Origin: Balneola sp.
GTDB lineage: Bacteria > Bacteroidota > Rhodothermia > Balneolales > Balneolaceae
DNA: 64,000 nucleotides
NCBI GenBank assembly: GCA_003712055.1
Contig: RHLJ01000001.1
Location: 124,001 to 188,000, forward strand
Reading direction: 5' to 3'
How positions within the stretch are numbered: position 1 is the stretch's first letter; each line of letters begins with the position of its first letter. Below are positions 1 to 64,000 of this stretch, in pieces. The notes below the pieces were generated by a model. The model saw nothing but the letters and a program-made list of their open reading frames with translations, did not search any database and was not told the DNA's origin. The position numbers and the translations under genes are program-made.

Positions 1-2001
1 GTAAGGAATTTGAAGAGAACCCCCAGAAATATTAGACGCGCTAAGTTCTACGGTAACGGTAATACTTGCATCACCTTCAGTTACACTAGTAGTACTTGCT
101 GTAATCGTAGCATTAGCACTGAATATGTCATTATCACTGATCGTAATTGTGAGTTCACTCTCTGTGCCCAGGCTTACGCCATCAGGTAGATTACTCTCAT
201 CGATCTCGAGTATGATGGTTTCTGAATCTTCAATATCACTGTCATCGATGATGCTTACATCAAAGGTAGCACTGGATTCATCTTCATCAATCGAAACAGT
301 TCCGCTAAGTGCTGTAAAATCGGAACCACTTGTAGCTGTACCGCTTACGGTGTAAGGAATTTGAAGAGAACCGCCAGAAGTATTTGATTCACTTAGTTCT
401 ACAGTAATTGTGACATTACCATCTCCTTCACTAAGCGCAGTAATAGATGATAAAATTTCTACTTCTGCACTAAATGGTTCTTCATCGTTATCCTGAATAG
501 TAATTGTAACTTCGCGTTCTGTACCCAGACTTACGCCTTCAGGAAGATTCATTCCAATTATTCTTAACGTGATAGTTTCTGAACCTTCAATATCACTGTC
601 ATCGATAATGCTTATATCAAAGGTAGCACTGGATTCATTCTCATCAATAGTTACGGTTCCGCTAAGTGCTGTAAAGTCGGAACCACTTGTAGCTGTACCG
701 CTTACAGAGTAAGAGATATCAAGTGAGCCCCCGGAAATATTTAAAGCACTTAATTGTACGGTAATTGTAATGTCATCATCTCCCTCTGTTAATTCAGTAG
801 AAGAAGCACTAATTGTAACACTGGCATCAAATGTAGTATCGTCTTCGTCATTATCGAGAATCGTAACGGTTACCTCTGACTCTGATCCAACACTAATACC
901 GTTAGGTAAATTGTTTTCAGTTAGTGTTAAAATTATTGTTTCTGAGTTCTCCATGTCATCGTCATCAATAACGCTGATCTCAAAAGAAGCACTGGTTTCG
1001 TTTTGTGAAATTATGACGGAACCATTTAACGTGGTAAAATCAGTACCACTTGTTGCGCTACCTTCTATTGTATACGGGATTTCGAGGGCAGTATCAGAAG
1101 TGTTTTGCTCGCTTAACTCAATGGTGATCGTGATATTTTCATCGCCCTCGGTTAATTCAGTAGAAGAAGCTTCAATAACAACACTTGCCATAAAGATTTC
1201 TTCATCATTGTCCTGAATTGTAATTGTGATTTCACTTTCAGATCCCAGGCTAACACTATCGGGGAGGTTAGCTTCATCTAAAGTTATTGTTAGGGATTCC
1301 GAGTTTTCTACCTCATCATCATCAATTATTTCTAACTGGAAAGAAGCACTGGATTCATTTTCCGGAATGGATACTGATCCGCTGAGTTCACTAAAATCGG
1401 AGCCGCTTGTAGCATCTCCTGAAACCAGGTAAGGTATTTGCAGCGAATTTCCTGAAGTATTAACTGAACTAAGCTCGACTGTGATTGTAATGTCATCACC
1501 GCCTTCCGTTAATTCAATAGAAGAAGATGCAATTATTGCCTCAGCACTAAACCCAGCTTCATCATTATCCAGAATAGTTATAGTAAATTCTGTGTCAGAC
1601 CCTAGTGTTATTTCATCAGGTAAATCATCCTCATCTAATGAGATGATGATTGTTTCTTCTTCCTCAACCTCTTCGTCATCAATGATTACAATTTCAAATG
1701 TAGCAGTAGACTCATTACCTGAAATAGTAGCTATACCACTTAGTTGTGTATAATCCTCACCATTGGTTGCAGTACCGGAGATTGAGTATGGTATCCTTAG
1801 AGTAGCACCAGAAGTGTTTTGAGTACTCAAGTCTACGGTCACAATCAGTGTATCACCTTCTGATACTTGTGCAGAGGAAGCATTGATTTCTACGTTGGCA
1901 CTGAATATATCTTCACTACTACCAGCATTGTCTTTACAAACCAAAAAGAGAAGAGAGAAGATGCAAAGAATGGCGAGAAAGGAGGCGTATCTAAACTTCA
2001 T
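1..2001 (-). CDS. Calx-beta repeat surface protein, partial (C-terminal part lies beyond the left edge)
   Basis: An open frame runs without a stop from an ATG at 2001 to the window edge, about 667 codons. The N-terminus (MKFRYASFLAILCIF) is a signal peptide. It ends in LVC, so lipoprotein processing is possible, although Val at -1 is a poor lipobox. The rest is a string of 117-121 residue units, five complete and a sixth cut by the edge. Each carries acidic turns such as IIDDSDIEDSETI and ends in ITIxDND. This is the Calx-beta pattern, a calcium-binding beta-sandwich common in adhesins and surface proteins. Units near the left edge are almost identical at DNA level. Surface adhesion or matrix function is inferred from the family. 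The reverse strand shows Ser-rich open frames that are only shadows of this gene. Confidence 0.9.
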   Translation of the reverse strand, partial: MKFRYASFLAILCIFSLLFLVCKDNAGSSEDIFSANVEINASSAQVSEGDTLIVTVDLSTQNTSGATLRIPYSISGTATNGEDYTQLSGIATISGNESTATFEIVIIDDEEVEEEETIIISLDEDDLPDEITLGSDTEFTITILDNDEAGFSAEAIIASSSIELTEGGDDITITVELSSVNTSGNSLQIPYLVSGDATSGSDFSELSGSVSIPENESSASFQLEIIDDDEVENSESLTITLDEANLPDSVSLGSESEITITIQDNDEEIFMASVVIEASSTELTEGDENITITIELSEQNTSDTALEIPYTIEGSATSGTDFTTLNGSVIISQNETSASFEISVIDDDDMENSETIILTLTENNLPNGISVGSESEVTVTILDNDEDDTTFDASVTISASSTELTEGDDDITITVQLSALNISGGSLDISYSVSGTATSGSDFTALSGTVTIDENESSATFDISIIDDSDIEGSETITLRIIGMNLPEGVSLGTEREVTITIQDNDEEPFSAEVEILSSITALSEGDGNVTITVELSESNTSGGSLQIPYTVSGTATSGSDFTALSGTVSIDEDESSATFDVSIIDDSDIEDSETIILEIDESNLPDGVSLGTESELTITISDNDIFSANATITASTTSVTEGDASITVTVELSASNISGGSLQIPY

Positions 2002-2020
2002 AGAAACTGATTTATTTAAG

Positions 2021-2060
2021 TATAGAATTGTATAGAAATTTATTTCTATACAATTCTATA
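2021..2060. promoter_or_regulatory. Perfect 18-bp inverted repeat in front of the Calx-beta gene
   Basis: Arms 2021-2038 (TATAGAATTGTATAGAAA) and 2043-2060 are exact reverse complements around a 4-nt centre. Each arm also contains TATAGAA twice, 10 bp apart. The element ends 20 bp before the ATG at 2001. There is no T-tract on the gene side and it sits inside the predicted 5' UTR, so it is more likely an operator or an RNA hairpin near the start codon than a terminator. Function is inferred only. Confidence 0.6.
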
Positions 2061-2178
2061 AAATTCGAGTCTAAATGACTAACAGCGAGGAAGGTATTAT
2101 CCATCTTGTAGTTGTTTTGTCGACCTTCCCAATCAATGTTGACCGATCATGGATATATGAGGAAGCAGTAGTTTAAAT

Positions 2179-2186
2179 CAAATCTA
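2179..2186 (-). promoter_or_regulatory. Candidate -7 promoter element for the Calx-beta gene
   Basis: Reading the minus strand, TAGATTTG is an exact match to the Bacteroidota -7 consensus TAnnTTTG. A TTTC lies 18 nt upstream as a possible -33 box. This would start a transcript near 2174 with a 5' UTR of about 170 nt that includes the 2021-2060 palindrome. Confidence 0.4.
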
Positions 2187-2231
2187 TGTTGGAATTTTTA
2201 AGGGGAAATAGCTGAACCAAAAAACTTAAAG

Positions 2232-2966
2232 CTATTTTGTGTCAAGTTGCCGCCTAATCATCAAGCTTCTGAACATAAGTAAACCCATCTCACCAGTAAG
2301 ATCATATAAAGCATCAAAATATATTTCCGCTTCCGAATAATTTTTCTCCATTAAATGCGTGAAGCCGAGAAAACTAATTGCACTAGTGTTCGTTGAATCG
2401 AGTTCTAAAGCTTTATTAAAGTCACTTATTGCTTTTTCTGTTTCACCTAATAATAGAAATAGACTCCCTCTCTGCGTGAAGGTTTGAGTATACCCTAGAT
2501 CATTATCAATTAATTCAGTAAATACAGGGATTCTTTTAATGGCCATTGCGGAATCCATTGGAACAAGTTCCTTAATGTAATCGGTATTATCTACTACAGA
2601 ATCTATATACTCGTAAAAGGATGTGCATTCAAAAATTAGTCTCTCAGTTAAATTTTTGAGTTTTCCGATAACCCATTCGTCGATAAATTCATCAAGAAAT
2701 TGTAAATCTGTTATTGATGTAAGAGTAGTATCGATATTATAATCTTCTATTATCTGAGCAAATATTTCAATTTCATTGTCTTGAAATATACTTGAGGAAG
2801 TCCCAAGACATAGTTCCAGGTTAACTTGTCCGGTTAAATTGTTGGTAAAGCAGTTACATGACTCATTGAAAAGCGTATCATCTAAGTTTTGGGAGTACAG
2901 ATTCATAAAGCCCAAATATGACCAACAAAAAATCAGAAAGAGTGTTTTATTGGACTTTACACTCAT
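2232..2966 (-). CDS. Secreted TPR-repeat protein of unknown function
   Basis: A 244-residue protein with a hydrophobic N-terminal segment (about residues 8-25) that looks like a signal peptide ending near LYSQ. The middle is rich in Asp/Glu and has several Cys (NESCNCF, LELCLG, IFECTS). Residues about 165-235 read as two tetratricopeptide repeats, for example ISDFNKALELDSTNTSA followed by NYSEAEIYFDALYDL. Its start lies 2 bp after the stop of the isocitrate dehydrogenase gene, so the two are probably co-transcribed, but nothing in the sequence links it to that enzyme. TPR domains mediate protein contacts; no specific role can be assigned. Confidence 0.75.
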   Translation of the reverse strand: MSVKSNKTLFLIFCWSYLGFMNLYSQNLDDTLFNESCNCFTNNLTGQVNLELCLGTSSSIFQDNEIEIFAQIIEDYNIDTTLTSITDLQFLDEFIDEWVIGKLKNLTERLIFECTSFYEYIDSVVDNTDYIKELVPMDSAMAIKRIPVFTELIDNDLGYTQTFTQRGSLFLLLGETEKAISDFNKALELDSTNTSAISFLGFTHLMEKNYSEAEIYFDALYDLTGEMGLLMFRSLMIRRQLDTK

Positions 2967-2968
2967 TA

Positions 2969-5331
<2,363 letters not shown>

Positions 5332-5410
5332 ATAATTGATCATTATATTCATGCACGAATGGCGGAACACCTCCGTTTCTGATATTAAAGGTTAACGAAC
5401 CCGTAAAGCC

Positions 5411-5635
5411 ATGTTAAGACCCATGTTTGGCTATCGGCCAAAAATTAAAAAATTCGACTTACCATTTAGGTACCACGATCCGGAAAAGGAGGAGAGAGAA
5501 AACAACCGGAGAAAACGCCGAATAAAATTCCAAACACATAACCGTGTTAAACCGAAGCAGCATATTCGAGTACTGGGGTTGGCTCTGTTTTTAGCTTTGG
5601 TAGTATATATAATCTCACTTTTAGGCAACGTTTAA
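5411..5635 (+). CDS. Small basic protein with C-terminal membrane anchor
   Basis: A 74-residue protein. Residues 1-52 are very basic and hydrophilic, with clusters such as NNRRKRRIKF. Residues about 53-71 (VLGLALFLALVVYIISLLG) form one transmembrane helix near the end, so it is probably a tail-anchored inner-membrane peptide. The stop codon at 5633-5635 is followed at once by the TTG start of mutL, which suggests translational coupling. I do not recognise the family. The basic part could contact nucleic acid or lipid head groups, but this is a guess. Confidence 0.6.
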   Translation: MLRPMFGYRPKIKKFDLPFRYHDPEKEERENNRRKRRIKFQTHNRVKPKQHIRVLGLALFLALVVYIISLLGNV

Positions 5636-7480
5636 TTGAGCACTACTCAAGAGCACACTTCAATAATACATCAACTCCCCCCTGAAATAAGTAATAAAAT
5701 TGCTGCAGGTGAGGTCATCCAACGCCCGGCCTCCGTTGTTAAAGAATTACTTGATAACGCTATTGATGCGGGGGCAGATCAGATTAAAATAATTATTGAA
5801 AACTCTGGTCGAACACTTGTTCAGGTGATAGATAATGGGTGTGGGATGAGTGATGAAGACCTGCCTTTGTGTTTTGAGCGACACGCCACTTCAAAAATTA
5901 ATTCTGTTGATGATCTGTTCAAGATTAAGACTATGGGCTTTCGGGGTGAGGCTATGGCCTCTATTGCTTCTGTAGCTCAAATTTTGGTTAAAACTAAAAG
6001 GGCAGAGGATGAAAACGGATGGGAAATGGAGCTATGGGGTGGGGAACAAAGAGCAATAAAACCTACAGCCACAGATAACGGTACTTCTGTTTCAGTAAGA
6101 AATCTTTTTTTCAATGTTCCGGCACGTCGACAATTTTTGAAGACAGATGTAACCGAACTGAGGCATATGCTAAGGTCGGTTCAATATGCTGCTTTAGCCA
6201 ATACTCAGATAGCTTTTGAGGTTATAGCCGATGGAGAAACGATTTATAATTTGCCTACTCAGGAACTTAATGAAAGAATTGCTCTGATATTCGGTAGAAC
6301 GTATAAAGCCAGTCTTATCGAGTTTAAAGAGGAAACTAGTTATGTAAAAATTCACGGGTACGCCTCGGATCCAAAACTTGCTAAGAAAAGCAGAGGAGAG
6401 CAGTTCCTGTTTGTAAATGGTCGCCCGTTCCAGCATCGTTATTTGACCCATGTGATTTTGAGCTTATATGATGCATGGACAAGGAATAACGAATACCCTT
6501 TTTACACTCTTTTTTTTGATATCGACCCATCTAAAATTGATGTAAATGTCCATCCTGCTAAAATGGAAATTAAGTTCGAGGATGAGAAGAGTATCATTCA
6601 ACTCGCCAAATCAGTAGTAAACAGGGCATTGAATAATCACTTTCAGGTGCCCTCTATTGATCGAAGCGATGACATATTTCTATCCTCTGAGACATCAGCA
6701 AAAAGTTTCGATGCTGGTTTTTCGTTCGACTTACCTGCTTCACAAAAAAGTTCGTCGAGTAAAGGAGGAGAATTTCATATTCCATCAAGGATCAATACTT
6801 CATCTATTAGAGGTAGAGGAGATGAGATTTCAAGGGAGTTGTATCAACGGGAAACAGATGCCTCTAAGCTAAATACAGAAGCTGAACCCTTTGAGTTAAA
6901 AGAACAGCCAGATGCTCTTGAAAGAAGCTTTTGGCAGCTTCATAATTCATATATCATCACGCAAACACGAACTGGTTTGTGTATGATTGACCAGCACCTT
7001 GCTCATAAGAGAATCATATTTGAAAAAGCACTAAGTGCTACCGAATCTGCTTTGCCTAGTACACAGCAATTGCTATTTGCTCAAACAATGGAGTTATCTG
7101 CTTCTGATTTTATTCTATTGAAAGAGCTACTTCCAATCATATCGCAAATGGGTTTTTCAGTCCAGTTGATGAGTGGTAATACAGCGATGATTAATGGAGT
7201 ACCTGCTGATATTGAGATTGGTAATGAGCAGGAAGTCTTAATTGCTATGCTGCATGAATACCAGGAGCTGGGTCAAAAAATCAATCTGGAAGCTCGAGAC
7301 AGATTGGCTATTTCATTTGCTGCAAAAGCAGCTATACCCAGAGGAAAGAAATTGACCGAACTGGAAATGGAATCTATGGTAGACCAACTCTTCGCTTGTG
7401 AGCAGCCTTATCTTGATCCTTTAAAAAAACCGACAATCGTGTATCTTTCGCTCGATGAAATTCAATCACGGTTTCGTTAA
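5636..7480 (+). CDS. mutL: DNA mismatch repair protein MutL
   Basis: A 614-residue MutL, the ATPase that links MutS mismatch recognition to downstream repair. The N-terminal GHKL ATPase is complete: KELLDNAIDAG (Glu37 and Asn41 are the catalytic and metal-binding residues), DNGCGM, GFRGEA and LFFNVPARRQFL. The start is a TTG placed directly after the stop of the upstream small gene; no in-frame ATG precedes the ATPase core. The C-terminal domain is unusual. The endonuclease motif DQHAxxExxxxE reads DQHLAHKRIIFE (from residue 452), the ACR motif reads AAKAAIPRG, and the CPHGRP-like end reads DPLKKPT. Nicking activity is therefore uncertain. The stop codon lies inside a palindromic repeat. Confidence 0.96.
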   Translation: MSTTQEHTSIIHQLPPEISNKIAAGEVIQRPASVVKELLDNAIDAGADQIKIIIENSGRTLVQVIDNGCGMSDEDLPLCFERHATSKINSVDDLFKIKTMGFRGEAMASIASVAQILVKTKRAEDENGWEMELWGGEQRAIKPTATDNGTSVSVRNLFFNVPARRQFLKTDVTELRHMLRSVQYAALANTQIAFEVIADGETIYNLPTQELNERIALIFGRTYKASLIEFKEETSYVKIHGYASDPKLAKKSRGEQFLFVNGRPFQHRYLTHVILSLYDAWTRNNEYPFYTLFFDIDPSKIDVNVHPAKMEIKFEDEKSIIQLAKSVVNRALNNHFQVPSIDRSDDIFLSSETSAKSFDAGFSFDLPASQKSSSSKGGEFHIPSRINTSSIRGRGDEISRELYQRETDASKLNTEAEPFELKEQPDALERSFWQLHNSYIITQTRTGLCMIDQHLAHKRIIFEKALSATESALPSTQQLLFAQTMELSASDFILLKELLPIISQMGFSVQLMSGNTAMINGVPADIEIGNEQEVLIAMLHEYQELGQKINLEARDRLAISFAAKAAIPRGKKLTELEMESMVDQLFACEQPYLDPLKKPTIVYLSLDEIQSRFR

Positions 7481-7535
7481 TGGTTATTTGTTAATTGAGT
7501 TGTTTTACGAATAACAATTAACCATTAACGAAAAC
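7471..7535. repeat. Dispersed palindrome (family C) overlapping the mutL stop
   Basis: Left arm 7471-7493 and right arm 7511-7535 are imperfect reverse complements sharing the core TTCGTTAATGGTTA. The last codons and stop of mutL (CGT TAA) are part of the left arm. The same core occurs at 32743-32798. Confidence 0.65.
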
Positions 7536-7596
7536 CAAAATTTTAAAAGCTGGCGGTTATGGGAACCGTTCAAAATGTTCATATGGAATCTGCACG

Positions 7597-8706
7597 ATGA
7601 CGATACTTGCCATTGAGCCTTTTTATAGTGGTTCTCATAAAGCTTTTTTAAAAGGCCTGGCTAAGCATTCTAAGCATAATATCATCCCTATTAAGCTTAA
7701 CTACAAAGGATGGAAATGGCGAATGCATGGGGATTCAGTTACACTCGCTCAACTGACCAATCAGGTTGAGGAAGAGATAGATTTATTGCTTGCTAGCAGT
7801 ATGACCAATTTGCCGGCTTTTCTTGCTTTAAATAATCCCAGGTTTGCTCATACGCCAAAGATCATGTACATGCATGAAAACCTGTTTACTCGGCCCATCC
7901 CAACTGGAGAAGCTAGGGATATGACTTACTGCTACATTAATTACCTGAGCATGCTGGTTGCTGATAAACTTATTTTCTCATCCCAGTTTCATTTAGATGA
8001 TTTAATCGAAGCTTTACCAGACTTCCTTGATAATTTTCCCGATGATAAGCACTATAACACTGCAGATCAGATCAAAGAAAAAAGTGTAGTCATGCATCCC
8101 GGGTTAGACCTTAAATACTTTGATGAACAGCCCGATTTGCGTAGTAAGAATGAGCGTCCTGTTATAGTTTGGAATCAGCGGTGGCAGTTCGATAGAAACC
8201 CAGCCATGTTTTTCCGTGTGCTAAATCGGTTAAATGATATTGATCTTAAGTTCGATCTAATCTTAGCGGGGGACAGCAAACACGAAAAACCAGAGGAATT
8301 TCAAAAAGCCTGGAAACGATTTGGTCAGCAAATCACACATTTCGGTTATGTAGACGATAAAGAGGCGTATAGCAAACTGCTTCATTCCGGTGACATCGTG
8401 GTATCCACAGCAACGTATGAGTTTTTCTGTGTATCTATAATGGAAGCAGTGTATTGCGGGTGTCATCCATTAGTTCCCAAAACATTGCACTATCCTGAAC
8501 TTATCCCTGATTCACTGCATAATCCCTTACTTCATGCTCCAGTACTTTATGAAAATGAAGATGAGCTGTTCCTACATCTAAAGAATTTACTCACTGGTGT
8601 TACCAAGCCACTTCCAAAACCTACTCTTCAAAACATTAATAAACACCTTGAGTGGAGTAGGCAGTACAAAAAGTTTGATGCCTTGTTTGAAGAGCTGGTC
8701 TCATAA
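7597..8706 (+). CDS. Glycosyltransferase of the tRNA-queuosine alpha-mannosyltransferase (QTMAN, DUF3524) family
   Basis: A 369-residue GT-B type glycosyltransferase. The N-terminal half (IEPFYSGSHKAFLKGL, LNYKGWKWRMHGDSV, ASSMTNLPAF, MYMHENLFTRP) is characteristic of the DUF3524/QTMAN_N family. The C-terminal half has NQRWQFDRNP, which opens the second Rossmann domain, and YEFFCVSIMEAVYCGCHPLVP, the nucleotide-sugar binding region. The animal member mannosylates queuosine in tRNA-Asp from GDP-mannose. For the bacterial proteins the substrate is inferred from homology. The ATG at 7597 follows the mutL palindrome; manA at 18.6 kb could supply mannose-6-phosphate. No signal peptide or membrane segment, so it is cytoplasmic. 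Confidence 0.85.
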   Translation: MTILAIEPFYSGSHKAFLKGLAKHSKHNIIPIKLNYKGWKWRMHGDSVTLAQLTNQVEEEIDLLLASSMTNLPAFLALNNPRFAHTPKIMYMHENLFTRPIPTGEARDMTYCYINYLSMLVADKLIFSSQFHLDDLIEALPDFLDNFPDDKHYNTADQIKEKSVVMHPGLDLKYFDEQPDLRSKNERPVIVWNQRWQFDRNPAMFFRVLNRLNDIDLKFDLILAGDSKHEKPEEFQKAWKRFGQQITHFGYVDDKEAYSKLLHSGDIVVSTATYEFFCVSIMEAVYCGCHPLVPKTLHYPELIPDSLHNPLLHAPVLYENEDELFLHLKNLLTGVTKPLPKPTLQNINKHLEWSRQYKKFDALFEELVS

Positions 8707-8734
8707 TTTTGTACTTATACCATTTTTTTTGACG

Positions 8735-8780
8735 GTCATCCCGGACAATCCGATGACAGGAGGGTGTGATGCGGGATGAC
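8735..8780. repeat. Dispersed palindrome, family B (GTCATCCCG ... CGGGATGAC)
   Basis: A short element with 9-bp perfect outer arms GTCATCCCG and CGGGATGAC, located between the convergent ends of the glycosyltransferase and the AbgT transporter. A longer relative lies at 38873-38948, and single arms lie at 25723-25751 and near 41085-41103. It may act as a bidirectional transcription end. Confidence 0.6.
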
Positions 8781-8811
8781 CATAGAAAGAAAGCTAAGTC
8801 GATTAATATAC

Positions 8812-10374
8812 CTACATCGCTGGATACACGTAGTTAGCTTCGAAACTCAGAGGAATTCCAATCCACCAGTAGATAAGCAAGAAGATGGTCCATGCAATTC
8901 CGAAAATAATGGAGTAAGGAAGCATCATAGAAATAAGTGTTCCTATCCCGGTATTCTTCACATATCGTTGACAGAAAACTACAACCAGTGGGAAATAAGG
9001 AAGAAGTGGGGTAATAATATTAGAAACAGAGTCTCCAACTCTGTATGCAGCCTGAGTTAAATCAGGAGAAATACCCAGTTGCATAAGCATAGGTACAAAA
9101 ATAGGAGCAATAAGGGCCCATTTTGCAGAAGCTGATCCTACCAGTAAGTTTACTAATGCACTCAAAATGATAATCCCAACAATAGTAATCTGACCAGGCA
9201 GAGCCAGAGATTGAAGGAATTGAGCTCCTTTTAAGGCTACCAATAATCCAATATTAGATGTCGCGAATGCATCAATAAAAAGTGCACAGAAAAAAGCCAT
9301 TACAATATAGTATCCCATACTTTGCATCGATTTGGACATGTTGTCTATCATGTCTTTCGACTTTTTATACTTACCCGAAGCAAAACCGTACACGACACCA
9401 GGGATCAATAACAGTACAAAAATCAGGGGAACAATCGCCTGCATTAGCGGAGCATTAAATGAGGTGAGACTTAGTTTATCAGGATCGATCATATCAGGGC
9501 CGCGTAAAGCAGAATCTGCTGGAATTGCCCAGACAATTAAGCCAACGATTCCAAGTATCATAGCCCCAAAACCCATCCAGAAAGCGCGACTTTCTTTATC
9601 GCTCACATCTTCCATATGAGGCATTCCATCTTCATCTCCATCAACCTCTGTTCCAGTTAAACGTGGTTCTACAATTTTGTCCGTTACATACCATCCCACC
9701 AAAATGATTAACACAGAGGAAAGTGCTGTGAAATAGAAGTTATTGAGTGGGTTCAGGTTAATCTCAGGGTCAAGAATCTGAGCCGCTTCTAGAGTAAAGC
9801 TCATGATAAGAGGATCAATGGCTGAAGGGATGAAATTAGCTGAGAAACCTCCTGAAACTCCTGCAAAAGCAGCGGCGATTCCAGCTAATGGATGTCGACC
9901 TGCGGCGTAAAAAATTACTCCACCCAATGGGATTACAAGCACGTATCCTGCATCTGCAGCGGTATGACTTACAATACCGATTAGGATCAACATGGGTGTG
10001 ATCAACATTTTTGGAGTCGAATTAAGGAGTTTCTTCAAACCCGCATCAATCCAGCCTGAGTTTTCAGCGACTCCAACACCAAGCATTGCGACGAGTACAA
10101 TTCCAAGAGGAGCGAATCCTGTGAAGGTTCCCACCATGGTTGCCAGAAAATTAGCCAATGCAGGCCCGGTCAATAAGTTGTTCACGTTTAAAGGATCTCC
10201 AGTTCGAGGATGAACCTCACCAAAATCAATAGGAGCAAGGATAGCCGAAAGAATCCAGACAATCGCCATTAAATAAAAGAAGAGTATTGCCGGATCAGGG
10301 AGCTTATTTCCTGATTTTTCAATGCCATTTAGAAAACGATTAAATAAAGAATTAGAAGCTGGAGTAGTACTCAT
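8812..10374 (-). CDS. AbgT-family transporter
   Basis: A 520-residue integral membrane protein with about 10-12 hydrophobic segments. It resembles the AbgT family (p-aminobenzoyl-glutamate uptake in Escherichia coli, sulfonamide efflux in MtrF and YdaH). Supporting segments are NRFLNGIEKSGNKLPDPA near the N-terminus, the SHTAADAGYVLVIPLGG loop, SANFIPSAIDPL and the re-entrant-like LVGSASAKWALIAPIFVPM. The length fits the family. Direction and substrate (folate precursor uptake or antimetabolite export) cannot be decided from sequence. It stands alone on the minus strand between a palindrome and a TrmH-family gene. Confidence 0.9.
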   Translation of the reverse strand: MSTTPASNSLFNRFLNGIEKSGNKLPDPAILFFYLMAIVWILSAILAPIDFGEVHPRTGDPLNVNNLLTGPALANFLATMVGTFTGFAPLGIVLVAMLGVGVAENSGWIDAGLKKLLNSTPKMLITPMLILIGIVSHTAADAGYVLVIPLGGVIFYAAGRHPLAGIAAAFAGVSGGFSANFIPSAIDPLIMSFTLEAAQILDPEINLNPLNNFYFTALSSVLIILVGWYVTDKIVEPRLTGTEVDGDEDGMPHMEDVSDKESRAFWMGFGAMILGIVGLIVWAIPADSALRGPDMIDPDKLSLTSFNAPLMQAIVPLIFVLLLIPGVVYGFASGKYKKSKDMIDNMSKSMQSMGYYIVMAFFCALFIDAFATSNIGLLVALKGAQFLQSLALPGQITIVGIIILSALVNLLVGSASAKWALIAPIFVPMLMQLGISPDLTQAAYRVGDSVSNIITPLLPYFPLVVVFCQRYVKNTGIGTLISMMLPYSIIFGIAWTIFLLIYWWIGIPLSFEANYVYPAM

Positions 10375-10462
10375 TTGGAAAGATTAAATTAGTGACGCGC
10401 TAAAATAAGCGGTTTAGGGGATTAGACAAGTGTTTTTTCAAAGTGAACTCTTGAACCCCGGC

Positions 10463-10999
10463 TTAATTGCCCCAGAGCTTTTCAAGAAAAGAATAAAGTA
10501 ATACGCCACCAGCTACTGATACATTTAAAGAATGTTTTTTCCCAAACTGTGGGATAGATACGAATTGGTCGATAAAAGGAATTGCATCGTCATCAATACC
10601 AGTGACTTCGTTTCCCATTACTAAACAAAGCTTATCATGGTTGTCAGGGGAGAATTCGGGGAGGGAGATGCTCTCATCCATTTGTTCCAGTCCGATGATT
10701 ACATATCCATCTTTTTTTAGGCTATCAGTCAATTCCTCAAAGCTTCCCCAAACAGACCATGGCACAAATTCCTCAGCTCCAATGGCTGTTTTTGATATTT
10801 CTGGTCTGGGTGGATGCGGGGTATAACCGGAGAGCATAAGTTCAGAAACTCCAAACGCATCACAAGAGCGAAAGAGTGAGCCCACATTATGAAGGCTTCT
10901 GATGTTATGTAATACAACTTTAATCGTTCTCATTTTTGGAGGAGCTTCCTGAGAAAGATTTTCTTCCAATATTTGTTGGGTACTAAGCTTTTTAGGCAT
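10463..10999 (-). CDS. TrmH/SpoU-family RNA 2'-O-methyltransferase
   Basis: A 178-residue SPOUT methyltransferase that uses S-adenosylmethionine to methylate a ribose in tRNA or rRNA. The three family motifs are visible: HNVGSLFRSCDAFG (motif 1 with the catalytic Arg), LVMGNEVTGI (motif 2) and SIPQFGKKHSLNVSVAGG (motif 3, forming the trefoil knot). There is no N-terminal RNA-binding domain, so it is the short form, similar in size to TrmL or to TrmH-core proteins. The target nucleotide cannot be predicted. It is divergent from the MFS gene, with about 90 bp between them. Confidence 0.9.
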   Translation of the reverse strand: MPKKLSTQQILEENLSQEAPPKMRTIKVVLHNIRSLHNVGSLFRSCDAFGVSELMLSGYTPHPPRPEISKTAIGAEEFVPWSVWGSFEELTDSLKKDGYVIIGLEQMDESISLPEFSPDNHDKLCLVMGNEVTGIDDDAIPFIDQFVSIPQFGKKHSLNVSVAGGVLLYSFLEKLWGN

Positions 11000-11049
11000 G
11001 CCTTAAAGATAGGTATTCTTAGTAAGATCACTTAAGCAGAAATAACGAG

Positions 11050-11080
11050 TTTCAATCAGTGCTAAATACACCTATACTTG
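11050..11080 (+). promoter_or_regulatory. Promoter of the MFS transporter gene
   Basis: TTTC at 11050-11053, then exactly 19 nt, then TATACTTG at 11073-11080. This is one mismatch per box from the Bacteroidota consensus TTTG-N19-TAnnTTTG. The ATG at 11093 lies 12 nt after the -7 box, so the 5' UTR would be very short. A TTG at 11078 falls within the -7 box, which argues against it as the start. Confidence 0.55.
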
Positions 11081-11092
11081 CGCACTATTTTT

Positions 11093-12319
11093 ATGCAAAA
11101 AGAACCAAGAAAAGCCGCTCTTACATTCATCTTTGTCACAGTCCTTATTGATGTAACAGGGCTTGGTATTATTATCCCCGTAATTCCACAGTTAATCATG
11201 GAGCTAACCGGTGAAGGGCTTAGTAAAGCTGCTTTGTATGGGGGATGGTTAATGTTCTGCTACGCATTTATGCAATTCGCCTGTGCCCCAATTATTGGAG
11301 CTTTAAGCGATCGTTTTGGTAGAAGACCAGTGCTGTTACTTTCATTAGCAGGTTTTGGAATCGATTATGTAATTACAGGTTTTGCACCATCCATTTATTG
11401 GCTATTTGGTGCAAGGATAGTAGCTGGGATCACAGGGGCCAGTATAACTACGGCAAATGCTTATATCGCAGATATTTCAACACCGGAAAAAAGAGCTCAA
11501 AATTTTGGTTTAATAGGTGCTGCCTTTGGGTTAGGATTCATCATAGGTCCGGTTATTGGAGGCTTATTAGGTGAGCTGGGATCGAGGATTCCGTTTTTTG
11601 CAGCAGCTGGTTTAGCCTTCGTTAATTGTTTGTATGGTTATTTCATACTTCCGGAATCATTGCCAAAAGAAAAAAGACGGCCATTTGAATGGAAAAGAGC
11701 CAATCCTCTAGGTTCGTTGCAACAAATAAGAAAATTCCCAGCTATTTCAGGACTAGTAGGGGTATTCTTTCTTCTCTATATGTCTCATCATGCCACTCAA
11801 AGCACCTGGACTTACTTTACAATGGAAAAATTTGGTTGGGATGAGGCAATGGTTGGTTTATCATTGGGAATAGTTGGGATTTCAGTAGCGATAGTCCAAG
11901 GCGGGTTAACCAGGATTGTAATCCCCAAAATAGGGGAGGTTAACTCGGTATATGTGGGTTTAATGTTCTCTACCTTAGGTTTTTTAGCATTCGCTTTTTC
12001 TCCATCCGGCATTGCACTTTTAGCATTTATTTTTCCTTTTGCATTAGGAGGATTTGCTGGCCCTGCTTTGCAAGGGATTATCTCAAACGAAGTAGAGGAT
12101 AATCAGCAAGGGGAAGTACAAGGATCATTAACAAGCTTGATAAGCTTTACCGCAATTATAGGCCCACCTTTTATGACAGGACTATTTGGCTATTTCACAA
12201 GTGAGCGCGCTCCTGTGGATTTACCAGGTGCGGCTTTTGTTGCCGGTTCAGCACTTACCTTCATGGCCCTGTTGTTTGCTATCTTTATTTTTAGGAAAAA
12301 TGAAAGTGAAATGGTTTAG
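11093..12319 (+). CDS. MFS transporter, TetA/TCR drug-efflux type
   Basis: A 408-residue major facilitator protein with 12 predicted membrane helices. The N-terminus ([19 protein letters not shown]) and the loop 2-3 motif [17 protein letters not shown] match the tetracycline-resistance subfamily of H+ antiporters. The motif C-like segment [17 protein letters not shown] in helix 5 marks exporters. The actual drug or metabolite is unknown; many chromosomal members do not confer tetracycline resistance. I place the start at the ATG at 11093, since the upstream TTG overlaps the promoter. A hairpin terminator follows at 12371-12410. Confidence 0.9.
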
Positions 12320-12370
12320 CCATTTAGAGTAGAAAAACACCCCCGATAACCTTATTTTCAAAATGTCAAG

Positions 12371-12410
12371 AAAAGCACTCCGCGAAGGGCGGGATGCTTT
12401 TTTTATTTTT
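12371..12410 (+). terminator. Rho-independent terminator after the MFS gene
   Basis: The stem AAAAGCACTCCGC / GCGGGATGCTTTT (11 of 13 positions pair) is followed by a T-rich run TTTTTTATTTTTT. It separates the MFS transcript from greA, which starts at 12435. Confidence 0.75.
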
Positions 12411-12434
12411 TGAAACGGAAGAAACTGAATTGAA

Positions 12435-12908
12435 ATGAGTAACATCCAATATTTATCACAAGAAGGCTATGACAAGCTGGATGCTGAATTAAAAGATTTG
12501 AAAACCCGTGGCCGTAGAGAAATAGCTGATGATATAGCTGAAGCCAGAGCTAAGGGAGATTTGAGTGAAAATGCCGAATACGATGCAGCGAAAGAAGCTC
12601 AGGGTCATATGGAAACCCGAATTACCCAATTAGAAGATATACTTGCTAATGCACGTATCCTTGATGCAAAAGACCTGGATTTAAGTCAGGTTAGGGTTCT
12701 TACCAAGGTTACCATCTTAAACAAGAAGATGAACAAAGAAATGGCTTATACTCTTGTGTCGGCTAATGAAGCAGATTTTGCAAAAGGAAAAATATCCGTT
12801 GATTCTCCGATTGGTAAGGGTTTGCTAGGCAAGAAGGTAGGGGATGTAGCTGAGATTGAGGTTCCAGCTGGTAAATTAGAGTTAGAGATCAAGAAAATAG
12901 AGATCTGA
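12435..12908 (+). CDS. greA: Transcription elongation factor GreA
   Basis: A 157-residue GreA, normal length. The N-terminal coiled coil (residues 1-75) enters the RNA polymerase secondary channel. Its tip carries ARAKGDLSENAEY, with the acidic residues that stimulate cleavage of backtracked RNA. The C-terminal FKBP-like domain ends in SPIGKGLLGKKVGDVAEIEVP, the typical GreA signature. It is the first gene of a tightly packed plus-strand series (greA, NUDIX, barrel, ackA, lipoprotein, pta), with gaps of a few bases or overlaps. Confidence 0.97.
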   Translation: MSNIQYLSQEGYDKLDAELKDLKTRGRREIADDIAEARAKGDLSENAEYDAAKEAQGHMETRITQLEDILANARILDAKDLDLSQVRVLTKVTILNKKMNKEMAYTLVSANEADFAKGKISVDSPIGKGLLGKKVGDVAEIEVPAGKLELEIKKIEI

Positions 12909-12917
12909 TATTGGTTT

Positions 12918-13367
12918 ATGAAGAAGCTAATTGATGTGTATCCTTATCGAATGAATGAAGGAACTCCTGAGTTTTTGATTTTTCTTCGTTCTTCAAAAAA
13001 GATATATGCACATCAATGGCGGATGGTCGGGGGAAAGGTTAGAGAAGGAGAAACGTATTGGAAAGCGGCCCTTCGTGAACTAACAGAAGAGACATCATTG
13101 AGCCCCATTCTATTTTGGACTATTCCTTCAATAAACTCTTTCTACGAAGCCAGTTCTGACCAAATACATCAAATCCCTGCTTTTGCTGCTGAATTATCCA
13201 TAGAAGCTGATCCTGTACTTGATCGGGAACATTCGGAGTTTAAATGGGTACGCTCTTCCGAAGTTGATAATTACATTTGCTGGCCCGAGCAAAAGAGATT
13301 GATCAAACTTACCCATGAGTTAGTTGTAAACGATCAAATTTTACCAGAGTGGCAAATTTCCGCTTAA
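12918..13367 (+). CDS. NUDIX hydrolase, NudB-like
   Basis: A 149-residue NUDIX protein. The NUDIX box GGKVREGETYWKAALREL continues into TEET, with the RExxEE metal-binding core (the final Gly is replaced by Ser). The N-terminal VYPYRMNEGTPEFLIFLRS resembles dATP pyrophosphohydrolase/NudB-type enzymes, which hydrolyse nucleoside triphosphates such as dihydroneopterin triphosphate in folate synthesis or damaged dNTPs. The substrate is not certain. It begins 9 bp after greA, and its last 19 bases overlap the GTG start of the next gene. Confidence 0.88.
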   Translation: MKKLIDVYPYRMNEGTPEFLIFLRSSKKIYAHQWRMVGGKVREGETYWKAALRELTEETSLSPILFWTIPSINSFYEASSDQIHQIPAFAAELSIEADPVLDREHSEFKWVRSSEVDNYICWPEQKRLIKLTHELVVNDQILPEWQISA

Positions 13368-14572
13368 TACCGATCTTACTTCTATTTATCACCATAGGGA
13401 GCTCATCTGTATTTGCTCAGAACGATCCATATAAATTCTCATTCGCTCCTGATCTTTGGTACAACGATGTAGATGGAATTAGGCTTGGCTTAAGGACCTT
13501 CGGAGAAGTTCAGGGTTCATTTAAAGACGGCCCTCATCGACTTGATGCTGGGATTTGGGTAAGCACCTGGATACCGGTATTACCAGTTTCCTATTATTTG
13601 TCTTTTACAGAACCAATACCTGCAATTACTGACTTTAATAATGAAGGAAGTATACAGATAGTAACGAGTGTTCGAACAGGGTACGCTCAACATCGTTTAC
13701 AGTTTAATAAACGCTGGCAACCTGGGTTCGATGAATATGATTATCAAGAGTTGGCCATTTATTTCTCTCAAAGTAAAATGTTTGATTCCGAATACAGGCC
13801 TTTCGAACAAATTTGGCAGAATGATTGGACTTCGATCGCAGGCATAGTCTTATTAAAAAGCTTCAACACCGAAAAAACTAGGTTTGAAGCCACTTTAGAT
13901 GTAAAGCAAAACCTGAATACAGAATCAGGTTCTTTTTCGGTAGCTACCCTTGAATTGATCCAAAAAATAGAACTGAATAGCGGTTTTAAATTGAGGCTAA
14001 GAAGTTTTACGGGTGTTGGCAGTGATAACACTTTACCAGAATATCAATTCTTTAGCAGTTTAGACTCCCCAGCAAACTGGTTAAACAATGGTATTTCCAG
14101 AGCTAAAGGAACTATACCACAACCATGGTTAAATGCAGGAAGTTTTCATGTAGGAGGTAGTGCAAACTTAAGGGGGTATCTAAATCAGGATATTGATGCC
14201 CTATCAGAAAACCTGAATCCTATGTTTACTTCGATTATTTCTGGCAATCTGGAGCTTGAGTTTCCTAATCCATTGGGAAAAGCTTTATCAAATGTGCCAT
14301 ATGTTGGAGACGTATCTGAACTCAGAAGCTATTCTTTCCTGGATATAGGTAAAGGTGGGTTTGTAAATACTAACGATGGTAATGAAACAGATGTAATAGC
14401 TGATGCTGGTATTGGTCTTCAATTATCTTTAAATATTCCTGACTATTTAGGTAAAGATCGTGGTATTTTTATTCGGTATGAAGTTCCATTCTGGCTATCA
14501 GAAGTAGGAGTGGGAGATTCCAATTTTTCATTTCGTCAATTAATAGGCGTGGGAGCCATTTTTGCATTCTAA
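13349..14572 (+). CDS. Outer-membrane beta-barrel protein, Omp85-like C-terminal region
   Basis: A 407-residue secreted protein. The start is a GTG inside the end of the NUDIX gene. It is followed directly by a clear signal peptide (LIPILLLFITIGSSSVFAQ), and no other start would keep that peptide. The mature part alternates short hydrophobic and aromatic strands and ends in Phe (VGVGAIFAF), as outer-membrane barrels do. GSANLRGY near residue 270 resembles the LRGY lid-loop motif of Omp85/BamA-type barrels, but no POTRA domain is present. Function is unknown; secretion partner or lipid/metal-linked barrel are both possible. Confidence 0.75.
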   Translation: MANFRLIPILLLFITIGSSSVFAQNDPYKFSFAPDLWYNDVDGIRLGLRTFGEVQGSFKDGPHRLDAGIWVSTWIPVLPVSYYLSFTEPIPAITDFNNEGSIQIVTSVRTGYAQHRLQFNKRWQPGFDEYDYQELAIYFSQSKMFDSEYRPFEQIWQNDWTSIAGIVLLKSFNTEKTRFEATLDVKQNLNTESGSFSVATLELIQKIELNSGFKLRLRSFTGVGSDNTLPEYQFFSSLDSPANWLNNGISRAKGTIPQPWLNAGSFHVGGSANLRGYLNQDIDALSENLNPMFTSIISGNLELEFPNPLGKALSNVPYVGDVSELRSYSFLDIGKGGFVNTNDGNETDVIADAGIGLQLSLNIPDYLGKDRGIFIRYEVPFWLSEVGVGDSNFSFRQLIGVGAIFAF

Positions 14573-14574
14573 GT

Positions 14575-15792
14575 ATGAAGATTCTAGTCATAAACTGCGG
14601 CAGTTCTTCCATTAAGTATCAACTTATTGATACTGATAACAAGGATACGTTATGCAAAGGGCTGATAGAACGAATTGGTGCAGTTACCTCCATCATAAAG
14701 CAGGAATTCAAAGGAGAGAAGCTTGTACAAAAATCAATGGCGATTGATAATCATGCTGTTGCATTAAGAGTGATTATGGAATCACTTATTGAAGCGGATA
14801 ATGATTACCTGCACTCTTTAGATGAAATTGAAGCGGTAGGGCACCGGGTAGCACACGGTGGGGAGACTTTTAAAGACTCTGTGTTAATAGATGACGATGT
14901 TGAAGATGCCATAGAACAAGCCTATGATATAGCTCCTTTACACAATCCTCCGAATTTACAGGGAATAAGAGCTGCTAAACAGCATTTGCCAAAAGTACCT
15001 CATGTGGCTGTTTTTGATACCGCATTCCATCATTCAATGCCTGCTCATGCCTATCTTTATGCCATTCCGAACAGGTTATACAGGAGATATAAAATCCGAA
15101 GGTACGGCTTTCATGGAACCTCTCATTATTATGTAAGTCGTCAATACTTCGAATTGAGTGGGACAAAAAAAGAAGGATCTAAAGTAATTACTTGTCACCT
15201 CGGAAATGGCGCCTCAGTTACAGCCATTAAAGACGGTCATTCTTATGATACCAGTATGGGTTTTTCTCCCTTAGAAGGACTTGTAATGGGAACAAGGAGT
15301 GGAGATCTTGATCCGTCTATCTTATTCTACCTCATAGAGAAAGAAGAATTATCTCTAGCTAATGTTCATGCTTTATTAAATAAGCATAGCGGGTTATTAG
15401 GACTGAGTGGTTATGCAGCTGATATGCGCGATTTGATAGAAGAAGCCGAAAATGGTGACAGAAGGTGCAAAGAGGCTATCGAAGTATTCTGCTATCGAGT
15501 AAAAAAATATATTTCATCTTATATAGGTGCACTAAATGGAGCCGATTCAATTGTTTTTACTGGAGGAATAGGTGAAAATTCTCCCCAAATTCGTTCTTTA
15601 ATCTTAAAGGAAATGGACGGGCTTGGAATCAAACTAGATGAGACCTTGAATAAAAATGTACCTGATGATAAAAAAGTAAGTGCAGCAGACTCAGAGGTAG
15701 ATATTTACGTTATCCCGACGAATGAAGAACTGGTAATAGCAATTGATTCTGCTAAAATTGCTATTGCTGCCAGACAAACTCCATGGGCATAA
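14575..15792 (+). CDS. ackA: Acetate kinase
   Basis: A 405-residue acetate kinase that interconverts acetyl phosphate plus ADP with acetate plus ATP. It opens with the family signature ILVINCGSSSIKYQLI and holds the second signature EAVGHRVAHGGETF near residue 85. RRYGFHGTSH contains the catalytic Arg/His region, and VFTGGIGENSPQIR is the adenine-binding loop. The ASKHA fold is complete. It starts 2 bp after the barrel gene and shares a unit with pta, with a lipoprotein gene between them. Confidence 0.97.
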   Translation: MKILVINCGSSSIKYQLIDTDNKDTLCKGLIERIGAVTSIIKQEFKGEKLVQKSMAIDNHAVALRVIMESLIEADNDYLHSLDEIEAVGHRVAHGGETFKDSVLIDDDVEDAIEQAYDIAPLHNPPNLQGIRAAKQHLPKVPHVAVFDTAFHHSMPAHAYLYAIPNRLYRRYKIRRYGFHGTSHYYVSRQYFELSGTKKEGSKVITCHLGNGASVTAIKDGHSYDTSMGFSPLEGLVMGTRSGDLDPSILFYLIEKEELSLANVHALLNKHSGLLGLSGYAADMRDLIEEAENGDRRCKEAIEVFCYRVKKYISSYIGALNGADSIVFTGGIGENSPQIRSLILKEMDGLGIKLDETLNKNVPDDKKVSAADSEVDIYVIPTNEELVIAIDSAKIAIAARQTPWA

Positions 15793-15808
15793 TTTGCAAC
15801 TAAGTTTT

Positions 15809-17524
15809 ATGAAAAAACTCCGGTTTATAGGGATATTTTTTTTAGCTATTACTACTGCATGTTCCAGTTCGAAATGGGTAGTTGAAAATCAACAGGAAGT
15901 AGACAGGAATGACTTTGAGCTATTGAGTTCAAGAAAATTTCTTGAACGAAGTGGAGCTATCTCACCACAAACGCCCATAGTTTCTTACCAGCTAAAAGCA
16001 GAAAATACGTTTGAGTATGCTCTTAGAGTTCGAACGGACAGATACATACAAAGATATCGTCCAACTTTTCGATCAATTCTTTTTGGGTTAATTGGTTCTG
16101 GGTTGGCCATTGGAGCAGGAAATATCGTTGCTGATAATAAAGATCCGGGCAGTGATAGTAATACAGAATATATCCTATATGGGGCTGCTGGGGTAATTGG
16201 GCTGGCCTCAGTATTGAATATGAAAGCGTATGGAGATCCAACTCCAACAGGAGAAAGTCGTTTGCTTAGGAAAACCGGTAGTACAACAGAGGTTGAGGTT
16301 GTAACAGCAGCTCCGGAATCTGATTTGCGAGCTACATATTCAATTTTTTATAAGAGTGAAATTCTTGTTGGAGAGAAAGAAATTAAACCTAATGGATCAA
16401 CCTACTCCATTAACTTGATAGAGGATTTAAATCCTGAGGCCTTTGAATATGATAGTAGCGATGATGTAGAACTTGAAGTTTACTTTAACGGAGAAACGTA
16501 TAGAGAAAGCATCTCATTAAAGGATATCTTCGATAGTTTTGTGATTGTTTCATCCCAAATTACTGCATTAAGAGATGCTCCGGATTTTGATGAAAATAAT
16601 GTGCTTACGGACCTTGCGTTTGGAAGTCAGATGAAAATGGTATCAGAAGATTCTACCTGGTATAAAGTGTTATATGGAATCTCAGAAACATGGATCTCAA
16701 AAACGGATGCCTATCCAATTTGGAGGCCTTCAGAGTTTGCCTCTCAACTTTCAATTTTTGCGATACCAAACATTCCATTTGGTAATGTAGATGTAGAAAC
16801 AAGCATTCCAACCTTACGCACTGGAAATGATAGTACGCTTGTATTCATGTTGGTGAATGGAGGTTATCAGAGAAATTACCCGGAACGACCTTTTGCTGAT
16901 CGTGATGCCCGTTTGATGGAAGAATACTTTCAGAATGCTTTGGGTATTCCTTTCTCAAACATCATAAAAGCATATGACATCGAAAATCAGCAACAGCTTT
17001 CTCTTGCTTATACCAGATTAGCAACCCGCTTTAGAAGACCTCAGAAGCAGTTGGTAGTCTATTTATCGGGATATGTTAGATCTGATGAAGAGGAACGAAT
17101 TAGGTTTTTGTCCACTACCGGTTCTAATCAAAGTTTTTCATTAAATAGTCTGGTAAATAGTATTAGTACACTAGATGTTGAAGAAATTGTAGTACTGGCC
17201 GATCTTGACTTTGTGGCTCAGGAAGAACCTGGCTCAATAGAATATTTCGGTGAGTCTGTACTTCAAAACAATCCTAATTCGGCAATTATTTTTAGCTCTA
17301 CCGAAACTCAGCGATCCAGAGATTACTCTATTGCTAATGGAGATCAGAAAAGACATAGCATCTTTACTTATTATATAGCTGATGCTATTAAAAATGGGGA
17401 GAGTAATATTTCAGGCATAATCAATCACCTTCAAAGAAATGTAGATTACACTTCAAGAAGATTGCACAATCAGCCCCAACAAATCATTTACTTTGGAGAA
17501 ACAAATTTGGATCTGGTCGATTGA
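15809..17524 (+). CDS. Lipoprotein with SH3-like and inactive caspase-like domains
   Basis: A 571-residue lipoprotein. The ATG at 15809 gives a signal ending in the lipobox ITTACSSSK; an upstream in-frame start inside ackA would destroy it. Two hydrophobic stretches (about residues 90-145) follow. A bacterial SH3-like segment lies near residues 250-315 (ITALRDAPDF, WYKVLYGISETWI). The last 230 residues read as a caspase/C14 fold: LVNGGYQRNYPERPFADRDA, then LVVYLSGYVRSD, then EEIVVLADLDFVAQ. In active caspases these two strands end in SGH and in D-x-C; here Tyr and Leu/Asp stand instead, so it is probably non-catalytic. It lies between ackA and pta; its stop overlaps the pta start. Confidence 0.75.
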   Translation: MKKLRFIGIFFLAITTACSSSKWVVENQQEVDRNDFELLSSRKFLERSGAISPQTPIVSYQLKAENTFEYALRVRTDRYIQRYRPTFRSILFGLIGSGLAIGAGNIVADNKDPGSDSNTEYILYGAAGVIGLASVLNMKAYGDPTPTGESRLLRKTGSTTEVEVVTAAPESDLRATYSIFYKSEILVGEKEIKPNGSTYSINLIEDLNPEAFEYDSSDDVELEVYFNGETYRESISLKDIFDSFVIVSSQITALRDAPDFDENNVLTDLAFGSQMKMVSEDSTWYKVLYGISETWISKTDAYPIWRPSEFASQLSIFAIPNIPFGNVDVETSIPTLRTGNDSTLVFMLVNGGYQRNYPERPFADRDARLMEEYFQNALGIPFSNIIKAYDIENQQQLSLAYTRLATRFRRPQKQLVVYLSGYVRSDEEERIRFLSTTGSNQSFSLNSLVNSISTLDVEEIVVLADLDFVAQEEPGSIEYFGESVLQNNPNSAIIFSSTETQRSRDYSIANGDQKRHSIFTYYIADAIKNGESNISGIINHLQRNVDYTSRRLHNQPQQIIYFGETNLDLVD

Positions 17525-18474
17525 TGGATTTTATCAAACTAATACGCGAAAAAGCGGCTTTACTAAACAAAACTATTGTTCTTCCTCGATCTTCTGATCC
17601 TCGCGTTCAAGAAGCAGCGAAGTTTCTGCTTGAAAATAATCTATGTAAGATAATCCTCATTGATAATGGTGTTAGTGTACCTGAAGAACTAGAGAGTGTA
17701 TTAATAAACCCATCATCAAATACACAACTTAGGAAGTACGCTACTTCTTTCTATGAGAAGAGAAAGCACAAAGGAATAACCCTGGAGCAAGCTTTAGAAG
17801 TGGTAAAAGACCCCCTTTATTTTGGAGCTTCTATGATTGCAGAAGGAGATGCGGATAGTTGTGTAGCAGGATCCGTCTCAACAACAGGAGATGTGCTTCG
17901 CGCTGCTATTCAAACTATTGGCTTAAAACCTGGCTCTACGGTAGTATCTAGTATCTTTCTTATGTGCTTAACAGATGGGCGAGTGTTCTCCTACGGAGAC
18001 TGCGCCGTAGTTCCATATCCCACTTCAGATCAACTGGCATCCATTGCTATTGACTCAGCCTCAAGCCATAAGGCCGTTACTGGTGAAACTCCTAATGTTG
18101 CGATGCTTTCATTTTCTACCAAAGGAAGTGCGAAACATGAGCAGGTGGAACTTGTTAGAGGAGCTTATGAAATTGCAAAAGGGCGTCAACCAGAGCTAAA
18201 CATTGATGGTGAGTTACAATTTGATGCCGCTTTACTTAAGGAAGTAGGAACACGGAAAGCTCCTGGATCTATAGTAGCAGGGAATGCGAATGTATTCATA
18301 TTTCCAAATCTGGATGCTGGAAATATTGCCTATAAGATTACTGAAAGATTAGCAAGAGCTTCAGCAATTGGACCACTCATTCAGGGATTGAATAAACCTA
18401 TGATGGATTTATCAAGGGGATGTTCCTGGGAAGATATTGTAAATACAAGTTGCCTGGCGGCTTTGATGAGTTGA
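17524..18474 (+). CDS. pta: Phosphate acetyltransferase (short form)
   Basis: A 316-residue Pta, the short single-domain type lacking the N-terminal regulatory domain of the 700-residue enterobacterial enzyme. It converts acetyl-CoA plus phosphate to acetyl phosphate, which AckA uses for ATP. Typical segments are IVLPRSSDPRVQEAAKFL at the start, SMIAEGDADSCVAGSVSTT, SSIFLMCLTDGRVFSYGDCA and SIVAGNANVFIFPNLDAGNI. The ATG at 17524 overlaps the stop of the preceding lipoprotein gene (TGATG), a translational coupling arrangement; a TTG one codon earlier is less likely. Confidence 0.95.
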   Translation: MDFIKLIREKAALLNKTIVLPRSSDPRVQEAAKFLLENNLCKIILIDNGVSVPEELESVLINPSSNTQLRKYATSFYEKRKHKGITLEQALEVVKDPLYFGASMIAEGDADSCVAGSVSTTGDVLRAAIQTIGLKPGSTVVSSIFLMCLTDGRVFSYGDCAVVPYPTSDQLASIAIDSASSHKAVTGETPNVAMLSFSTKGSAKHEQVELVRGAYEIAKGRQPELNIDGELQFDAALLKEVGTRKAPGSIVAGNANVFIFPNLDAGNIAYKITERLARASAIGPLIQGLNKPMMDLSRGCSWEDIVNTSCLAALMS

Positions 18475-18493
18475 AATAACAAAAAAATAGCTA

Positions 18494-18571
18494 GTCATTC
18501 TGAGGACACTTCCGAAGAATCTTACTGGGTTGATATTCAATTAGATCCTTCGCAAGTATGCTCAGGATGAC
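18494..18571. repeat. Dispersed palindrome, family A, copy 1
   Basis: A 78-bp element starting GTCATTCTGAGGACACTTCC and ending GCTCAGGATGAC, with inner arms GAAGAATCT and AGATCCTTCGC. It lies between pta and manA. Copies occur at 21263-21334 and 23465-23544. This is a REP-like sequence type; no transposase is in the window. Confidence 0.8.
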
Positions 18572-18583
18572 AACAAGAAAACG

Positions 18584-19564
18584 ATGAGCAAAAACCTATA
18601 TCCACTAAAATTTACCCCCATCCTAAAAGACAAAATCTGGGGAGGAGAAAAGCTTGGAATCGTATTAGATAAACCCATTGGTGATTCTAAAAACTGTGGT
18701 GAAAGCTGGGAAATCTCCGGAGTTGAAGGTGATATTTCTATTGTTTCCGAAGGAGAGCTAAAAGGGAAATCCCTGGTTGAGTTGATCAATGAATACAAAG
18801 GTGAATTGGTTGGAGAGAAAGTATTCGGGAAGTTTGGATCTAAATTTCCCTTACTCATCAAATTCATTGATGCTAATGATGATCTATCCATTCAGGTTCA
18901 TCCGGATGATACATTAGCAATGGAAAGGCATAACTCTTTTGGTAAAACAGAAATGTGGTATGTAGTGGAAGCAGATGAAGGAGCTACACTTATTTCAGGC
19001 TTCAATAAGCAAACAAACAAAGATGAGTATTTAGAGGTTTTTGAAGCTGGAAATCTGACCGACATCCTGAACAGGGAACGAGTGTTTAATGATGATGTAT
19101 TCTTTTTGCCTGCAGGAAGGGTACATACCATTGGAAAAGGATTATTGATTGCTGAAATCCAGCAAACTTCAGATATCACATACAGGATCTATGATTTCGA
19201 CAGGGTAGATGCGAATGGAGTAGGAAGAGAACTTCATGTAGAAGAAGCAGTAGACGCCATAGATTATGATTTCTATGATGAATATAAAACACGATATAAC
19301 GTCTCATCTACAGAAATAGAAATTGGTAATAGTCAATATTTTGTAACGAATCGACTTTCCATTTCCGAAACCATTAAAAGAGATTATACAGCTTTTGACT
19401 CCTGTATTATTTTGATGTGTATCCAAGGTGAAGGTATTATTGAATTCCAAAAAGGCAAAGTTGAATATGAATTGGGAGATTCAATTCTCATTCCTAACAG
19501 TTTGGATTTTCTTGAGCTGCATCCGTCTGTAAATTCGAAATTATTGGAAGTACGAATTCCATAG
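18584..19564 (+). CDS. manA: Mannose-6-phosphate isomerase, class I
   Basis: A 326-residue phosphomannose isomerase that interconverts fructose-6-phosphate and mannose-6-phosphate. The double cupin fold is shown by the zinc-binding set: IQVHPDD (Gln and His), GKTEMWYVV (Glu) and PAGRVHTIG (His). The N-terminus PLKFTPILKDKIWGGEKLG is typical of the Firmicutes/Bacteroidetes short class I enzymes (about 320 residues). It starts 12 bp after the family A repeat. It could feed GDP-mannose synthesis for surface glycans or for the QTMAN-like enzyme at 7.6 kb. Confidence 0.95.
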   Translation: MSKNLYPLKFTPILKDKIWGGEKLGIVLDKPIGDSKNCGESWEISGVEGDISIVSEGELKGKSLVELINEYKGELVGEKVFGKFGSKFPLLIKFIDANDDLSIQVHPDDTLAMERHNSFGKTEMWYVVEADEGATLISGFNKQTNKDEYLEVFEAGNLTDILNRERVFNDDVFFLPAGRVHTIGKGLLIAEIQQTSDITYRIYDFDRVDANGVGRELHVEEAVDAIDYDFYDEYKTRYNVSSTEIEIGNSQYFVTNRLSISETIKRDYTAFDSCIILMCIQGEGIIEFQKGKVEYELGDSILIPNSLDFLELHPSVNSKLLEVRIP

Positions 19565-19669
19565 TTAGCTTCTTTTTTCATCTTAAAAGAGAGAATTACA
19601 GAAAACTTCTAAGAAAGTTCTCATAGAAGAATACATATCCTCTTAATAGAAACTCTCAATCGCTTGCTA

Positions 19670-19701
19670 TTTAGTTCTAAGAGAGGGATTTAGTATCTTT
19701 G
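19670..19701 (+). promoter_or_regulatory. Candidate promoter of the suf operon
   Basis: TATCTTTG at 19694-19701 is an exact match to TAnnTTTG. TTTA at 19670-19673 stands 20 nt upstream as a weak -33 box. The predicted 5' UTR is about 80 nt to the sufB ATG at 19785. No Rrf2/IscR-type regulator gene is nearby, and I see no obvious operator. Confidence 0.5.
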
Positions 19702-19784
19702 AACCGTTCTAAATAAGCGGAAAAAAGTTGAACGGATTAATCAAATACACGGTTACCTAATCAACTGTATAAACAAGAAATTAC

Positions 19785-21242
19785 ATGAGCGAAGAATTAA
19801 ACGATGAAGTGAAAGCTCTCGAATCGATGATCGGTGAAGAATATAAGTATGGATTCACCACCGATGTAGAGTATGAAGAGTTTCCAAAAGGAATTAGTGA
19901 AGAGATTGTAAGGGAATTATCTAAGCGAAAGAATGAACCGGAATGGATGACTGAATTTCGTGTAAACGCTTATCATGCCTGGAAGGAAATGGAAGAACCA
20001 TCCTGGTTTAATGCTACCTACAAGTCTCCGGATTTTGAAAATCTTCTCTATTACTCAGCTCCTAAGCAAAGACCTCAGTTAGATAGTCTTGATGAAGTAG
20101 ATCCAAACATTCTTGAGACCTATGAGAAACTGGGCATTCCATTAGAAGAGCAAAAAATGCTTTCAGGCGTAGCCGTTGATGCCGTTTTTGATAGTGTTTC
20201 CATATTCACCTCGTTCAAGGAAAAACTTGCAGAAGCAGGAGTAATTTTTTGCTCTATGTCAGAAGCTATCCAGGAACATCCTGAATTGGTTAAAAAATAT
20301 TTGGCTTCGGTAGTACCTGTAAGAGATAACTTCTATTCGGCACTTAATTCAGCAGTATTTTCGGATGGATCATTTTGCTATATCCCAAAAAATACAAAGT
20401 GCCCAATGGAGCTTTCGACATATTTCCGGATCAATAACATGGAATCAGGTCAATTTGAACGAACGCTTATAGTGGCAGAAGAAGGCTCAAGTGTAAGCTA
20501 TCTGGAAGGTTGTACAGCTCCGATGTACGATGAGAATCAATTACATGCAGCTGTGGTTGAATTGGTAGCCTTAGATAATGCTGATATTAAATATTCTACT
20601 ATTCAGAACTGGTATTCCGGAGATGAAGAAGGCAGAGGAGGTATCTACAACTTTGTAACCAAGCGAGGAATCTGTAAAGGAAGAAATTCTAAAATCTCGT
20701 GGACCCAATTAGAAACGGGATCTGCGGTTACTTTGAAGTACCCAAGTGTAATTCTCCAAGGAGATGATTCAATAGGAGAATTTTACTCTGTTGCTGTAAC
20801 TACAAAAAGGCAGCAGGCTGATACTGGTACCAAAATGATTCACCTTGGAAAGAATACCAAGAGTACCATTATCTCGAAAGGTATTTCGGCTGGCAGATCT
20901 AACAATAGTTACAGAGGCGAAGTTAAGATTGGAAAGAAAGCTTTCGGCTCAAAGAATTACTCAGTATGTGATTCTATGTTAATTGGTCAGGAATGTGGTG
21001 CTCATACTTTCCCTTACATCTCTTCAGAAAATGCTTCTAGTAGTGTGGAGCATGAAGCAACTACTTCAAGAGTAGGTGAGGAGCAGATTTTCTATTTGAT
21101 GCAACGCGGGATAAGTGAGCAGGACGCGATATCTATGATCATCAATGGATTTGTAAAGGATGTATTGAAGGAGTTACCACTTGAATTCGCGGTGGAAGCC
21201 AATAAACTATTAGATGTTAAACTAGAGGGCTCGGTAGGATAG
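19785..21242 (+). CDS. sufB: Fe-S cluster assembly scaffold protein SufB
   Basis: A 485-residue SufB, the core scaffold of the SufBCD complex on which nascent iron-sulfur clusters form. The beta-helix core includes [20 protein letters not shown], the [20 protein letters not shown] block and, near the C-terminus, [20 protein letters not shown], whose Cys (SVCDS) aligns with the essential SufB cysteine. First gene of the suf operon, behind a good -7 promoter element. A family A palindrome separates it from sufC. Confidence 0.98.
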
Positions 21243-21262
21243 GCCATAGTATTCATTATTTG

Positions 21263-21334
21263 GTCATCCTGAGGTTACTACCGAAGGATCTAGTCGAATA
21301 TTCGGTTAGATTCTTCGCTTTCGCTCAGAATGAC
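21263..21334. repeat. Dispersed palindrome, family A, copy 2 (inside the suf operon)
   Basis: A 72-bp element from GTCATCCTGAGG to CTCAGAATGAC with inner GAAGGATCT and AGATTCTTCGC, between sufB and sufC. It could fold as a long RNA hairpin within the operon transcript. Confidence 0.8.
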
Positions 21335-21373
21335 CACTAAGAAAAAATTCAAAACCAAAAAGACGACAAGACA

Positions 21374-22147
21374 GTGCTAGAAATAAAAAACTTACATGCC
21401 AAAGTAGAGGGCGAAGAAATTGAAATCCTGAAGGGTGTGAACCTCAATGTGAAAGCAGGAGAGATTCACGCTATAATGGGACCTAACGGAAGTGGTAAAA
21501 GCACCCTTTCTAAAGTAGTATCCGGTCATCCTGAATACGAAGTAACTGATGGTGAAATCCTTTTTGAAGGTGAGGATATCACTGAGATGGACGCTGATGA
21601 AAGAGCACATCTTGGTTTGTTTCTGGCTTTCCAGTATCCGGTAGAGGTGCCAGGTATCACCAATAAAACATTACTCCGTGAGGCTTATAACACCATAGCC
21701 AGGGCTAATGAACGAGAAGAATTAGATCCTCTAGAATTCGAAGATTACATCGAAAGCAAACTTGATATCATTGAAATGAAAGACGAGTTCCTAAGTCGTT
21801 CAATCAATACTGGTTTTTCTGGAGGTGAGAAGAAGAAAAATGAAATCTTCCAGATGGCGGTATTAGATCCCAAATTATCTTTCCTGGATGAAACAGATTC
21901 AGGGTTGGATATCGATGCACTTAAAATTGTATCGGATGGTGTAAACAAGATTGCAAGCGATGAAAAAGCGATTGTAATGATCACACACTATCAAAGATTG
22001 CTTAATTATATCAAACCTGATCATGTACATGTAATGATGGATGGTAAGATTGTGAAGTCTGGCGGCTTTGAGTTGGCAGAAGAACTTGAGGCTAACGGAT
22101 ACGATGGCCTTCAAAAGGAATTTGCTGTAAATGGTGAGGCTCAGTAA
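21374..22147 (+). CDS. sufC: Fe-S assembly ATPase SufC
   Basis: A 257-residue ABC-type ATPase. Walker A is [12 protein letters not shown], the signature is [10 protein letters not shown], and Walker B is [16 protein letters not shown]; the SGGEKKKNE form is specific to SufC. It binds SufB and SufD and drives the conformational change needed for cluster assembly. The start is a GTG at 21374; no ATG fits the conserved N-terminus ([12 protein letters not shown]). The final base of its TAA stop is the first base of the sufD ATG. Confidence 0.98.
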
Positions 22148-23457
22148 TGAGTGAAGTAATTCAAAAAAGTACCCTGTTAGATTATATTAGTGGAGAAATA
22201 GAGCCCAAAGGGACTTCTATCTCTATTAGAGCGATCAATGAGCGTGGTAGAGCTACGCTTAATGAAGTTGCATTTCCTACACGTAAAGATGAAGATTGGA
22301 GATTTATTGATCTGAAATCCATTACAAAGAACTCTTTTGTTTCTGTTGATCAAGCTGGTACTCATGAAGTGGGAGACATTTCTGAATACTACCTGCCTGA
22401 AGCAATGAATTCGAGATTGGTATTTGTAAATGGAGAGTATAATGAGTCTCTCTCTTCAATAGATGACCTTCCTCATGGTGTAGTAGTAGGAAACCTTGCT
22501 GATAACGCAGATCATGATTCCGTTAAATCTTATTTGGGAACGATCACCAATTATGAGGATGATGTATTTGCTCCATTTAATGATGCTGCCTTCAATGATG
22601 GAGCATTCATTCATGTAGCAGAAGAGACCGTTGTTGAAGCGCCTATTCACATTTTGAACATCTTTACTGATGCTGAGAAACCATTCTACGCTACTCCTAG
22701 ATTACTTTATGTAGGAGAGATGTTCTCAAAAGCAACCATTATTGAGGAGCATATTGGTTTAGCAGACAATGTATATCTGAATGTTCCAGTTACTGAATTC
22801 AAGATGTTTACTACATCTAATGTTCATCATGCCCGAATTCAGCGCGATTCTAAGCAAGCTTCTCATGTATCCCGACCAATAGCAGCTCTGGATAAGCATG
22901 CTGAATATCATTCATATACTATTTGTCTTGGTGCCAAGCTATTTAGAAATGAGCCAAGGGTAATTCAAAACGCAGAAGAAGTAGACTTTACTGTTGATGG
23001 ACTCGTTTTGATTGATGGGGAGCAAATCGCTGATACCCACTCAATCATGGATCACCGCTATGCTCATGGTAATAGCCATCAATTACATAAAGTAGTAGTT
23101 AATGATACTGCTCATTCGATTTTCAACGGGAAGATTTTTGTAGCAAAGGATGCTCAAAAAATTGATTCTTTTCAGGAAAACCGAAATTTATTGATCTCTG
23201 ATACAGGCAAAGTACATACTAAACCTCAACTTGAGATTTTTGCTGATGATGTGCGTTGTTCTCATGGAGCAACTATAGGTCAGCTGCAAGACGAGGAAGT
23301 GTTTTATCTACAGAGTAGAGGACTTACAGAGCAGAAGTCCAGAGAATTACTCGTGTATGCTTTTGCTTTAGAAAGTGTAGAGAGTATGGAAGTGGAGTCT
23401 GTGGAAAAGATGCTTCTTGATGAAGTAATTAAATACACGAATAGAGACGGAAAGTAA
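22147..23457 (+). CDS. sufD: Fe-S cluster assembly protein SufD
   Basis: A 436-residue SufD, paralogue of SufB and second scaffold half of SufBCD, implicated in iron supply. The N-terminal RKDEDWRFIDLKSI matches the usual FPTxKxEDWKYT region. The C-terminal block FADDVRCSHGATIGQLQDEE carries the His conserved for cluster formation. It overlaps sufC by one base, so the two are translationally coupled. A family A palindrome follows before sufS. Confidence 0.97.
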   Translation: MSEVIQKSTLLDYISGEIEPKGTSISIRAINERGRATLNEVAFPTRKDEDWRFIDLKSITKNSFVSVDQAGTHEVGDISEYYLPEAMNSRLVFVNGEYNESLSSIDDLPHGVVVGNLADNADHDSVKSYLGTITNYEDDVFAPFNDAAFNDGAFIHVAEETVVEAPIHILNIFTDAEKPFYATPRLLYVGEMFSKATIIEEHIGLADNVYLNVPVTEFKMFTTSNVHHARIQRDSKQASHVSRPIAALDKHAEYHSYTICLGAKLFRNEPRVIQNAEEVDFTVDGLVLIDGEQIADTHSIMDHRYAHGNSHQLHKVVVNDTAHSIFNGKIFVAKDAQKIDSFQENRNLLISDTGKVHTKPQLEIFADDVRCSHGATIGQLQDEEVFYLQSRGLTEQKSRELLVYAFALESVESMEVESVEKMLLDEVIKYTNRDGK

Positions 23458-23464
23458 TTAACCG

Positions 23465-23544
23465 GTCATTCTGAGGCCACTGCCGAAGAATCTAAACGGG
23501 TGGGTTTATCCGGTCAGATCCTTCGCAAGTATGCTCAGGATGAC
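23465..23544. repeat. Dispersed palindrome, family A, copy 3 (inside the suf operon)
   Basis: An 80-bp element from GTCATTCTGAGGCCACTGCC to GCTCAGGATGAC, between sufD and sufS. Its right arm GATCCTTCGCAAGTATGCTC is identical to that of copy 1. An in-frame ATG at 23531 for sufS lies inside it and is probably not used. Confidence 0.8.
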
Positions 23545-23554
23545 AATTGAGACA

Positions 23555-24802
23555 ATGAGCCAATCAAAAACAGACATATCATCTGCTATCAACTGGGAAA
23601 AGGTTCGTGATCAATTTCCTGTGTTAAACCAGTCTGTAAATGGGAAACCATTGGTCTACCTCGATAATGGTGCCAGTAGTCAAATGCCTAAACGGGTTAT
23701 TGACCGATTAAATGCCTATCACAGTAAAGAACATGCAAATGTTCATCGGGGTATCCATTCATTAAGTCAGCATGCTACTGATGAGTATGAGTCGACCAGG
23801 GAAAAAGTACGTAATCTTATCAACGCCAGACATTTAGAGGAGATAATTTATACTACTGGTACTACTGATTCTATTAATCTGGTAGCAAACAGCTATGGCA
23901 GAACTCATTTCAAAGAAGGGGATGAGATCATTGTTTCTGAGATGGAGCACCATGCCAATATTGTGCCCTGGCAAATAGTTGCAGAACAAACGGGAGCAAT
24001 ACTGAAAGTTATCCCAATGAGTGATCAAGGTGTTCTTGATATGAATACTTTTTATAGTTTGTTGTCTGATAAGACCTGTTTTGTTTCAGTAATACATGTT
24101 TCTAATGCTCTGGGAACAGTAAATCCCGTTAAGGAAATTATTGAAGCTGCGCACGAAAGAAATATTCCAGTACTTCTTGACGGTGCTCAGGCTGTTCCAC
24201 ATTCTACCGTAGATGTGCAAGAACTAAATGCAGACTTTTATGCTTTTTCTGCTCACAAGATGTGTGGGCCTACAGGTTTTGGCATCCTATATGGAAAAAA
24301 AGAGCTACTTGAAGCTATGCCTCCATATAGAGGCGGTGGAGATATGATTGACCGGGTTACGTTTGAGAAAACTACCTGGAATGATCTTCCCCATAAGTTT
24401 GAAGCAGGTACTCCGCCAATTGCAGCAGGAATTGGGCTTGGAACTGCTATCGATTTTCTATCCGAAATAGGAATGGAGGCTATTTCTGAACGTGAAGCAG
24501 AGCTGGTTGAATATGCAACCCAAAGATTGACCGATATTGACGGATTAACTATCGTAGGTACCTCTGACAAAAAAACTTCCGTAATTTCTTTTCTGTTAGA
24601 TGGAATACATCCTACCGATGCTGGCACAATTCTTGATAAAGAAGGAATAGCAGTAAGAACAGGGCACCATTGTGCACAGCCTGTAATGGACCATTTTAAA
24701 ATTCCCGGTACGCTTAGGGCATCTATTTCTTTTTACAATAATGAAGAAGATATTGATCGCCTGGTGGAAGGAATTGAATACACCAAAGAATTTTTTAGTT
24801 AA
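23555..24802 (+). CDS. sufS: Cysteine desulfurase SufS
   Basis: A 415-residue group II cysteine desulfurase. It takes sulfur from L-cysteine as a persulfide for the SufBCD scaffold. The PLP lysine is in FYAFSAHKMCGPTGFG, and the active-site cysteine in RTGHHCAQPVM. LDNGASSQMPKRVID and EMEHHANIVPWQ are standard class V aminotransferase segments. I choose the ATG at 23555 (MSQSKTD) because the earlier ATG at 23531 lies in the palindromic element and would add residues with no family counterpart. No SufE or SufU sulfur acceptor is in the window. Confidence 0.96.
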   Translation: MSQSKTDISSAINWEKVRDQFPVLNQSVNGKPLVYLDNGASSQMPKRVIDRLNAYHSKEHANVHRGIHSLSQHATDEYESTREKVRNLINARHLEEIIYTTGTTDSINLVANSYGRTHFKEGDEIIVSEMEHHANIVPWQIVAEQTGAILKVIPMSDQGVLDMNTFYSLLSDKTCFVSVIHVSNALGTVNPVKEIIEAAHERNIPVLLDGAQAVPHSTVDVQELNADFYAFSAHKMCGPTGFGILYGKKELLEAMPPYRGGGDMIDRVTFEKTTWNDLPHKFEAGTPPIAAGIGLGTAIDFLSEIGMEAISEREAELVEYATQRLTDIDGLTIVGTSDKKTSVISFLLDGIHPTDAGTILDKEGIAVRTGHHCAQPVMDHFKIPGTLRASISFYNNEEDIDRLVEGIEYTKEFFS

Positions 24803-24814
24803 AGAGATACAGAT

Positions 24815-25366
24815 ATGGCAAAAATTAAAGAAATAGAACGCACACCGAATCCAGATGCAATGCGGTTTGTTTTGGATGAGCCACTTACAAATGGAGTAAC
24901 CCGTTCATTTGAAAACAGTATTGAAGCAGAAGGAGATGAGTTGGCTTCAGCTCTATTTGCTATCGATAATGTGATAAACGTGTATTATGTGGACAAATAC
25001 ATTACCGTTACTCAAGATGGTAACGCTGTTTGGTCTGAGCTCCTCAGAAAATTAGCACCTCCAATTCGTGAAGCTCAGCCAAAATTAGATTTCGAAGATG
25101 ATTCAGAAGTACATGTAAGTAAAGAAGCTATGGAATCTGATGATCCTCGTTTGCAGGAAATTAACCGTATGCTTGATGATCAGGTACGACCATATCTTCT
25201 GGCAGATGGTGGTGGACTAAAGGTACTTGGACTTGAGAATAATCGCCTGAAAGTACACTACCAGGGTGCTTGTGGTACCTGTCCAACTGCTAGTACTGGA
25301 ACGCTCTATGCTATTGAAAGCATGGTTAAAAGAATTGATCCTGAAATTCAGGTAATCTCTGTTTAA
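24815..25366 (+). CDS. Nfu-type Fe-S carrier protein
   Basis: A 183-residue Nfu protein with two domains. The N-terminal Nfu_N domain has the signature IERTPNPDAMRFVLDEPL. The C-terminal NifU-like domain has RPYLLADGGGLKVLGLENN and the cluster-binding CxxC in YQGACGTCPTAST. It probably receives Fe-S clusters from SufBCD and passes them to target enzymes. It starts 12 bp after sufS and stands in the same operon. Confidence 0.95.
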   Translation: MAKIKEIERTPNPDAMRFVLDEPLTNGVTRSFENSIEAEGDELASALFAIDNVINVYYVDKYITVTQDGNAVWSELLRKLAPPIREAQPKLDFEDDSEVHVSKEAMESDDPRLQEINRMLDDQVRPYLLADGGGLKVLGLENNRLKVHYQGACGTCPTASTGTLYAIESMVKRIDPEIQVISV

Positions 25367-25377
25367 AAAGTAGACCA

Positions 25378-25716
25378 ATGGGAGAGATCACCATCAGCGA
25401 ACGTGCTTATAAGCGAATTGAAGAAATTCGCAGCGAGCAGGGTGTATCTACTGATGCGCTTCTGAAAGTTGGCGTAGTTAGCGGTGGTTGTTCAGGTCTT
25501 ACTTACGATCTCGACTTTTCTAGTGAGATTACTCCTACTGACCAGGATCAGGTTTTTGATGTTAATGGGTTGAAAGTACTGGTTGATATGAGAAGCTTCC
25601 TTTATCTCGCTGGAACTGAGCTGGATTATACAGACGGTTTTGAAGGGCAGGGTTTTCACTTCAATAACCCTAATGCTAACCGCACCTGTTCCTGTGGCGA
25701 GAGTTTTTCTGTCTAG
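25378..25716 (+). CDS. sufA: A-type Fe-S carrier (SufA/ErpA/IscA family)
   Basis: A 112-residue HesB/IscA-family protein. The three cluster-ligand cysteines are present: the first in GVVSGGCSGLTYDLDF, and the pair in RTCSCGESF near the C-terminus. It carries Fe-S clusters from the Suf scaffold to apo-proteins. Last gene of the operon, 11 bp after nfu. The choice between SufA and ErpA is not decided by sequence; the operon position favours SufA. Confidence 0.92.
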   Translation: MGEITISERAYKRIEEIRSEQGVSTDALLKVGVVSGGCSGLTYDLDFSSEITPTDQDQVFDVNGLKVLVDMRSFLYLAGTELDYTDGFEGQGFHFNNPNANRTCSCGESFSV

Positions 25717-25722
25717 TTTCTA

Positions 25723-25751
25723 GTCATCCCTTACTACTTGACCTGGGATCT
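25723..25751. repeat. Partial family B element after sufA
   Basis: GTCATCCCTTACTACTTGAC followed by CTGGGATCT resembles one arm of the 38873-38948 palindrome. The second arm is missing, so this looks like a decayed copy. Confidence 0.4.
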
Positions 25752-25783
25752 AAACCAACTCTTTTTATTTGCTATAAAGCCAC

Positions 25784-26506
25784 CTAAGATTTTATTACAT
25801 AGTATTCCAACCAAGCTAAGGGTTTGGTAAGCTGATGGTTATTGAACTCTAAATGTATTACTCGTCTTTTCTTTCCGTTCGTTGTTCTGTTTGAGGAATG
25901 TAAAGCTAGTGGTTTCATTAGCATTGCTCCGCCTTTTTCTACTTTACAGACAACTTCATTTTCAATATCCCAGCCTTTTGATCCGGTACGTATTATTCCG
26001 TTTAAATGAGACTTCGGGATTATTTTTAAAGCTCCGTTTTTTTCGTCCGTTTTGTCCAAATGAATACGGATAGTTATTGTGTCTTGTAAAATCTCAATAG
26101 GTGGTTGAACTCCGTATTGTCCTTTTTTAAATGTCCAATTCGAGTAGTTTTCCAATTCGACTTTCTTGTCGACCGATATACTCAAATCTTGATGATAGGC
26201 AACGAACCAATTCGATTCTCCGGGTTTATCAAAATAGATTGCTTTGGTAAGAAAATATTCGGATTCAGAAAGATCAGAAAGTAGTTCGATTAGTTTTCCA
26301 TTAAACAATAATCCGGTCAATTCTGGAACATTCTTAATAAGCTGCCTGATAGCAAATAGATCTTTTGCTTTCATAAATGACTCTCCGCCTTGTTCAGTAC
26401 TTTCAATACAGGCTAAGATCTGGCTTATTTCTCGATCTGAATACAAGTCGGATAAAATGGAATATCCATTTTCTTCAAGTTCTATTTTGTTTCTTTTGTA
26501 CATCAT
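25784..26506 (-). CDS. Phytanoyl-CoA dioxygenase (PhyH) family protein
   Basis: A 240-residue Fe(II)/2-oxoglutarate oxygenase-like protein. The iron triad is visible: AYHQDLS gives His-x-Asp, and PLALHSSNRTTNGKKRRVIH gives the distal His, with an Arg for 2-oxoglutarate binding shortly after. The N-terminal ENGYSILSDLYSDREI fits the family start. Members hydroxylate many small molecules; the substrate here is unknown. It begins 9 bp after the stop of the P-type ATPase gene and is probably in its operon. The start could be either of two adjacent ATGs. Confidence 0.85.
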   Translation of the reverse strand: MMYKRNKIELEENGYSILSDLYSDREISQILACIESTEQGGESFMKAKDLFAIRQLIKNVPELTGLLFNGKLIELLSDLSESEYFLTKAIYFDKPGESNWFVAYHQDLSISVDKKVELENYSNWTFKKGQYGVQPPIEILQDTITIRIHLDKTDEKNGALKIIPKSHLNGIIRTGSKGWDIENEVVCKVEKGGAMLMKPLALHSSNRTTNGKKRRVIHLEFNNHQLTKPLAWLEYYVIKS

Positions 26507-26515
26507 GCGGTATCA

Positions 26516-28876
26516 CTAAGTAAATGAGATCTGTTTTAATCGTAAAGAATTCCCTATTACACTTACCGAACTAAAACTCATTGCTAGTGCTGCTATCATC
26601 GGAGAAAGTAAAATCCCAAAAACAGGGAAGAGTAAGCCCGCAGCGATCGGGATTCCAAGAGTATTGTAGATAAGAGCAAAGAAGAGGTTTTGTTTGATGT
26701 TCGTCAATACTGAATGACTCAGCTTAAGCGCTTTAACAATTCCCTGCAAATCACCCTTTACCAAAGTAATAGAGGCACTTTCTATCGCTACATCAGTACC
26801 AGTTCCCATAGCAATGCCTACATCAGCTTGAGAAAGAGCTGGGGCGTCATTAATACCATCTCCAGCCATAACCACTTTTAGACCTTCATTTTGTAACCGT
26901 TGTACTTCATTAAATTTATCTTCGGGAAGGCATTCAGCTTTATATCCATCTATTCCAGCTTTATCTGCTACATATTTTGCCGTATGAGGATTATCTCCCG
27001 TCAACATGATTACCTGCTTACCTAATTCATGAAGCTCTTTTATAGCCTCTATACTGCTTTCTTTGATTGGATCAGAGATAACTATAAAGCCAGCAAGCTT
27101 ATCCTCAATAGATAGCCATGAAACTGTTTTTCCTTCTTTTAAAAATGCCTCAGCTTCAGCTCCGGTTTCTTTTATAAGCTTTTTATTGCCAAGCAGGATA
27201 TTGACTCCTCCAAAAGCGCCTTGAACTCCCTTTCCAATAATGGATTCAAAGTTGGAAACTGGTAGGACATCTGTATTTTTCTCTTTCCCATAATCAGTAA
27301 TCGCTTTTGCTAGTGGGTGTTCACTTTCTTTGTTTATTGAGGCTGCATACTTAAGGACCTGCTCTTCATTAAATCCGTTAAGAGTTTCAATATGTTCCAC
27401 AGTCGGTTTTCCTTCTGTGATGGTTCCTGTTTTGTCGACAAGGATAACATCAACATCGTTAAGCTCTTCAAATGTGCCTGCATTTTTGATAAGTACGCCT
27501 GATTGAGCCCCTTTTCCAACGCCTACCATTACCGACATTGGTGTGGCGAGGCCCAATGCGCATGGACAAGCGATAATGAGTACAGCAATAGCATTTACCA
27601 GGGCATAAACTTCAGCAGGTTCCGGACCAAAGAATAACCAAATGAGAAAGGTTGTTAAAGCAATAAAGAGAACCGTAGGAACAAACCAGCTGGAAATTCT
27701 ATCGGCAAGATTTTGAATTGGAGCTCGGCTTCGACTCGCATTATTTACCATCTCAATAATTTGAGAGAGAAGGGTGTCCTTGCCAATCTTTTGAGCTTCC
27801 ATTACAAATGTACCCGTTCCATTTATGGTACCAGAAACTACTTTCTCACCGTCTGTTTTCAATACGGGAATAGGTTCACCTGAAATCATAGATTCGTCTA
27901 CAGAACTTTGACCGCTTATAACAGAGCCATCAACAGGTATTTTTTCTCCAGGCTTTACTTTTAGTCGATCTCCAATCTGGATTTCTTCAATGGCTATTTC
28001 TTCTTCATTTCCATCATTATCAACTCGCAATGCGATATTAGGAGCTAATTTCATCAATTCTTTGATGGCCGAGTTAGTCTGGGAATGAGCCTTAGCTTCT
28101 AATACCTGACCTAGGAGAACCAGGGTAAGAATTACAGTGGCAGACTCAAAATAGAGATGTACAAAGCCTGCATCCGATTTAAACTCTTCCGGGAAAATAT
28201 CAGGTAAGACTAATGCCACAACACTAAATACCCAGGCAATACCAGCTCCGATACCTATCAAAGTGAACATGTTCAAATTCCAGGTAATCAAAGAACGCCA
28301 GGCTCTTTCGAAGAACATCCAGGTAGAGTAGAAAACGACGGGTATAGAAAGAGTGAATTGTATCCAGTTCCAAACTTGTATGTCCATAAGGTCATAGAGC
28401 GGATTGTTATGTACCATCTCACTCATCGCTATTATGAAGATGGGAAGAGTAAAAGCTACCGATATCCAGAACTTATTAAGCAATTCCTTATACCTCTGCT
28501 CTTCTGTGTCTTCGTCTCCAATAAGAGGAACCAGGTCCATTCCACAAACCGGGCAAGCTCCAGGCTGATCATAAGTTTTATCTCCTTCACACTGCATGGG
28601 GCAGTAATATTTGCCAGTGGGTTTGCCATTTTTTTTTGGTGAGGGAGGCTTCTTTACCTTCGCTCCATGAGAATGTATGGTATAGTGGCCACCTGATTCA
28701 CTTAATACTTCCTGAAAAACAGTTACATCCACGTGAGTATCCATATAAATGGTAGCTTCAGCTTTTTCTAAATCCACTTCTACAGAGGAAACTCCTTCTA
28801 CATTGCTTAGCGCTTCCTTAACATGAGTCTTGCAGCCGTTACAACTCATTCCATGGATATGATAGGTGTGCTTCAT
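26516..28876 (-). CDS. Copper-exporting P1B-type ATPase
   Basis: A 786-residue P1B-1 ATPase, probably exporting Cu(I). Order: an N-terminal HMA domain with [11 protein letters not shown] (CxxC metal site), a second heavy-metal-binding segment [20 protein letters not shown] followed by VCGMD, then eight membrane helices. The ion channel motif [10 protein letters not shown], phosphorylation site [17 protein letters not shown] nucleotide-binding motif and [10 protein letters not shown] hinge are all intact. The last helices carry [11 protein letters not shown] and [14 protein letters not shown], the Cu(I) signature. It overlaps the preceding DUF1801 gene by 4 bp. No CueR or CsoR-type regulator is adjacent. 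Confidence 0.95.
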
Positions 28877-29277
28877 GATTTTTTATTTGAATGAGAATCG
28901 ATTTCTAATGCTTCAAATAGATAGTCTCTTATCAATTGGGGATCAATCTCATCAACATGGAGAAAGGTTTTGGTATACACACTTTTTCGTGTTCCTTTTT
29001 CAAGGTACCCAGCATAATCGGATAATAGATTTCCGCGGCTAAATCCAAGAATTACTCCCTCTTTAATAGTTCCCCAGGGAACTGATCCCGGCCAAATGAA
29101 ACAGATCGTTCTGTTTCGAGAGAAGAATGGGACGTTATAACTTAATTTTTCTTTGCAATCAGGGATGCACTCATAAACCAAAGCTCTTAGCTCTTCTACA
29201 ATTTCTAATTCATTATCTGGCAAATAGTCCAGGAAATCACCTAAAGAAGAGAAATTTAAATTTTGGAATTTATTCAC
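28873..29277 (-). CDS. DUF1801 (YdhG-like) protein
   Basis: A 134-residue protein from a GTG at 29277 ([19 protein letters not shown]); a TTG at 29319 would add 14 residues and is less likely because it runs into the promoter region of the divergent esterase. The segment [20 protein letters not shown] followed by [17 protein letters not shown] is the DUF1801 pattern. This family has an iron-chaperone-like fold but no established role here. It is upstream of and overlaps the copper ATPase gene, which may mean shared expression. Confidence 0.75.
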
Positions 29278-29328
29278 GTTATTGGTTTCGCTTGGTCGGT
29301 AAATAACGGACGTAAACAAAATACTGCA

Positions 29329-30183
29329 ATGAATAAACTCTTACTACCATCAATTCTAGTAACACTGTTATTAGGCCTTTCAATAAATGCCATTGCACAA
29401 CCTCTCATTATCCCGCTCTGGGAAGAAGGAGCCCCTGGCTTCGAACAGTTAAAAGACGAACCGGAACTTTCCGGAGACTGGTGGGTCCGAAATGTCCATA
29501 ACCCTACGGCGAATGTATTTCTTGCCCCAGACAGTATAGCTAACGGTACAGCTATGGTAATTTTTCCTGGAGGTGGGCATCAAAACTTGGTATATAATTC
29601 AGAAGGTGTTAATCCCGCTAAGTTTTTAAACAGCTTGGGTATTCATGCCATAGTTGTCAAATACCGATTGGCTAGGCAGGAGGGATCTCCTTACAGCTTG
29701 GAAACTCATAATGCACAGGATGCACATAGGGGTGTGAGAGTAGCAAGATATTATGCTGATGAATGGGGCATTGATCCTGATAGAATTGGTGTCTTTGGGT
29801 TTTCAGCTGGAGGAGAAACTTCAGCCTTGGTAGCTTATGGAAAGGGGAATGAACATCAAGCAAGTGGAGATGATATTGACACTATAAGCTCAAAACCTAA
29901 TTTTCAGATACTTGTTTATCCCGGACCATTGTTTATTCCCGAAGCTGTATCAAAAGATGCTCCACCTACTTTTGCAATAGTTTCTAATAATGATGAGTGC
30001 TGTTCTGATCCTGTGTTAAAACTCTTAAGTGCTTATAGAAAGGCGGGAGTACATTTTGAAGCTCATATCTATGGTTTTGGCGATCATGCCTTTAATATGG
30101 GATATCGATCTGATCTTGAATCCATTTCCGGGTGGCCTAATCGCCTAAAAGACTGGCTTAAGGACAGTGAACTAATTGATTAG
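29329..30183 (+). CDS. Secreted alpha/beta hydrolase, BD-FAE/acetyl-esterase type
   Basis: A 284-residue secreted enzyme. The ATG at 29329 starts a signal peptide MNKLLLPSILVTLLLGL ending near AIAQP. The oxyanion region is VIFPGGGHQNL and the nucleophile elbow is GFSAGGETSAL. The acid and base are likely Asp in SNNDECCSD and His in YGFGDHAFNMG. This matches the family of xylan acetylesterase-like and feruloyl esterase hydrolases that remove acyl groups from polysaccharides. The substrate is not proven. Its 3' end overlaps that of the convergent beta-lactamase-fold gene by 12 bp. Confidence 0.88.
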   Translation: MNKLLLPSILVTLLLGLSINAIAQPLIIPLWEEGAPGFEQLKDEPELSGDWWVRNVHNPTANVFLAPDSIANGTAMVIFPGGGHQNLVYNSEGVNPAKFLNSLGIHAIVVKYRLARQEGSPYSLETHNAQDAHRGVRVARYYADEWGIDPDRIGVFGFSAGGETSALVAYGKGNEHQASGDDIDTISSKPNFQILVYPGPLFIPEAVSKDAPPTFAIVSNNDECCSDPVLKLLSAYRKAGVHFEAHIYGFGDHAFNMGYRSDLESISGWPNRLKDWLKDSELID

Positions 30184-31350
30184 TGCTATTTCCTCAAAAT
30201 AAGCCGGGATTATCTCAAGGGGAAACCGGGACGGAGCATTAATTAGAATACAGATACCTGTTTGAGTCTCTTTATCGAAGGCAATTTCGCTTCTGTATCC
30301 ATTAACATAACCACCATGGTAAACAATTTTTTGTGAGCCATTATATAGTACTCTCCAACCCATACCGTAATGCGATTCATTTACTCCATCCCAATACCTG
30401 CTGAACCTTTTGTTATTAATGGTAGCGATAGGGGTATATATTTCATCAAGCACGTTTGGGTGAATGATATTGGGATGTTTTCCTACTAAAAGTTGCAGCC
30501 ATTTACCCATGTCAGAAATCGAAGCATTTATTCCACCAGCAGAAACGGCGTTATAATACTTTTTTGTAATAGGAACAGAAACTCTCTTACCCATGCGAGA
30601 ATTATATAGGTGTGGTTCTGCTTTATTCTCAGTGATCCTAAGTACGTCATGTGTACTAGATGTATGTTCCATGCCTAGGGGTTCAAAAAGCCTTTCCTGT
30701 AGTAGGGTATTAAAGTCGGTATTCGTTTTCTCTTCTAATACTTTTTCTATTACTGCATATCCGGCATTTTGATAAGCAATCTGTTCTCCTTCCTGGCTAA
30801 TCAGAGGAACCTGATCAAGGCGGGAAATAATGCGAGATAATGAGAGACCGTCTTCAACCAGATTGGTATATGCATGACGAGGTAAACCGGAGGTGTGGGA
30901 TAAAATATGTTGTATTTCCACACGCTTCGTTTGTTCGGCATCATGCAATTCAAAAGTTTCAAAATGTTCTACTACTGGATCTTCCCATGCAATTAAACTG
31001 TCTTCAACCAAAGTACCAGCTAATACTGATGCAAAACCTTTTGATACACTACCAAGCCGAAAAACAGTATGCTCATTTACCTCACCTGTTACTCCACTTT
31101 CTAGTACACCAAATCCTTTCTCATAAATGATGTTTCCATCTTTCATGAGAACAACTGCACCTCCTGGGATACGAAGTTCTTGCATTCCATTAGCAAAATC
31201 TCTTTCGAAATCGAGTAGAAAACTATTAAGAGTATCACTTATAAGGGGTTCAATAGGATCAGTATCCAATGGCTTGGATTCAATTTGAGTGCATTGAATC
31301 TGTGAAAGAGAAAAAAGGAATAAGAGTAGGGAGAGAGTTAAATACTTCAC
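30172..31350 (-). CDS. Serine beta-lactamase-fold lipoprotein (class C / esterase EstB-like)
   Basis: A 392-residue lipoprotein; the signal ends in SLSQIQCTQIE, with Cys20 as likely lipid site. The catalytic SxxK is in RLGSVSKGFAS, and YxN is YQNAGYAVIEKVL. A HGG-like third motif is in IVYHGGYVNGY. This is the beta-lactamase/penicillin-binding-protein superfamily that includes D-aminopeptidases and carboxylesterases. Antibiotic hydrolysis cannot be assumed; most such environmental lipoproteins are peptidases or esterases. It is followed by a second alpha/beta hydrolase about 400 bp upstream in the same direction. Confidence 0.88.
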   Translation of the reverse strand: MKYLTLSLLLFLFSLSQIQCTQIESKPLDTDPIEPLISDTLNSFLLDFERDFANGMQELRIPGGAVVLMKDGNIIYEKGFGVLESGVTGEVNEHTVFRLGSVSKGFASVLAGTLVEDSLIAWEDPVVEHFETFELHDAEQTKRVEIQHILSHTSGLPRHAYTNLVEDGLSLSRIISRLDQVPLISQEGEQIAYQNAGYAVIEKVLEEKTNTDFNTLLQERLFEPLGMEHTSSTHDVLRITENKAEPHLYNSRMGKRVSVPITKKYYNAVSAGGINASISDMGKWLQLLVGKHPNIIHPNVLDEIYTPIATINNKRFSRYWDGVNESHYGMGWRVLYNGSQKIVYHGGYVNGYRSEIAFDKETQTGICILINAPSRFPLEIIPAYFEEIALIN

Positions 31351-31357
31351 TAAAAGA

Positions 31358-31705
31358 TCAGCTATAAAAGGTTAATCCTAATTCAAAAACTTCATGAATC
31401 GTGTTTAAGGGTATATCCTCGTTAGGATTAATCGGTAATATTTTCATTCTGCTTCTTGTCCCTGATTGTAATGAAGGATGCTCGATATTATTTCCTTCAA
31501 CCATCAAAATATAAGGATGGCCCGACTTTTTATCTGTCCATAAATAACAAAAATGTTTCTTGTTGAACACGAAGCAAGGCATTCCATATTTAACGGTTTC
31601 TCGGAAGGAAGGATGATATTCCAGAATGATATCTCTCAACGCGAATAAGCAGCTCCTGGTCGGTTCGGGCTGCGAATCATAAAATTCAAAAGGGCTATTC
31701 TGCAT
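31358..31705 (-). CDS. DUF1801 protein, second copy
   Basis: A 115-residue protein with CLFALRDIILEYHPSFRETV, then KYGMPCFVFNKKHFCYLWTD. These match the DUF1801 pattern also seen at 28873-29277, but identity is low, so they are not a recent duplication. Function is unknown. It lies 7 bp before the beta-lactamase-fold gene on the same strand and probably shares its transcript. Confidence 0.75.
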   Translation of the reverse strand: MQNSPFEFYDSQPEPTRSCLFALRDIILEYHPSFRETVKYGMPCFVFNKKHFCYLWTDKKSGHPYILMVEGNNIEHPSLQSGTRSRMKILPINPNEDIPLNTIHEVFELGLTFYS

Positions 31706-31710
31706 TTTGG

Positions 31711-31748
31711 AAATAAAAAAATCCTGCTTGAAGCATCAAACAGGATTT
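31711..31748 (-). terminator. Terminator after the 31783-32727 esterase gene
   Basis: On the minus strand the arms AAATCCTG and CAGGATTT enclose a 14-nt loop and are followed by TTTTTTATTT. It ends the transcript of the lipoprotein hydrolase. Confidence 0.75.
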
Positions 31749-31782
31749 AAATTTTTGATCAGCTTTTACTTCATTCAACAGT

Positions 31783-32727
31783 TTAGTCAATACTGTGACC
31801 TAGAAGCCAGTTATACACATCTTCACCTGCATAGACACGTTTCCAGGCATCATGCCCCATATCTTCGTGGACTGTAAATATCACATTAGTATGCCCAAGT
31901 TCTTCTAACTGATTAAGCCCTTTATAGAAGTACTTTTTTTCGATTACATAATCCCTTCCTCCCGCAAAAGCCCAGACAGGAAGCTGTGCATCAGCTATGG
32001 AAGGCATTAAGGAAGGATGCCCCCAACCTACAACCGGAATTACCGCAGCAAAACGGTTCGCATAATGGCTGGCCATATACCAGGTTCCAAATCCTCCATA
32101 ACTCAAGCCAGACAAGTATATCCTTTTTGAATCCACCTGATAATTTTCGGTAACATAATCTATCATACCTATCAAATCGTTTTGAACACGGTCCCAGCCA
32201 AATTCGCTTAATGGAAGTTCTTCACTAAACTCTGAGACGGGAACTTCCGCATTCATTCCTCCATCCGTAGGGAAATCGGTGTCTCTATCTGGAACTCCAA
32301 CATCAAGTCGCCTGGGTATATTATTTGGATCGCGATAGGTTAAATAATCAATACCCATAGTATCCAAACCAAACATATGTAGCTGAGGGTTGATGATAAT
32401 GAAGGGGAGATCTCTTTTTTGAACCCAAGCCTCCATTAACGGACCATGTACCATTGAAAAATCGAGTTCATCTTTTCCATTTCCACGTTCTCCGTTACCA
32501 TGTAAAAACATTAGCACAGGCCATTCTTTCTCAGAATCTTCTTCATAGCCTTTTGGTAGATACAAGAAATAGTCGCGTTCTTCCCCCGCAATTTCACTGT
32601 TGTAGGAAACCCTTAACAATTGTTCATCGCTTAAAGTCTGAGTATTTACTTCTAAAGTTTTCATAGAGCTACATGATACTACAAATGCATAGACTACGAT
32701 TATCCCTAAAGTGTATGTTATTTTCAT
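31783..32727 (-). CDS. Lipoprotein alpha/beta hydrolase, polyhydroxybutyrate depolymerase/esterase-like
   Basis: A 314-residue lipoprotein with the lipobox FVVSCSSM near residue 19. The core is a PHB depolymerase/prolyl-oligopeptidase-like hydrolase: PVLMFLHGNGERGNGKDEL (oxyanion region), SGLSYGGFGTWYMA (Ser nucleophile), AGGRDYVIE (Asp) and HEDMGHDAW (His). It may cleave polymer esters or phenolic esters outside the cell. A hairpin terminator follows, and a 22-bp inverted repeat stands upstream of its start. Confidence 0.88.
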   Translation of the reverse strand: MKITYTLGIIVVYAFVVSCSSMKTLEVNTQTLSDEQLLRVSYNSEIAGEERDYFLYLPKGYEEDSEKEWPVLMFLHGNGERGNGKDELDFSMVHGPLMEAWVQKRDLPFIIINPQLHMFGLDTMGIDYLTYRDPNNIPRRLDVGVPDRDTDFPTDGGMNAEVPVSEFSEELPLSEFGWDRVQNDLIGMIDYVTENYQVDSKRIYLSGLSYGGFGTWYMASHYANRFAAVIPVVGWGHPSLMPSIADAQLPVWAFAGGRDYVIEKKYFYKGLNQLEELGHTNVIFTVHEDMGHDAWKRVYAGEDVYNWLLGHSID

Positions 32728-32742
32728 TGTAGTGCTTCATTG

Positions 32743-32798
32743 GTTATTAGTTAATGGTTATTGGTGAATCATCTTTCCAATAACCATTAACTAATAAC
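32743..32798. repeat. Perfect 22-bp inverted repeat (family C)
   Basis: Arms 32743-32764 and 32777-32798 are exact reverse complements with a 12-bp centre. They share the core TTAATGGTTATT with the element at 7471-7535. The spacer lies between the histidine kinase gene and the esterase gene, both on the minus strand, so it could serve as transcript end or as an upstream structure. Confidence 0.7.
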
Positions 32799-32884
32799 GA
32801 AAAACAGGAAATAAAGCCAGAATAACTACTTGGTTTCTCTACCTAATTCTATTCCAGATATTCCAATTCAAGAAAGAAGACATG

Positions 32885-33793
32885 TTAGGGGTAAGGGGTC
32901 ATTATTGAAACAGATGTTCCTTTATTCTCAACTGAATCAATAATAAGTTTTCCGCCTTGATTTTCAATATAGTCGATTGTTGCCCGTAGCCCGAAACCTA
33001 TCCCAGACTCTCCATTAGTTCCTTTTTCGGAAATATATAAACCTCTTGAGAGTATTTTATTGAGCTTTTCTTTTGGAATTCCTTGCCCACTATCTTCAAT
33101 TTTAGTAGTAACGAATTTCCCATTTTTATTTACGGAAATCTTTATTTCAGAAGAACCAGCGGAATACTTTATGGCATTATGAAGAACATTTCTCACAGCG
33201 AACGAGTAACTACCTTTATCTATAAATACTTCCGAAGCAAGGTTATCTGCGGTTAACTGAATTCTTTTTTCCTTCAAAATAGGTTCATAGAGCTCAAGAT
33301 TCTGCTTTAGTAGTTCCTCAGTACAAAAACTCTCAGGCTTAAGTGGCTTCTTGTCCATTTGATATTTACTCCACCAAAGTAAATCGTCCAAAAAACTGAG
33401 AAACACTTTAATGTTTGAAGAAATCTCTTTCATATGGAGGGTTACTTCCTCTAATGTCAAATCACCTGAAGCAATTGAATCTGACATCATCGAAATACTG
33501 GATATTGGTGCTTTTATATCATGTGAAACCGTAAGGATAAGGCGTTGGTTAAGAGTATTTACCTGATCCAGTTCAATCCTTTGAGCTTCTATTTCATCAA
33601 TTAGTCGTTGTTTAGCATAGGAGATAGGGTAGGATATAACTGCTGGAATGATGAAGGAGAAGATAATACCAATAGGATAGACTACTCCAACAACTAAGAA
33701 GGAGATACCAATATACAGTATTTCAGATACTGCAATTGAAACCAGCATAATCGACCAAGGTGACTTAATACCTTGTAGCCACTTATTAATCAT
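32885..33793 (-). CDS. Membrane sensor histidine kinase (orphan) after thrC
   Basis: A 302-residue kinase with two membrane helices (about residues 13-62). It has a HisKA domain with phospho-accepting His in ILTVSHDIKAPISSISMMSD. The HATPase domain shows NVLHNAIKYS (N box), DSGQGIPKEKL (G1) and GESGIGFGLRATIDYIE (G2). There is no periplasmic sensor domain of note and no response regulator next to it. It starts 8 bp after the thrC stop, so it appears to be the last gene of the thr operon. What it senses is unknown. Confidence 0.88.
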   Translation of the reverse strand: MINKWLQGIKSPWSIMLVSIAVSEILYIGISFLVVGVVYPIGIIFSFIIPAVISYPISYAKQRLIDEIEAQRIELDQVNTLNQRLILTVSHDIKAPISSISMMSDSIASGDLTLEEVTLHMKEISSNIKVFLSFLDDLLWWSKYQMDKKPLKPESFCTEELLKQNLELYEPILKEKRIQLTADNLASEVFIDKGSYSFAVRNVLHNAIKYSAGSSEIKISVNKNGKFVTTKIEDSGQGIPKEKLNKILSRGLYISEKGTNGESGIGFGLRATIDYIENQGGKLIIDSVENKGTSVSIMTPYP

Positions 33794-33801
33794 CTAATAC
33801 C

Positions 33802-35097
33802 TTAAGCTTGTCCTAAAAACACCTTAAAGTCAGCAAAATTTACATCAAATGGAATACTCTTTTTAGAAGCAGTAGTATTATTTATATGTGATGGGAGTTT
33901 AATTACTCCTCCAATTTCTTCAGAAACGGTTTCTTTGAACTTTACTGGATGGGCTGTTTCCAATACAACTCCAGCTCCATCATGTTGAGTGAGATAGTCT
34001 GACAGACCTAAATATCCTACCGCGCCATGAGGGTCAAGTATATATCCGGTTAAGGCGTATACTTGCTTTATAGCTATCCGAGTTGACTCGTCAGTATAGG
34101 CGAAACCACTAACCCTCTCAGACATTTTCGAATGAGAGTGATCGAATAGGTCAAGCATGCGAACGAAATTACTTGGATTTCCTACATCCATAGCGTTAGA
34201 GATAGTGGCCTGGCTTGCTTTAGGCTCAAAATCTCCCTTCCACAAATAGTTAGGTACTGAATCGTTGATATTTGTACTTGCTATAAATTTCTTAATTGGC
34301 AGTCCCATTTGTTGTGCAAGTAATCCAGCCGATAAGTTTCCAAAGTTACCGCTGGGGACAGAAAAAATAGCTTTATTACGTTTTTCAGATGGGAGTTGAG
34401 ACCAGGCGTAGAAGTAATAAATACTTTGCGGAAGTAAACGCGCAATATTGATTGAATTTGCGGAGGTAAGATTTAGCGTACTTCTTAATTCTTTATCTAA
34501 AAAAGCTTGTTTAACAAGATCCTGGCAATCATCAAAGGTACCATCGACTTCTAAAGCCGTAATATTTTCTCCAAGGGTAGTCATTTGCTGTTCTTGAAAA
34601 TGACTCACTTTCCCGGACGGGTATAGAATAATCACTTTAATATTTGGTACTCCAAAAAAGCCATTTGCTACCGCACTACCTGTATCTCCTGAAGTAGCTA
34701 CCAACACTGTGAGTTTTTTCTCTTTTTTCTTAGTGAAATGACTTAAACATCTCGCAAGAAATCTTGCGCCCACATCTTTAAAAGCTAGTGTTGGCCCATG
34801 GAATAGCTCGAGAGAGTAAATATTGTCTTTTATTGCTACAAGTGGGATTTCGAAGTTTAACGTTTCCTCAACAAGAATTTTTAATTCATTATCGGCAATT
34901 TCATTTCCCATAAATCTGGAAATAACTTCGTAGCCTATTTCGGATAATGAAAGCTGATCTATACCGTCAAAAAAAGAGGTAGGAAGCTCTGGTATTACCT
35001 CAGGCATATACAAGCCGTTATCCTCTGGCAATCCTTTAAATATTGCTTCTTCGAAGGATACAAAATCCGTTTTATTATTCGTGCTGTAGTATCTCAT
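33802..35097 (-). CDS. thrC: Threonine synthase
   Basis: A 431-residue PLP enzyme that turns O-phosphohomoserine into threonine. The PLP lysine is in LFHGPTLAFKDVGARF, and the phosphate-binding loop is in SVPSGNFGNLSAGLLA. The N-terminus MRYYSTNNKTDFVSFEEAI is the usual ThrC start. Its ATG overlaps the thrB stop by 4 bp, so translation is coupled. Third gene of thrABC. Confidence 0.97.
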   Translation of the reverse strand: MRYYSTNNKTDFVSFEEAIFKGLPEDNGLYMPEVIPELPTSFFDGIDQLSLSEIGYEVISRFMGNEIADNELKILVEETLNFEIPLVAIKDNIYSLELFHGPTLAFKDVGARFLARCLSHFTKKKEKKLTVLVATSGDTGSAVANGFFGVPNIKVIILYPSGKVSHFQEQQMTTLGENITALEVDGTFDDCQDLVKQAFLDKELRSTLNLTSANSINIARLLPQSIYYFYAWSQLPSEKRNKAIFSVPSGNFGNLSAGLLAQQMGLPIKKFIASTNINDSVPNYLWKGDFEPKASQATISNAMDVGNPSNFVRMLDLFDHSHSKMSERVSGFAYTDESTRIAIKQVYALTGYILDPHGAVGYLGLSDYLTQHDGAGVVLETAHPVKFKETVSEEIGGVIKLPSHINNTTASKKSIPFDVNFADFKVFLGQA

Positions 35098-36026
35098 TCT
35101 ATTATCTCTGTACCCCTGGGATTAATACCCGATAAATATACGTTAGCCTTGATGTCATGTGAGGTATATAGGTCTTTGAATTGAGTTCCTATATTTTGTG
35201 CAGTTTCTTCATCGTTGCACAAAGCAAAAATAGAAGGCCCAGAACCAGAAATACTACATCCCAAGGCTCCTGACTCTAAAGCCATAGATTTTGCGTCATT
35301 GAAAAGAGGGATAAGCATGGATCTAATAGGTTCTGCGATAACATCTTGTAACGATCGACCAATAAGGTCAAAATCAGGTTTAGCTAATCCGGCAACGAGT
35401 CCTCCCACATTTCCCCATTGAATAATGGCGTCTTTCAAAGACACTTCGCGTCTTAAAATCTTCTTTGAGTCGGAAGTTTTTACTTCAATAAGAGGATGAA
35501 CAACCGCTACTTTTAGCTCAGAAGGATAATCTAATTCTATAACATCCAGGGGATCGTAACTACGAACCAATGCAAAACCTCCCAAAATGGAAGGAGCAAC
35601 ATTATCTGCATGAGGGAGACCAGATGCTGCACGTTCACCTTCCATAGCAAAAGCAACTAGTTGTTGTTTAGTGAAAGGTTTTCCAAGTAATTCATTCATA
35701 GCATATACAGCTGCTGAAGAACTAGAAGCACTTGAACCTAAGCCACTTCCACCCATTACCTTCTTACAGATCTTAAAGCTAAATCCTGTTTCTTGATTAT
35801 GGTCAGTTGCATTGAGAAGAGCTTGCGCAGCTACAGTAGCTACATTCTTATCAGGCTGAAAGGGTAAGCCATCACACCCAGTAATTTCAGTGATAGTAAA
35901 GCCCGGAGTGTCAGTACGATTGATAGTGAGCTCATCTCCAATATGTTCTAATGCAAAGCCCATTACATCAAAGCCGCATGCCACATTTGCTACTGTTGCT
36001 GGTGCAAATACTTTTATTTGATCCAT
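35094..36026 (-). CDS. thrB: Homoserine kinase
   Basis: A 310-residue GHMP kinase that phosphorylates homoserine. The N-terminal VFAPATVANVACGFDVMGFA and the glycine-rich ATP loop GGSGLGSSASSSSAAVY are the standard signatures. SGSGPSIFALC near residue 258 is the C-terminal GHMP motif. One base separates it from thrA, and it overlaps thrC. Confidence 0.97.
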   Translation of the reverse strand: MDQIKVFAPATVANVACGFDVMGFALEHIGDELTINRTDTPGFTITEITGCDGLPFQPDKNVATVAAQALLNATDHNQETGFSFKICKKVMGGSGLGSSASSSSAAVYAMNELLGKPFTKQQLVAFAMEGERAASGLPHADNVAPSILGGFALVRSYDPLDVIELDYPSELKVAVVHPLIEVKTSDSKKILRREVSLKDAIIQWGNVGGLVAGLAKPDFDLIGRSLQDVIAEPIRSMLIPLFNDAKSMALESGALGCSISGSGPSIFALCNDEETAQNIGTQFKDLYTSHDIKANVYLSGINPRGTEIIE

Positions 36027-36027
36027 A

Positions 36028-38478
36028 TCAAGTGGAGGTAATTCTCATAACATCTGCAAATATACCTGAGGCTGTTACATCAGCTCCGGCTCCCGCACCC
36101 TTTACAACTAAGGGTTGTTCTGAATAACGGTTGGTATAATACAGCACTATATTGTCTTTTCCTTGAAGCTCATAGAAGGGATGGTCTATACCAAAGGTCT
36201 CCAAACCTGTTTTTGCATCGCCTTTTTCAAAGCTAGCCACATATTTAATGCGCTTACCTTCTGATGTTGCATTTTCATAGAGCTCCTTAAATACATGATC
36301 ATACTCATCGAGCTTAGCATAGAATTCTTCAATAGAAGAGGTATTCATGCACTCCTCAGGTACAAAGGCGTTATTTTCGATATCAGATAATTCAAGCTTG
36401 TGGCCGCTTTCTCTGGCAAGAATCAGGATTTTTCTCATTACATCCACACCGCTAAGATCCAACCTGGGATCGGGTTCGGTATACCCAGCAGCTTTTGCTT
36501 CTTTTACCACATCACTGAATTTTTGTGAACCATCGTAGGTGTTAAACAAGAAATTGAGGGTTCCTGAAAGAACAGCCTGGATTTTATGGATTCGATCTCC
36601 GCTCTTAAGTAAGTCACTTACTGTTGAAACTACCGGAAGACCAGCTCCCACATTAGTCTCAAACAAGAAACGTGTACGATATTTGGTTGCGATCTTCTTG
36701 AGGCCCAGATAAGTATCAAAATCAGATGAGCAGGCCACTTTATTAGGAGTCACTACCGAAATACTATTAGATAACACCTGTTTATAGAAAGAGGGGATAT
36801 CATCACTTGCAGTAGAATCGATAAAAATGCTGTTTCGCAGGTTCATATCTATCATTTCCCGTACAAAACCTTCTTGAGACATAGACTTTCCATACTCGTC
36901 TAAATCAGCTTCCCAGGTTGCTAAGTCAATAGTATCTGTATTGAATAGCATTTTGCGAGAATTAGCCAGCCCCGTAACACTAAGGTTTATCTGGAAAGCC
37001 TTAGCCAGAAATTCCTGCTGCTTCTTTATCTGCTCTAAAAAAGCTTTTCCTACATTTCCTACCCCGATCATAAATACATTGAATTTTCTAAGATCGGACA
37101 GGAAAAAGCTCTCATGGATAGAATTCAATGATTTGGCAAGGTGTCTTTTTTCGACTACCACAGAAATATTTAGTTCTGTTGATCCCTGAGCTATCGCCTT
37201 TACATTAATTCCATTCTCGCTCAAAGTTTCAAAAAGGGTAGCACTTACGCCAACCTGTTCTCTCATTTTTGTTCCAACTAATGCAACAATAGATAGCCCG
37301 GTTTCTACTGCCAAAGGGTTTACTTTGTGCTGCTGAATCTCATTTCTGAATTCGTTTTCAATGCTAGTTTTAGCTCTCTCAGCATCCATTCTATCAATAC
37401 CAACAGTGATAGTATGCTCAGACGAAGCTTGTGTGATCATGATCACATTAATAGCCTCTCTACTTAACGCGGAGAATAATCGATAGGAGAAATTAGGTAC
37501 TGCTACCATTCCGGAACCTGAAAGTGTACACAGTGCTACTTCGTCAATCGAAGAAATACCCTTTATCCAACTTCCGTTAATTTCACCCTCTTTAGAGATT
37601 CGTGTTCCAGAATCATTAGCGGCAAAGGTATTCTTTATCAGAATAGGAATTTCTTTGTCCAGTACTGGCTGAATGGTAGGGGGATAAATTACCTTTGCTC
37701 CGAAGTGAGAAAGCTCCATAGCTTCTTCATAGGATAACTCTGAAATGGTATGAGCAAGGGGAACCAACTTTGGATTGGCGGTCATCATTCCACTAACATC
37801 GGTCCAGATCTCAAGAGCTTCTGCTTCTAATGCAGCTGCAAGCAGGGAGGCAGTATAGTCTGAGCCCCCACGTCCCAATGTGGTTATCTGGTTACCAGTA
37901 TTTGAAGAAGCAAGAAAGCCAGGACAAATGCTAACCTGTGAATGCTTTTCAAAATCCTTGCGAATATTCTGAAAGGTTAAGTCACGATCAACAACCGCAT
38001 TTCCAAATTGAGCATCCGTTTTTATAAGCTTTCTGGGATTGAGTAATGAGGTATCTATATCATCAGCCTTGAAGTAGTCTTTAATTATTTCTGAGGAAAG
38101 ACGTTCTCCAAAACTTAGAATTTGGTCGCTTGAACGGGGAGAAAGTTCGCGAATAAGGAACACCCCTCGGCAGATATCTTCTAAATCATTAAGAAGGAAT
38201 TTAACCCTTGTAAGGGTATTGCTGCGTTGAGCTACAGGGATAAGAACATTGCAAAGAGTAATATGGCGCAGTTCAATTTCTTCAAGAATTTCGGAGTAGC
38301 TTTCAACTCCGTTTTCTGCAAGTGAAGCACATTTTTCAAGATCGTTGGTAACGCCTCCGAGTGCAGAGACTACCACAACCAATGGGGAAGAAGCAGCCTT
38401 TTCCTTAACTATCTTTCGTACTAAATCGAGGCTTTCTGCACTGCCAACGGAAGTGCCCCCAAATTTTAAAACGAGCAT
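36028..38478 (-). CDS. thrA: Bifunctional aspartate kinase / homoserine dehydrogenase I
   Basis: An 816-residue fused enzyme for the first and third steps of the aspartate pathway. Aspartokinase occupies residues 1-290 (KFGGTSVGSAESL, SFGERLSSEI). Two ACT domains at about residues 315-455 are the place for threonine feedback. Homoserine dehydrogenase begins at FMIGVGNVGKAFLEQIKK (NAD(P)-binding), with the catalytic region NVGAGLPVVSTVSDLLKSGD and GTLNFLFNTYDG. The length equals the enterobacterial ThrA (about 820 residues). It follows a leader with a candidate attenuation peptide. Confidence 0.98.
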   Translation of the reverse strand: MLVLKFGGTSVGSAESLDLVRKIVKEKAASSPLVVVVSALGGVTNDLEKCASLAENGVESYSEILEEIELRHITLCNVLIPVAQRSNTLTRVKFLLNDLEDICRGVFLIRELSPRSSDQILSFGERLSSEIIKDYFKADDIDTSLLNPRKLIKTDAQFGNAVVDRDLTFQNIRKDFEKHSQVSICPGFLASSNTGNQITTLGRGGSDYTASLLAAALEAEALEIWTDVSGMMTANPKLVPLAHTISELSYEEAMELSHFGAKVIYPPTIQPVLDKEIPILIKNTFAANDSGTRISKEGEINGSWIKGISSIDEVALCTLSGSGMVAVPNFSYRLFSALSREAINVIMITQASSEHTITVGIDRMDAERAKTSIENEFRNEIQQHKVNPLAVETGLSIVALVGTKMREQVGVSATLFETLSENGINVKAIAQGSTELNISVVVEKRHLAKSLNSIHESFFLSDLRKFNVFMIGVGNVGKAFLEQIKKQQEFLAKAFQINLSVTGLANSRKMLFNTDTIDLATWEADLDEYGKSMSQEGFVREMIDMNLRNSIFIDSTASDDIPSFYKQVLSNSISVVTPNKVACSSDFDTYLGLKKIATKYRTRFLFETNVGAGLPVVSTVSDLLKSGDRIHKIQAVLSGTLNFLFNTYDGSQKFSDVVKEAKAAGYTEPDPRLDLSGVDVMRKILILARESGHKLELSDIENNAFVPEECMNTSSIEEFYAKLDEYDHVFKELYENATSEGKRIKYVASFEKGDAKTGLETFGIDHPFYELQGKDNIVLYYTNRYSEQPLVVKGAGAGADVTASGIFADVMRITST

Positions 38479-38563
38479 AATAAATTATCGATGAATATTG
38501 TGAATTGAGTGAGAGTGATTCGAAAGGTAGGAATAGTTCCTAATAGGTGATATGAAAATATGA

Positions 38564-38577
38564 ACCCCCTAAGGGGT
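38564..38577. promoter_or_regulatory. Short hairpin at the end of the thr leader peptide
   Basis: On the minus strand ACCCC-TTAG-GGGGT can form a 5-bp GC stem that contains the leader stop codon. It may take part in ribosome-dependent switching. Another small stem, TAGGAA-TAG-TTCCTA, lies at 38528-38542. Neither has a clean T-tract, so a classic terminator is not proven. Confidence 0.35.
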
Positions 38578-38649
38578 AATAGTAGAAATCATAGTAATGC
38601 AGCACATTACCGAAGGGAGAGAGGTGATATTTCTTTGGTTCATTTTCAT
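38569..38649 (-). CDS. thrL: Candidate threonine operon leader peptide
   Basis: A 26-codon open frame beginning ATG at 38649 and ending TAG at 38571-38569, placed between the tRNA-Leu terminator and thrA. Its second half encodes CCITMISTITP, with three Ile, three Thr and one Met in eight residues. This is the same amino-acid logic as enterobacterial thrL, which responds to charged Thr and Ile tRNA. The gap to thrA is 90 nt. Translation is inferred from composition, position and a predicted promoter only; the family is not recognisable by sequence because such peptides are not conserved. Confidence 0.6.
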   Translation of the reverse strand: MKMNQRNITSLPSVMCCITMISTITP

Positions 38650-38655
38650 CACTGG

Positions 38656-38686
38656 CAAGTCTATCTCTTTTGGAGGTTAAAGTAAA
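38656..38686 (-). promoter_or_regulatory. Candidate promoter of the thr operon
   Basis: Reading the minus strand: TTTA (38686-38683), 19 nt, TAGACTTG (38663-38656). Each box is one mismatch from the Bacteroidota consensus. The leader ATG at 38649 is only 6 nt after the -7 box, so the transcript would be leaderless or nearly so. Confidence 0.5.
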
Positions 38687-38694
38687 CCCCGAAA

Positions 38695-38729
38695 TAAAAA
38701 AGCCTCCAAGTAAATACTTGAAGGCTTTT
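38695..38729 (-). terminator. Rho-independent terminator of tRNA-Leu
   Basis: On the minus strand AAAGCCTTCAAGT and ACTTGGAGGCTTT form a 13-bp stem (one G-U) with a short AT loop, followed by TTTTATTT. It ends the tRNA transcript before the thr leader. Confidence 0.8.
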
Positions 38730-38731
38730 CG

Positions 38732-38813
38732 TACCAAAGGAGGGACTCGAACCCTCACTCCCGAAGGAACACGATTTTGAGTCGTGCGCGTCTACCAGTT
38801 CCGCCACTTTGGC
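38732..38813 (-). tRNA. tRNA-Leu (anticodon CAA)
   Basis: An 82-nt class II tRNA. The acceptor stem GCCAAAG pairs with CTTTGGT (one G-U at the end) and the discriminator is A. The D arm contains GGCGGAACTGGTAGACGC. The anticodon stem CACGA/TCGTG encloses loop CTCAAAA, giving anticodon CAA for UUG codons. The variable arm TTCCTTCGGGAGTG is long, as expected for Leu. The T arm is GAGGG-TTCGAGT-CCCTC. CCA is not encoded; the next bases are CGA. Confidence 0.96.
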
Positions 38814-38829
38814 TTTTTTGGAAGGACTG

Positions 38830-38837
38830 CAAAGGTA
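38830..38837 (-). promoter_or_regulatory. Promoter -7 element of tRNA-Leu
   Basis: TACCTTTG on the minus strand is an exact TAnnTTTG match, 17 nt before the tRNA 5' end, with a TTG about 21 nt upstream. Confidence 0.5.
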
Positions 38838-38872
38838 AGACTAAGAGCAGGTAAAACCCAAGCTTTAAATTT

Positions 38873-38948
38873 ATCCCGGACTCGATCAGGGATCTGAACT
38901 ACATCGTTTTTCCTTCCCCTACAGATCCCGCATCAAGTGCGGGATGAC
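38873..38948. repeat. Dispersed palindrome, family B, long copy
   Basis: A 76-bp element. The outer arms ATCCCGGACTCGATCAGGGA and the complement of GATCCCGCATCAAGTGCGGG pair with some mismatches, and the inner GATCT/AGATC arms match. It lies in the spacer between tRNA-Leu and galE, beyond the 3' end of galE, where it could help end transcription. Confidence 0.65.
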
Positions 38949-38966
38949 TATAACTAGGAAAGGGGC

Positions 38967-39980
38967 TTATTTATACCCATTCGGGTTATTTGATTGCCAG
39001 CGCCATCCATCCTCACACATCTCCTTTACTCCGCGTTCTGCTTTCCAGCCAAGTTCTTGTTCTGCTTTCTTAGGATCGGCATAACATTCGGCTATATCAC
39101 CAGGACGACGATCAACTATTTTATAAGCAACAGATTTCCCGGAAGCTTCCTCGAACGCTTTAATCATTTCCAAAACGCTAGAACCCTTTCCAGTCCCGAG
39201 ATTATAAACGTACACTCCCGGAGCACTATCATCTATTTTTTGAATAGCTTTAAGGTGACCCAAGGCAAGGTCTACTACATGTATATAATCTCTTACTCCT
39301 GTACCATCTGGAGTTGGGTAGTCATCTCCAAATACAGAAAGCTGAGGAAGTTTTCCAACAGCTACTTGTGATACATAAGGCATCAAGTTATTAGGTAGAC
39401 CATTTGGGTCTTCTCCAATTAATCCTGATTTATGAGCACCTACCGGGTTGAAATAACGAAGTAGGCCAATACTCCAGGAATTATCCGCTCTATATAAATC
39501 CTGTAAGATGTATTCGATAAATAGTTTTGTTCTGCCATAAGGATTGGTGGCAGAAAGGGGGAAGTCTTCAGTGATTGGTACTGAGGCCGGATCTCCATAA
39601 ACCGTAGCAGAAGAACTAAAAACTAATTTCTTAACCCCTTTAGCAGCCATTACTTCGCAAAGTATAAGTGTACTATTCAGGTTGTTATCATAGTACATCA
39701 CTGGCTTTGCTACCGATTCACCAACCGCTTTGTAACCAGCAAAGTGAATAACTGATTTTATATCATGAGCATCAAAAACCTCTTCAACCTTATTGCGATC
39801 GAGTAAATCGATGGTATATAAGTGAGGTTTCTTACCTGTTATTTGCTCAACTCTTCGAATCGATTCTTCACTACTGTTTGATAGATTATCAATAATAACC
39901 ACATCTTGATTTGTTGATAGCAATTCTAAAACAGTGTGGCTTCCAATATATCCTGCTCCCCCAGTTACTAATACTGACAT
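38967..39980 (-). CDS. galE: UDP-glucose 4-epimerase
   Basis: A 337-residue short-chain dehydrogenase-type epimerase that interconverts UDP-glucose and UDP-galactose. It has the NAD-binding [11 protein letters not shown] at the N-terminus, catalytic Ser/Tyr/Lys in [10 protein letters not shown] and [11 protein letters not shown], and the sugar-binding [18 protein letters not shown] and [13 protein letters not shown] segments. The length equals the E. coli enzyme (338). It appears to be a single-gene unit; sugar nucleotides from it would feed surface polysaccharides. Confidence 0.97.
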
Positions 39981-40023
39981 ATTTTTTCTGGTTTTTTAAT
40001 TCCAGTGAAGCTAAAACATCTAA

Positions 40024-40065
40024 CACAAAAAAGCCCCTCCAACTTTCGTAGGAGAGGCTCTTAGT
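40024..40065 (-). terminator. Terminator after the lipoprotein gene 40095-40991
   Basis: On the minus strand GAGCCTCTCCTACGAAAGTTGG continues into AGGGGC; the arms GCCTCTCC and GGAGGGGC are followed by TTTTTTTGTGTT. Confidence 0.75.
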
Positions 40066-40094
40066 TCAGGCTATGCCAGTTGCCTTACTTGGAG

Positions 40095-40991
40095 TTAGTT
40101 AATAACTACGCTACCACTTGAAAAAGTATTCGCATTGTTATCAACGGAGTAGAGAGTGAATGAAGAAGCGTTAGCCGGGATCTGTCCTACCAGGGGCTTA
40201 AGTGTATACGGGTCCGGGCTATCATCCGGATATGGCTCGATAGAGATTACAGCTGTGCCACCCGATAAATCAATTGGGAAGTTTAAACCGCTAGGTGCAT
40301 TCTGAAGGAAATCTTCTCCTGGGAATGGAGGAGTAGAGTTGGTTCCGCTAAATCCGGAGAAATCGTCCGCGCTACTTACAGAAGTGAAGGTTCCAGTTGT
40401 AATAGGTGTACCGTTGTAAACCGCCCAACCTTCATATCTCCAACCTGCCGGTAACGTAGGCAGGGAAAGAGCAGTACCTGGTCCACCAGCAGGATCCAGG
40501 AACCAAATGCCGCTGGTCTCATTGTTTTGGTCATCATCACTTGGAGTGGCTAAGATATATCCACCAGTTGCAGATAGAAAATCATCGCCTAAAGAAGCGG
40601 AATGAGCGAAAGAAAGGGTAGACCTTCCGTCAGTAATATCGCCGGAAAGGTGATGTGTGTCAGCCGGGATATCATCTGTATCACCTGCTGGTTCAATAGT
40701 AAGTACAAATTCAGTAGCAGCAGAAAGGTCAGCATCAACGGAGAATTCCCCGTTAGCAATTAGTGACCCAGAAAGAGAAACAATTTCCCCATCATCATTT
40801 ACATTGAATTTACCAGTAGTAACCGGAGATCCGTCAATAATTACCCACCCTTCAAAGTGGAAATCATTTTGAAGTGGTTCAACATCACTTAAAGAAAGGG
40901 TTAAAGTGTCTAAATCTGAATCTGAATCCGTTGAACAAGCCATGAATAGGCCGCCAGCTAGAATAATTGAAAGTATAAGTTTTGATTTCAT
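40095..40991 (-). CDS. Lipoprotein with two tandem anti-sigma-factor-like domains
   Basis: A 298-residue lipoprotein with lipobox GGLFMACSTDS (Cys19). After an acidic linker the sequence holds the same block twice: FHFEGWVIIDGSPVTTGKF near residue 45 and WRYEGWAVYNGTPITTGTF near residue 188. Each is followed by a strand ending ISIEP or LTIEP and a Pro/Asp-rich turn. The pattern LxxLPxGWxYEGW...G.P...G.F resembles the extracellular domain of RskA-type anti-sigma factors, but there is no membrane helix or cytoplasmic part. Function is unknown; a structural or ligand-binding role on the surface is plausible. Confidence 0.75.
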   Translation of the reverse strand: MKSKLILSIILAGGLFMACSTDSDSDLDTLTLSLSDVEPLQNDFHFEGWVIIDGSPVTTGKFNVNDDGEIVSLSGSLIANGEFSVDADLSAATEFVLTIEPAGDTDDIPADTHHLSGDITDGRSTLSFAHSASLGDDFLSATGGYILATPSDDDQNNETSGIWFLDPAGGPGTALSLPTLPAGWRYEGWAVYNGTPITTGTFTSVSSADDFSGFSGTNSTPPFPGEDFLQNAPSGLNFPIDLSGGTAVISIEPYPDDSPDPYTLKPLVGQIPANASSFTLYSVDNNANTFSSGSVVIN

Positions 40992-41146
40992 TCTTGTGTT
41001 CGTTGTTTTTTGTTATGAACACAAGTTAGGCGGCAAGTATCACGAATTGATCACAGGGGTGTCATAGATTTCTAACTTTATTCTGGTCTTGATCCGGGAT
41101 CTGTGGTGGTTCAGATTTTGAAACAAGTTCAGGATAACTTATTGGG

Positions 41147-41671
41147 TTACTCAACAACCTCAAACCTATCAGCCGAATCGAGTGAAGAGAAATACTTCCT
41201 AATACTTTCGAATGAACTTAGACTTGTTGTTAGACGAGTTTTCATGAAATCTGTCTCGATAATTAATTCAGACTCTCTATTTATATACCTAAATACTTTA
41301 AACGGTGAACCAAGAATGGGAATACTGGAAACAACAAAAATCATTCTTAGAAAAATTGAAGCATCAGATTTTCTCTCTTCAATATTTTTTGAAAGCCTTA
41401 TTTCTTTAATAGAGTCATATGTAATCAGAACACCATTCCTATAATTACTTTTATTCAAATAGAAAAACAGGCCGTTCTCATATCGCTGGAAAATTCCTTT
41501 CATGTCTTCTCGTTTCAAAGGCAGGGGAGTTCCTTCTAAATCAGTAGCCTCTCTTATAAAAAACATAGAAGATCCGGTTGCAGTTAACAACTTTCCCGGA
41601 TCTTTGTAAGGCTTACCAAGGATATGGTAGATGATGTCTTCATCATCCAATTCACTTTCTTTAAGTATCAT
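41147..41671 (-). CDS. Unknown protein downstream of a two-component system
   Basis: A 174-residue protein that I do not recognise. Residues 60-130 (GIFQRYENGLFFYLNKSNYR followed by ITYDSIKEIRLSK) have the alternating strand pattern of bacterial PH-like domains. A moderately hydrophobic segment, FLRMIFVVSSIPILGSPF, lies near residue 110-125 and might touch the membrane. It starts 14 bp after the histidine kinase gene ends, so it belongs to the RR-HK unit. No catalytic motif is seen. Confidence 0.6.
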   Translation of the reverse strand: MILKESELDDEDIIYHILGKPYKDPGKLLTATGSSMFFIREATDLEGTPLPLKREDMKGIFQRYENGLFFYLNKSNYRNGVLITYDSIKEIRLSKNIEERKSDASIFLRMIFVVSSIPILGSPFKVFRYINRESELIIETDFMKTRLTTSLSSFESIRKYFSSLDSADRFEVVE

Positions 41672-41685
41672 AGATATACAGACTA

Positions 41686-43161
41686 TTAATCTGTATATGG
41701 TAATAGACTAAAGCTGAAGGTCGTTCCCTGGTTTAATACACTTTGTACGGAAAGTTTTGATCCATGTAGTTCCAGTATCCTTTGCGCGATTGATAAACCC
41801 AAACCTGCACCGGTAGCTCCGGTTCGACTTGGATCGGTCTGGTAAAAGCGATCAAAAATTCGAGAAATCTGATCCTCAGGAATACCAATTCCAGTATCCG
41901 AAATTTTTACACTGACCGTATTTCCTTCATTCGCAGGTATAATTTTAACTTCACCTTGTTCAGGGGTATTCTTTATCGCGTTATCAATCAAATTGGAAAT
42001 TGCACGTTCCATCAGGGCAATATCCGCATTAACAAGGTTCAATGGCTCATCTGGCAATACCGCACTCAAAGATATATTCTTTTCTTCGGCTATAGGCTGA
42101 AATTGAACTACGACATCCTGCGCAAGTTCAGCAATAGAAACAGGTTCTAATTCTGGTTGTACGTTTTTTGCATCTAATTTGGAAAGCTCAAAGAGTTCAG
42201 AAATAAGGTTTCCTAGTTTTCTGGTATTACGTAACACTATGTCGTAGTATCGATTACGGTCTTCATCTGAGAGTGAAGCGTCTTTTACCTGGATTGTCTC
42301 AAGGTAGCCTTGAATAGATGCTAAGGGACTTCGGAGATCATGCGATACATTAGCGATAAGTTCTCTTCTAAGCTTGTCAACCTGTTTGATCTCATCCATA
42401 TTTGCAACAATAGTGTCCGCCATTTGATTAAAAGATGCACCAAGTACTCCAATTTCATCACCGGAATTGATAACCACTCTTTCTTCAAGTTGACCATGCT
42501 CAAAAGCTTGTACGGTGGTAGTCATGTTTCTTAGTCTTCTAGTAAGCCATCTGAAAATCAAAAGTCCAACCAGAATTGTTCCTACCAGGATCATCCCAAG
42601 ACCAATCATGGAATTTTTTATGATATAACTCTCTGCAAGCATTGAAGCAGTTTCATCATACATTTTACCACCTAAAATCACATATAAGTAACAACCAGTT
42701 TCTCCCATTATAGATATTGTAGCCGCTGAAAATGGTTTAAGTAGATCAGGATTTAAAGGATCCTGGCCCAGAATAGGAAGCTCATCACCACTTAAGAAAC
42801 GATCTATAGGCTTGGTATCTACAAATTTCAGCTGCAGGTTAGCACTGGATTCTTCCCCTAGAAATACCCCTTTTATCATCCCATTACCACCTACAAGATA
42901 AATATCCACCTGGGGATTGATTCCCTGTAAATACTCAATTTGTTGTTGGATACTATCAGCTTCAATAGACTCATTGAGAAATGGCTGAATCTCCATAGCC
43001 ATTTCCATTGCAAGCATCTTATTTACTTTTTGAGTGGTTTCTTCAACAAACATCAAAGAAGATTTCATACTTAAATATGCAAGAGAACCACCTAAAAAGA
43101 GGATAAGAATCAAAAAAACAAGGGAAAGCTTCCCATAAAAACTTTGTGTGAAAACGTTCAT
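41686..43161 (-). CDS. Sensor histidine kinase with HAMP domain
   Basis: A 491-residue kinase. The ATG at 43161 (MNVFTQSFYGKLSLVFLIL) starts immediately before the first membrane helix; an upstream in-frame ATG at 43245 lies inside the regulator gene. A periplasmic region of about 165 residues follows, then a second helix near residue 190, a HAMP linker (RWLTRRLRNMTTTVQAFEHG), HisKA with NVSHDLRSPLASIQGY, and HATPase (NLIDNAIKNTP, DTGIGIPEDQISRIFDRFYQ, GAGLGLSIAQRI). All catalytic boxes are present. It pairs with the response regulator just upstream; the signal is unknown. Confidence 0.92.
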   Translation of the reverse strand: MNVFTQSFYGKLSLVFLILILFLGGSLAYLSMKSSLMFVEETTQKVNKMLAMEMAMEIQPFLNESIEADSIQQQIEYLQGINPQVDIYLVGGNGMIKGVFLGEESSANLQLKFVDTKPIDRFLSGDELPILGQDPLNPDLLKPFSAATISIMGETGCYLYVILGGKMYDETASMLAESYIIKNSMIGLGMILVGTILVGLLIFRWLTRRLRNMTTTVQAFEHGQLEERVVINSGDEIGVLGASFNQMADTIVANMDEIKQVDKLRRELIANVSHDLRSPLASIQGYLETIQVKDASLSDEDRNRYYDIVLRNTRKLGNLISELFELSKLDAKNVQPELEPVSIAELAQDVVVQFQPIAEEKNISLSAVLPDEPLNLVNADIALMERAISNLIDNAIKNTPEQGEVKIIPANEGNTVSVKISDTGIGIPEDQISRIFDRFYQTDPSRTGATGAGLGLSIAQRILELHGSKLSVQSVLNQGTTFSFSLLPYTD

Positions 43162-43162
43162 G

Positions 43163-43879
43163 TTAAATCTCGTGTAGTTCGGTGAAACGATAGCCCACAC
43201 CCCATACCGTTTTGATAAATGTGGGATTTGCCGGGTCTTTCTCAATTTTGCTTCTCAATCGATTAATATGAGAATTCACGGTATGGCTATAGCCGTTGTA
43301 TTGATATCCCCAAACTACATCAAGCAATTGTTGTCTGCTGTAAGCTCTTCCCGGGTTATTAGCGAATAGAAGTAATAGATCAAACTCTTTGCTGGTCAGT
43401 TCAAGGGTATCACTTCCTAATTCAATTACCCTTTTGTTGGGATAAATAGATAATTCTCCGAATTCAATATGTTCTTGTACAGGATTCTCAGCTTGTTCAG
43501 TAACACTCGATCTTCTGAGCAATGCTTTTACGCGGGCAGTTAGTTCTCGAATACTGAAAGGCTTTGTCAAATAATCATCAGCACCAAATTCCAAGCCCAT
43601 GATCTTATCAATCTCTTCAGCTTTTGCTGTAAGCATTAGAATAGGGGTTTTGGAATCATTTTCACGAATGGCTTTACAAATATCAAAACCATTGGTTCCT
43701 GGTAACATGACATCCAATATTACGAGAGAATAGGAATTAGCCTGAGCTTTTTCTAATGCTTCTGTTCCATTGAAGCTTTGCTCAATACTAAAATTTAAGT
43801 CGCTAAGTTGAATCTTGATGAGTTCAGATAAATCCTGATCATCTTCAACAATAAGTATGGGTTCTTTGGGAGCTTTCAT
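43163..43879 (-). CDS. OmpR/PhoB-family response regulator
   Basis: A regulator of about 238 residues from the ATG at 43879 (MKAPKEPILIVEDDQDLSEL); an ATG at 43900 would begin almost at the predicted transcription start. The receiver has the acidic pair in VEDD, phospho-Asp in LVILDVMLPG, and Lys in DYLTKPFSIRE. The winged-helix DNA-binding domain shows TSKEFDLLLLFANNPGRAYS and TVNSHINRLRSKIEKDP. It is one base from the kinase gene, so the two form a classic pair. Confidence 0.93.
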   Translation of the reverse strand: MKAPKEPILIVEDDQDLSELIKIQLSDLNFSIEQSFNGTEALEKAQANSYSLVILDVMLPGTNGFDICKAIRENDSKTPILMLTAKAEEIDKIMGLEFGADDYLTKPFSIRELTARVKALLRRSSVTEQAENPVQEHIEFGELSIYPNKRVIELGSDTLELTSKEFDLLLLFANNPGRAYSRQQLLDVVWGYQYNGYSHTVNSHINRLRSKIEKDPANPTFIKTVWGVGYRFTELHEI

Positions 43880-43905
43880 AGGTGTTAATTTCAGCTCCAT
43901 AGTTA

Positions 43906-43936
43906 CAAACCTATTTTTTTTAATGTATCACAGAAA
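43906..43936 (-). promoter_or_regulatory. Promoter of the response-regulator operon
   Basis: On the minus strand TTTC (43936-43933), exactly 19 nt, and TAGGTTTG (43913-43906). The -7 box is a perfect consensus match and the -33 box has one mismatch. Confidence 0.65.
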
Positions 43937-43944
43937 GGTAACAT

Positions 43945-44301
43945 TTAAGCCTGCTGGCTTATTTCTTTTAGCTCAGAAAGTACCTTCTCACAAATTTCAT
44001 CCATTTTTTGGACAGCTGTTTGTAAGTCTTTGGTATCTTTTTCTTCCCAAATAAGAGCTTTTGCATGCTCATATTCATCGAGAATAATTTCCAGTCCAAG
44101 CATTTGTGCTACTGGCTTAATTTTATGCCCGGTCTTTCTGAAGTTGACTTCATCTCGAGAAAGTAAGAATTGGGAGTAATTCTCCTGGAATTCCCTAAAA
44201 GATGTAAGTGCAGCTTCCGCAAATTCCTTTATATATGCAGTTTCACCATACAACATCTCAGTGAGTGTTGTAAAATCAACTAATTGTTTATCACTACTCA
44301 A
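43945..44301 (-). CDS. Hpt-domain phosphotransfer protein
   Basis: A 118-residue four-helix Hpt protein. NFRKTGHKIKPVAQMLGLE carries the phospho-accepting His near residue 59 in the standard HxxKxxxxxLG setting. Hpt proteins relay phosphate between hybrid kinases and regulators. It starts 8 bp after the thioesterase gene and ends just before the response-regulator promoter. Its kinase partner could be any hybrid kinase of the cell; the neighbouring HK has no receiver domain. Confidence 0.85.
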   Translation of the reverse strand: MSSDKQLVDFTTLTEMLYGETAYIKEFAEAALTSFREFQENYSQFLLSRDEVNFRKTGHKIKPVAQMLGLEIILDEYEHAKALIWEEKDTKDLQTAVQKMDEICEKVLSELKEISQQA

Positions 44302-44309
44302 AGTAACCC

Positions 44310-44681
44310 TTATTCATTCGCTGGTTCAGAGATATTATGAGGTTTAGGTCTTCCAAACTCATTCACATGTACAAAAACGATTTCATCAATAGTGATAATC
44401 GTACTTTTGGAAAACTTAGTCCGGACCTCGCACTTAACGGTAATAGAAGTTCTGCCAAATTTAACAGTTTCCATGCCAATCTCAATTACTTCACCAAGTT
44501 TAGCTGAATTAACAAAGTTAATTTCAGACATATATTTAGTTACAATATTCCCTTTTCCTAACTGGCAAAGAACAAAAATCGCTGCTTCTTCATCTATCCA
44601 ACTTAGTACCGTACCACCAAATAAAGTGCCGTGTGCATTTAAATCTTGAGGCTTAATAAGCTTTCTGGTAAAATATCTCAT
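44310..44681 (-). CDS. Acyl-CoA thioesterase, hotdog fold (YciA/BACH-like)
   Basis: A 123-residue single-hotdog thioesterase. The N-terminal LIKPQDLNAHGTLFGGTVLS contains the catalytic region (Asn/His/Gly) and EEAAIFVLCQ the long helix. The CoA-binding turn is SIT VKCEV. It hydrolyses acyl-CoA in the cytoplasm; chain length preference is unknown. It shares a transcript with the Hpt gene, with no evident functional link. Confidence 0.88.
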   Translation of the reverse strand: MRYFTRKLIKPQDLNAHGTLFGGTVLSWIDEEAAIFVLCQLGKGNIVTKYMSEINFVNSAKLGEVIEIGMETVKFGRTSITVKCEVRTKFSKSTIITIDEIVFVHVNEFGRPKPHNISEPANE

Positions 44682-44704
44682 CCAATATCTGTTTTTTTAC
44701 TAAG

Positions 44705-44712
44705 CAAATATA
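44705..44712 (-). promoter_or_regulatory. Candidate -7 promoter element for the thioesterase gene
   Basis: TATATTTG on the minus strand matches TAnnTTTG exactly, 23 nt before the ATG at 44681. No good -33 box is seen. Confidence 0.4.
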
Positions 44713-44738
44713 GCCAACAATTGTCTTGAGTTTTGTTG

Positions 44739-44858
44739 GAATCTGATTAGAATTTGATTGTGAAATTAAAGTATTTTAAAAATGGTATTAGTTTACTAAA
44801 CGGGTGTAACAATTTGTATTGACGCTCTCTTATTCCTACTTGGAAAGGGAATACGTCA
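44739..44858. promoter_or_regulatory. Repeats upstream of parA: possible RHH operator or centromere
   Basis: Two direct repeats GAATYTGATT at 44739-44748 and 44750-44759 with an 11-bp period, then a palindrome at 44820-44858 with arms TGACG/CGTCA and TATTCC/GGAATA. It ends 11 bp before the parA ATG. Ribbon-helix-helix partners of ParA often bind such sites and repress their own operon. This is inference from position. Confidence 0.4.
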
Positions 44859-44869
44859 ATTTGTAAAAG

Positions 44870-45625
44870 ATGAAAACAATAGCATTTACTAATCAGAAGG
44901 GCGGTGTAGGAAAAACTACTTCTACAATCAATGTTGGGGCAGGATTAGCAAAGCTTGGAAAAAAGGTCTTATTAGTCGACCTGGATCCTCAAGCTAACCT
45001 TACTTATTCACTTCGCATGCATTCTCAACGGCTCGATAAAACCATTTATCAGGCGTTAAAAGGAAATACACGACTTGACGAGGTTATTATCAACCATAAT
45101 GGATTTGATTACATCGCTTCATCATTAGAGTTATCTGGAGCTGAATTGGAATTGGCAAATGAGCCTGCAAGGGAAAGCCTGTTAAAAAACTTTCTTATAC
45201 AGTTGGAAGGCAAAGGGTATGATTATGTGCTCATCGATTGCCCACCAAACCTGGGTCTTCTAACCTTAAATGCTTTCACTGCTGTAAAGGATATTTTTAT
45301 AGTGCTCCAGTCAGAATACCTGGCGCTGCATGGACTCTCTAAGCTACTCGATTTAATTAAAGTAGTACAACAACGCTTGAATGGTGAACTGGAAGTAGGG
45401 GGGATTATTTGTACGTTATATGACAGCAGAAAAAACCTCAACAAAGAGGTAGTAGGTCATATCAAGGATTACTTCGGGAAAAAAGTATTTAATACAATCA
45501 TTCGTGATAATGTGGCATTAGCTGAAGCTCCAAGTCACCATAAAACTATTTTTGAATATGATGGAAATAGTAATGGTGCTCAGGATTATTTAGCGTTGGC
45601 AAAAGAAATAAAAAACGGCCATTAG
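44870..45625 (+). CDS. ParA/Soj-family ATPase
   Basis: A 251-residue deviant Walker ATPase. The Walker A signature FTNQKGGVGKTTSTINVGAG is at residues 6-25, Walker A' is LLVDLDPQANLTYS, and Walker B is DYVLIDCPPNLGLLTLNAF. It lacks an N-terminal DNA-binding domain, so it is the Soj/type Ib form. Such ATPases position DNA or protein cargo on the nucleoid with a partner protein. The partner here is probably the RHH-like gene 3 bp downstream. No parB with HTH is nearby, so it may not be the main chromosome segregation ParA. Confidence 0.92.
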   Translation: MKTIAFTNQKGGVGKTTSTINVGAGLAKLGKKVLLVDLDPQANLTYSLRMHSQRLDKTIYQALKGNTRLDEVIINHNGFDYIASSLELSGAELELANEPARESLLKNFLIQLEGKGYDYVLIDCPPNLGLLTLNAFTAVKDIFIVLQSEYLALHGLSKLLDLIKVVQQRLNGELEVGGIICTLYDSRKNLNKEVVGHIKDYFGKKVFNTIIRDNVALAEAPSHHKTIFEYDGNSNGAQDYLALAKEIKNGH

Positions 45626-45628
45626 AAT

Positions 45629-45883
45629 ATGAATAAGAAGCCGGTTATGGGGCACAATCCCCTCACATACCGTCCGCTTAAGGGTGCAAAATTTACGTTT
45701 ATCCCCCAAACCGAATCTGGTTCAGGAGTTGCTGGTTCACTATCTAAAAGGGGAATCTCAAAAAAAACGGTTTGTTACTATTTAGAAGAGGAGCTTATTA
45801 ACGAGATAAAAAAGAGAGCCAGGGAGAAGGAGGACTCAAATTCCCACTTTGTAAATGAACTTCTTAAAAGAGCCATAGATTGA
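45629..45883 (+). CDS. Small ribbon-helix-helix-like partner of ParA
   Basis: An 84-residue protein. The first 40 residues are flexible and basic (MGHNPLTYRPLKGAKFTFIP). The C-terminal 45 residues read as a ribbon-helix-helix: strand TVCYYLEEEL, helix INEIKKRAREK, turn, helix SHFVNELLKRAI. In plasmid ParA systems, small RHH proteins (ParG, omega) bind the centromere and stimulate the ATPase through their flexible N-terminus. The gene order parA-RHH with a 3-bp gap fits this. The N-terminal arginine finger cannot be fixed. Confidence 0.7.
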   Translation: MNKKPVMGHNPLTYRPLKGAKFTFIPQTESGSGVAGSLSKRGISKKTVCYYLEEELINEIKKRAREKEDSNSHFVNELLKRAID

Positions 45884-45947
45884 CCCTCGATTTGGCAAGA
45901 TAAACCCTCAGCATTTTAGTATACTTGTCATCAAATGCTGATAGTAA

Positions 45948-48900
45948 ATGTTTATTTATTATAACTCAGGTTCGCTATCCGAACTAATCAAACCATTATC
46001 TGACGCACTTTCTGTTCACAGAAAAAACCATCCCTTCAAAAAAACGTGGATTATTGTACAGAATAAGGAAGCGCAACAATGGTTATCGCTACAGCTCGCC
46101 AATATTTCCGGAATATCATTCAATATAGAGTACATACTTCCCTCTGAATTACTCTGGAAATTGTATAGAAAATTCGATCCCGAACTTCCCGCAATAATGC
46201 CATCTGATAGGGTACCCATGCAGTGGAAAATATTTGATCTATTAGAAGGGTATGATAGACTAAACGATTTACAACTATCTGATAATAGCACTCAAACGAA
46301 TTTTCAATTAGCAGGACAGATTGCTGATGTATTTGATCTTTATCAGCAATATCGACCAAAAATGCTTGATGCATGGGAAAGGGGGGCACTATTAAAAAAA
46401 GATGAATCAGAATTATGGCAATCAAAGCTATGGAATCAGCTTAACGATATGTGGAAAGCTGAACATGAAGGTGTTCCTACAAGGTCTAAGCTATACTTTG
46501 ATCTAAAGAGGATATTGGATCGGAATACTAGTTTGGAAATCGGGGTGGATGCGATTTTTACCTTTGGCTTATCAAGTTTTTCAGGCTCTTTTATTGATGT
46601 ACTAGAAAGTCTATCAACTCAGGTAGATGTTCATTTTTTTAGAAATGATTATGCTCAATCCAATACAGACAATGTTTCTGAAAGATTAAAAGATGAACTT
46701 GCAGTAGTAACAAGCGAAGGGAATGATCTAATACGAAATATTAAAGAAGGAGCAAGAGAGGGAGACTTTAAAGAAGTTTCATTTGAGACCTCTTCTACTT
46801 CAGTGTTTAGTCGATTAAGTACTGCAAAAGAAGAGGTGATTCCTATTAGTATTAATTCTTGTCATAGCATTAGAAGAGAAGTTGAAGTATTAAAAGATCA
46901 AATACTTTCCCATTTAGATTCTGATACGAAGCTTAACCCTGAAGACATCTTAGTTCTAGTTCCTGATATTGAAAAATACGGAGCTATGATTGAGGCAGTT
47001 TTTTCAGAAGGTTCCAATGTGCAATCAATTCATGTATATAATCCTGCTTCGGGTGTCAATAAAGCATTACTGGATTTTACTTACTTCCTTGAACTTCTAC
47101 ATACCGAGTTCAATTCGACGGATGTAATAGAGCTGCTATCAAGAATAACTTTTCAGGAAAGATTTGGATTTCAAGAAGAGGATGTATTCATCATAAAAGG
47201 TTGGATGGTCTCTAATAATATTCATCGGGGGTTAAGTATTGATGATTCTCATTACTCTATGGAAAAAGCTTCAATAAATTTCCTGAGTGGCTTTATGTTG
47301 GAAGGAGATGAATTCCAATATTTCGATGATCATGTACCTTATTCAGTTATAGATTCTACAAATGATGCTTCTTTAGCTGCTAAATTCAGTTCACTTATAC
47401 GCTTTTTGAAGAGATGGAGATCATTGATAGACTCTCCTAAAAGTTTTACTGAGTGGACTGAGCTATTGCAAGAACTAACCCGCTCACTCTATTCTGAGAA
47501 TAAAGAATTAGAAAGCGAATGGAGCTCCTTACAACACTTTATTAATACGTTAAATGAACAAGCCATCATATCTAATTCAACAAGAAGAATTGATTTTGGA
47601 TTATTTAAAAGCTGGTTGAAAAATCAGCTTAACAGCCAAAGTGCCAGTTCAACTCGGTTTGGGAGAGGGATATTAATTAGCTCTTATATTCCATATAGAG
47701 GTATTCCATTTAAATATCTCTATTTACTTGGGATGAACGAAAAGGAATTTCCTAGAAATAGTTTAAGACCTTCTTTTGATTTGATTGAAAACTACCCTGA
47801 ACCCGGAGATCGAATCAATAAAAAAGACGATAGTTTTCTTTTTTTTGAATTACTCAATAACACCCTGGAATATCTTCATATAAGCTATTTAGGTCAGGAT
47901 TTATATTCCAAAGATGAAAAACTTCCTTCGGTATTAATACAGAAACTAACCGATTTTTATCCCTCGATTTTCCTCAAGAAACATAAACTTCATGGTTTTG
48001 ATAGAGCCTATTTCGAGTCTTCAGCAAGTTATTCAGGTAGCTATAAGCAGCTTGCCGAAGAAATCTATTCTAATGATAAGAATACTTCTTTCTTCATCCA
48101 TGACTACAATTTCGAGACAGAATTATCATTTCCAATTAAGTTAGATGATATCGTTCAGTTCTTCTCTCACCCTGCCAGATATATACTTACCAGGTTATTT
48201 CAAATACGAACTCCTTTTGAGCAGCAAGAAGTAGAAGACAGGGAAGTATTTAAAATTAGTGGGCTCTCAAAGTATAAAATCGATCATTTTCTGTTTCAGG
48301 CACTTACTGATGGGCACTCTGGATCTGATCTGGAGAACTTCGTAAAAGTTTCAGGGATGGTTCCAAATGGAATTCCAGGATCAAATGATTTTAGAAGGGA
48401 AATAGAAACAATTTCTGAGTTGTTTGAATTTTGTCAGGCATATAGAAGTGAGGAGAAGATGGAATTAGGTTTTCATGATCATTTTCCTAAGTCTGGGGCC
48501 AAGTTAGAAGGAAAGATCTCTGATATATATTCAACAACAAGATTGATTATTAAACCATCCAGAGTAAAAGCGAGAGACTTAATTTCGGCCTGGATATACC
48601 ATCTGGCAATGCAAACTCTTTCGGCGAATTATCGAACAGTTATTCTCGCCAGAAATCAATATAACACGGGGAATATTGAACATTCCTTCTCTGAAGTAAA
48701 ACAAGCTAAAGCATTACTAGATCGATTGGTTGTTTATTTCCAGGATGCTTACAGTTCACCTAATCACCTGGCCTTTTTTCCGGAAAGTTCTCGAGGATAT
48801 ACTGATGCGCTTCTGAAAGGAAAAAAAAAGCCTCTTTTGGAGGGCAGAAAAACCTGGGAGGGGTCCACATATTTAGCGGGTGATGGTTCAGATTATTACA

Positions 48901-49013
48901 ATAGTCTAGTCTGGAGAGATCATGATCCTATTAATACTCCTTCATTCACAAAAAACTCCGAGCTAGTATGGAAACCTTTACTTGAACACTTAGAAAAAGA
49001 AAGTAAGGGATGA
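45948..49013 (+). CDS. recC: Exodeoxyribonuclease V gamma chain RecC
   Basis: A 1021-residue RecC, the Chi-reading subunit of RecBCD, with inactive helicase- and nuclease-like domains. The N-terminus (WIIVQNKEAQQWLSLQLA, EYILPSELLWKLYRKF) and the middle (GRGILISSYIPYRGIPFKYL followed by LLGMNEKEFPR, PSFDLIENYPEPGDR) are typical of the family. It starts 64 bp after the RHH-like gene, with no visible terminator between. Its stop overlaps the recB start (ATGA). Confidence 0.93.
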   Translation: MFIYYNSGSLSELIKPLSDALSVHRKNHPFKKTWIIVQNKEAQQWLSLQLANISGISFNIEYILPSELLWKLYRKFDPELPAIMPSDRVPMQWKIFDLLEGYDRLNDLQLSDNSTQTNFQLAGQIADVFDLYQQYRPKMLDAWERGALLKKDESELWQSKLWNQLNDMWKAEHEGVPTRSKLYFDLKRILDRNTSLEIGVDAIFTFGLSSFSGSFIDVLESLSTQVDVHFFRNDYAQSNTDNVSERLKDELAVVTSEGNDLIRNIKEGAREGDFKEVSFETSSTSVFSRLSTAKEEVIPISINSCHSIRREVEVLKDQILSHLDSDTKLNPEDILVLVPDIEKYGAMIEAVFSEGSNVQSIHVYNPASGVNKALLDFTYFLELLHTEFNSTDVIELLSRITFQERFGFQEEDVFIIKGWMVSNNIHRGLSIDDSHYSMEKASINFLSGFMLEGDEFQYFDDHVPYSVIDSTNDASLAAKFSSLIRFLKRWRSLIDSPKSFTEWTELLQELTRSLYSENKELESEWSSLQHFINTLNEQAIISNSTRRIDFGLFKSWLKNQLNSQSASSTRFGRGILISSYIPYRGIPFKYLYLLGMNEKEFPRNSLRPSFDLIENYPEPGDRINKKDDSFLFFELLNNTLEYLHISYLGQDLYSKDEKLPSVLIQKLTDFYPSIFLKKHKLHGFDRAYFESSASYSGSYKQLAEEIYSNDKNTSFFIHDYNFETELSFPIKLDDIVQFFSHPARYILTRLFQIRTPFEQQEVEDREVFKISGLSKYKIDHFLFQALTDGHSGSDLENFVKVSGMVPNGIPGSNDFRREIETISELFEFCQAYRSEEKMELGFHDHFPKSGAKLEGKISDIYSTTRLIIKPSRVKARDLISAWIYHLAMQTLSANYRTVILARNQYNTGNIEHSFSEVKQAKALLDRLVVYFQDAYSSPNHLAFFPESSRGYTDALLKGKKKPLLEGRKTWEGSTYLAGDGSDYYNSLVWRDHDPINTPSFTKNSELVWKPLLEHLEKESKG

Positions 49014-52000
49014 TGAAGCAACTCGAGTTACTTGAAGCTCCATTAGAGGGTATTAGTTTAGTAGAGGCAGGAGCCGGGACAGGTAAAACCTATAATATCG
49101 TTGGTCTTTATATAAGAGTTCTTCTTGAAAAGAAACTGATGCCCAGAAATATTTTGGTTCTTACATATACAGAAGCGGCAACATCTGAGTTGAAAACAAG
49201 ACTTAGGCGAAAACTGTCTGAGACCATAAAGGTTTTAAAAGGAGGAGATTCCGAAGATCCATTTCTAAACGAATTGATTGTAAAGTACGGATCGGCTGAT
49301 GTTGATTTTCTGGAACAAGCACTTTATTCCTTCGATGAGTCATCGGTATCAACTATTCATGGTTTTTGCCAGAAAATTTTAAAAGAAGAAAGTATTCGTT
49401 TTAACCTGCCTCATGACTTTGAAATTCTTGCTGATGATTTTGATTTATTCCAACAACAAACAGATCGTTTTTGGAGAGAGTTTGTCAGTCATTCTGAAAG
49501 CACCTTTGAGAAAGCTGTAATTAATCTCATTTATGAAAAAGGATATACTCCGGATCGTTTGTCGGGTATTGTAAGGGAAGTAATAGCTAAACCTTTTACA
49601 AAAATCGTACCCACTACTCAAAACTTGTCGTTCTATGGAGAACGATTTACAAGTCTGGAATTATCATTTTTAGCTTTAAAGAAAGCCTTTTCAGAAGAAA
49701 AAGAGCGAATAGTTCAAGTCCTTGAAGGCGATGAAGTAAATAAAAAGAAATATAGAAATGCTAAAGCCTTAGTAGAGGGGTTTAATTCCTGGCTCAACCG
49801 TGGTAGAACTCCGATAAATCCCTACGAAAAACTGTTACTTTTTGGGAGTTTCATTCATACAGAAGGCCAAGGGTTAAAGAGTGGAAAAAGAATAGATCCA
49901 TTAACTATAAGCCCATTAATAGATGCCCATCTGGAACTCTATAAATCCTTTGAAGACCTTGAACAGGCATGGATCAATGAGTCTGTAAGAAAAATATCAG
50001 AGTACTTAAGTGAAGAGAAACAGAAAAGAAATGTGCTCACTTATCAGGACTTATTGGAACATACATATCACGGATTGACAACAGATTCATCACTTTCTGA
50101 GATACTTTTAGATAAATATCCTGTGGCTCTAATAGATGAGTTCCAGGATACAGATCCGGTTCAATACTCTATTTTTTCCAGTATTTATAATAGCACCAAT
50201 ACTAAGGACTCTGTGTTATTTATGATTGGGGATCCAAAACAAGCTATCTATAGTTTTAGAGGAGCTGACGTCCATACTTATATAAAGGCAAGGGATGAAG
50301 CTCAAAAGAGCCAGCGATATTTGCTTAAAGAAAATTACCGGTCTTCTTCATTATTGATTCAATCTGTTAATGACCTTTTTACAACTCACTCAAATCCTTT
50401 TTTCTCGGAGAGAATTGAATTCAATGATGCTATTATTCCAAACCATTCGAAGCCTGACCATGCAATTCTTTCAAAGAACAATCATCCTGTTATTCCATTA
50501 CAGTTTATTGAACTTGATTGGGAGGGGTTGTCTGCTCCTGAAATAAAAAAGAATATCTCGAGAGCTGTTGCCAATGAAATAATTGAGTTGTTAGAAGGTG
50601 ATTATAACATTGACGGTAAAAGGCTTTCGTCAGAAGGGATAGCTATTCTTGTAAGAACCCATGAGCAAGCATTATTTATTCAGGATCAATTAAGCATCAA
50701 GGGCTTAAAGAGTATTATAAAAAGTAAGGAGAACGTATTTTATTCTCAGGAATCAGAAGACTTGTACCTGTTTTTGTCAGCTCTTAGAAATCCCTCATTT
50801 GAAGCAGGTCTTCGTTCGGCTTTGGCTACTGAATTGCTTGGATTTAAAAGTGAAGAACTTCACCGTTTATTGGAAGAAAATGAGAAATGGGATGAACTAT
50901 ACAATAGATTTATTGAGCTTTCGAAAACATGGAGCGAGAAAGGAATTAATAATCTCATTCAACAAGCTGATAGTCTTTTTGAGCTATTTTTAAATTATGG
51001 CCGTCTTGCAAATGCAGAAAGAAAGTTGACTAACCTTTTCCATTTGGTTGAATTATTATCGAGTGTGGAACAGAGGAATAAATACCTCCCTGATCAGCTA
51101 TTACATTACTTCAAAAAGCAAAGAGAAAGCTCATCAGGATATAGCGATGAGGAGATATTAAGGCTGGAGAGTGATGACGAGTTGATCCAAATCCTAACTA
51201 TGCACTCAAGTAAAGGGTTAGAGTTTCCTGTTGTATTTTGTCCTTATTTATGGGAAGGGGTAGACACTCAAAGAAAGCCCGTATTTTCATTTCACGATGA
51301 CGAAAAAAACTATATAGATATTGGTACTAGTGAAGATGTACAGAAAAAAAACAGGTTATCCTATCTGAAAGAATCATTAGCAGAAAGGGTAAGGCTCTCA
51401 TATGTATCACTGACAAGGGCTAAATCTGCGTGCTTTGTTATAACAGGAAATGGGAACAACTCTGAATTATCACCTCTAAATGCATTATTTGAAGGTAGCG
51501 AAGTACTTAGAAAAAGGCTTGAAGACAAAGTTGTACTTTCTCCAGCAAACTATCGCACTAAACACATTAATGAAGCCACAAACCTGACCAATATAATGCG
51601 TCAGAACTCTAGTAATACTTATAGTTTTCGTTCTTCTTATGCCAATAAAGAAGTAGAAAGTATAGAACTCGAAGAAGCTCCCAGTGCTTTAAACGTACTT
51701 GAATTTCAACGAAAGCAGATCAATAATCACTTCAGGATAAGTAGTTTTTCATCTTTAACACATGGTAATAAAGAGCATACTATTTCTGAGAAAACCGGGG
51801 CTGAATATGATAAAGAAACACCCGATTTAGATTCCGATTCAGAAGTTGTTAACAAATCACCATTTACACTCCCAAAAGGTCCAAAAATAGGGACATTATT
51901 ACACGAGATTTTTGAAGAGGTTATACAAGGAGAAAAAGCTCTAAATAATGATCTGATAACAAAACATCTCAAAAAACATCAGATCGATGAAGAGTGGAAT

Positions 52001-52555
52001 CAGGTAATATTTGATATTATAAATGGAACACTTTCCTATCCACTAATTGATGGTACATCTCTATCAGATATTCCTGAACGAGATACCCTTATAGAAATGG
52101 AATTTCATTTTCCTCATGATAAGCTGAATACAGGTAATATCTTAACATTGATAAGAGAGTCACACTCTTCTAAAGAGTTACCAGGATCAGTATATGGGTA
52201 TATGAAAGGATTTATAGATCTAATATTTAAATATGATGGGAGGTACTATATACTCGACTACAAATCTAATTATTTGGGGAATTCACTAGAGCATTATTCA
52301 CAGGAAGCTTTAAGACATGAAATCGAGGATGCAAACTACGATTTGCAGTATCATATTTATTGTGTAGCACTTCACAGAATGCTTAAAAACACACTTTCCA
52401 ATTATGATTATGACAAACATTTTGGTGGAGTATTTTATCTCTTTTTAAGAGGTATAGATCAAGAAAAGCCCGGTTCTGGAATTTTCTTCGACAAACCAAA
52501 GGCTTCAATAATTTCCAGCTTGGATAATTATTTCAAGACAGGGAGGTATGAGTAG
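49010..52555 (+). CDS. recB: Exodeoxyribonuclease V beta chain RecB
   Basis: A 1181-residue RecB, the 3'-5' helicase and nuclease subunit. Walker A is VEAGAGTGKTYNIVGLY, Walker B is VALIDEFQDTDPVQYSIF, and FMIGDPKQAIYSFRGAD, ENYRSS, MHSSKGLEFPVVF and YVSLTRAKSACFV are the SF1A motifs. The C-terminal nuclease has GTLLHEIFEEV, GFIDLIFKYDGRYYILDYKS and the Asp-x-Lys catalytic pair in DYKSN. All essential residues are visible. ATGA overlap with recC and 8-bp overlap with recD mark an operon. Confidence 0.95.
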   Translation: MMKQLELLEAPLEGISLVEAGAGTGKTYNIVGLYIRVLLEKKLMPRNILVLTYTEAATSELKTRLRRKLSETIKVLKGGDSEDPFLNELIVKYGSADVDFLEQALYSFDESSVSTIHGFCQKILKEESIRFNLPHDFEILADDFDLFQQQTDRFWREFVSHSESTFEKAVINLIYEKGYTPDRLSGIVREVIAKPFTKIVPTTQNLSFYGERFTSLELSFLALKKAFSEEKERIVQVLEGDEVNKKKYRNAKALVEGFNSWLNRGRTPINPYEKLLLFGSFIHTEGQGLKSGKRIDPLTISPLIDAHLELYKSFEDLEQAWINESVRKISEYLSEEKQKRNVLTYQDLLEHTYHGLTTDSSLSEILLDKYPVALIDEFQDTDPVQYSIFSSIYNSTNTKDSVLFMIGDPKQAIYSFRGADVHTYIKARDEAQKSQRYLLKENYRSSSLLIQSVNDLFTTHSNPFFSERIEFNDAIIPNHSKPDHAILSKNNHPVIPLQFIELDWEGLSAPEIKKNISRAVANEIIELLEGDYNIDGKRLSSEGIAILVRTHEQALFIQDQLSIKGLKSIIKSKENVFYSQESEDLYLFLSALRNPSFEAGLRSALATELLGFKSEELHRLLEENEKWDELYNRFIELSKTWSEKGINNLIQQADSLFELFLNYGRLANAERKLTNLFHLVELLSSVEQRNKYLPDQLLHYFKKQRESSSGYSDEEILRLESDDELIQILTMHSSKGLEFPVVFCPYLWEGVDTQRKPVFSFHDDEKNYIDIGTSEDVQKKNRLSYLKESLAERVRLSYVSLTRAKSACFVITGNGNNSELSPLNALFEGSEVLRKRLEDKVVLSPANYRTKHINEATNLTNIMRQNSSNTYSFRSSYANKEVESIELEEAPSALNVLEFQRKQINNHFRISSFSSLTHGNKEHTISEKTGAEYDKETPDLDSDSEVVNKSPFTLPKGPKIGTLLHEIFEEVIQGEKALNNDLITKHLKKHQIDEEWNQVIFDIINGTLSYPLIDGTSLSDIPERDTLIEMEFHFPHDKLNTGNILTLIRESHSSKELPGSVYGYMKGFIDLIFKYDGRYYILDYKSNYLGNSLEHYSQEALRHEIEDANYDLQYHIYCVALHRMLKNTLSNYDYDKHFGGVFYLFLRGIDQEKPGSGIFFDKPKASIISSLDNYFKTGRYE

Positions 52556-54299
52556 ATTATTAACTACCATAGAAGCTCAAGTGATAAATGGTGAAAGAAG
52601 TCTAATTCAACTTGAGTTTCTCCATTATCTGCATTCTAGATTCCAAAGTGAAGATAAAGAGGAGGGAGCGTTAATATGTGCCTTGTATTGTATAAAGAAA
52701 AATGAAGAGGGACATATCTGCATTTACCTAAATGGACTAGCCGATGATTTAGATTTTTTTGAATCTTTTTCGGGTACACCACTATCCACCAATGATTTGA
52801 AAGAAGCATGTAAAAATTCAAATTTCATTGGTAAACCAGGAGACTTTACACCTCTTATCCTTAGTAATGACCAGATTTATCTCCAGAAGTTTTGGAACTA
52901 TGAAAATGAACTTATCAACTGGTTATTGACTAAGTCTGGGTTCGAACATTCTCTGTCAGATGAAGTGTTAGAATATTTAGAGAAGCTTTTCGGAGATGAT
53001 TCGAAGCAAAACAATTACCAGTATCTGGCAACAAAATTGGTATTCCTAAAAGACTTTGTAGTAATAACTGGCTCGCCAGGTACCGGCAAAACATATACAA
53101 TCAAGAAAATTGTTAGAGCTCTGTTGGATCAGAACCCGGATTTGAATATTGCTTTTGCTGCTCCAACCGGAAAAGCCGCAGATCGAATGAATCAATCGTT
53201 AGTTGATTTTTCTGAGGAGTTTCAAATACCTCGTGCAACAACAATTCATAAGCTTCTAGCCATTGGATTTAGACCTGGAAGAACCTCTTATAAAAAGGAA
53301 TTATTAGATATTGATGTACTAATCATTGATGAAGCATCTATGCTGGATCTATCCCTATGGATACAAATGATTCGAGCTTTACCAGATTCGTGTAAATTGA
53401 TTGCTTTAGGAGATAAAAACCAGCTCGCTTCTGTAGAGGCAGGTTCAATACTTGGAGATATTTGCTTTGATAATGACAATACTTTCTCTTCTGGTTTAAG
53501 TAACAAAATAGAAAATAAGCAAGTTGGTAATTCTACTAACAAACTTAACGATTCAATTATAGAGCTTACTAAAAGTCATCGTTTTGAGGATTCTTCAGGT
53601 ATAGCAGAACTGGCTGAGGCTATTAAAACCGAAAATACAGGGCTGGTACTTGATCTGCTACATTCGTCTGAATATCCCCAACTCTTAATGAGTGAAGTAA
53701 ATTCTGAAGGGCTAGATTTAGTACTCCAGGATTATGGAATCACTCATTTTGATGATTTTGTTAAGTCTGGACACTTGTTTGAAGTGTTAAACAAAAAGAA
53801 AATCCTCTGCGCTTTTAAGCAAGGTCCATTTGGATCAGATTCAATTAATAATCTCATAGAAACTGAGATAAAAAGTCATTACAAGATACCAGCTTATCAG
53901 AACTGGTACGAAGGGAGGCCAATACTTATAACAAGGAACAATAATCTCCTGAAGGTTTACAATGGAGAGGTGGGTTATGTATCCACAGACTTTAAAACTA
54001 AAAACCAAATACTAAACTTTGAGAATAGACCCGGATTGTCATTCTTGATTTCCAGACTTAATGATATTGAATCAGCATTTGCGCTAACGATTCATAAAAG
54101 CCAGGGTTCGGAATATGATCATGTAGCTATTGTTCTTGGAAATACAGAAAACCAATTGCTCTCAAAACAACTTTTATATACAGCTGTAACAAGAGCGCGT
54201 AAAAGTGTTCTTGTTATTGGTAACCAAGAAATTATAAAAAGTACAATAGAAAAATCTGCTGTTCGAAGAAGTGGAATAAGGCAAAAAATCACCTTTTAA
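52548..54299 (+). CDS. recD: Exodeoxyribonuclease V alpha chain RecD
   Basis: A 583-residue RecD, the 5'-3' helicase of RecBCD. Walker A is VITGSPGTGKTYTIKKIV, Walker B is LIIDEASMLDLSLW, motif III is ALGDKNQLASVEAGSILGD. The C-terminal ALTIHKSQGSEYDHVAIVLG and YTAVTRARKSVLVIG are motifs V and VI. The length is typical of RecD, not the longer RecD2. The GC-poor codons match recB and recC. A strong terminator follows. Confidence 0.95.
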   Translation: MSRLLTTIEAQVINGERSLIQLEFLHYLHSRFQSEDKEEGALICALYCIKKNEEGHICIYLNGLADDLDFFESFSGTPLSTNDLKEACKNSNFIGKPGDFTPLILSNDQIYLQKFWNYENELINWLLTKSGFEHSLSDEVLEYLEKLFGDDSKQNNYQYLATKLVFLKDFVVITGSPGTGKTYTIKKIVRALLDQNPDLNIAFAAPTGKAADRMNQSLVDFSEEFQIPRATTIHKLLAIGFRPGRTSYKKELLDIDVLIIDEASMLDLSLWIQMIRALPDSCKLIALGDKNQLASVEAGSILGDICFDNDNTFSSGLSNKIENKQVGNSTNKLNDSIIELTKSHRFEDSSGIAELAEAIKTENTGLVLDLLHSSEYPQLLMSEVNSEGLDLVLQDYGITHFDDFVKSGHLFEVLNKKKILCAFKQGPFGSDSINNLIETEIKSHYKIPAYQNWYEGRPILITRNNNLLKVYNGEVGYVSTDFKTKNQILNFENRPGLSFLISRLNDIESAFALTIHKSQGSEYDHVAIVLGNTENQLLSKQLLYTAVTRARKSVLVIGNQEIIKSTIEKSAVRRSGIRQKITF

Positions 54300-54326
54300 A
54301 TTCAGCAAAAATATTTACACAAAAAA

Positions 54327-54360
54327 AACCGCTACATATACTGCACTGTAGCGGTTATTT
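54327..54360. terminator. Bidirectional terminator after recD
   Basis: The stem AACCGCTACA / TGTAGCGGTT (10 bp perfect) has an A-run on the left and TATTTGTG on the right, so it may work from both strands between recD and the convergent FKBP gene. Confidence 0.75.
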
Positions 54361-54392
54361 GTGTACCCCGAAAAGCCAACGTATTCAAAGCT

Positions 54393-54423
54393 GGGCAGTT
54401 GATAGCTGCCCTTCTTTCTTTTT
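54393..54423 (+). terminator. Second terminator-like hairpin after recD
   Basis: GGGCAG-TTGATAG-CTGCCC (54393-54411) is followed by TTCTTTCTTTTTC. It may back up the first terminator. Confidence 0.55.
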
Positions 54424-54507
54424 CAAATATGCGACTTAAACCCGATAGTTCTATATAGAACTTATTAATAAGAGTTAGGGATTTTTAATTAGTCACTCTA
54501 ACGAAAC

Positions 54508-55209
54508 TTATCGTTGTCTTACTTCTAGTAACTCTACTTTAAATATGATTGCGTCATTTGGTTTAATGGCACCTCCTGGTCTTGGATTATCCCTGTAGGC
54601 AAGTTCGGTTGGTATATATAGCATATATGATGCCCCTTCACTCATAAGACCTACACCTTCAATCCATCCGGGAATTACAGCTCCTAATACAAATTCAGCA
54701 GGCTGGCCACCATCATAACTCGAATCGAAAACAGTTCCATCAATAAGTGTTCCTTCATAGTGAACAACAACAGTATCCTGAGAAGTAGGTTGAATGCCTG
54801 TTCCTTCTCTTAGAACTTTGTATTGAAGACCAGAAGGGGTTTCAATTACTCCTTCTTTGGTTCTGTTCTCTTCAAAAAAGATTCTTGCTTCTTCATCATT
54901 TTCGAGTTTGATCTTATCAAGAAGATAATCTCCAAAACGTTGGAACAGTAATTGTAAATTTGCTTCATTCAGCTTAGAATCTTCTCCTTCTAATCCATCC
55001 TGAAAACCTGATAGAAATATTTCTATGTCAACATCGGGAAAGCCTTGAGTAGATAATTGCTTGCCATTTTGAAAACCTAAGGCATAGCTGACGCTGTCAG
55101 GCATTGTATTAAGTTCCGAATTAGGAATAATACTATTTTCGGGTTGTGAGCAGGCAGTAACAGCGAAGAATGCTGATAGAATGAATATGAATAGTCTTTT
55201 ATTGAACAT
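54508..55209 (-). CDS. FKBP-type peptidyl-prolyl isomerase lipoprotein (FkpA-like)
   Basis: A 233-residue lipoprotein; the ATG at 55209 (MFNKRLFIFILSAFF) gives lipobox AVTACSQ, while an earlier in-frame ATG at 55263 would bury it. The N-terminal dimerisation domain (SYALGFQNGKQLSTQGFPDV, LLQRFGDYL) is that of FkpA/Mip-type isomerases. The FKBP domain follows: VVVHYEGTLIDGTVFDSS, FVLGAVIPGWIEGVGLMSEG, YIPTELAYRDNPRPGG. It assists folding of outer-membrane or periplasmic proteins. Confidence 0.93.
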   Translation of the reverse strand: MFNKRLFIFILSAFFAVTACSQPENSIIPNSELNTMPDSVSYALGFQNGKQLSTQGFPDVDIEIFLSGFQDGLEGEDSKLNEANLQLLFQRFGDYLLDKIKLENDEEARIFFEENRTKEGVIETPSGLQYKVLREGTGIQPTSQDTVVVHYEGTLIDGTVFDSSYDGGQPAEFVLGAVIPGWIEGVGLMSEGASYMLYIPTELAYRDNPRPGGAIKPNDAIIFKVELLEVRQR

Positions 55210-55284
55210 CGGATTGGTTATGCTTAAAAATTGGCGAAAAAGATAGCTAAAAAAGCTAATCAAAACACTTTAGTTACTTCTGTG

Positions 55285-55292
55285 TATATTTG
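55285..55292 (+). promoter_or_regulatory. Candidate -7 promoter element of the DEAD-box gene
   Basis: TATATTTG is an exact TAnnTTTG match, about 30 nt before the TTG start at 55323. There is no clear -33 box. Confidence 0.45.
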
Positions 55293-55322
55293 CCCAGCAA
55301 TTAAATTTATATATAAAGTACA

Positions 55323-56834
55323 TTGAAATTTACAGATCTTGATCTCCATGAAAATCTTCAAAACGGTCTTGGAGATATAGGCTATTCAGAGCCAACACCG
55401 GTACAGGAGAAGAGTATTCCCATAATTTTAACAGGTAAAGATGTAATTGGAGCAGCTCAAACCGGGACAGGAAAAACCGGAGCTTTTGTAATACCAATTA
55501 TCCAGCACATTGTTAGTAAAGCCAAAGACGGAACAAACGCACTTATACTTTCTCCTACCAGAGAACTTGCACAACAAATAGATGAACAGATTTTTGCTTT
55601 AGGATATCATTGTGGAATTAGCTCAGCTACAATAATTGGTGGAGAGGATTTTGCAAGACAAGCTGAAGCCATCCGCGCAGGAGTTAATATTATAGTGGCA
55701 ACACCCGGAAGATTGATTGATCAGATGAAAGTTTTGGATATCGATTTTAGCAATATCGATTTTTTGGTACTTGATGAAGCTGACCGGATGTTGGATATGG
55801 GCTTCCTACCTGATGTAACTCATATCATTGATAAGCTACCGAAAGAGAGACAAAACCTACTTTTCTCAGCTACTATGCCTCCTCAAATCCAAAAGTTGGC
55901 TGAGGATATTATGACAGAACCTGAATTGGTAGAAATTGAAATCTCTAAACCTGCAGAAAGTGTAGAACAACAAGCTTATTTGATTGATGGAAGAGAAAAA
56001 TTGAAGCTTACACAGTCTCTACTTGATAGCATGGAGTGGACTTCATGCATCATATTTACAGCTACAAAGCGTGGAACTGATCAACTTGAAAGACTCCTTA
56101 CTAAGAAGGGGTTAAAAGTAGCAAGTATTCATGGAGACCGTGAACAAGATGAGCGTACTAATGCTCTTAATGAGTTTAAAAATGGTGTGGTACCTATTAT
56201 GGTTGCCACCGATGTTCTTGCTCGAGGAATTGACATCGATGACGTTTCTTTGATTATAAACTATGATGTTCCAAGAGCTGTAGAAGACTATATACATCGC
56301 ATTGGAAGAACAGGTAGATATGATAAAACAGGCATAGCAATTACGCTGGTAAGCAAACAAGACAGTAAATTCTTCTCTGCGATAAGGTCAAAAGTTGGAA
56401 ATGACTTAGTAATACATAAAGGTACTGAATCTATCAAAAAAACTGACTCCAAGAAGCCAAATAAAGAGAACACAAAAGCTACAAGTAAAAAAGGAGAATC
56501 AGTTAAAATTACTCCCGATTACTCTAAAGCTAAGAAAGTTTCTTTTAAGACAGATGGGAATGGTAAGATTTCAATCAACATAATTGGAAAGGAAGCGCCT
56601 GCTCCAAAGAAAAAACAAACTGAGAAGCCACATACTAACAAGCAACAAAAGCAGCAGCCAAAGAAAGCTGCTCAAAACAAGAAAAAGCCTAAAAACAATA
56701 AGAAGAAAGAACCCAAAAAACCTCCTATTGAAATTAAAACCCTGGATCAAGCTTCTTCAAGAAATAAAAATGCCCGAAAGCCGGAAAAAGGATTTTGGGG
56801 TTTAATAAAAAGTTTTTTCCCAAAGCGGGGATAG
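55323..56834 (+). CDS. DEAD-box RNA helicase, RhlE-like
   Basis: A 503-residue DEAD-box helicase. The Q motif (GYSEPTPVQEKSIP), AAQTGTGKT, PTRELAQQ, LDEADRMLDMGF, SATMP, ATDVLARGID and HRIGRTGR are complete. Residues about 370-490 are a Lys-rich, low-complexity tail for RNA binding, as in RhlE proteins of this group. The start is a TTG at 55323; no ATG lies between it and the promoter, and the conserved N-terminus FTDLDLHENL begins right there. It probably acts in ribosome assembly or mRNA turnover in the cold. Confidence 0.93.
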   Translation: MKFTDLDLHENLQNGLGDIGYSEPTPVQEKSIPIILTGKDVIGAAQTGTGKTGAFVIPIIQHIVSKAKDGTNALILSPTRELAQQIDEQIFALGYHCGISSATIIGGEDFARQAEAIRAGVNIIVATPGRLIDQMKVLDIDFSNIDFLVLDEADRMLDMGFLPDVTHIIDKLPKERQNLLFSATMPPQIQKLAEDIMTEPELVEIEISKPAESVEQQAYLIDGREKLKLTQSLLDSMEWTSCIIFTATKRGTDQLERLLTKKGLKVASIHGDREQDERTNALNEFKNGVVPIMVATDVLARGIDIDDVSLIINYDVPRAVEDYIHRIGRTGRYDKTGIAITLVSKQDSKFFSAIRSKVGNDLVIHKGTESIKKTDSKKPNKENTKATSKKGESVKITPDYSKAKKVSFKTDGNGKISINIIGKEAPAPKKKQTEKPHTNKQQKQQPKKAAQNKKKPKNNKKKEPKKPPIEIKTLDQASSRNKNARKPEKGFWGLIKSFFPKRG

Positions 56835-56876
56835 TTAACAGTTCCTTTACTTGCCTGTAGTATTTTCAAAGAAAAA

Positions 56877-58064
56877 ATGAATGCCATGAAAAGATCACTA
56901 ATCATATTTGCTCTCATTTCTATAACTACGTTAAACTGTTTCGCACAAAAAGAAAATACCTTCGCAGTAAAACAAAATTTGGAGCTCAATAGAGAACGAT
57001 TACCGCTTGTTGAAGATGGGCCAATTAAAAATGTGATTTTTATTATCGGTGATGGAACAGGTTTAGTACAACTCACATCAGGACAATACCACTTAGTGGG
57101 GGAAAACGAGTTGTTACATGTACAAACAATGCCTGTTACAGGAATCATGCAAACTCACGCAGCCAGCAACCTGATCACTGATTCAGCAGCAGGGGCCACT
57201 GCCTTTTCTTGTGGTATCAAAACCGATAATGGAAAAATCGCACAACTTCCCGATGAAAGAAATTGTAAAACCATACTTGAGCTTGCCGAACAAAAAGGGT
57301 TAAGTACGGGACTGGTATCTACTTCAGGAGTAACACATGCCACACCAGCAAGTTATGCTGCCCATGTACCTTCACGAAGGATGGAAGCAATGATTGCCGC
57401 TCAGTATTTAAGCTCTGGTACGGATGTGATTCTAGGTGGGGGATTAGAGTATTTTATCCCTTCGAACGAGAAAGGTAGCAGCAGAGAGGATAACAGGAAT
57501 TTAGTTTCTGAGTTTGGAGGTTTGGGATATACTTTTGTTGAGAATGTTGAAGAATTAAATGCTACAGATTCAGAAAAGATTTTAGGACTTTTTTCAGAGT
57601 CGGGAATGCCTAGCGAAAACAGAACCCCAACGCTCGCTGAAATGACCTCGAAGGCAATTGATGTTCTATCAAAAAATGATGAAGGTTTTTTCCTTATGAT
57701 TGAGGGTTCACAAATAGATTGGGGAGGACATGGAAATGACACTCCCTATGTACTTAGGGAAGTAGCTGATTTTGATGCAGCCATAGCTGAGGCCCTTGAT
57801 TTTGCTCAAGAGGATGGAGAGACCCTTGTAATTGTTACAGCCGATCATGAAACAGGTGGCATGACCTTAAATGGATATAACAGAGATAATCACGAAGTTG
57901 AAATTGCTTGGACAACAGGATCCCATACAGGAGTACCAGTTCCAATAATGGCTTATGGCCCACATGCAATCCAGTTCACAGGCTGGTTAGATAACACCGA
58001 AGTAGGAATTAAAACAGCGGCACTTTTAGGGGTAGGGGATCTCCCAATAATTATTCAAGAATAA
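56877..58064 (+). CDS. Alkaline phosphatase, secreted
   Basis: A 395-residue PhoA-family enzyme with a signal peptide (MKRSLIIFALISITTLNCFA; the ATG at 56886 may be the true start). The metal site Asp is in FIIGDGTGLVQL, and the nucleophilic Ser in LITDSAAGATAFSCG. ATPASYAAHVPSRR, GSQIDWGGHGND and VTADHETGGMTL carry further zinc and magnesium ligands, and SHTGVPVPIMAYGP the last His. It releases phosphate from organic esters outside the cell. Its 3' end overlaps the convergent lipoprotein gene by 14 bp. Confidence 0.95.
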   Translation: MNAMKRSLIIFALISITTLNCFAQKENTFAVKQNLELNRERLPLVEDGPIKNVIFIIGDGTGLVQLTSGQYHLVGENELLHVQTMPVTGIMQTHAASNLITDSAAGATAFSCGIKTDNGKIAQLPDERNCKTILELAEQKGLSTGLVSTSGVTHATPASYAAHVPSRRMEAMIAAQYLSSGTDVILGGGLEYFIPSNEKGSSREDNRNLVSEFGGLGYTFVENVEELNATDSEKILGLFSESGMPSENRTPTLAEMTSKAIDVLSKNDEGFFLMIEGSQIDWGGHGNDTPYVLREVADFDAAIAEALDFAQEDGETLVIVTADHETGGMTLNGYNRDNHEVEIAWTTGSHTGVPVPIMAYGPHAIQFTGWLDNTEVGIKTAALLGVGDLPIIIQE

Positions 58065-59256
58065 CAGTCTTAACTGATTTGTTTTCGTCCTGAATATCTG
58101 TCCAGGCTATAAGCAAACCTTTGTTTAGTTTTGTTATCTGTGGGAAACCGCTTCTTCGGGAGGGATTAATTTCTGCAATTTGATGGGATTGCAGTATTTT
58201 ACCACTTGTGGAAACTAAATCAAGATTCAGAGTAGCACCTTCCTCGTTTCTTGTTATCCAACTTACCCATGCCGATTCATTATTCTCAATAAGTACATCA
58301 ACCCTGCCTAAGTTTGAAGAGCTATCTACTACTATTGGCTCAAGAAAAGAATCTCCTTTGTCTTTAGAAAAAGAAAGCTTTGCCATTGGTTTGTTATCTG
58401 CACCTGTAAACCATGCTACAGCTGTAAGACCATCTTTATAATCAATCATTGCTCCGTTAACCGGGCAGGAAGCAATAGACCAATTATCAGCATTAACCGC
58501 CTTTTCATCACCCCATTCTCCATTGCTAAATTTCTTTACATATATATCTCTTGTTTCTTCTGCAGTCCTGTTTCTGTAAACCGCTAGTAAGTCATCTCCG
58601 ATATTGATAAGGGAAGTATTACAACAATCACAAACTGCGTTATCAAGCTCATGCTCATTTAATAGTTTTCCCAGGTAAGAGATTTCTGCTCCTCTCAAAG
58701 TCATTGCTGTTGATAAATCTCCATGTCCTCCATGTCCTCCAGTTGTATTTCTCCCGTCTAGCCAAATAGCATAAAAAGATGAATCTGAATAGGGAATCAT
58801 ACTTACGAAGCCATGTTCGGTGGGAGTATTATCTGAATGTGGGACAATGGGTTCATTCCACAGTTTAGAAGCCTTTTTAATAGATACTTCAACATTATAT
58901 GAGTAAGTGCCCCCCGGAGTTTTAGCTAACCAGTGCGATGCTAGTGCTGAACCATTTTGGCCTATTACAGAGGGGAAATCAGCCCAGTTTACAAACCAGT
59001 CAGAGGAGGCCGAAATTATATCTGGTTCGCTCCATATTTCTCCATCAAATGTAGAATAAAAGAGTGTTGCAGAATCTTCAATTTGCTCTACCCAACTTAA
59101 ATAAACTAGTCCTGTATTGTCGGTAAACAAACGAGGTAATGAGCTATTATCACCTGTCGGATTTTTAACTTGTACAAAAGATGATGAAGAATCTGAACAA
59201 GAAACTAAAGTAAATGAAAAAAGCAGAATTAAAATCTGACTAGCTATTTTTTTCAT
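58051..59256 (-). CDS. BNR/sialidase-like beta-propeller lipoprotein
   Basis: A 401-residue lipoprotein; the ATG at 59256 (MKKIASQILILLFSF) leads to lipobox LVSCSDSS. The mature protein has repeated strand blocks like PRLFTDNTGLVYLSWVEQ and FYSTFDGEIWSEPDII, typical of six-bladed BNR/exo-sialidase-like propellers. A cysteine-rich spot NAVCDCCNTSL sits mid-protein. Asp-boxes are weak and the sialidase Arg triad cannot be confirmed, so glycosidase activity is not claimed. It overlaps the membrane-protein gene by 17 bp. Confidence 0.75.
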   Translation of the reverse strand: MKKIASQILILLFSFTLVSCSDSSSSFVQVKNPTGDNSSLPRLFTDNTGLVYLSWVEQIEDSATLFYSTFDGEIWSEPDIISASSDWFVNWADFPSVIGQNGSALASHWLAKTPGGTYSYNVEVSIKKASKLWNEPIVPHSDNTPTEHGFVSMIPYSDSSFYAIWLDGRNTTGGHGGHGDLSTAMTLRGAEISYLGKLLNEHELDNAVCDCCNTSLINIGDDLLAVYRNRTAEETRDIYVKKFSNGEWGDEKAVNADNWSIASCPVNGAMIDYKDGLTAVAWFTGADNKPMAKLSFSKDKGDSFLEPIVVDSSSNLGRVDVLIENNESAWVSWITRNEEGATLNLDLVSTSGKILQSHQIAEINPSRRSGFPQITKLNKGLLIAWTDIQDENKSVKTVILE

Positions 59257-59632
59257 GAATTTTTGAATGGGTGTAGTAAGCAAGGTAGAGCCCTATGAAA
59301 GGAGAACTCAAAATCATGATTAAGTACCACATTGGTTCAATAGAGTAAGTTTGTAAAACTTCACTTCCTTTGAGAAGCAGAAGCAGCATTCCAAGAGATA
59401 ACAGGTGCTTTTTTGGGGAGTACATAGTTGCTGTAACTACAAGCATACCACTTAGCCAATAGATTAATAATGATGCAATTACAAGAGCTACCGCCCAACC
59501 TGGAGAGGGGAGACTTGAAACACCCCAAAAAGTGAACTCTGTTTTGTGGTAAAACAGTACAATTATTCTTATGAAACCTTCAACAAAAATGGAAAATATA
59601 AAAACGCCTAGTACTACAATGATACTTTTCAT
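59240..59632 (-). CDS. Small integral membrane protein, unknown
   Basis: About 130 residues from the ATG at 59632 (MKSIIVVLGVFIFSIFVEG); an upstream ATG at 59701 would add 23 residues and remains possible. Four hydrophobic segments are seen, around residues 2-24, 48-72, 78-95 and 103-122. No family is recognised. Its stop overlaps the start of the propeller lipoprotein gene by 17 bp, so they are probably expressed together. Confidence 0.6.
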   Translation of the reverse strand: MKSIIVVLGVFIFSIFVEGFIRIIVLFYHKTEFTFWGVSSLPSPGWAVALVIASLLIYWLSGMLVVTATMYSPKKHLLSLGMLLLLLKGSEVLQTYSIEPMWYLIMILSSPFIGLYLAYYTHSKIHEKNS

Positions 59633-59730
59633 ATAGAATGGTAGCCAGATATTTAAGAGAAAACAATCAGTTTTTAGATGATTTAAGGAGGTGAAGTTCA
59701 TACCTTTAGGTTTATTAAAAAAAAGAGATT

Positions 59731-60219
59731 ATGAAGCATATATCATTGATTATTTTAGCAGCTCTACTAAGTGTATCTGTATACTCTCAAACAACAGATC
59801 AAGTAATAAGACTTTCGGAACCTGTTATTTCTACAGACCAGTATGAAGTGTTTGGTGAAGAAATTGAAGTAAACTCTCTTGAACCATCTCATTTGGCTGA
59901 AGTAATTGAGAAGGAAAGTAATGGATCGATTGTAACATTAACCGTTAGCATTGCCGAAGTTTGTAATAAAAAAGGATGCTTTTTTGTAGCTGAAGACGGT
60001 GAGTACTCTGCTCGCATTACTTTTAAGGATTATGGTTTTTTTATCCCTACTAATTCTGCAGGTAAAGAAGTGACACTTGTTGGAGAGTTTTCGGAGGCTA
60101 CTCTTAGTGAAGAAAAAGCGAAACACTATGCTGAGGACGCCGGAAAAAATAGCGATGAGATTTCAGGTGAGCAGAAAGAATATTCGATTGTTGCAACAAG
60201 TGTAGTAATCCCAAAATAA
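59731..60219 (+). CDS. DUF4920 secreted protein
   Basis: A 162-residue secreted protein with signal peptide MKHISLIILAALLSVSVYS. The mature part resembles DUF4920: an OB-like strand set with EVCNKKGCFFVAEDGEYSAR, where the CxxxGC cysteines are conserved, and SAGKEVTLVGEF. It may bind a metal or form a disulfide. Function is unknown. Confidence 0.8.
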   Translation: MKHISLIILAALLSVSVYSQTTDQVIRLSEPVISTDQYEVFGEEIEVNSLEPSHLAEVIEKESNGSIVTLTVSIAEVCNKKGCFFVAEDGEYSARITFKDYGFFIPTNSAGKEVTLVGEFSEATLSEEKAKHYAEDAGKNSDEISGEQKEYSIVATSVVIPK

Positions 60220-60234
60220 TTTAGCAGATCATTA

Positions 60235-60726
60235 ATGCAAGAAAACGATTTTCTAGAACCACAGGAAGTTACTAGTTCAGAAAAACAATTGATGGAATCT
60301 CCTGAAATGGAAACCATCGCAAAAAAAGTAATCAAAGAGTACAAATTAGAATTTGGCCCAGCTGAGATAGGTTATTTTTTAGTTTATCCTCATATATCAA
60401 AACAGAAAGCTGCCAAGTGTATGAAGGCCTCTAGAGAGGTAAAATATTATTCTGGCAACGATTACCTGATCGAAGTTTCTGGAGAACTTTGGGATATGCT
60501 CGACTCAAAAACCAAAGAGATGATGATCTATCATGAGTTATTGCATGTTGATCCTACATTCAAATCCAAAACTCAGGAATGGAAAATGAATATTCGTAAA
60601 CCAGACTTTGCTGATTTCTATTCTATCAATGATAAGTTTGGTAACGAGTGGTACAAAACTATACAAGCTACTGCTTCTTCGTTATATGATTTGGATCCAA
60701 AGCAGGAGAGCAAAGTCTCTTTATAG
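60235..60726 (+). CDS. Putative metallopeptidase (phage-metallopeptidase-like)
   Basis: A 163-residue cytoplasmic protein. MMIYHELLHVDP contains the zinc motif HExxH (HELLH). KVIKEYKLEFGPAEIGYFLV and LIEVSGELWDML fit the PhageMetallopep family. The third ligand is not certain; the Asp in RKPDFADFYSI is a candidate. It starts 15 bp after the DUF4920 gene and ends 2 bp from the convergent SUI1 gene. Its substrate is unknown. Confidence 0.75.
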   Translation: MQENDFLEPQEVTSSEKQLMESPEMETIAKKVIKEYKLEFGPAEIGYFLVYPHISKQKAAKCMKASREVKYYSGNDYLIEVSGELWDMLDSKTKEMMIYHELLHVDPTFKSKTQEWKMNIRKPDFADFYSINDKFGNEWYKTIQATASSLYDLDPKQESKVSL

Positions 60727-60728
60727 TA

Positions 60729-60953
60729 TTAGGAAATGATATATCCTTCTTGGATAAGGATTTTCTCAATTTTTGAGACGTGATTTCCTTGAATTTCGAT
60801 GACTTTTCCTTTTATAGTTCCACCTGTACCAAGCTGTGATTTCAGTTTTTTGACAAGTTTTTCTATTACTTGAGGGTTGTGAGTTATCCCTCTAATTACA
60901 GAGACTTGTTTACCGCGTCTTCCACCTGTTTCAAGGCTTACTTTTACTTTCAT
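60729..60953 (-). CDS. SUI1/eIF1-family protein (YciH-like)
   Basis: A 74-residue protein whose whole length is a SUI1 domain: GGRRGKQVSVIRGITHNPQ, LKSQLGTGGTIKGKVIEIQG and HVSKIEKILIQEGY. Bacterial YciH proteins bind the small ribosomal subunit and are thought to influence start-codon fidelity. It lacks the longer N-terminal part of E. coli YciH (108 residues). Its start lies just 1 bp after the MATE gene stop, so it may be expressed with it. Confidence 0.88.
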   Translation of the reverse strand: MKVKVSLETGGRRGKQVSVIRGITHNPQVIEKLVKKLKSQLGTGGTIKGKVIEIQGNHVSKIEKILIQEGYIIS

Positions 60954-60954
60954 A

Positions 60955-62355
60955 CTATACTGATACCTGTTTCCATTTTCCGCGTTTGAAAAGAATAAAT
61001 CCCATAATGCCTAAACAAGTTTCTGCTACTACAATTGAGTAAAAGACACCTTCCTGTTTCCATCCTAATTCTAGTGCCAAAAAATAGGCAAGTGGTATTT
61101 CAATCATCCAAAAACAAAAGAAATTAATGATTGTAGGGGTAGTAGTATCTCCCGCGCCATTAAATGCCTGAATAATGATCATTCCAAATGCATAAGCCAA
61201 ATATCCATAACTAATAATTCTTAAACACTGTGCACCTACAGCTATAATCGCTTCATCATTAGTAAAGAGACTTACTAGAAAATCAGAAAAAGTAAAAAAC
61301 ACTATACCAACAAGCCCAAGGAAAACCATGTTAACACCAGCAGTAATCCAGGTAGATTTCTCTGCTCTATCAGGTTGTCCCGCTCCTAAATTTTGACCTA
61401 CTAATGTTGCTGCCGCATTACTCATTCCCCAGGAAGGGAGGATAGAGAATATTAGTATTCGGATAGCAATGGTATAACCTGCAACAGTAACGCTGCCAAA
61501 TTCGGCTGTTATCCTCACTAACCCAATCCAGCTCGAAGTGGCAATAATGAATTGCCCAATTCCTCCAAGAGAAACCTTGATTAGCTTGATCATGATTTCC
61601 CAGTTTATAATCAGGTGTTCCTTCAGCACTTTTATGCGAGATGAGGAACCAGCTAATAAATAGAATTGATAACAAACTCCTATTCCACGACCAATAGTTG
61701 TAGCTACAGCTGCACCTTTAACACCTAGTTCAGGAAAAATCCACCATCCGAAAATCAGGATTGGATCAAGAACAATGTTAAATGCATTTGCCAGCCATAG
61801 CACCCTCATTGAAATTGCAGCATCTCCGGCTCCTCTAAATACTGCATTAATTACAAAGAGAAGCATTATTACCATGTTGCTACCAATCATGATGGCTGTA
61901 TAACCGTACATGTTGTCAATAATATTTTGATCAGCTCCCATTAAGCGCAGTAGATCCTGTGCAAAAAATATTCCAATCAGGGAGATTGGGAGAGAGGCAA
62001 GAACTCCTACAAAAATTGCCTGAACGGTTGACTTAGCTGCGCCTTCAGGATCTTTTTCTCCAATCCTTCGAGCCACAATTGCAGTTGTACCCATAGCAAG
62101 TCCAATGGCAATAGCATAAACAATAGTAATAATAGATTCTGTAATACCTACGGTTGCTACTGCATCAGCTCCAAGTTTAGAGACGAAGAAGATATCTACA
62201 ACGGCAAAGATAGATTCCATTCCCATCTCAAGCACCATTGGAATGGATAGTAATAAGATGGCTCGACCTATTTTACCTTTAGTAAAATCCTGATGTGTTC
62301 CAGAGACAGATGCTTTGATATCTGCCCATAGAGATTGGCTTTTTTCTGTATCCAT
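60955..62355 (-). CDS. MATE-family efflux transporter
   Basis: A 466-residue protein with 12 membrane helices in two homologous halves. The N-half has GRAILLLSIPMVLEMGMES and VDIFFVSKLGADAVATVG, and the middle FRGAGDAAISMRVLWLANA. The C-half has SNAAATLVGQNLGAGQPDRA and FNGAGDTTTPTIINFFCF. These are standard NorM/DinF-type MatE signatures. It exports cationic drugs or metabolites with Na+ or H+; the substrate is unknown. A 27-bp palindrome stands 13 bp before its ATG. Confidence 0.93.
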   Translation of the reverse strand: MDTEKSQSLWADIKASVSGTHQDFTKGKIGRAILLLSIPMVLEMGMESIFAVVDIFFVSKLGADAVATVGITESIITIVYAIAIGLAMGTTAIVARRIGEKDPEGAAKSTVQAIFVGVLASLPISLIGIFFAQDLLRLMGADQNIIDNMYGYTAIMIGSNMVIMLLFVINAVFRGAGDAAISMRVLWLANAFNIVLDPILIFGWWIFPELGVKGAAVATTIGRGIGVCYQFYLLAGSSSRIKVLKEHLIINWEIMIKLIKVSLGGIGQFIIATSSWIGLVRITAEFGSVTVAGYTIAIRILIFSILPSWGMSNAAATLVGQNLGAGQPDRAEKSTWITAGVNMVFLGLVGIVFFTFSDFLVSLFTNDEAIIAVGAQCLRIISYGYLAYAFGMIIIQAFNGAGDTTTPTIINFFCFWMIEIPLAYFLALELGWKQEGVFYSIVVAETCLGIMGFILFKRGKWKQVSV

Positions 62356-62367
62356 ACAATAAGGATA

Positions 62368-62394
62368 CGAACATTAGTTCTTTAATAATGTTCG
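62368..62394. promoter_or_regulatory. Operator-like palindrome before the MATE gene
   Basis: Perfect 9-bp arms CGAACATTA and TAATGTTCG at 62368-62376 and 62386-62394, around a 9-nt AT-rich centre, 13 bp upstream of the MATE start. Size and place fit a dimeric repressor (TetR or MarR type). No regulator gene is adjacent. Confidence 0.55.
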
Positions 62395-62437
62395 CTCCGT
62401 TTAAAAATTCAAATAAAAGAGTAGACTTAAGGTGAAC

Positions 62438-63862
62438 TTATTTCCTTAATGTCTTAGCTCTGGTACCAGTAAGTGTAGCGGAAGTCTCATTTCCGGAAGG
62501 AGTAGTTACCGTAACTGTTACCGTTGCTGCTTGAGTAGAAGCATCCGTATCGTCTATATCAGAAACTGTAACTGTGAATTCTGTTCTACCGGGACCGCCG
62601 GTAAAATAATCACCTAATGTAATATCAGAATCACCAGTAACTTCTATATCAGAAAGGGAAGAAACATTAATAGTAGTACCTGCCGCCATTGGTCTCCCGT
62701 TCAAATCGGTAACAGTAAATGTAACATTATCTGATCCATTAGAAGGGATATCAAAAGCGCCTGAGGTAAAAGTGATAGTTGCTTCTCGGGTAGTAAATAG
62801 AAGTTCTACATCTCTTGTAATAAAATCATTGTTTTCATCAACAGTTTTAGCAGTTACTGTAAAGAAACCCACATCAGAGGTACCAATACCCGGAGTACTA
62901 CCATCGGGACTTAGAACCACAGAAGCAAATCCCCGGTCGTTGGTTAATGCAGATCCATCTATTATACCTGCTTCTGTTCTAAAGTCTACAGCAGTTCCTT
63001 CCTTCACAGGATTTCCCCATCTATCTCCGACACTTGCAGATATTGAATACTCTAGAGAAGCATCAAGGAGTGAGTAACCTTCCAGATTAAAATTAACCGG
63101 AGCTACAAAAAACCTATCAGGAGACGGAAAGCCTCCATGGATTGCAATCACAATTGGTGATGAAGAAATTCTTATTCCATCAGTCCTATTTATGAATGCC
63201 TCAATACGAACAACACCTGCAGAATCTCCACTAAATAAATTAGAAACAACAGCTCCATTTGAATTAGTTGTTACTCTGTTAGGTACTACTGATTCACCAC
63301 CTCCAGGTCCTTTGAGAATTTGGAAGTTTACATCAACAGGAGTCTCTTCATTCATGCTCCTTCCCGATGAATCCTGAACTTCAAAGCTAAACGTAGAACT
63401 AACAGTACCCCCGGTTTGTCTTATGTTGATAGATTCTTCAGAAACATTAGTTAAAACAATTGCAGCAGGTATACCAGGTTCACCAAGAACTTCGTCATCA
63501 TCTTCGTCTCCAGAACCAGATCCTTCTTCCGATAAATCAAAATCTAAACTAATGGTTTGCCCAGGAAGTGCCGTAATTGTTGTGCTTTCTGAGATATATC
63601 CTGTTTGGGATGCTCTTATAGTAATATCTGTGGCATCGGAGATATCAATATCTCCAAAAACATAATTACCAACAGAGTCTGTACTTGTAAATGTCCCACT
63701 CAGCGAAGAAGGTGAATCGATAATGAGAGCTGCTCCTGGAAGTGCATTACCACTGCTGGCATCCGAAACATTGCCTCGAATTGTCACAAAATCATCGCTT
63801 GAAGATTGACAAGCCGTACCAACCGAAAATAGAACTAATGCGTAGAAGAAAATTCGCTTCAT
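62438..63862 (-). CDS. Ig-like repeat lipoprotein with carboxypeptidase-regulatory-like domain
   Basis: A 474-residue lipoprotein; lipobox VGTACQSSS gives Cys18. Residues 27-110 form a carboxypeptidase-D-regulatory-like beta sandwich (IRGNVSDASSGNALPGAALI, ISESTTITALPGQTISLDF). An acidic Gly/Ser/Asp/Glu linker (GSGSGDEDDDE) leads to three or so Ig-like/invasin-type domains, with GRPMAAGTTINVSS and VTTNSNGAVVSNLF typical. The C-terminus is basic and has no sorting signal. It probably lies on the outer surface and may bind polymer or partner proteins. Function is not known. Confidence 0.82.
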   Translation of the reverse strand: MKRIFFYALVLFSVGTACQSSSDDFVTIRGNVSDASSGNALPGAALIIDSPSSLSGTFTSTDSVGNYVFGDIDISDATDITIRASQTGYISESTTITALPGQTISLDFDLSEEGSGSGDEDDDEVLGEPGIPAAIVLTNVSEESINIRQTGGTVSSTFSFEVQDSSGRSMNEETPVDVNFQILKGPGGGESVVPNRVTTNSNGAVVSNLFSGDSAGVVRIEAFINRTDGIRISSSPIVIAIHGGFPSPDRFFVAPVNFNLEGYSLLDASLEYSISASVGDRWGNPVKEGTAVDFRTEAGIIDGSALTNDRGFASVVLSPDGSTPGIGTSDVGFFTVTAKTVDENNDFITRDVELLFTTREATITFTSGAFDIPSNGSDNVTFTVTDLNGRPMAAGTTINVSSLSDIEVTGDSDITLGDYFTGGPGRTEFTVTVSDIDDTDASTQAATVTVTVTTPSGNETSATLTGTRAKTLRK

Positions 63863-63948
63863 AATTTTTTTACTTAGAGAGATGATATGACTAATAAAGT
63901 TACAAGTCCTTACCAGTAAATGGCAAAATTGTGAATAAAATAGACTTT

Positions 63949-64000
63949 TTACTCTGCTACTTCCAAAGTTTCTTGGACAGTGTTGTTTTTTAACTCTGGT
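63949..64000 (-). CDS. C-terminal end of a gene entering from the right edge
   Basis: On the minus strand a frame open to the window edge encodes PELKNNTVQETLEVAE and stops with TAA at 63951-63949. The acidic, helix-like composition fits a real protein end, but 16 codons are too few to name the family. Confidence 0.4.
   Translation of the reverse strand, partial: PELKNNTVQETLEVAE

Follow-up and report, generated by a model that had tools for sequence, protein, structure and literature searches.

Our study identified, directly upstream of the thrABC operon on the minus strand of a Balneolaceae (Bacteroidota) genome of 3.63 Mb, a leader that is probably a ribosome-mediated attenuator of thrABC sensing charged Thr- and Ile-tRNA, in which a hairpin that we call P1 would act as the "1:2" hairpin and which would operate without a U-tract terminator. 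From the comparison of sequences, we give this reading a probability of about 0.8. The comparison establishes the leader open reading frame (ORF), its codon bias, P1, a second hairpin (P2), the spacing between promoter and AUG, and the lack of an intrinsic terminator, and 13 genomes belonging to five Balneolaceae genera have the leader in full (promoter, AUG, Thr/Ile run, P1, CAUAUC, P2). The features found in the window, that is, the whole stretch of 64,000 nucleotides that was analysed, are collected in Table 1. The 5' neighbours of the leader are a tRNA-Leu gene (38732-38813), which is followed by an apparent terminator hairpin at about 38690-38728 (read by eye), and galE; the palindromic sequence CCCGCATCAAGTGCGGGATGA, with one copy in the window, lies between galE and the tRNA gene at 38927-38947.

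Table 1. Features of the thrABC locus and its leader, in window coordinates.
Feature	Position	Strand	Remarks
thrC, threonine synthase	33802..35097	-	NCBIfam TIGR00260
thrB, homoserine kinase	35094..36026	-	NCBIfam TIGR00191
thrA, bifunctional aspartate kinase/homoserine dehydrogenase I	36028..38478	-	NCBIfam NF006959, 1021 bits
C-rich, G-poor stretch between P1 and thrA	38479..38563	-	rut-like composition; C/(C+G) 0.84
P2 hairpin UAGGAA[CUA]UUCCUA	38528..38542	-	without U-tract; 13/13 Balneolaceae, same place, arms changed yet paired
Linker motif CATATC	38549..38554	-	9 nt 3' of P1; invariant in 13 Balneolaceae; CATAT[CA]-like across Bacteroidota
P1 hairpin ACCCC[UUAG]GGGGU	38564..38577	-	leader stop codon in loop; invariant in 13 Balneolaceae, compensatory arm swap and variants elsewhere
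Leader ORF MKMNQRNITSLPSVMCCITMISTITP	38569..38649	-	Thr/Ile codons at 3' end; stop TAG 38571..38569; homologous Thr/Ile-rich frames in 12 more Balneolaceae genomes
Upstream copy AATATCACC of the CATATCACC motif	38623..38631	-	18 nt into leader ORF
-10-like box TAGACTTG	38656..38663	-	5/6 fixed positions of the Bacteroidota sigma-A box TAnnTTTG
Conserved upstream promoter element TTTAC, part of GTTTACTTT	38682..38686	-	in most of 13 Balneolaceae leaders (L013: TTTACAT), by alignment

The leader reading frame and its promoter

The leader ORF comprises 26 codons, ends in ITMISTITP and leaves 90 nt between its end and the thrA ATG (38478). Leader-peptide attenuators are marked by a short ORF in which codons for the downstream operon's amino acid abound, and this one alone reaches at least six Thr/Ile in 10 residues among 138 upstream regions of the genome (0 of the 137 others), a control set drawn from the window together with 400 kb of its genome. 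The earlier note had pointed to this 26-codon Thr/Ile frame before thrA and had proposed looking for it in close relatives; the search was made, and the frame recurs in 13 Balneolaceae genomes. At 6/10, the Thr/Ile content of the window leader is weaker than that of most relatives (8-10), whose richer peptides end, for example, in MTMITTTTITTIITTP (L018) or TNTTITITITTP (L024). This weaker content and the length of just 26 codons could be taken to mean that the ORF is a product of chance in the spacer or encodes a small protein with a separate role, both of which we nevertheless consider extremely improbable, given that the Thr/Ile codons and the layout are conserved across the phylum and that the N-terminal half of the peptide diverges freely among relatives, unlike that of a functional protein. 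The continuation of the frame past its stop codon via a +1 frameshift was rejected: it is open in some relatives, and 1-nt indels break it in others (read by eye). In 14 leaders from several families (the window and 13 others), the leader ORF contains a second copy of the CATATCAC motif 18-19 nt from its start.

A candidate promoter, TTTA-N19-TAGACTTG, is located at 38686..38656. In Flavobacterium psychrophilum the sigma-A box TAnnTTTG occupies positions -12 to -5 (PMC9723704), and by this rule transcription in the window is predicted to start 2 nt ahead of the leader ATG, at about 38651. The Balneolaceae leaders carry TTTAC, then about 18 nt, and then a TA[GC]ACT-like box (TAGCATT in L017, TAATCTT in L021), with a box-to-ATG distance, counted from the T of the box, of 11-16 nt in 12 of the 13 (read by eye) and of 23 nt in L013; the start codon is ATG, or GTG in L021. 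In other families, 22 leaders have a perfect TAnnTTTG at a distance of 12-20 nt from the ATG, which predicts 5' leaders of 0-8 nt; these 22 are not independent cases, since one genus supplies many of them. Since the box is found 11-20 nt before the AUG almost throughout, the leader transcript is predicted to be leaderless or nearly so, as the earlier note had suggested from the window; the promoter-AUG spacing behind that suggestion recurs in Balneolaceae leaders and in leaders of other families. It is important to note that neither box counts nor a dyad search in the 138 upstream regions of this genome yielded a clear genome-wide promoter consensus, and promoter boxes are hardly enriched in these regions, so that the predicted start site relies on the cross-species spacing and on the consensus of other Bacteroidota. 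Near-leaderless starts would be unusual for a phylum in which transcripts mostly have longer leaders: about 3.7% of the 5' UTRs of Bacteroides thetaiotaomicron are shorter than 10 nt, and 87% of the transcript leaders of Flavobacterium johnsoniae are longer than 10 nt.

The hairpins and the stretch before thrA

A GC stem spanning the stop codon had been noted in the window, and it proved to recur in 13 Balneolaceae genomes with zero differences in its sequence (ACCCCUUAGGGGGU / ACCCCTTAGGGGGT) and with the leader TAG within the loop. In several families P1 comes directly after the Thr codons with other loops or outer pairs (UACCCC/GGGGUA, AACCCC/GGGGUU, ACAACCC/GGGUUGU), the stop codon being placed either inside the loop or just 3' of P1. 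In family f39 the arms are swapped (ACGGG[GUAA]CCCGU), CCC:GGG becoming GGG:CCC with the pairing kept, and such a swap at three neighbouring pairs favours an RNA hairpin over a DNA site or a Thr-Pro requirement of the peptide. The evidence here is the arm swap and not the percentage of paired positions, as the loci were preselected for at least 4 pairs. CCCCTTAGGGG, almost a palindrome and unchanged throughout the family, would also fit a palindromic DNA operator bound by a repressor, a reading that we judge very improbable, because the P1 sequence is unique in the genome, adjoins the final Thr codon, shares bases with the stop codon of the leader and undergoes compensatory arm swaps while loop and stop position vary.

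The gap between P1 and CATATC is about 8-9 nt in the 13 Balneolaceae leaders, and in most P1 leaders the CATAT motif is at +22 to +24 relative to the final Thr codon. It is followed, in 13 of 13 Balneolaceae leaders, by the P2 loop at 13.1 +/- 1.0 nt from CATATC, as against 4.8 of 13 with a spread of 6.1 in shuffled sequences, and the arms of P2 co-vary (UAGGAA/UUCCUA, UGGGAG/UUCCCG, CGGCA/UGCCG, UUGGCA/UGCCAA). With P1 and P2, the leader has the conserved hairpins beside control codons by which leader-peptide attenuators are recognized. From P2 to thrA the 13 leaders are mostly unstructured; the stretch before thrA in the window contains 21 C versus 4 G, its C/(C+G) is the highest of the 138 upstream regions, and the ratio ranges from 0.66 to 0.84 over the 13 leaders. 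In one genus and one neighbour (L018-L025), a conserved AAGTCATTAA-like block is present about 20-40 nt before thrA.

In P1-type leaders, the thrA ATG follows the last Thr codon of the leader at anything from 81 to 201 nt, while the P1-CATAT-P2 arrangement is fixed. This variation bears on the suggestion, made in the earlier note, of a switch acting on thrA translation, in which the leader ribosome would gate the thrA start codon by alternative pairing. Such translational attenuation would suit a leader with no terminator, and mycobacterial leaderless Cys-rich uORFs are cited as translation attenuators in PMC13236596; it is disfavoured by the variable distance, by the lack of any predicted pairing with the thrA start common to the relatives, and by the fact that Flavobacteria do not depend on Shine-Dalgarno sequences to begin translation (PMC6847099, PMC9723704). 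We therefore regard control of thrA translation as quite unlikely.

A further proposal was that the RNA around the transcription start pairs with the region of the CATATC linker. In the window this pairing exists and is longer than had been described: the 5' end pairs with the CATATTTTCATATCAC region, GUGAUGAAAAUGAACC with GGUUCAUAUUUUCAUAUCAC, at -15.7 kcal/mol. The pairing is not conserved, however, the family mean being -6.1 compared with -5.9 when partners are swapped and -6.5 in shuffled sequences, and it was rejected as a switch because a leader's own pair is energetically no better than swapped or shuffled ones across the family; at most, it is a feature of the window species. Folds of the window leader alone with the ribosome-covered part masked suggested no clear switch, and the upstream stem before the Thr run differs between genera (read by eye).

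Distribution of the leader and two solutions for one gene

Within the Balneolaceae the distribution is patchy, the leader being found upstream of 13 of about 70 thrA genes while most other thrA of the family are without it. A covariance model recovered the same 13 out of 92 family genomes, each match directly upstream of thrA and none with a second site, and no further genome of the class Rhodothermia matched. Scanning 257 Gb of prokaryotic contigs with the selective 20-base pattern ACCCCTTAGGGGGTN{8,13}CATATC, which demanded both P1 and CATATC, returned 13 contigs, nine of them titled Balneolaceae, Gracilimonas, Balneola or Rhodothermia; the four titled only Bacteroidetes or Bacteroidales all have the pattern ahead of a thrA that shares about 48-50% identity with that of the window. 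No match to the leader was present in viral contigs. The same P1 is also present in leaders that precede thrA in several further Bacteroidota families, and all the covariance-model matches checked across Bacteroidota precede thrA except for one weak match (L134, E 0.012), which has no adjacent thrA and is probably due to chance. In a sample of 60 Bacteroidia thrA upstream regions taken irrespective of any leader, 37% contain a Thr/Ile ORF, compared with 0.6% in shuffles and 0% of the other upstream regions of the window genome.

The absence of a classic T-tract, already remarked on for the window, extends well beyond it. No intrinsic terminator (hairpin and U-tract) was detected between the leader ORF and thrA in the window or in the scanned Balneolaceae leaders, and a terminator scan of 62 Thr/Ile leaders found none before thrA in any of the 46 P1 leaders (0.3% in shuffles). 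In the same scan, 8 of the 16 non-P1 leaders have a strong terminator, all of them in family f23. These eight leaders (L164, L168, L169, L172, L179, L181, L185, and L187), of the TTG type and upstream of thrA, have canonical terminators and are, judging by their sequences, classical attenuators in the same phylum. Like the window leader, those of f23 have their Thr/Ile run ahead of a thrA of the same bifunctional type; unlike it, their peptide continues with TTG..., P1 is missing, and a strong GC hairpin with a U-tract terminator follows. The contrast between the 46 P1 leaders and those of f23 indicates that leaders of two kinds precede one and the same gene, the window representing the terminator-less kind.

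The f23 leaders also bear on the idea that a degenerate intrinsic terminator, working without a proper U-tract and equivalent to the 3:4 hairpin of classical attenuation, is provided by P2 (or P1). P2 is conserved where a terminator would be expected, and the canonical terminators of f23 occupy a comparable place; even so, none of the 46 P1 leaders passes a scan that detects 8 of 16 non-P1 leaders, and the U-run after CATAT in family f31 resembles the 5' arm of a U/A hairpin and not a tail (by eye). We consider this explanation unlikely, although better placed than translational attenuation.

Taken over the phylum, the P1 leaders might form a Bacteroidota-wide class of Thr/Ile attenuators, with a leaderless ORF, a stop-codon hairpin, a CATAT pause site, Rho-dependent or otherwise new termination and no intrinsic terminator, that coexists with the terminator-bearing family; we put this forward tentatively, as somewhat less than evenly probable. 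The leader RNA is widespread and clearly covarying, and it is without the part usually held to define such attenuators. Since P1 leaders without and f23 leaders with a terminator stand before the same gene, they constitute a natural experiment on how attenuation ends transcription.

Known systems and a proposed course of attenuation

As in Escherichia coli thrL, a Thr/Ile-rich peptide is encoded directly before thrABC, and the hairpin whose loop contains the stop codon occupies the place of 1:2. The window leader differs from thrL in having no intrinsic terminator, in being predicted (near-)leaderless, and in a peptide that ends in TP at the ACCCC/GGGGU hairpin. A search of Rfam, including the Thr_leader covariance model (presumably RF00506), returned no match to the window leader, and the weak E-value matches are attributable to chance. 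The trp genes are preceded by the Bacteroid-trp RNA motif. This motif (RF01692), a candidate cis-regulatory RNA of Bacteroidetes (PMC2864571), likewise gave no Rfam match to the window leader. The mycobacterial polycysteine uORF attenuators (Canestrari 2020, as cited in PMC13236596) resemble our case in that a leaderless ORF senses an amino acid, and differ in using Cys instead of Thr/Ile and, according to PMC13236596, in controlling translation.

Regulation of amino-acid operons in Bacteroidota has been little described so far. Until a 2010 survey reported such a system in Firmicutes, leader-peptide systems had, according to that survey, been known only in Proteobacteria and Actinobacteria (PMC2965389), and the main text of a study of F. 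psychrophilum mentions strong clues for leader-peptide attenuation before amino-acid operons that it leaves unnamed (PMC9723704); thrA may be among those candidates. We found no description of a Bacteroidota thr leader in the open-licence literature.

In the course that we propose, transcription would start from zero to a few nucleotides before the leader AUG, as the conserved box suggests, and a ribosome would load at the 5' AUG and trail the RNA polymerase. P1 would then fold ahead of the ribosome while the polymerase, about 10 nt onward, is near CAUAUC, possibly as a pause hairpin. The distance between P1 and CATATC is similar to that between hairpin and polymerase in hairpin-stabilised pauses such as that of his, and the 1:2 hairpin of trp- and thr-type attenuators abuts the sensing codons and contains the stop codon. 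When Thr or Ile is scarce, the ribosome would stall on the codons abutting P1 and cover its 5' arm, so that transcription proceeds into thrABC; when both are sufficient, it would reach the stop codon and depart. It must be considered, against this attenuator model, that a ribosome on the stop codon would cover P1.

After the departure of the ribosome, the transcript would end in the C-rich, G-poor stretch, with Rho as the likeliest agent in place of a U-tract terminator; we give termination by Rho, or by another means independent of a U-tract, close to an even chance. The genome encodes a full-length Rho (G000:C1:680748-682244), and its presence together with the C-rich, G-poor stretch is the combination sought in Rho-dependent attenuators, which is suggestive only; such a composition also simply leaves the RNA unstructured. 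A second, shorter Rho-like gene is located at G000:C3:406587-407693 (L199).
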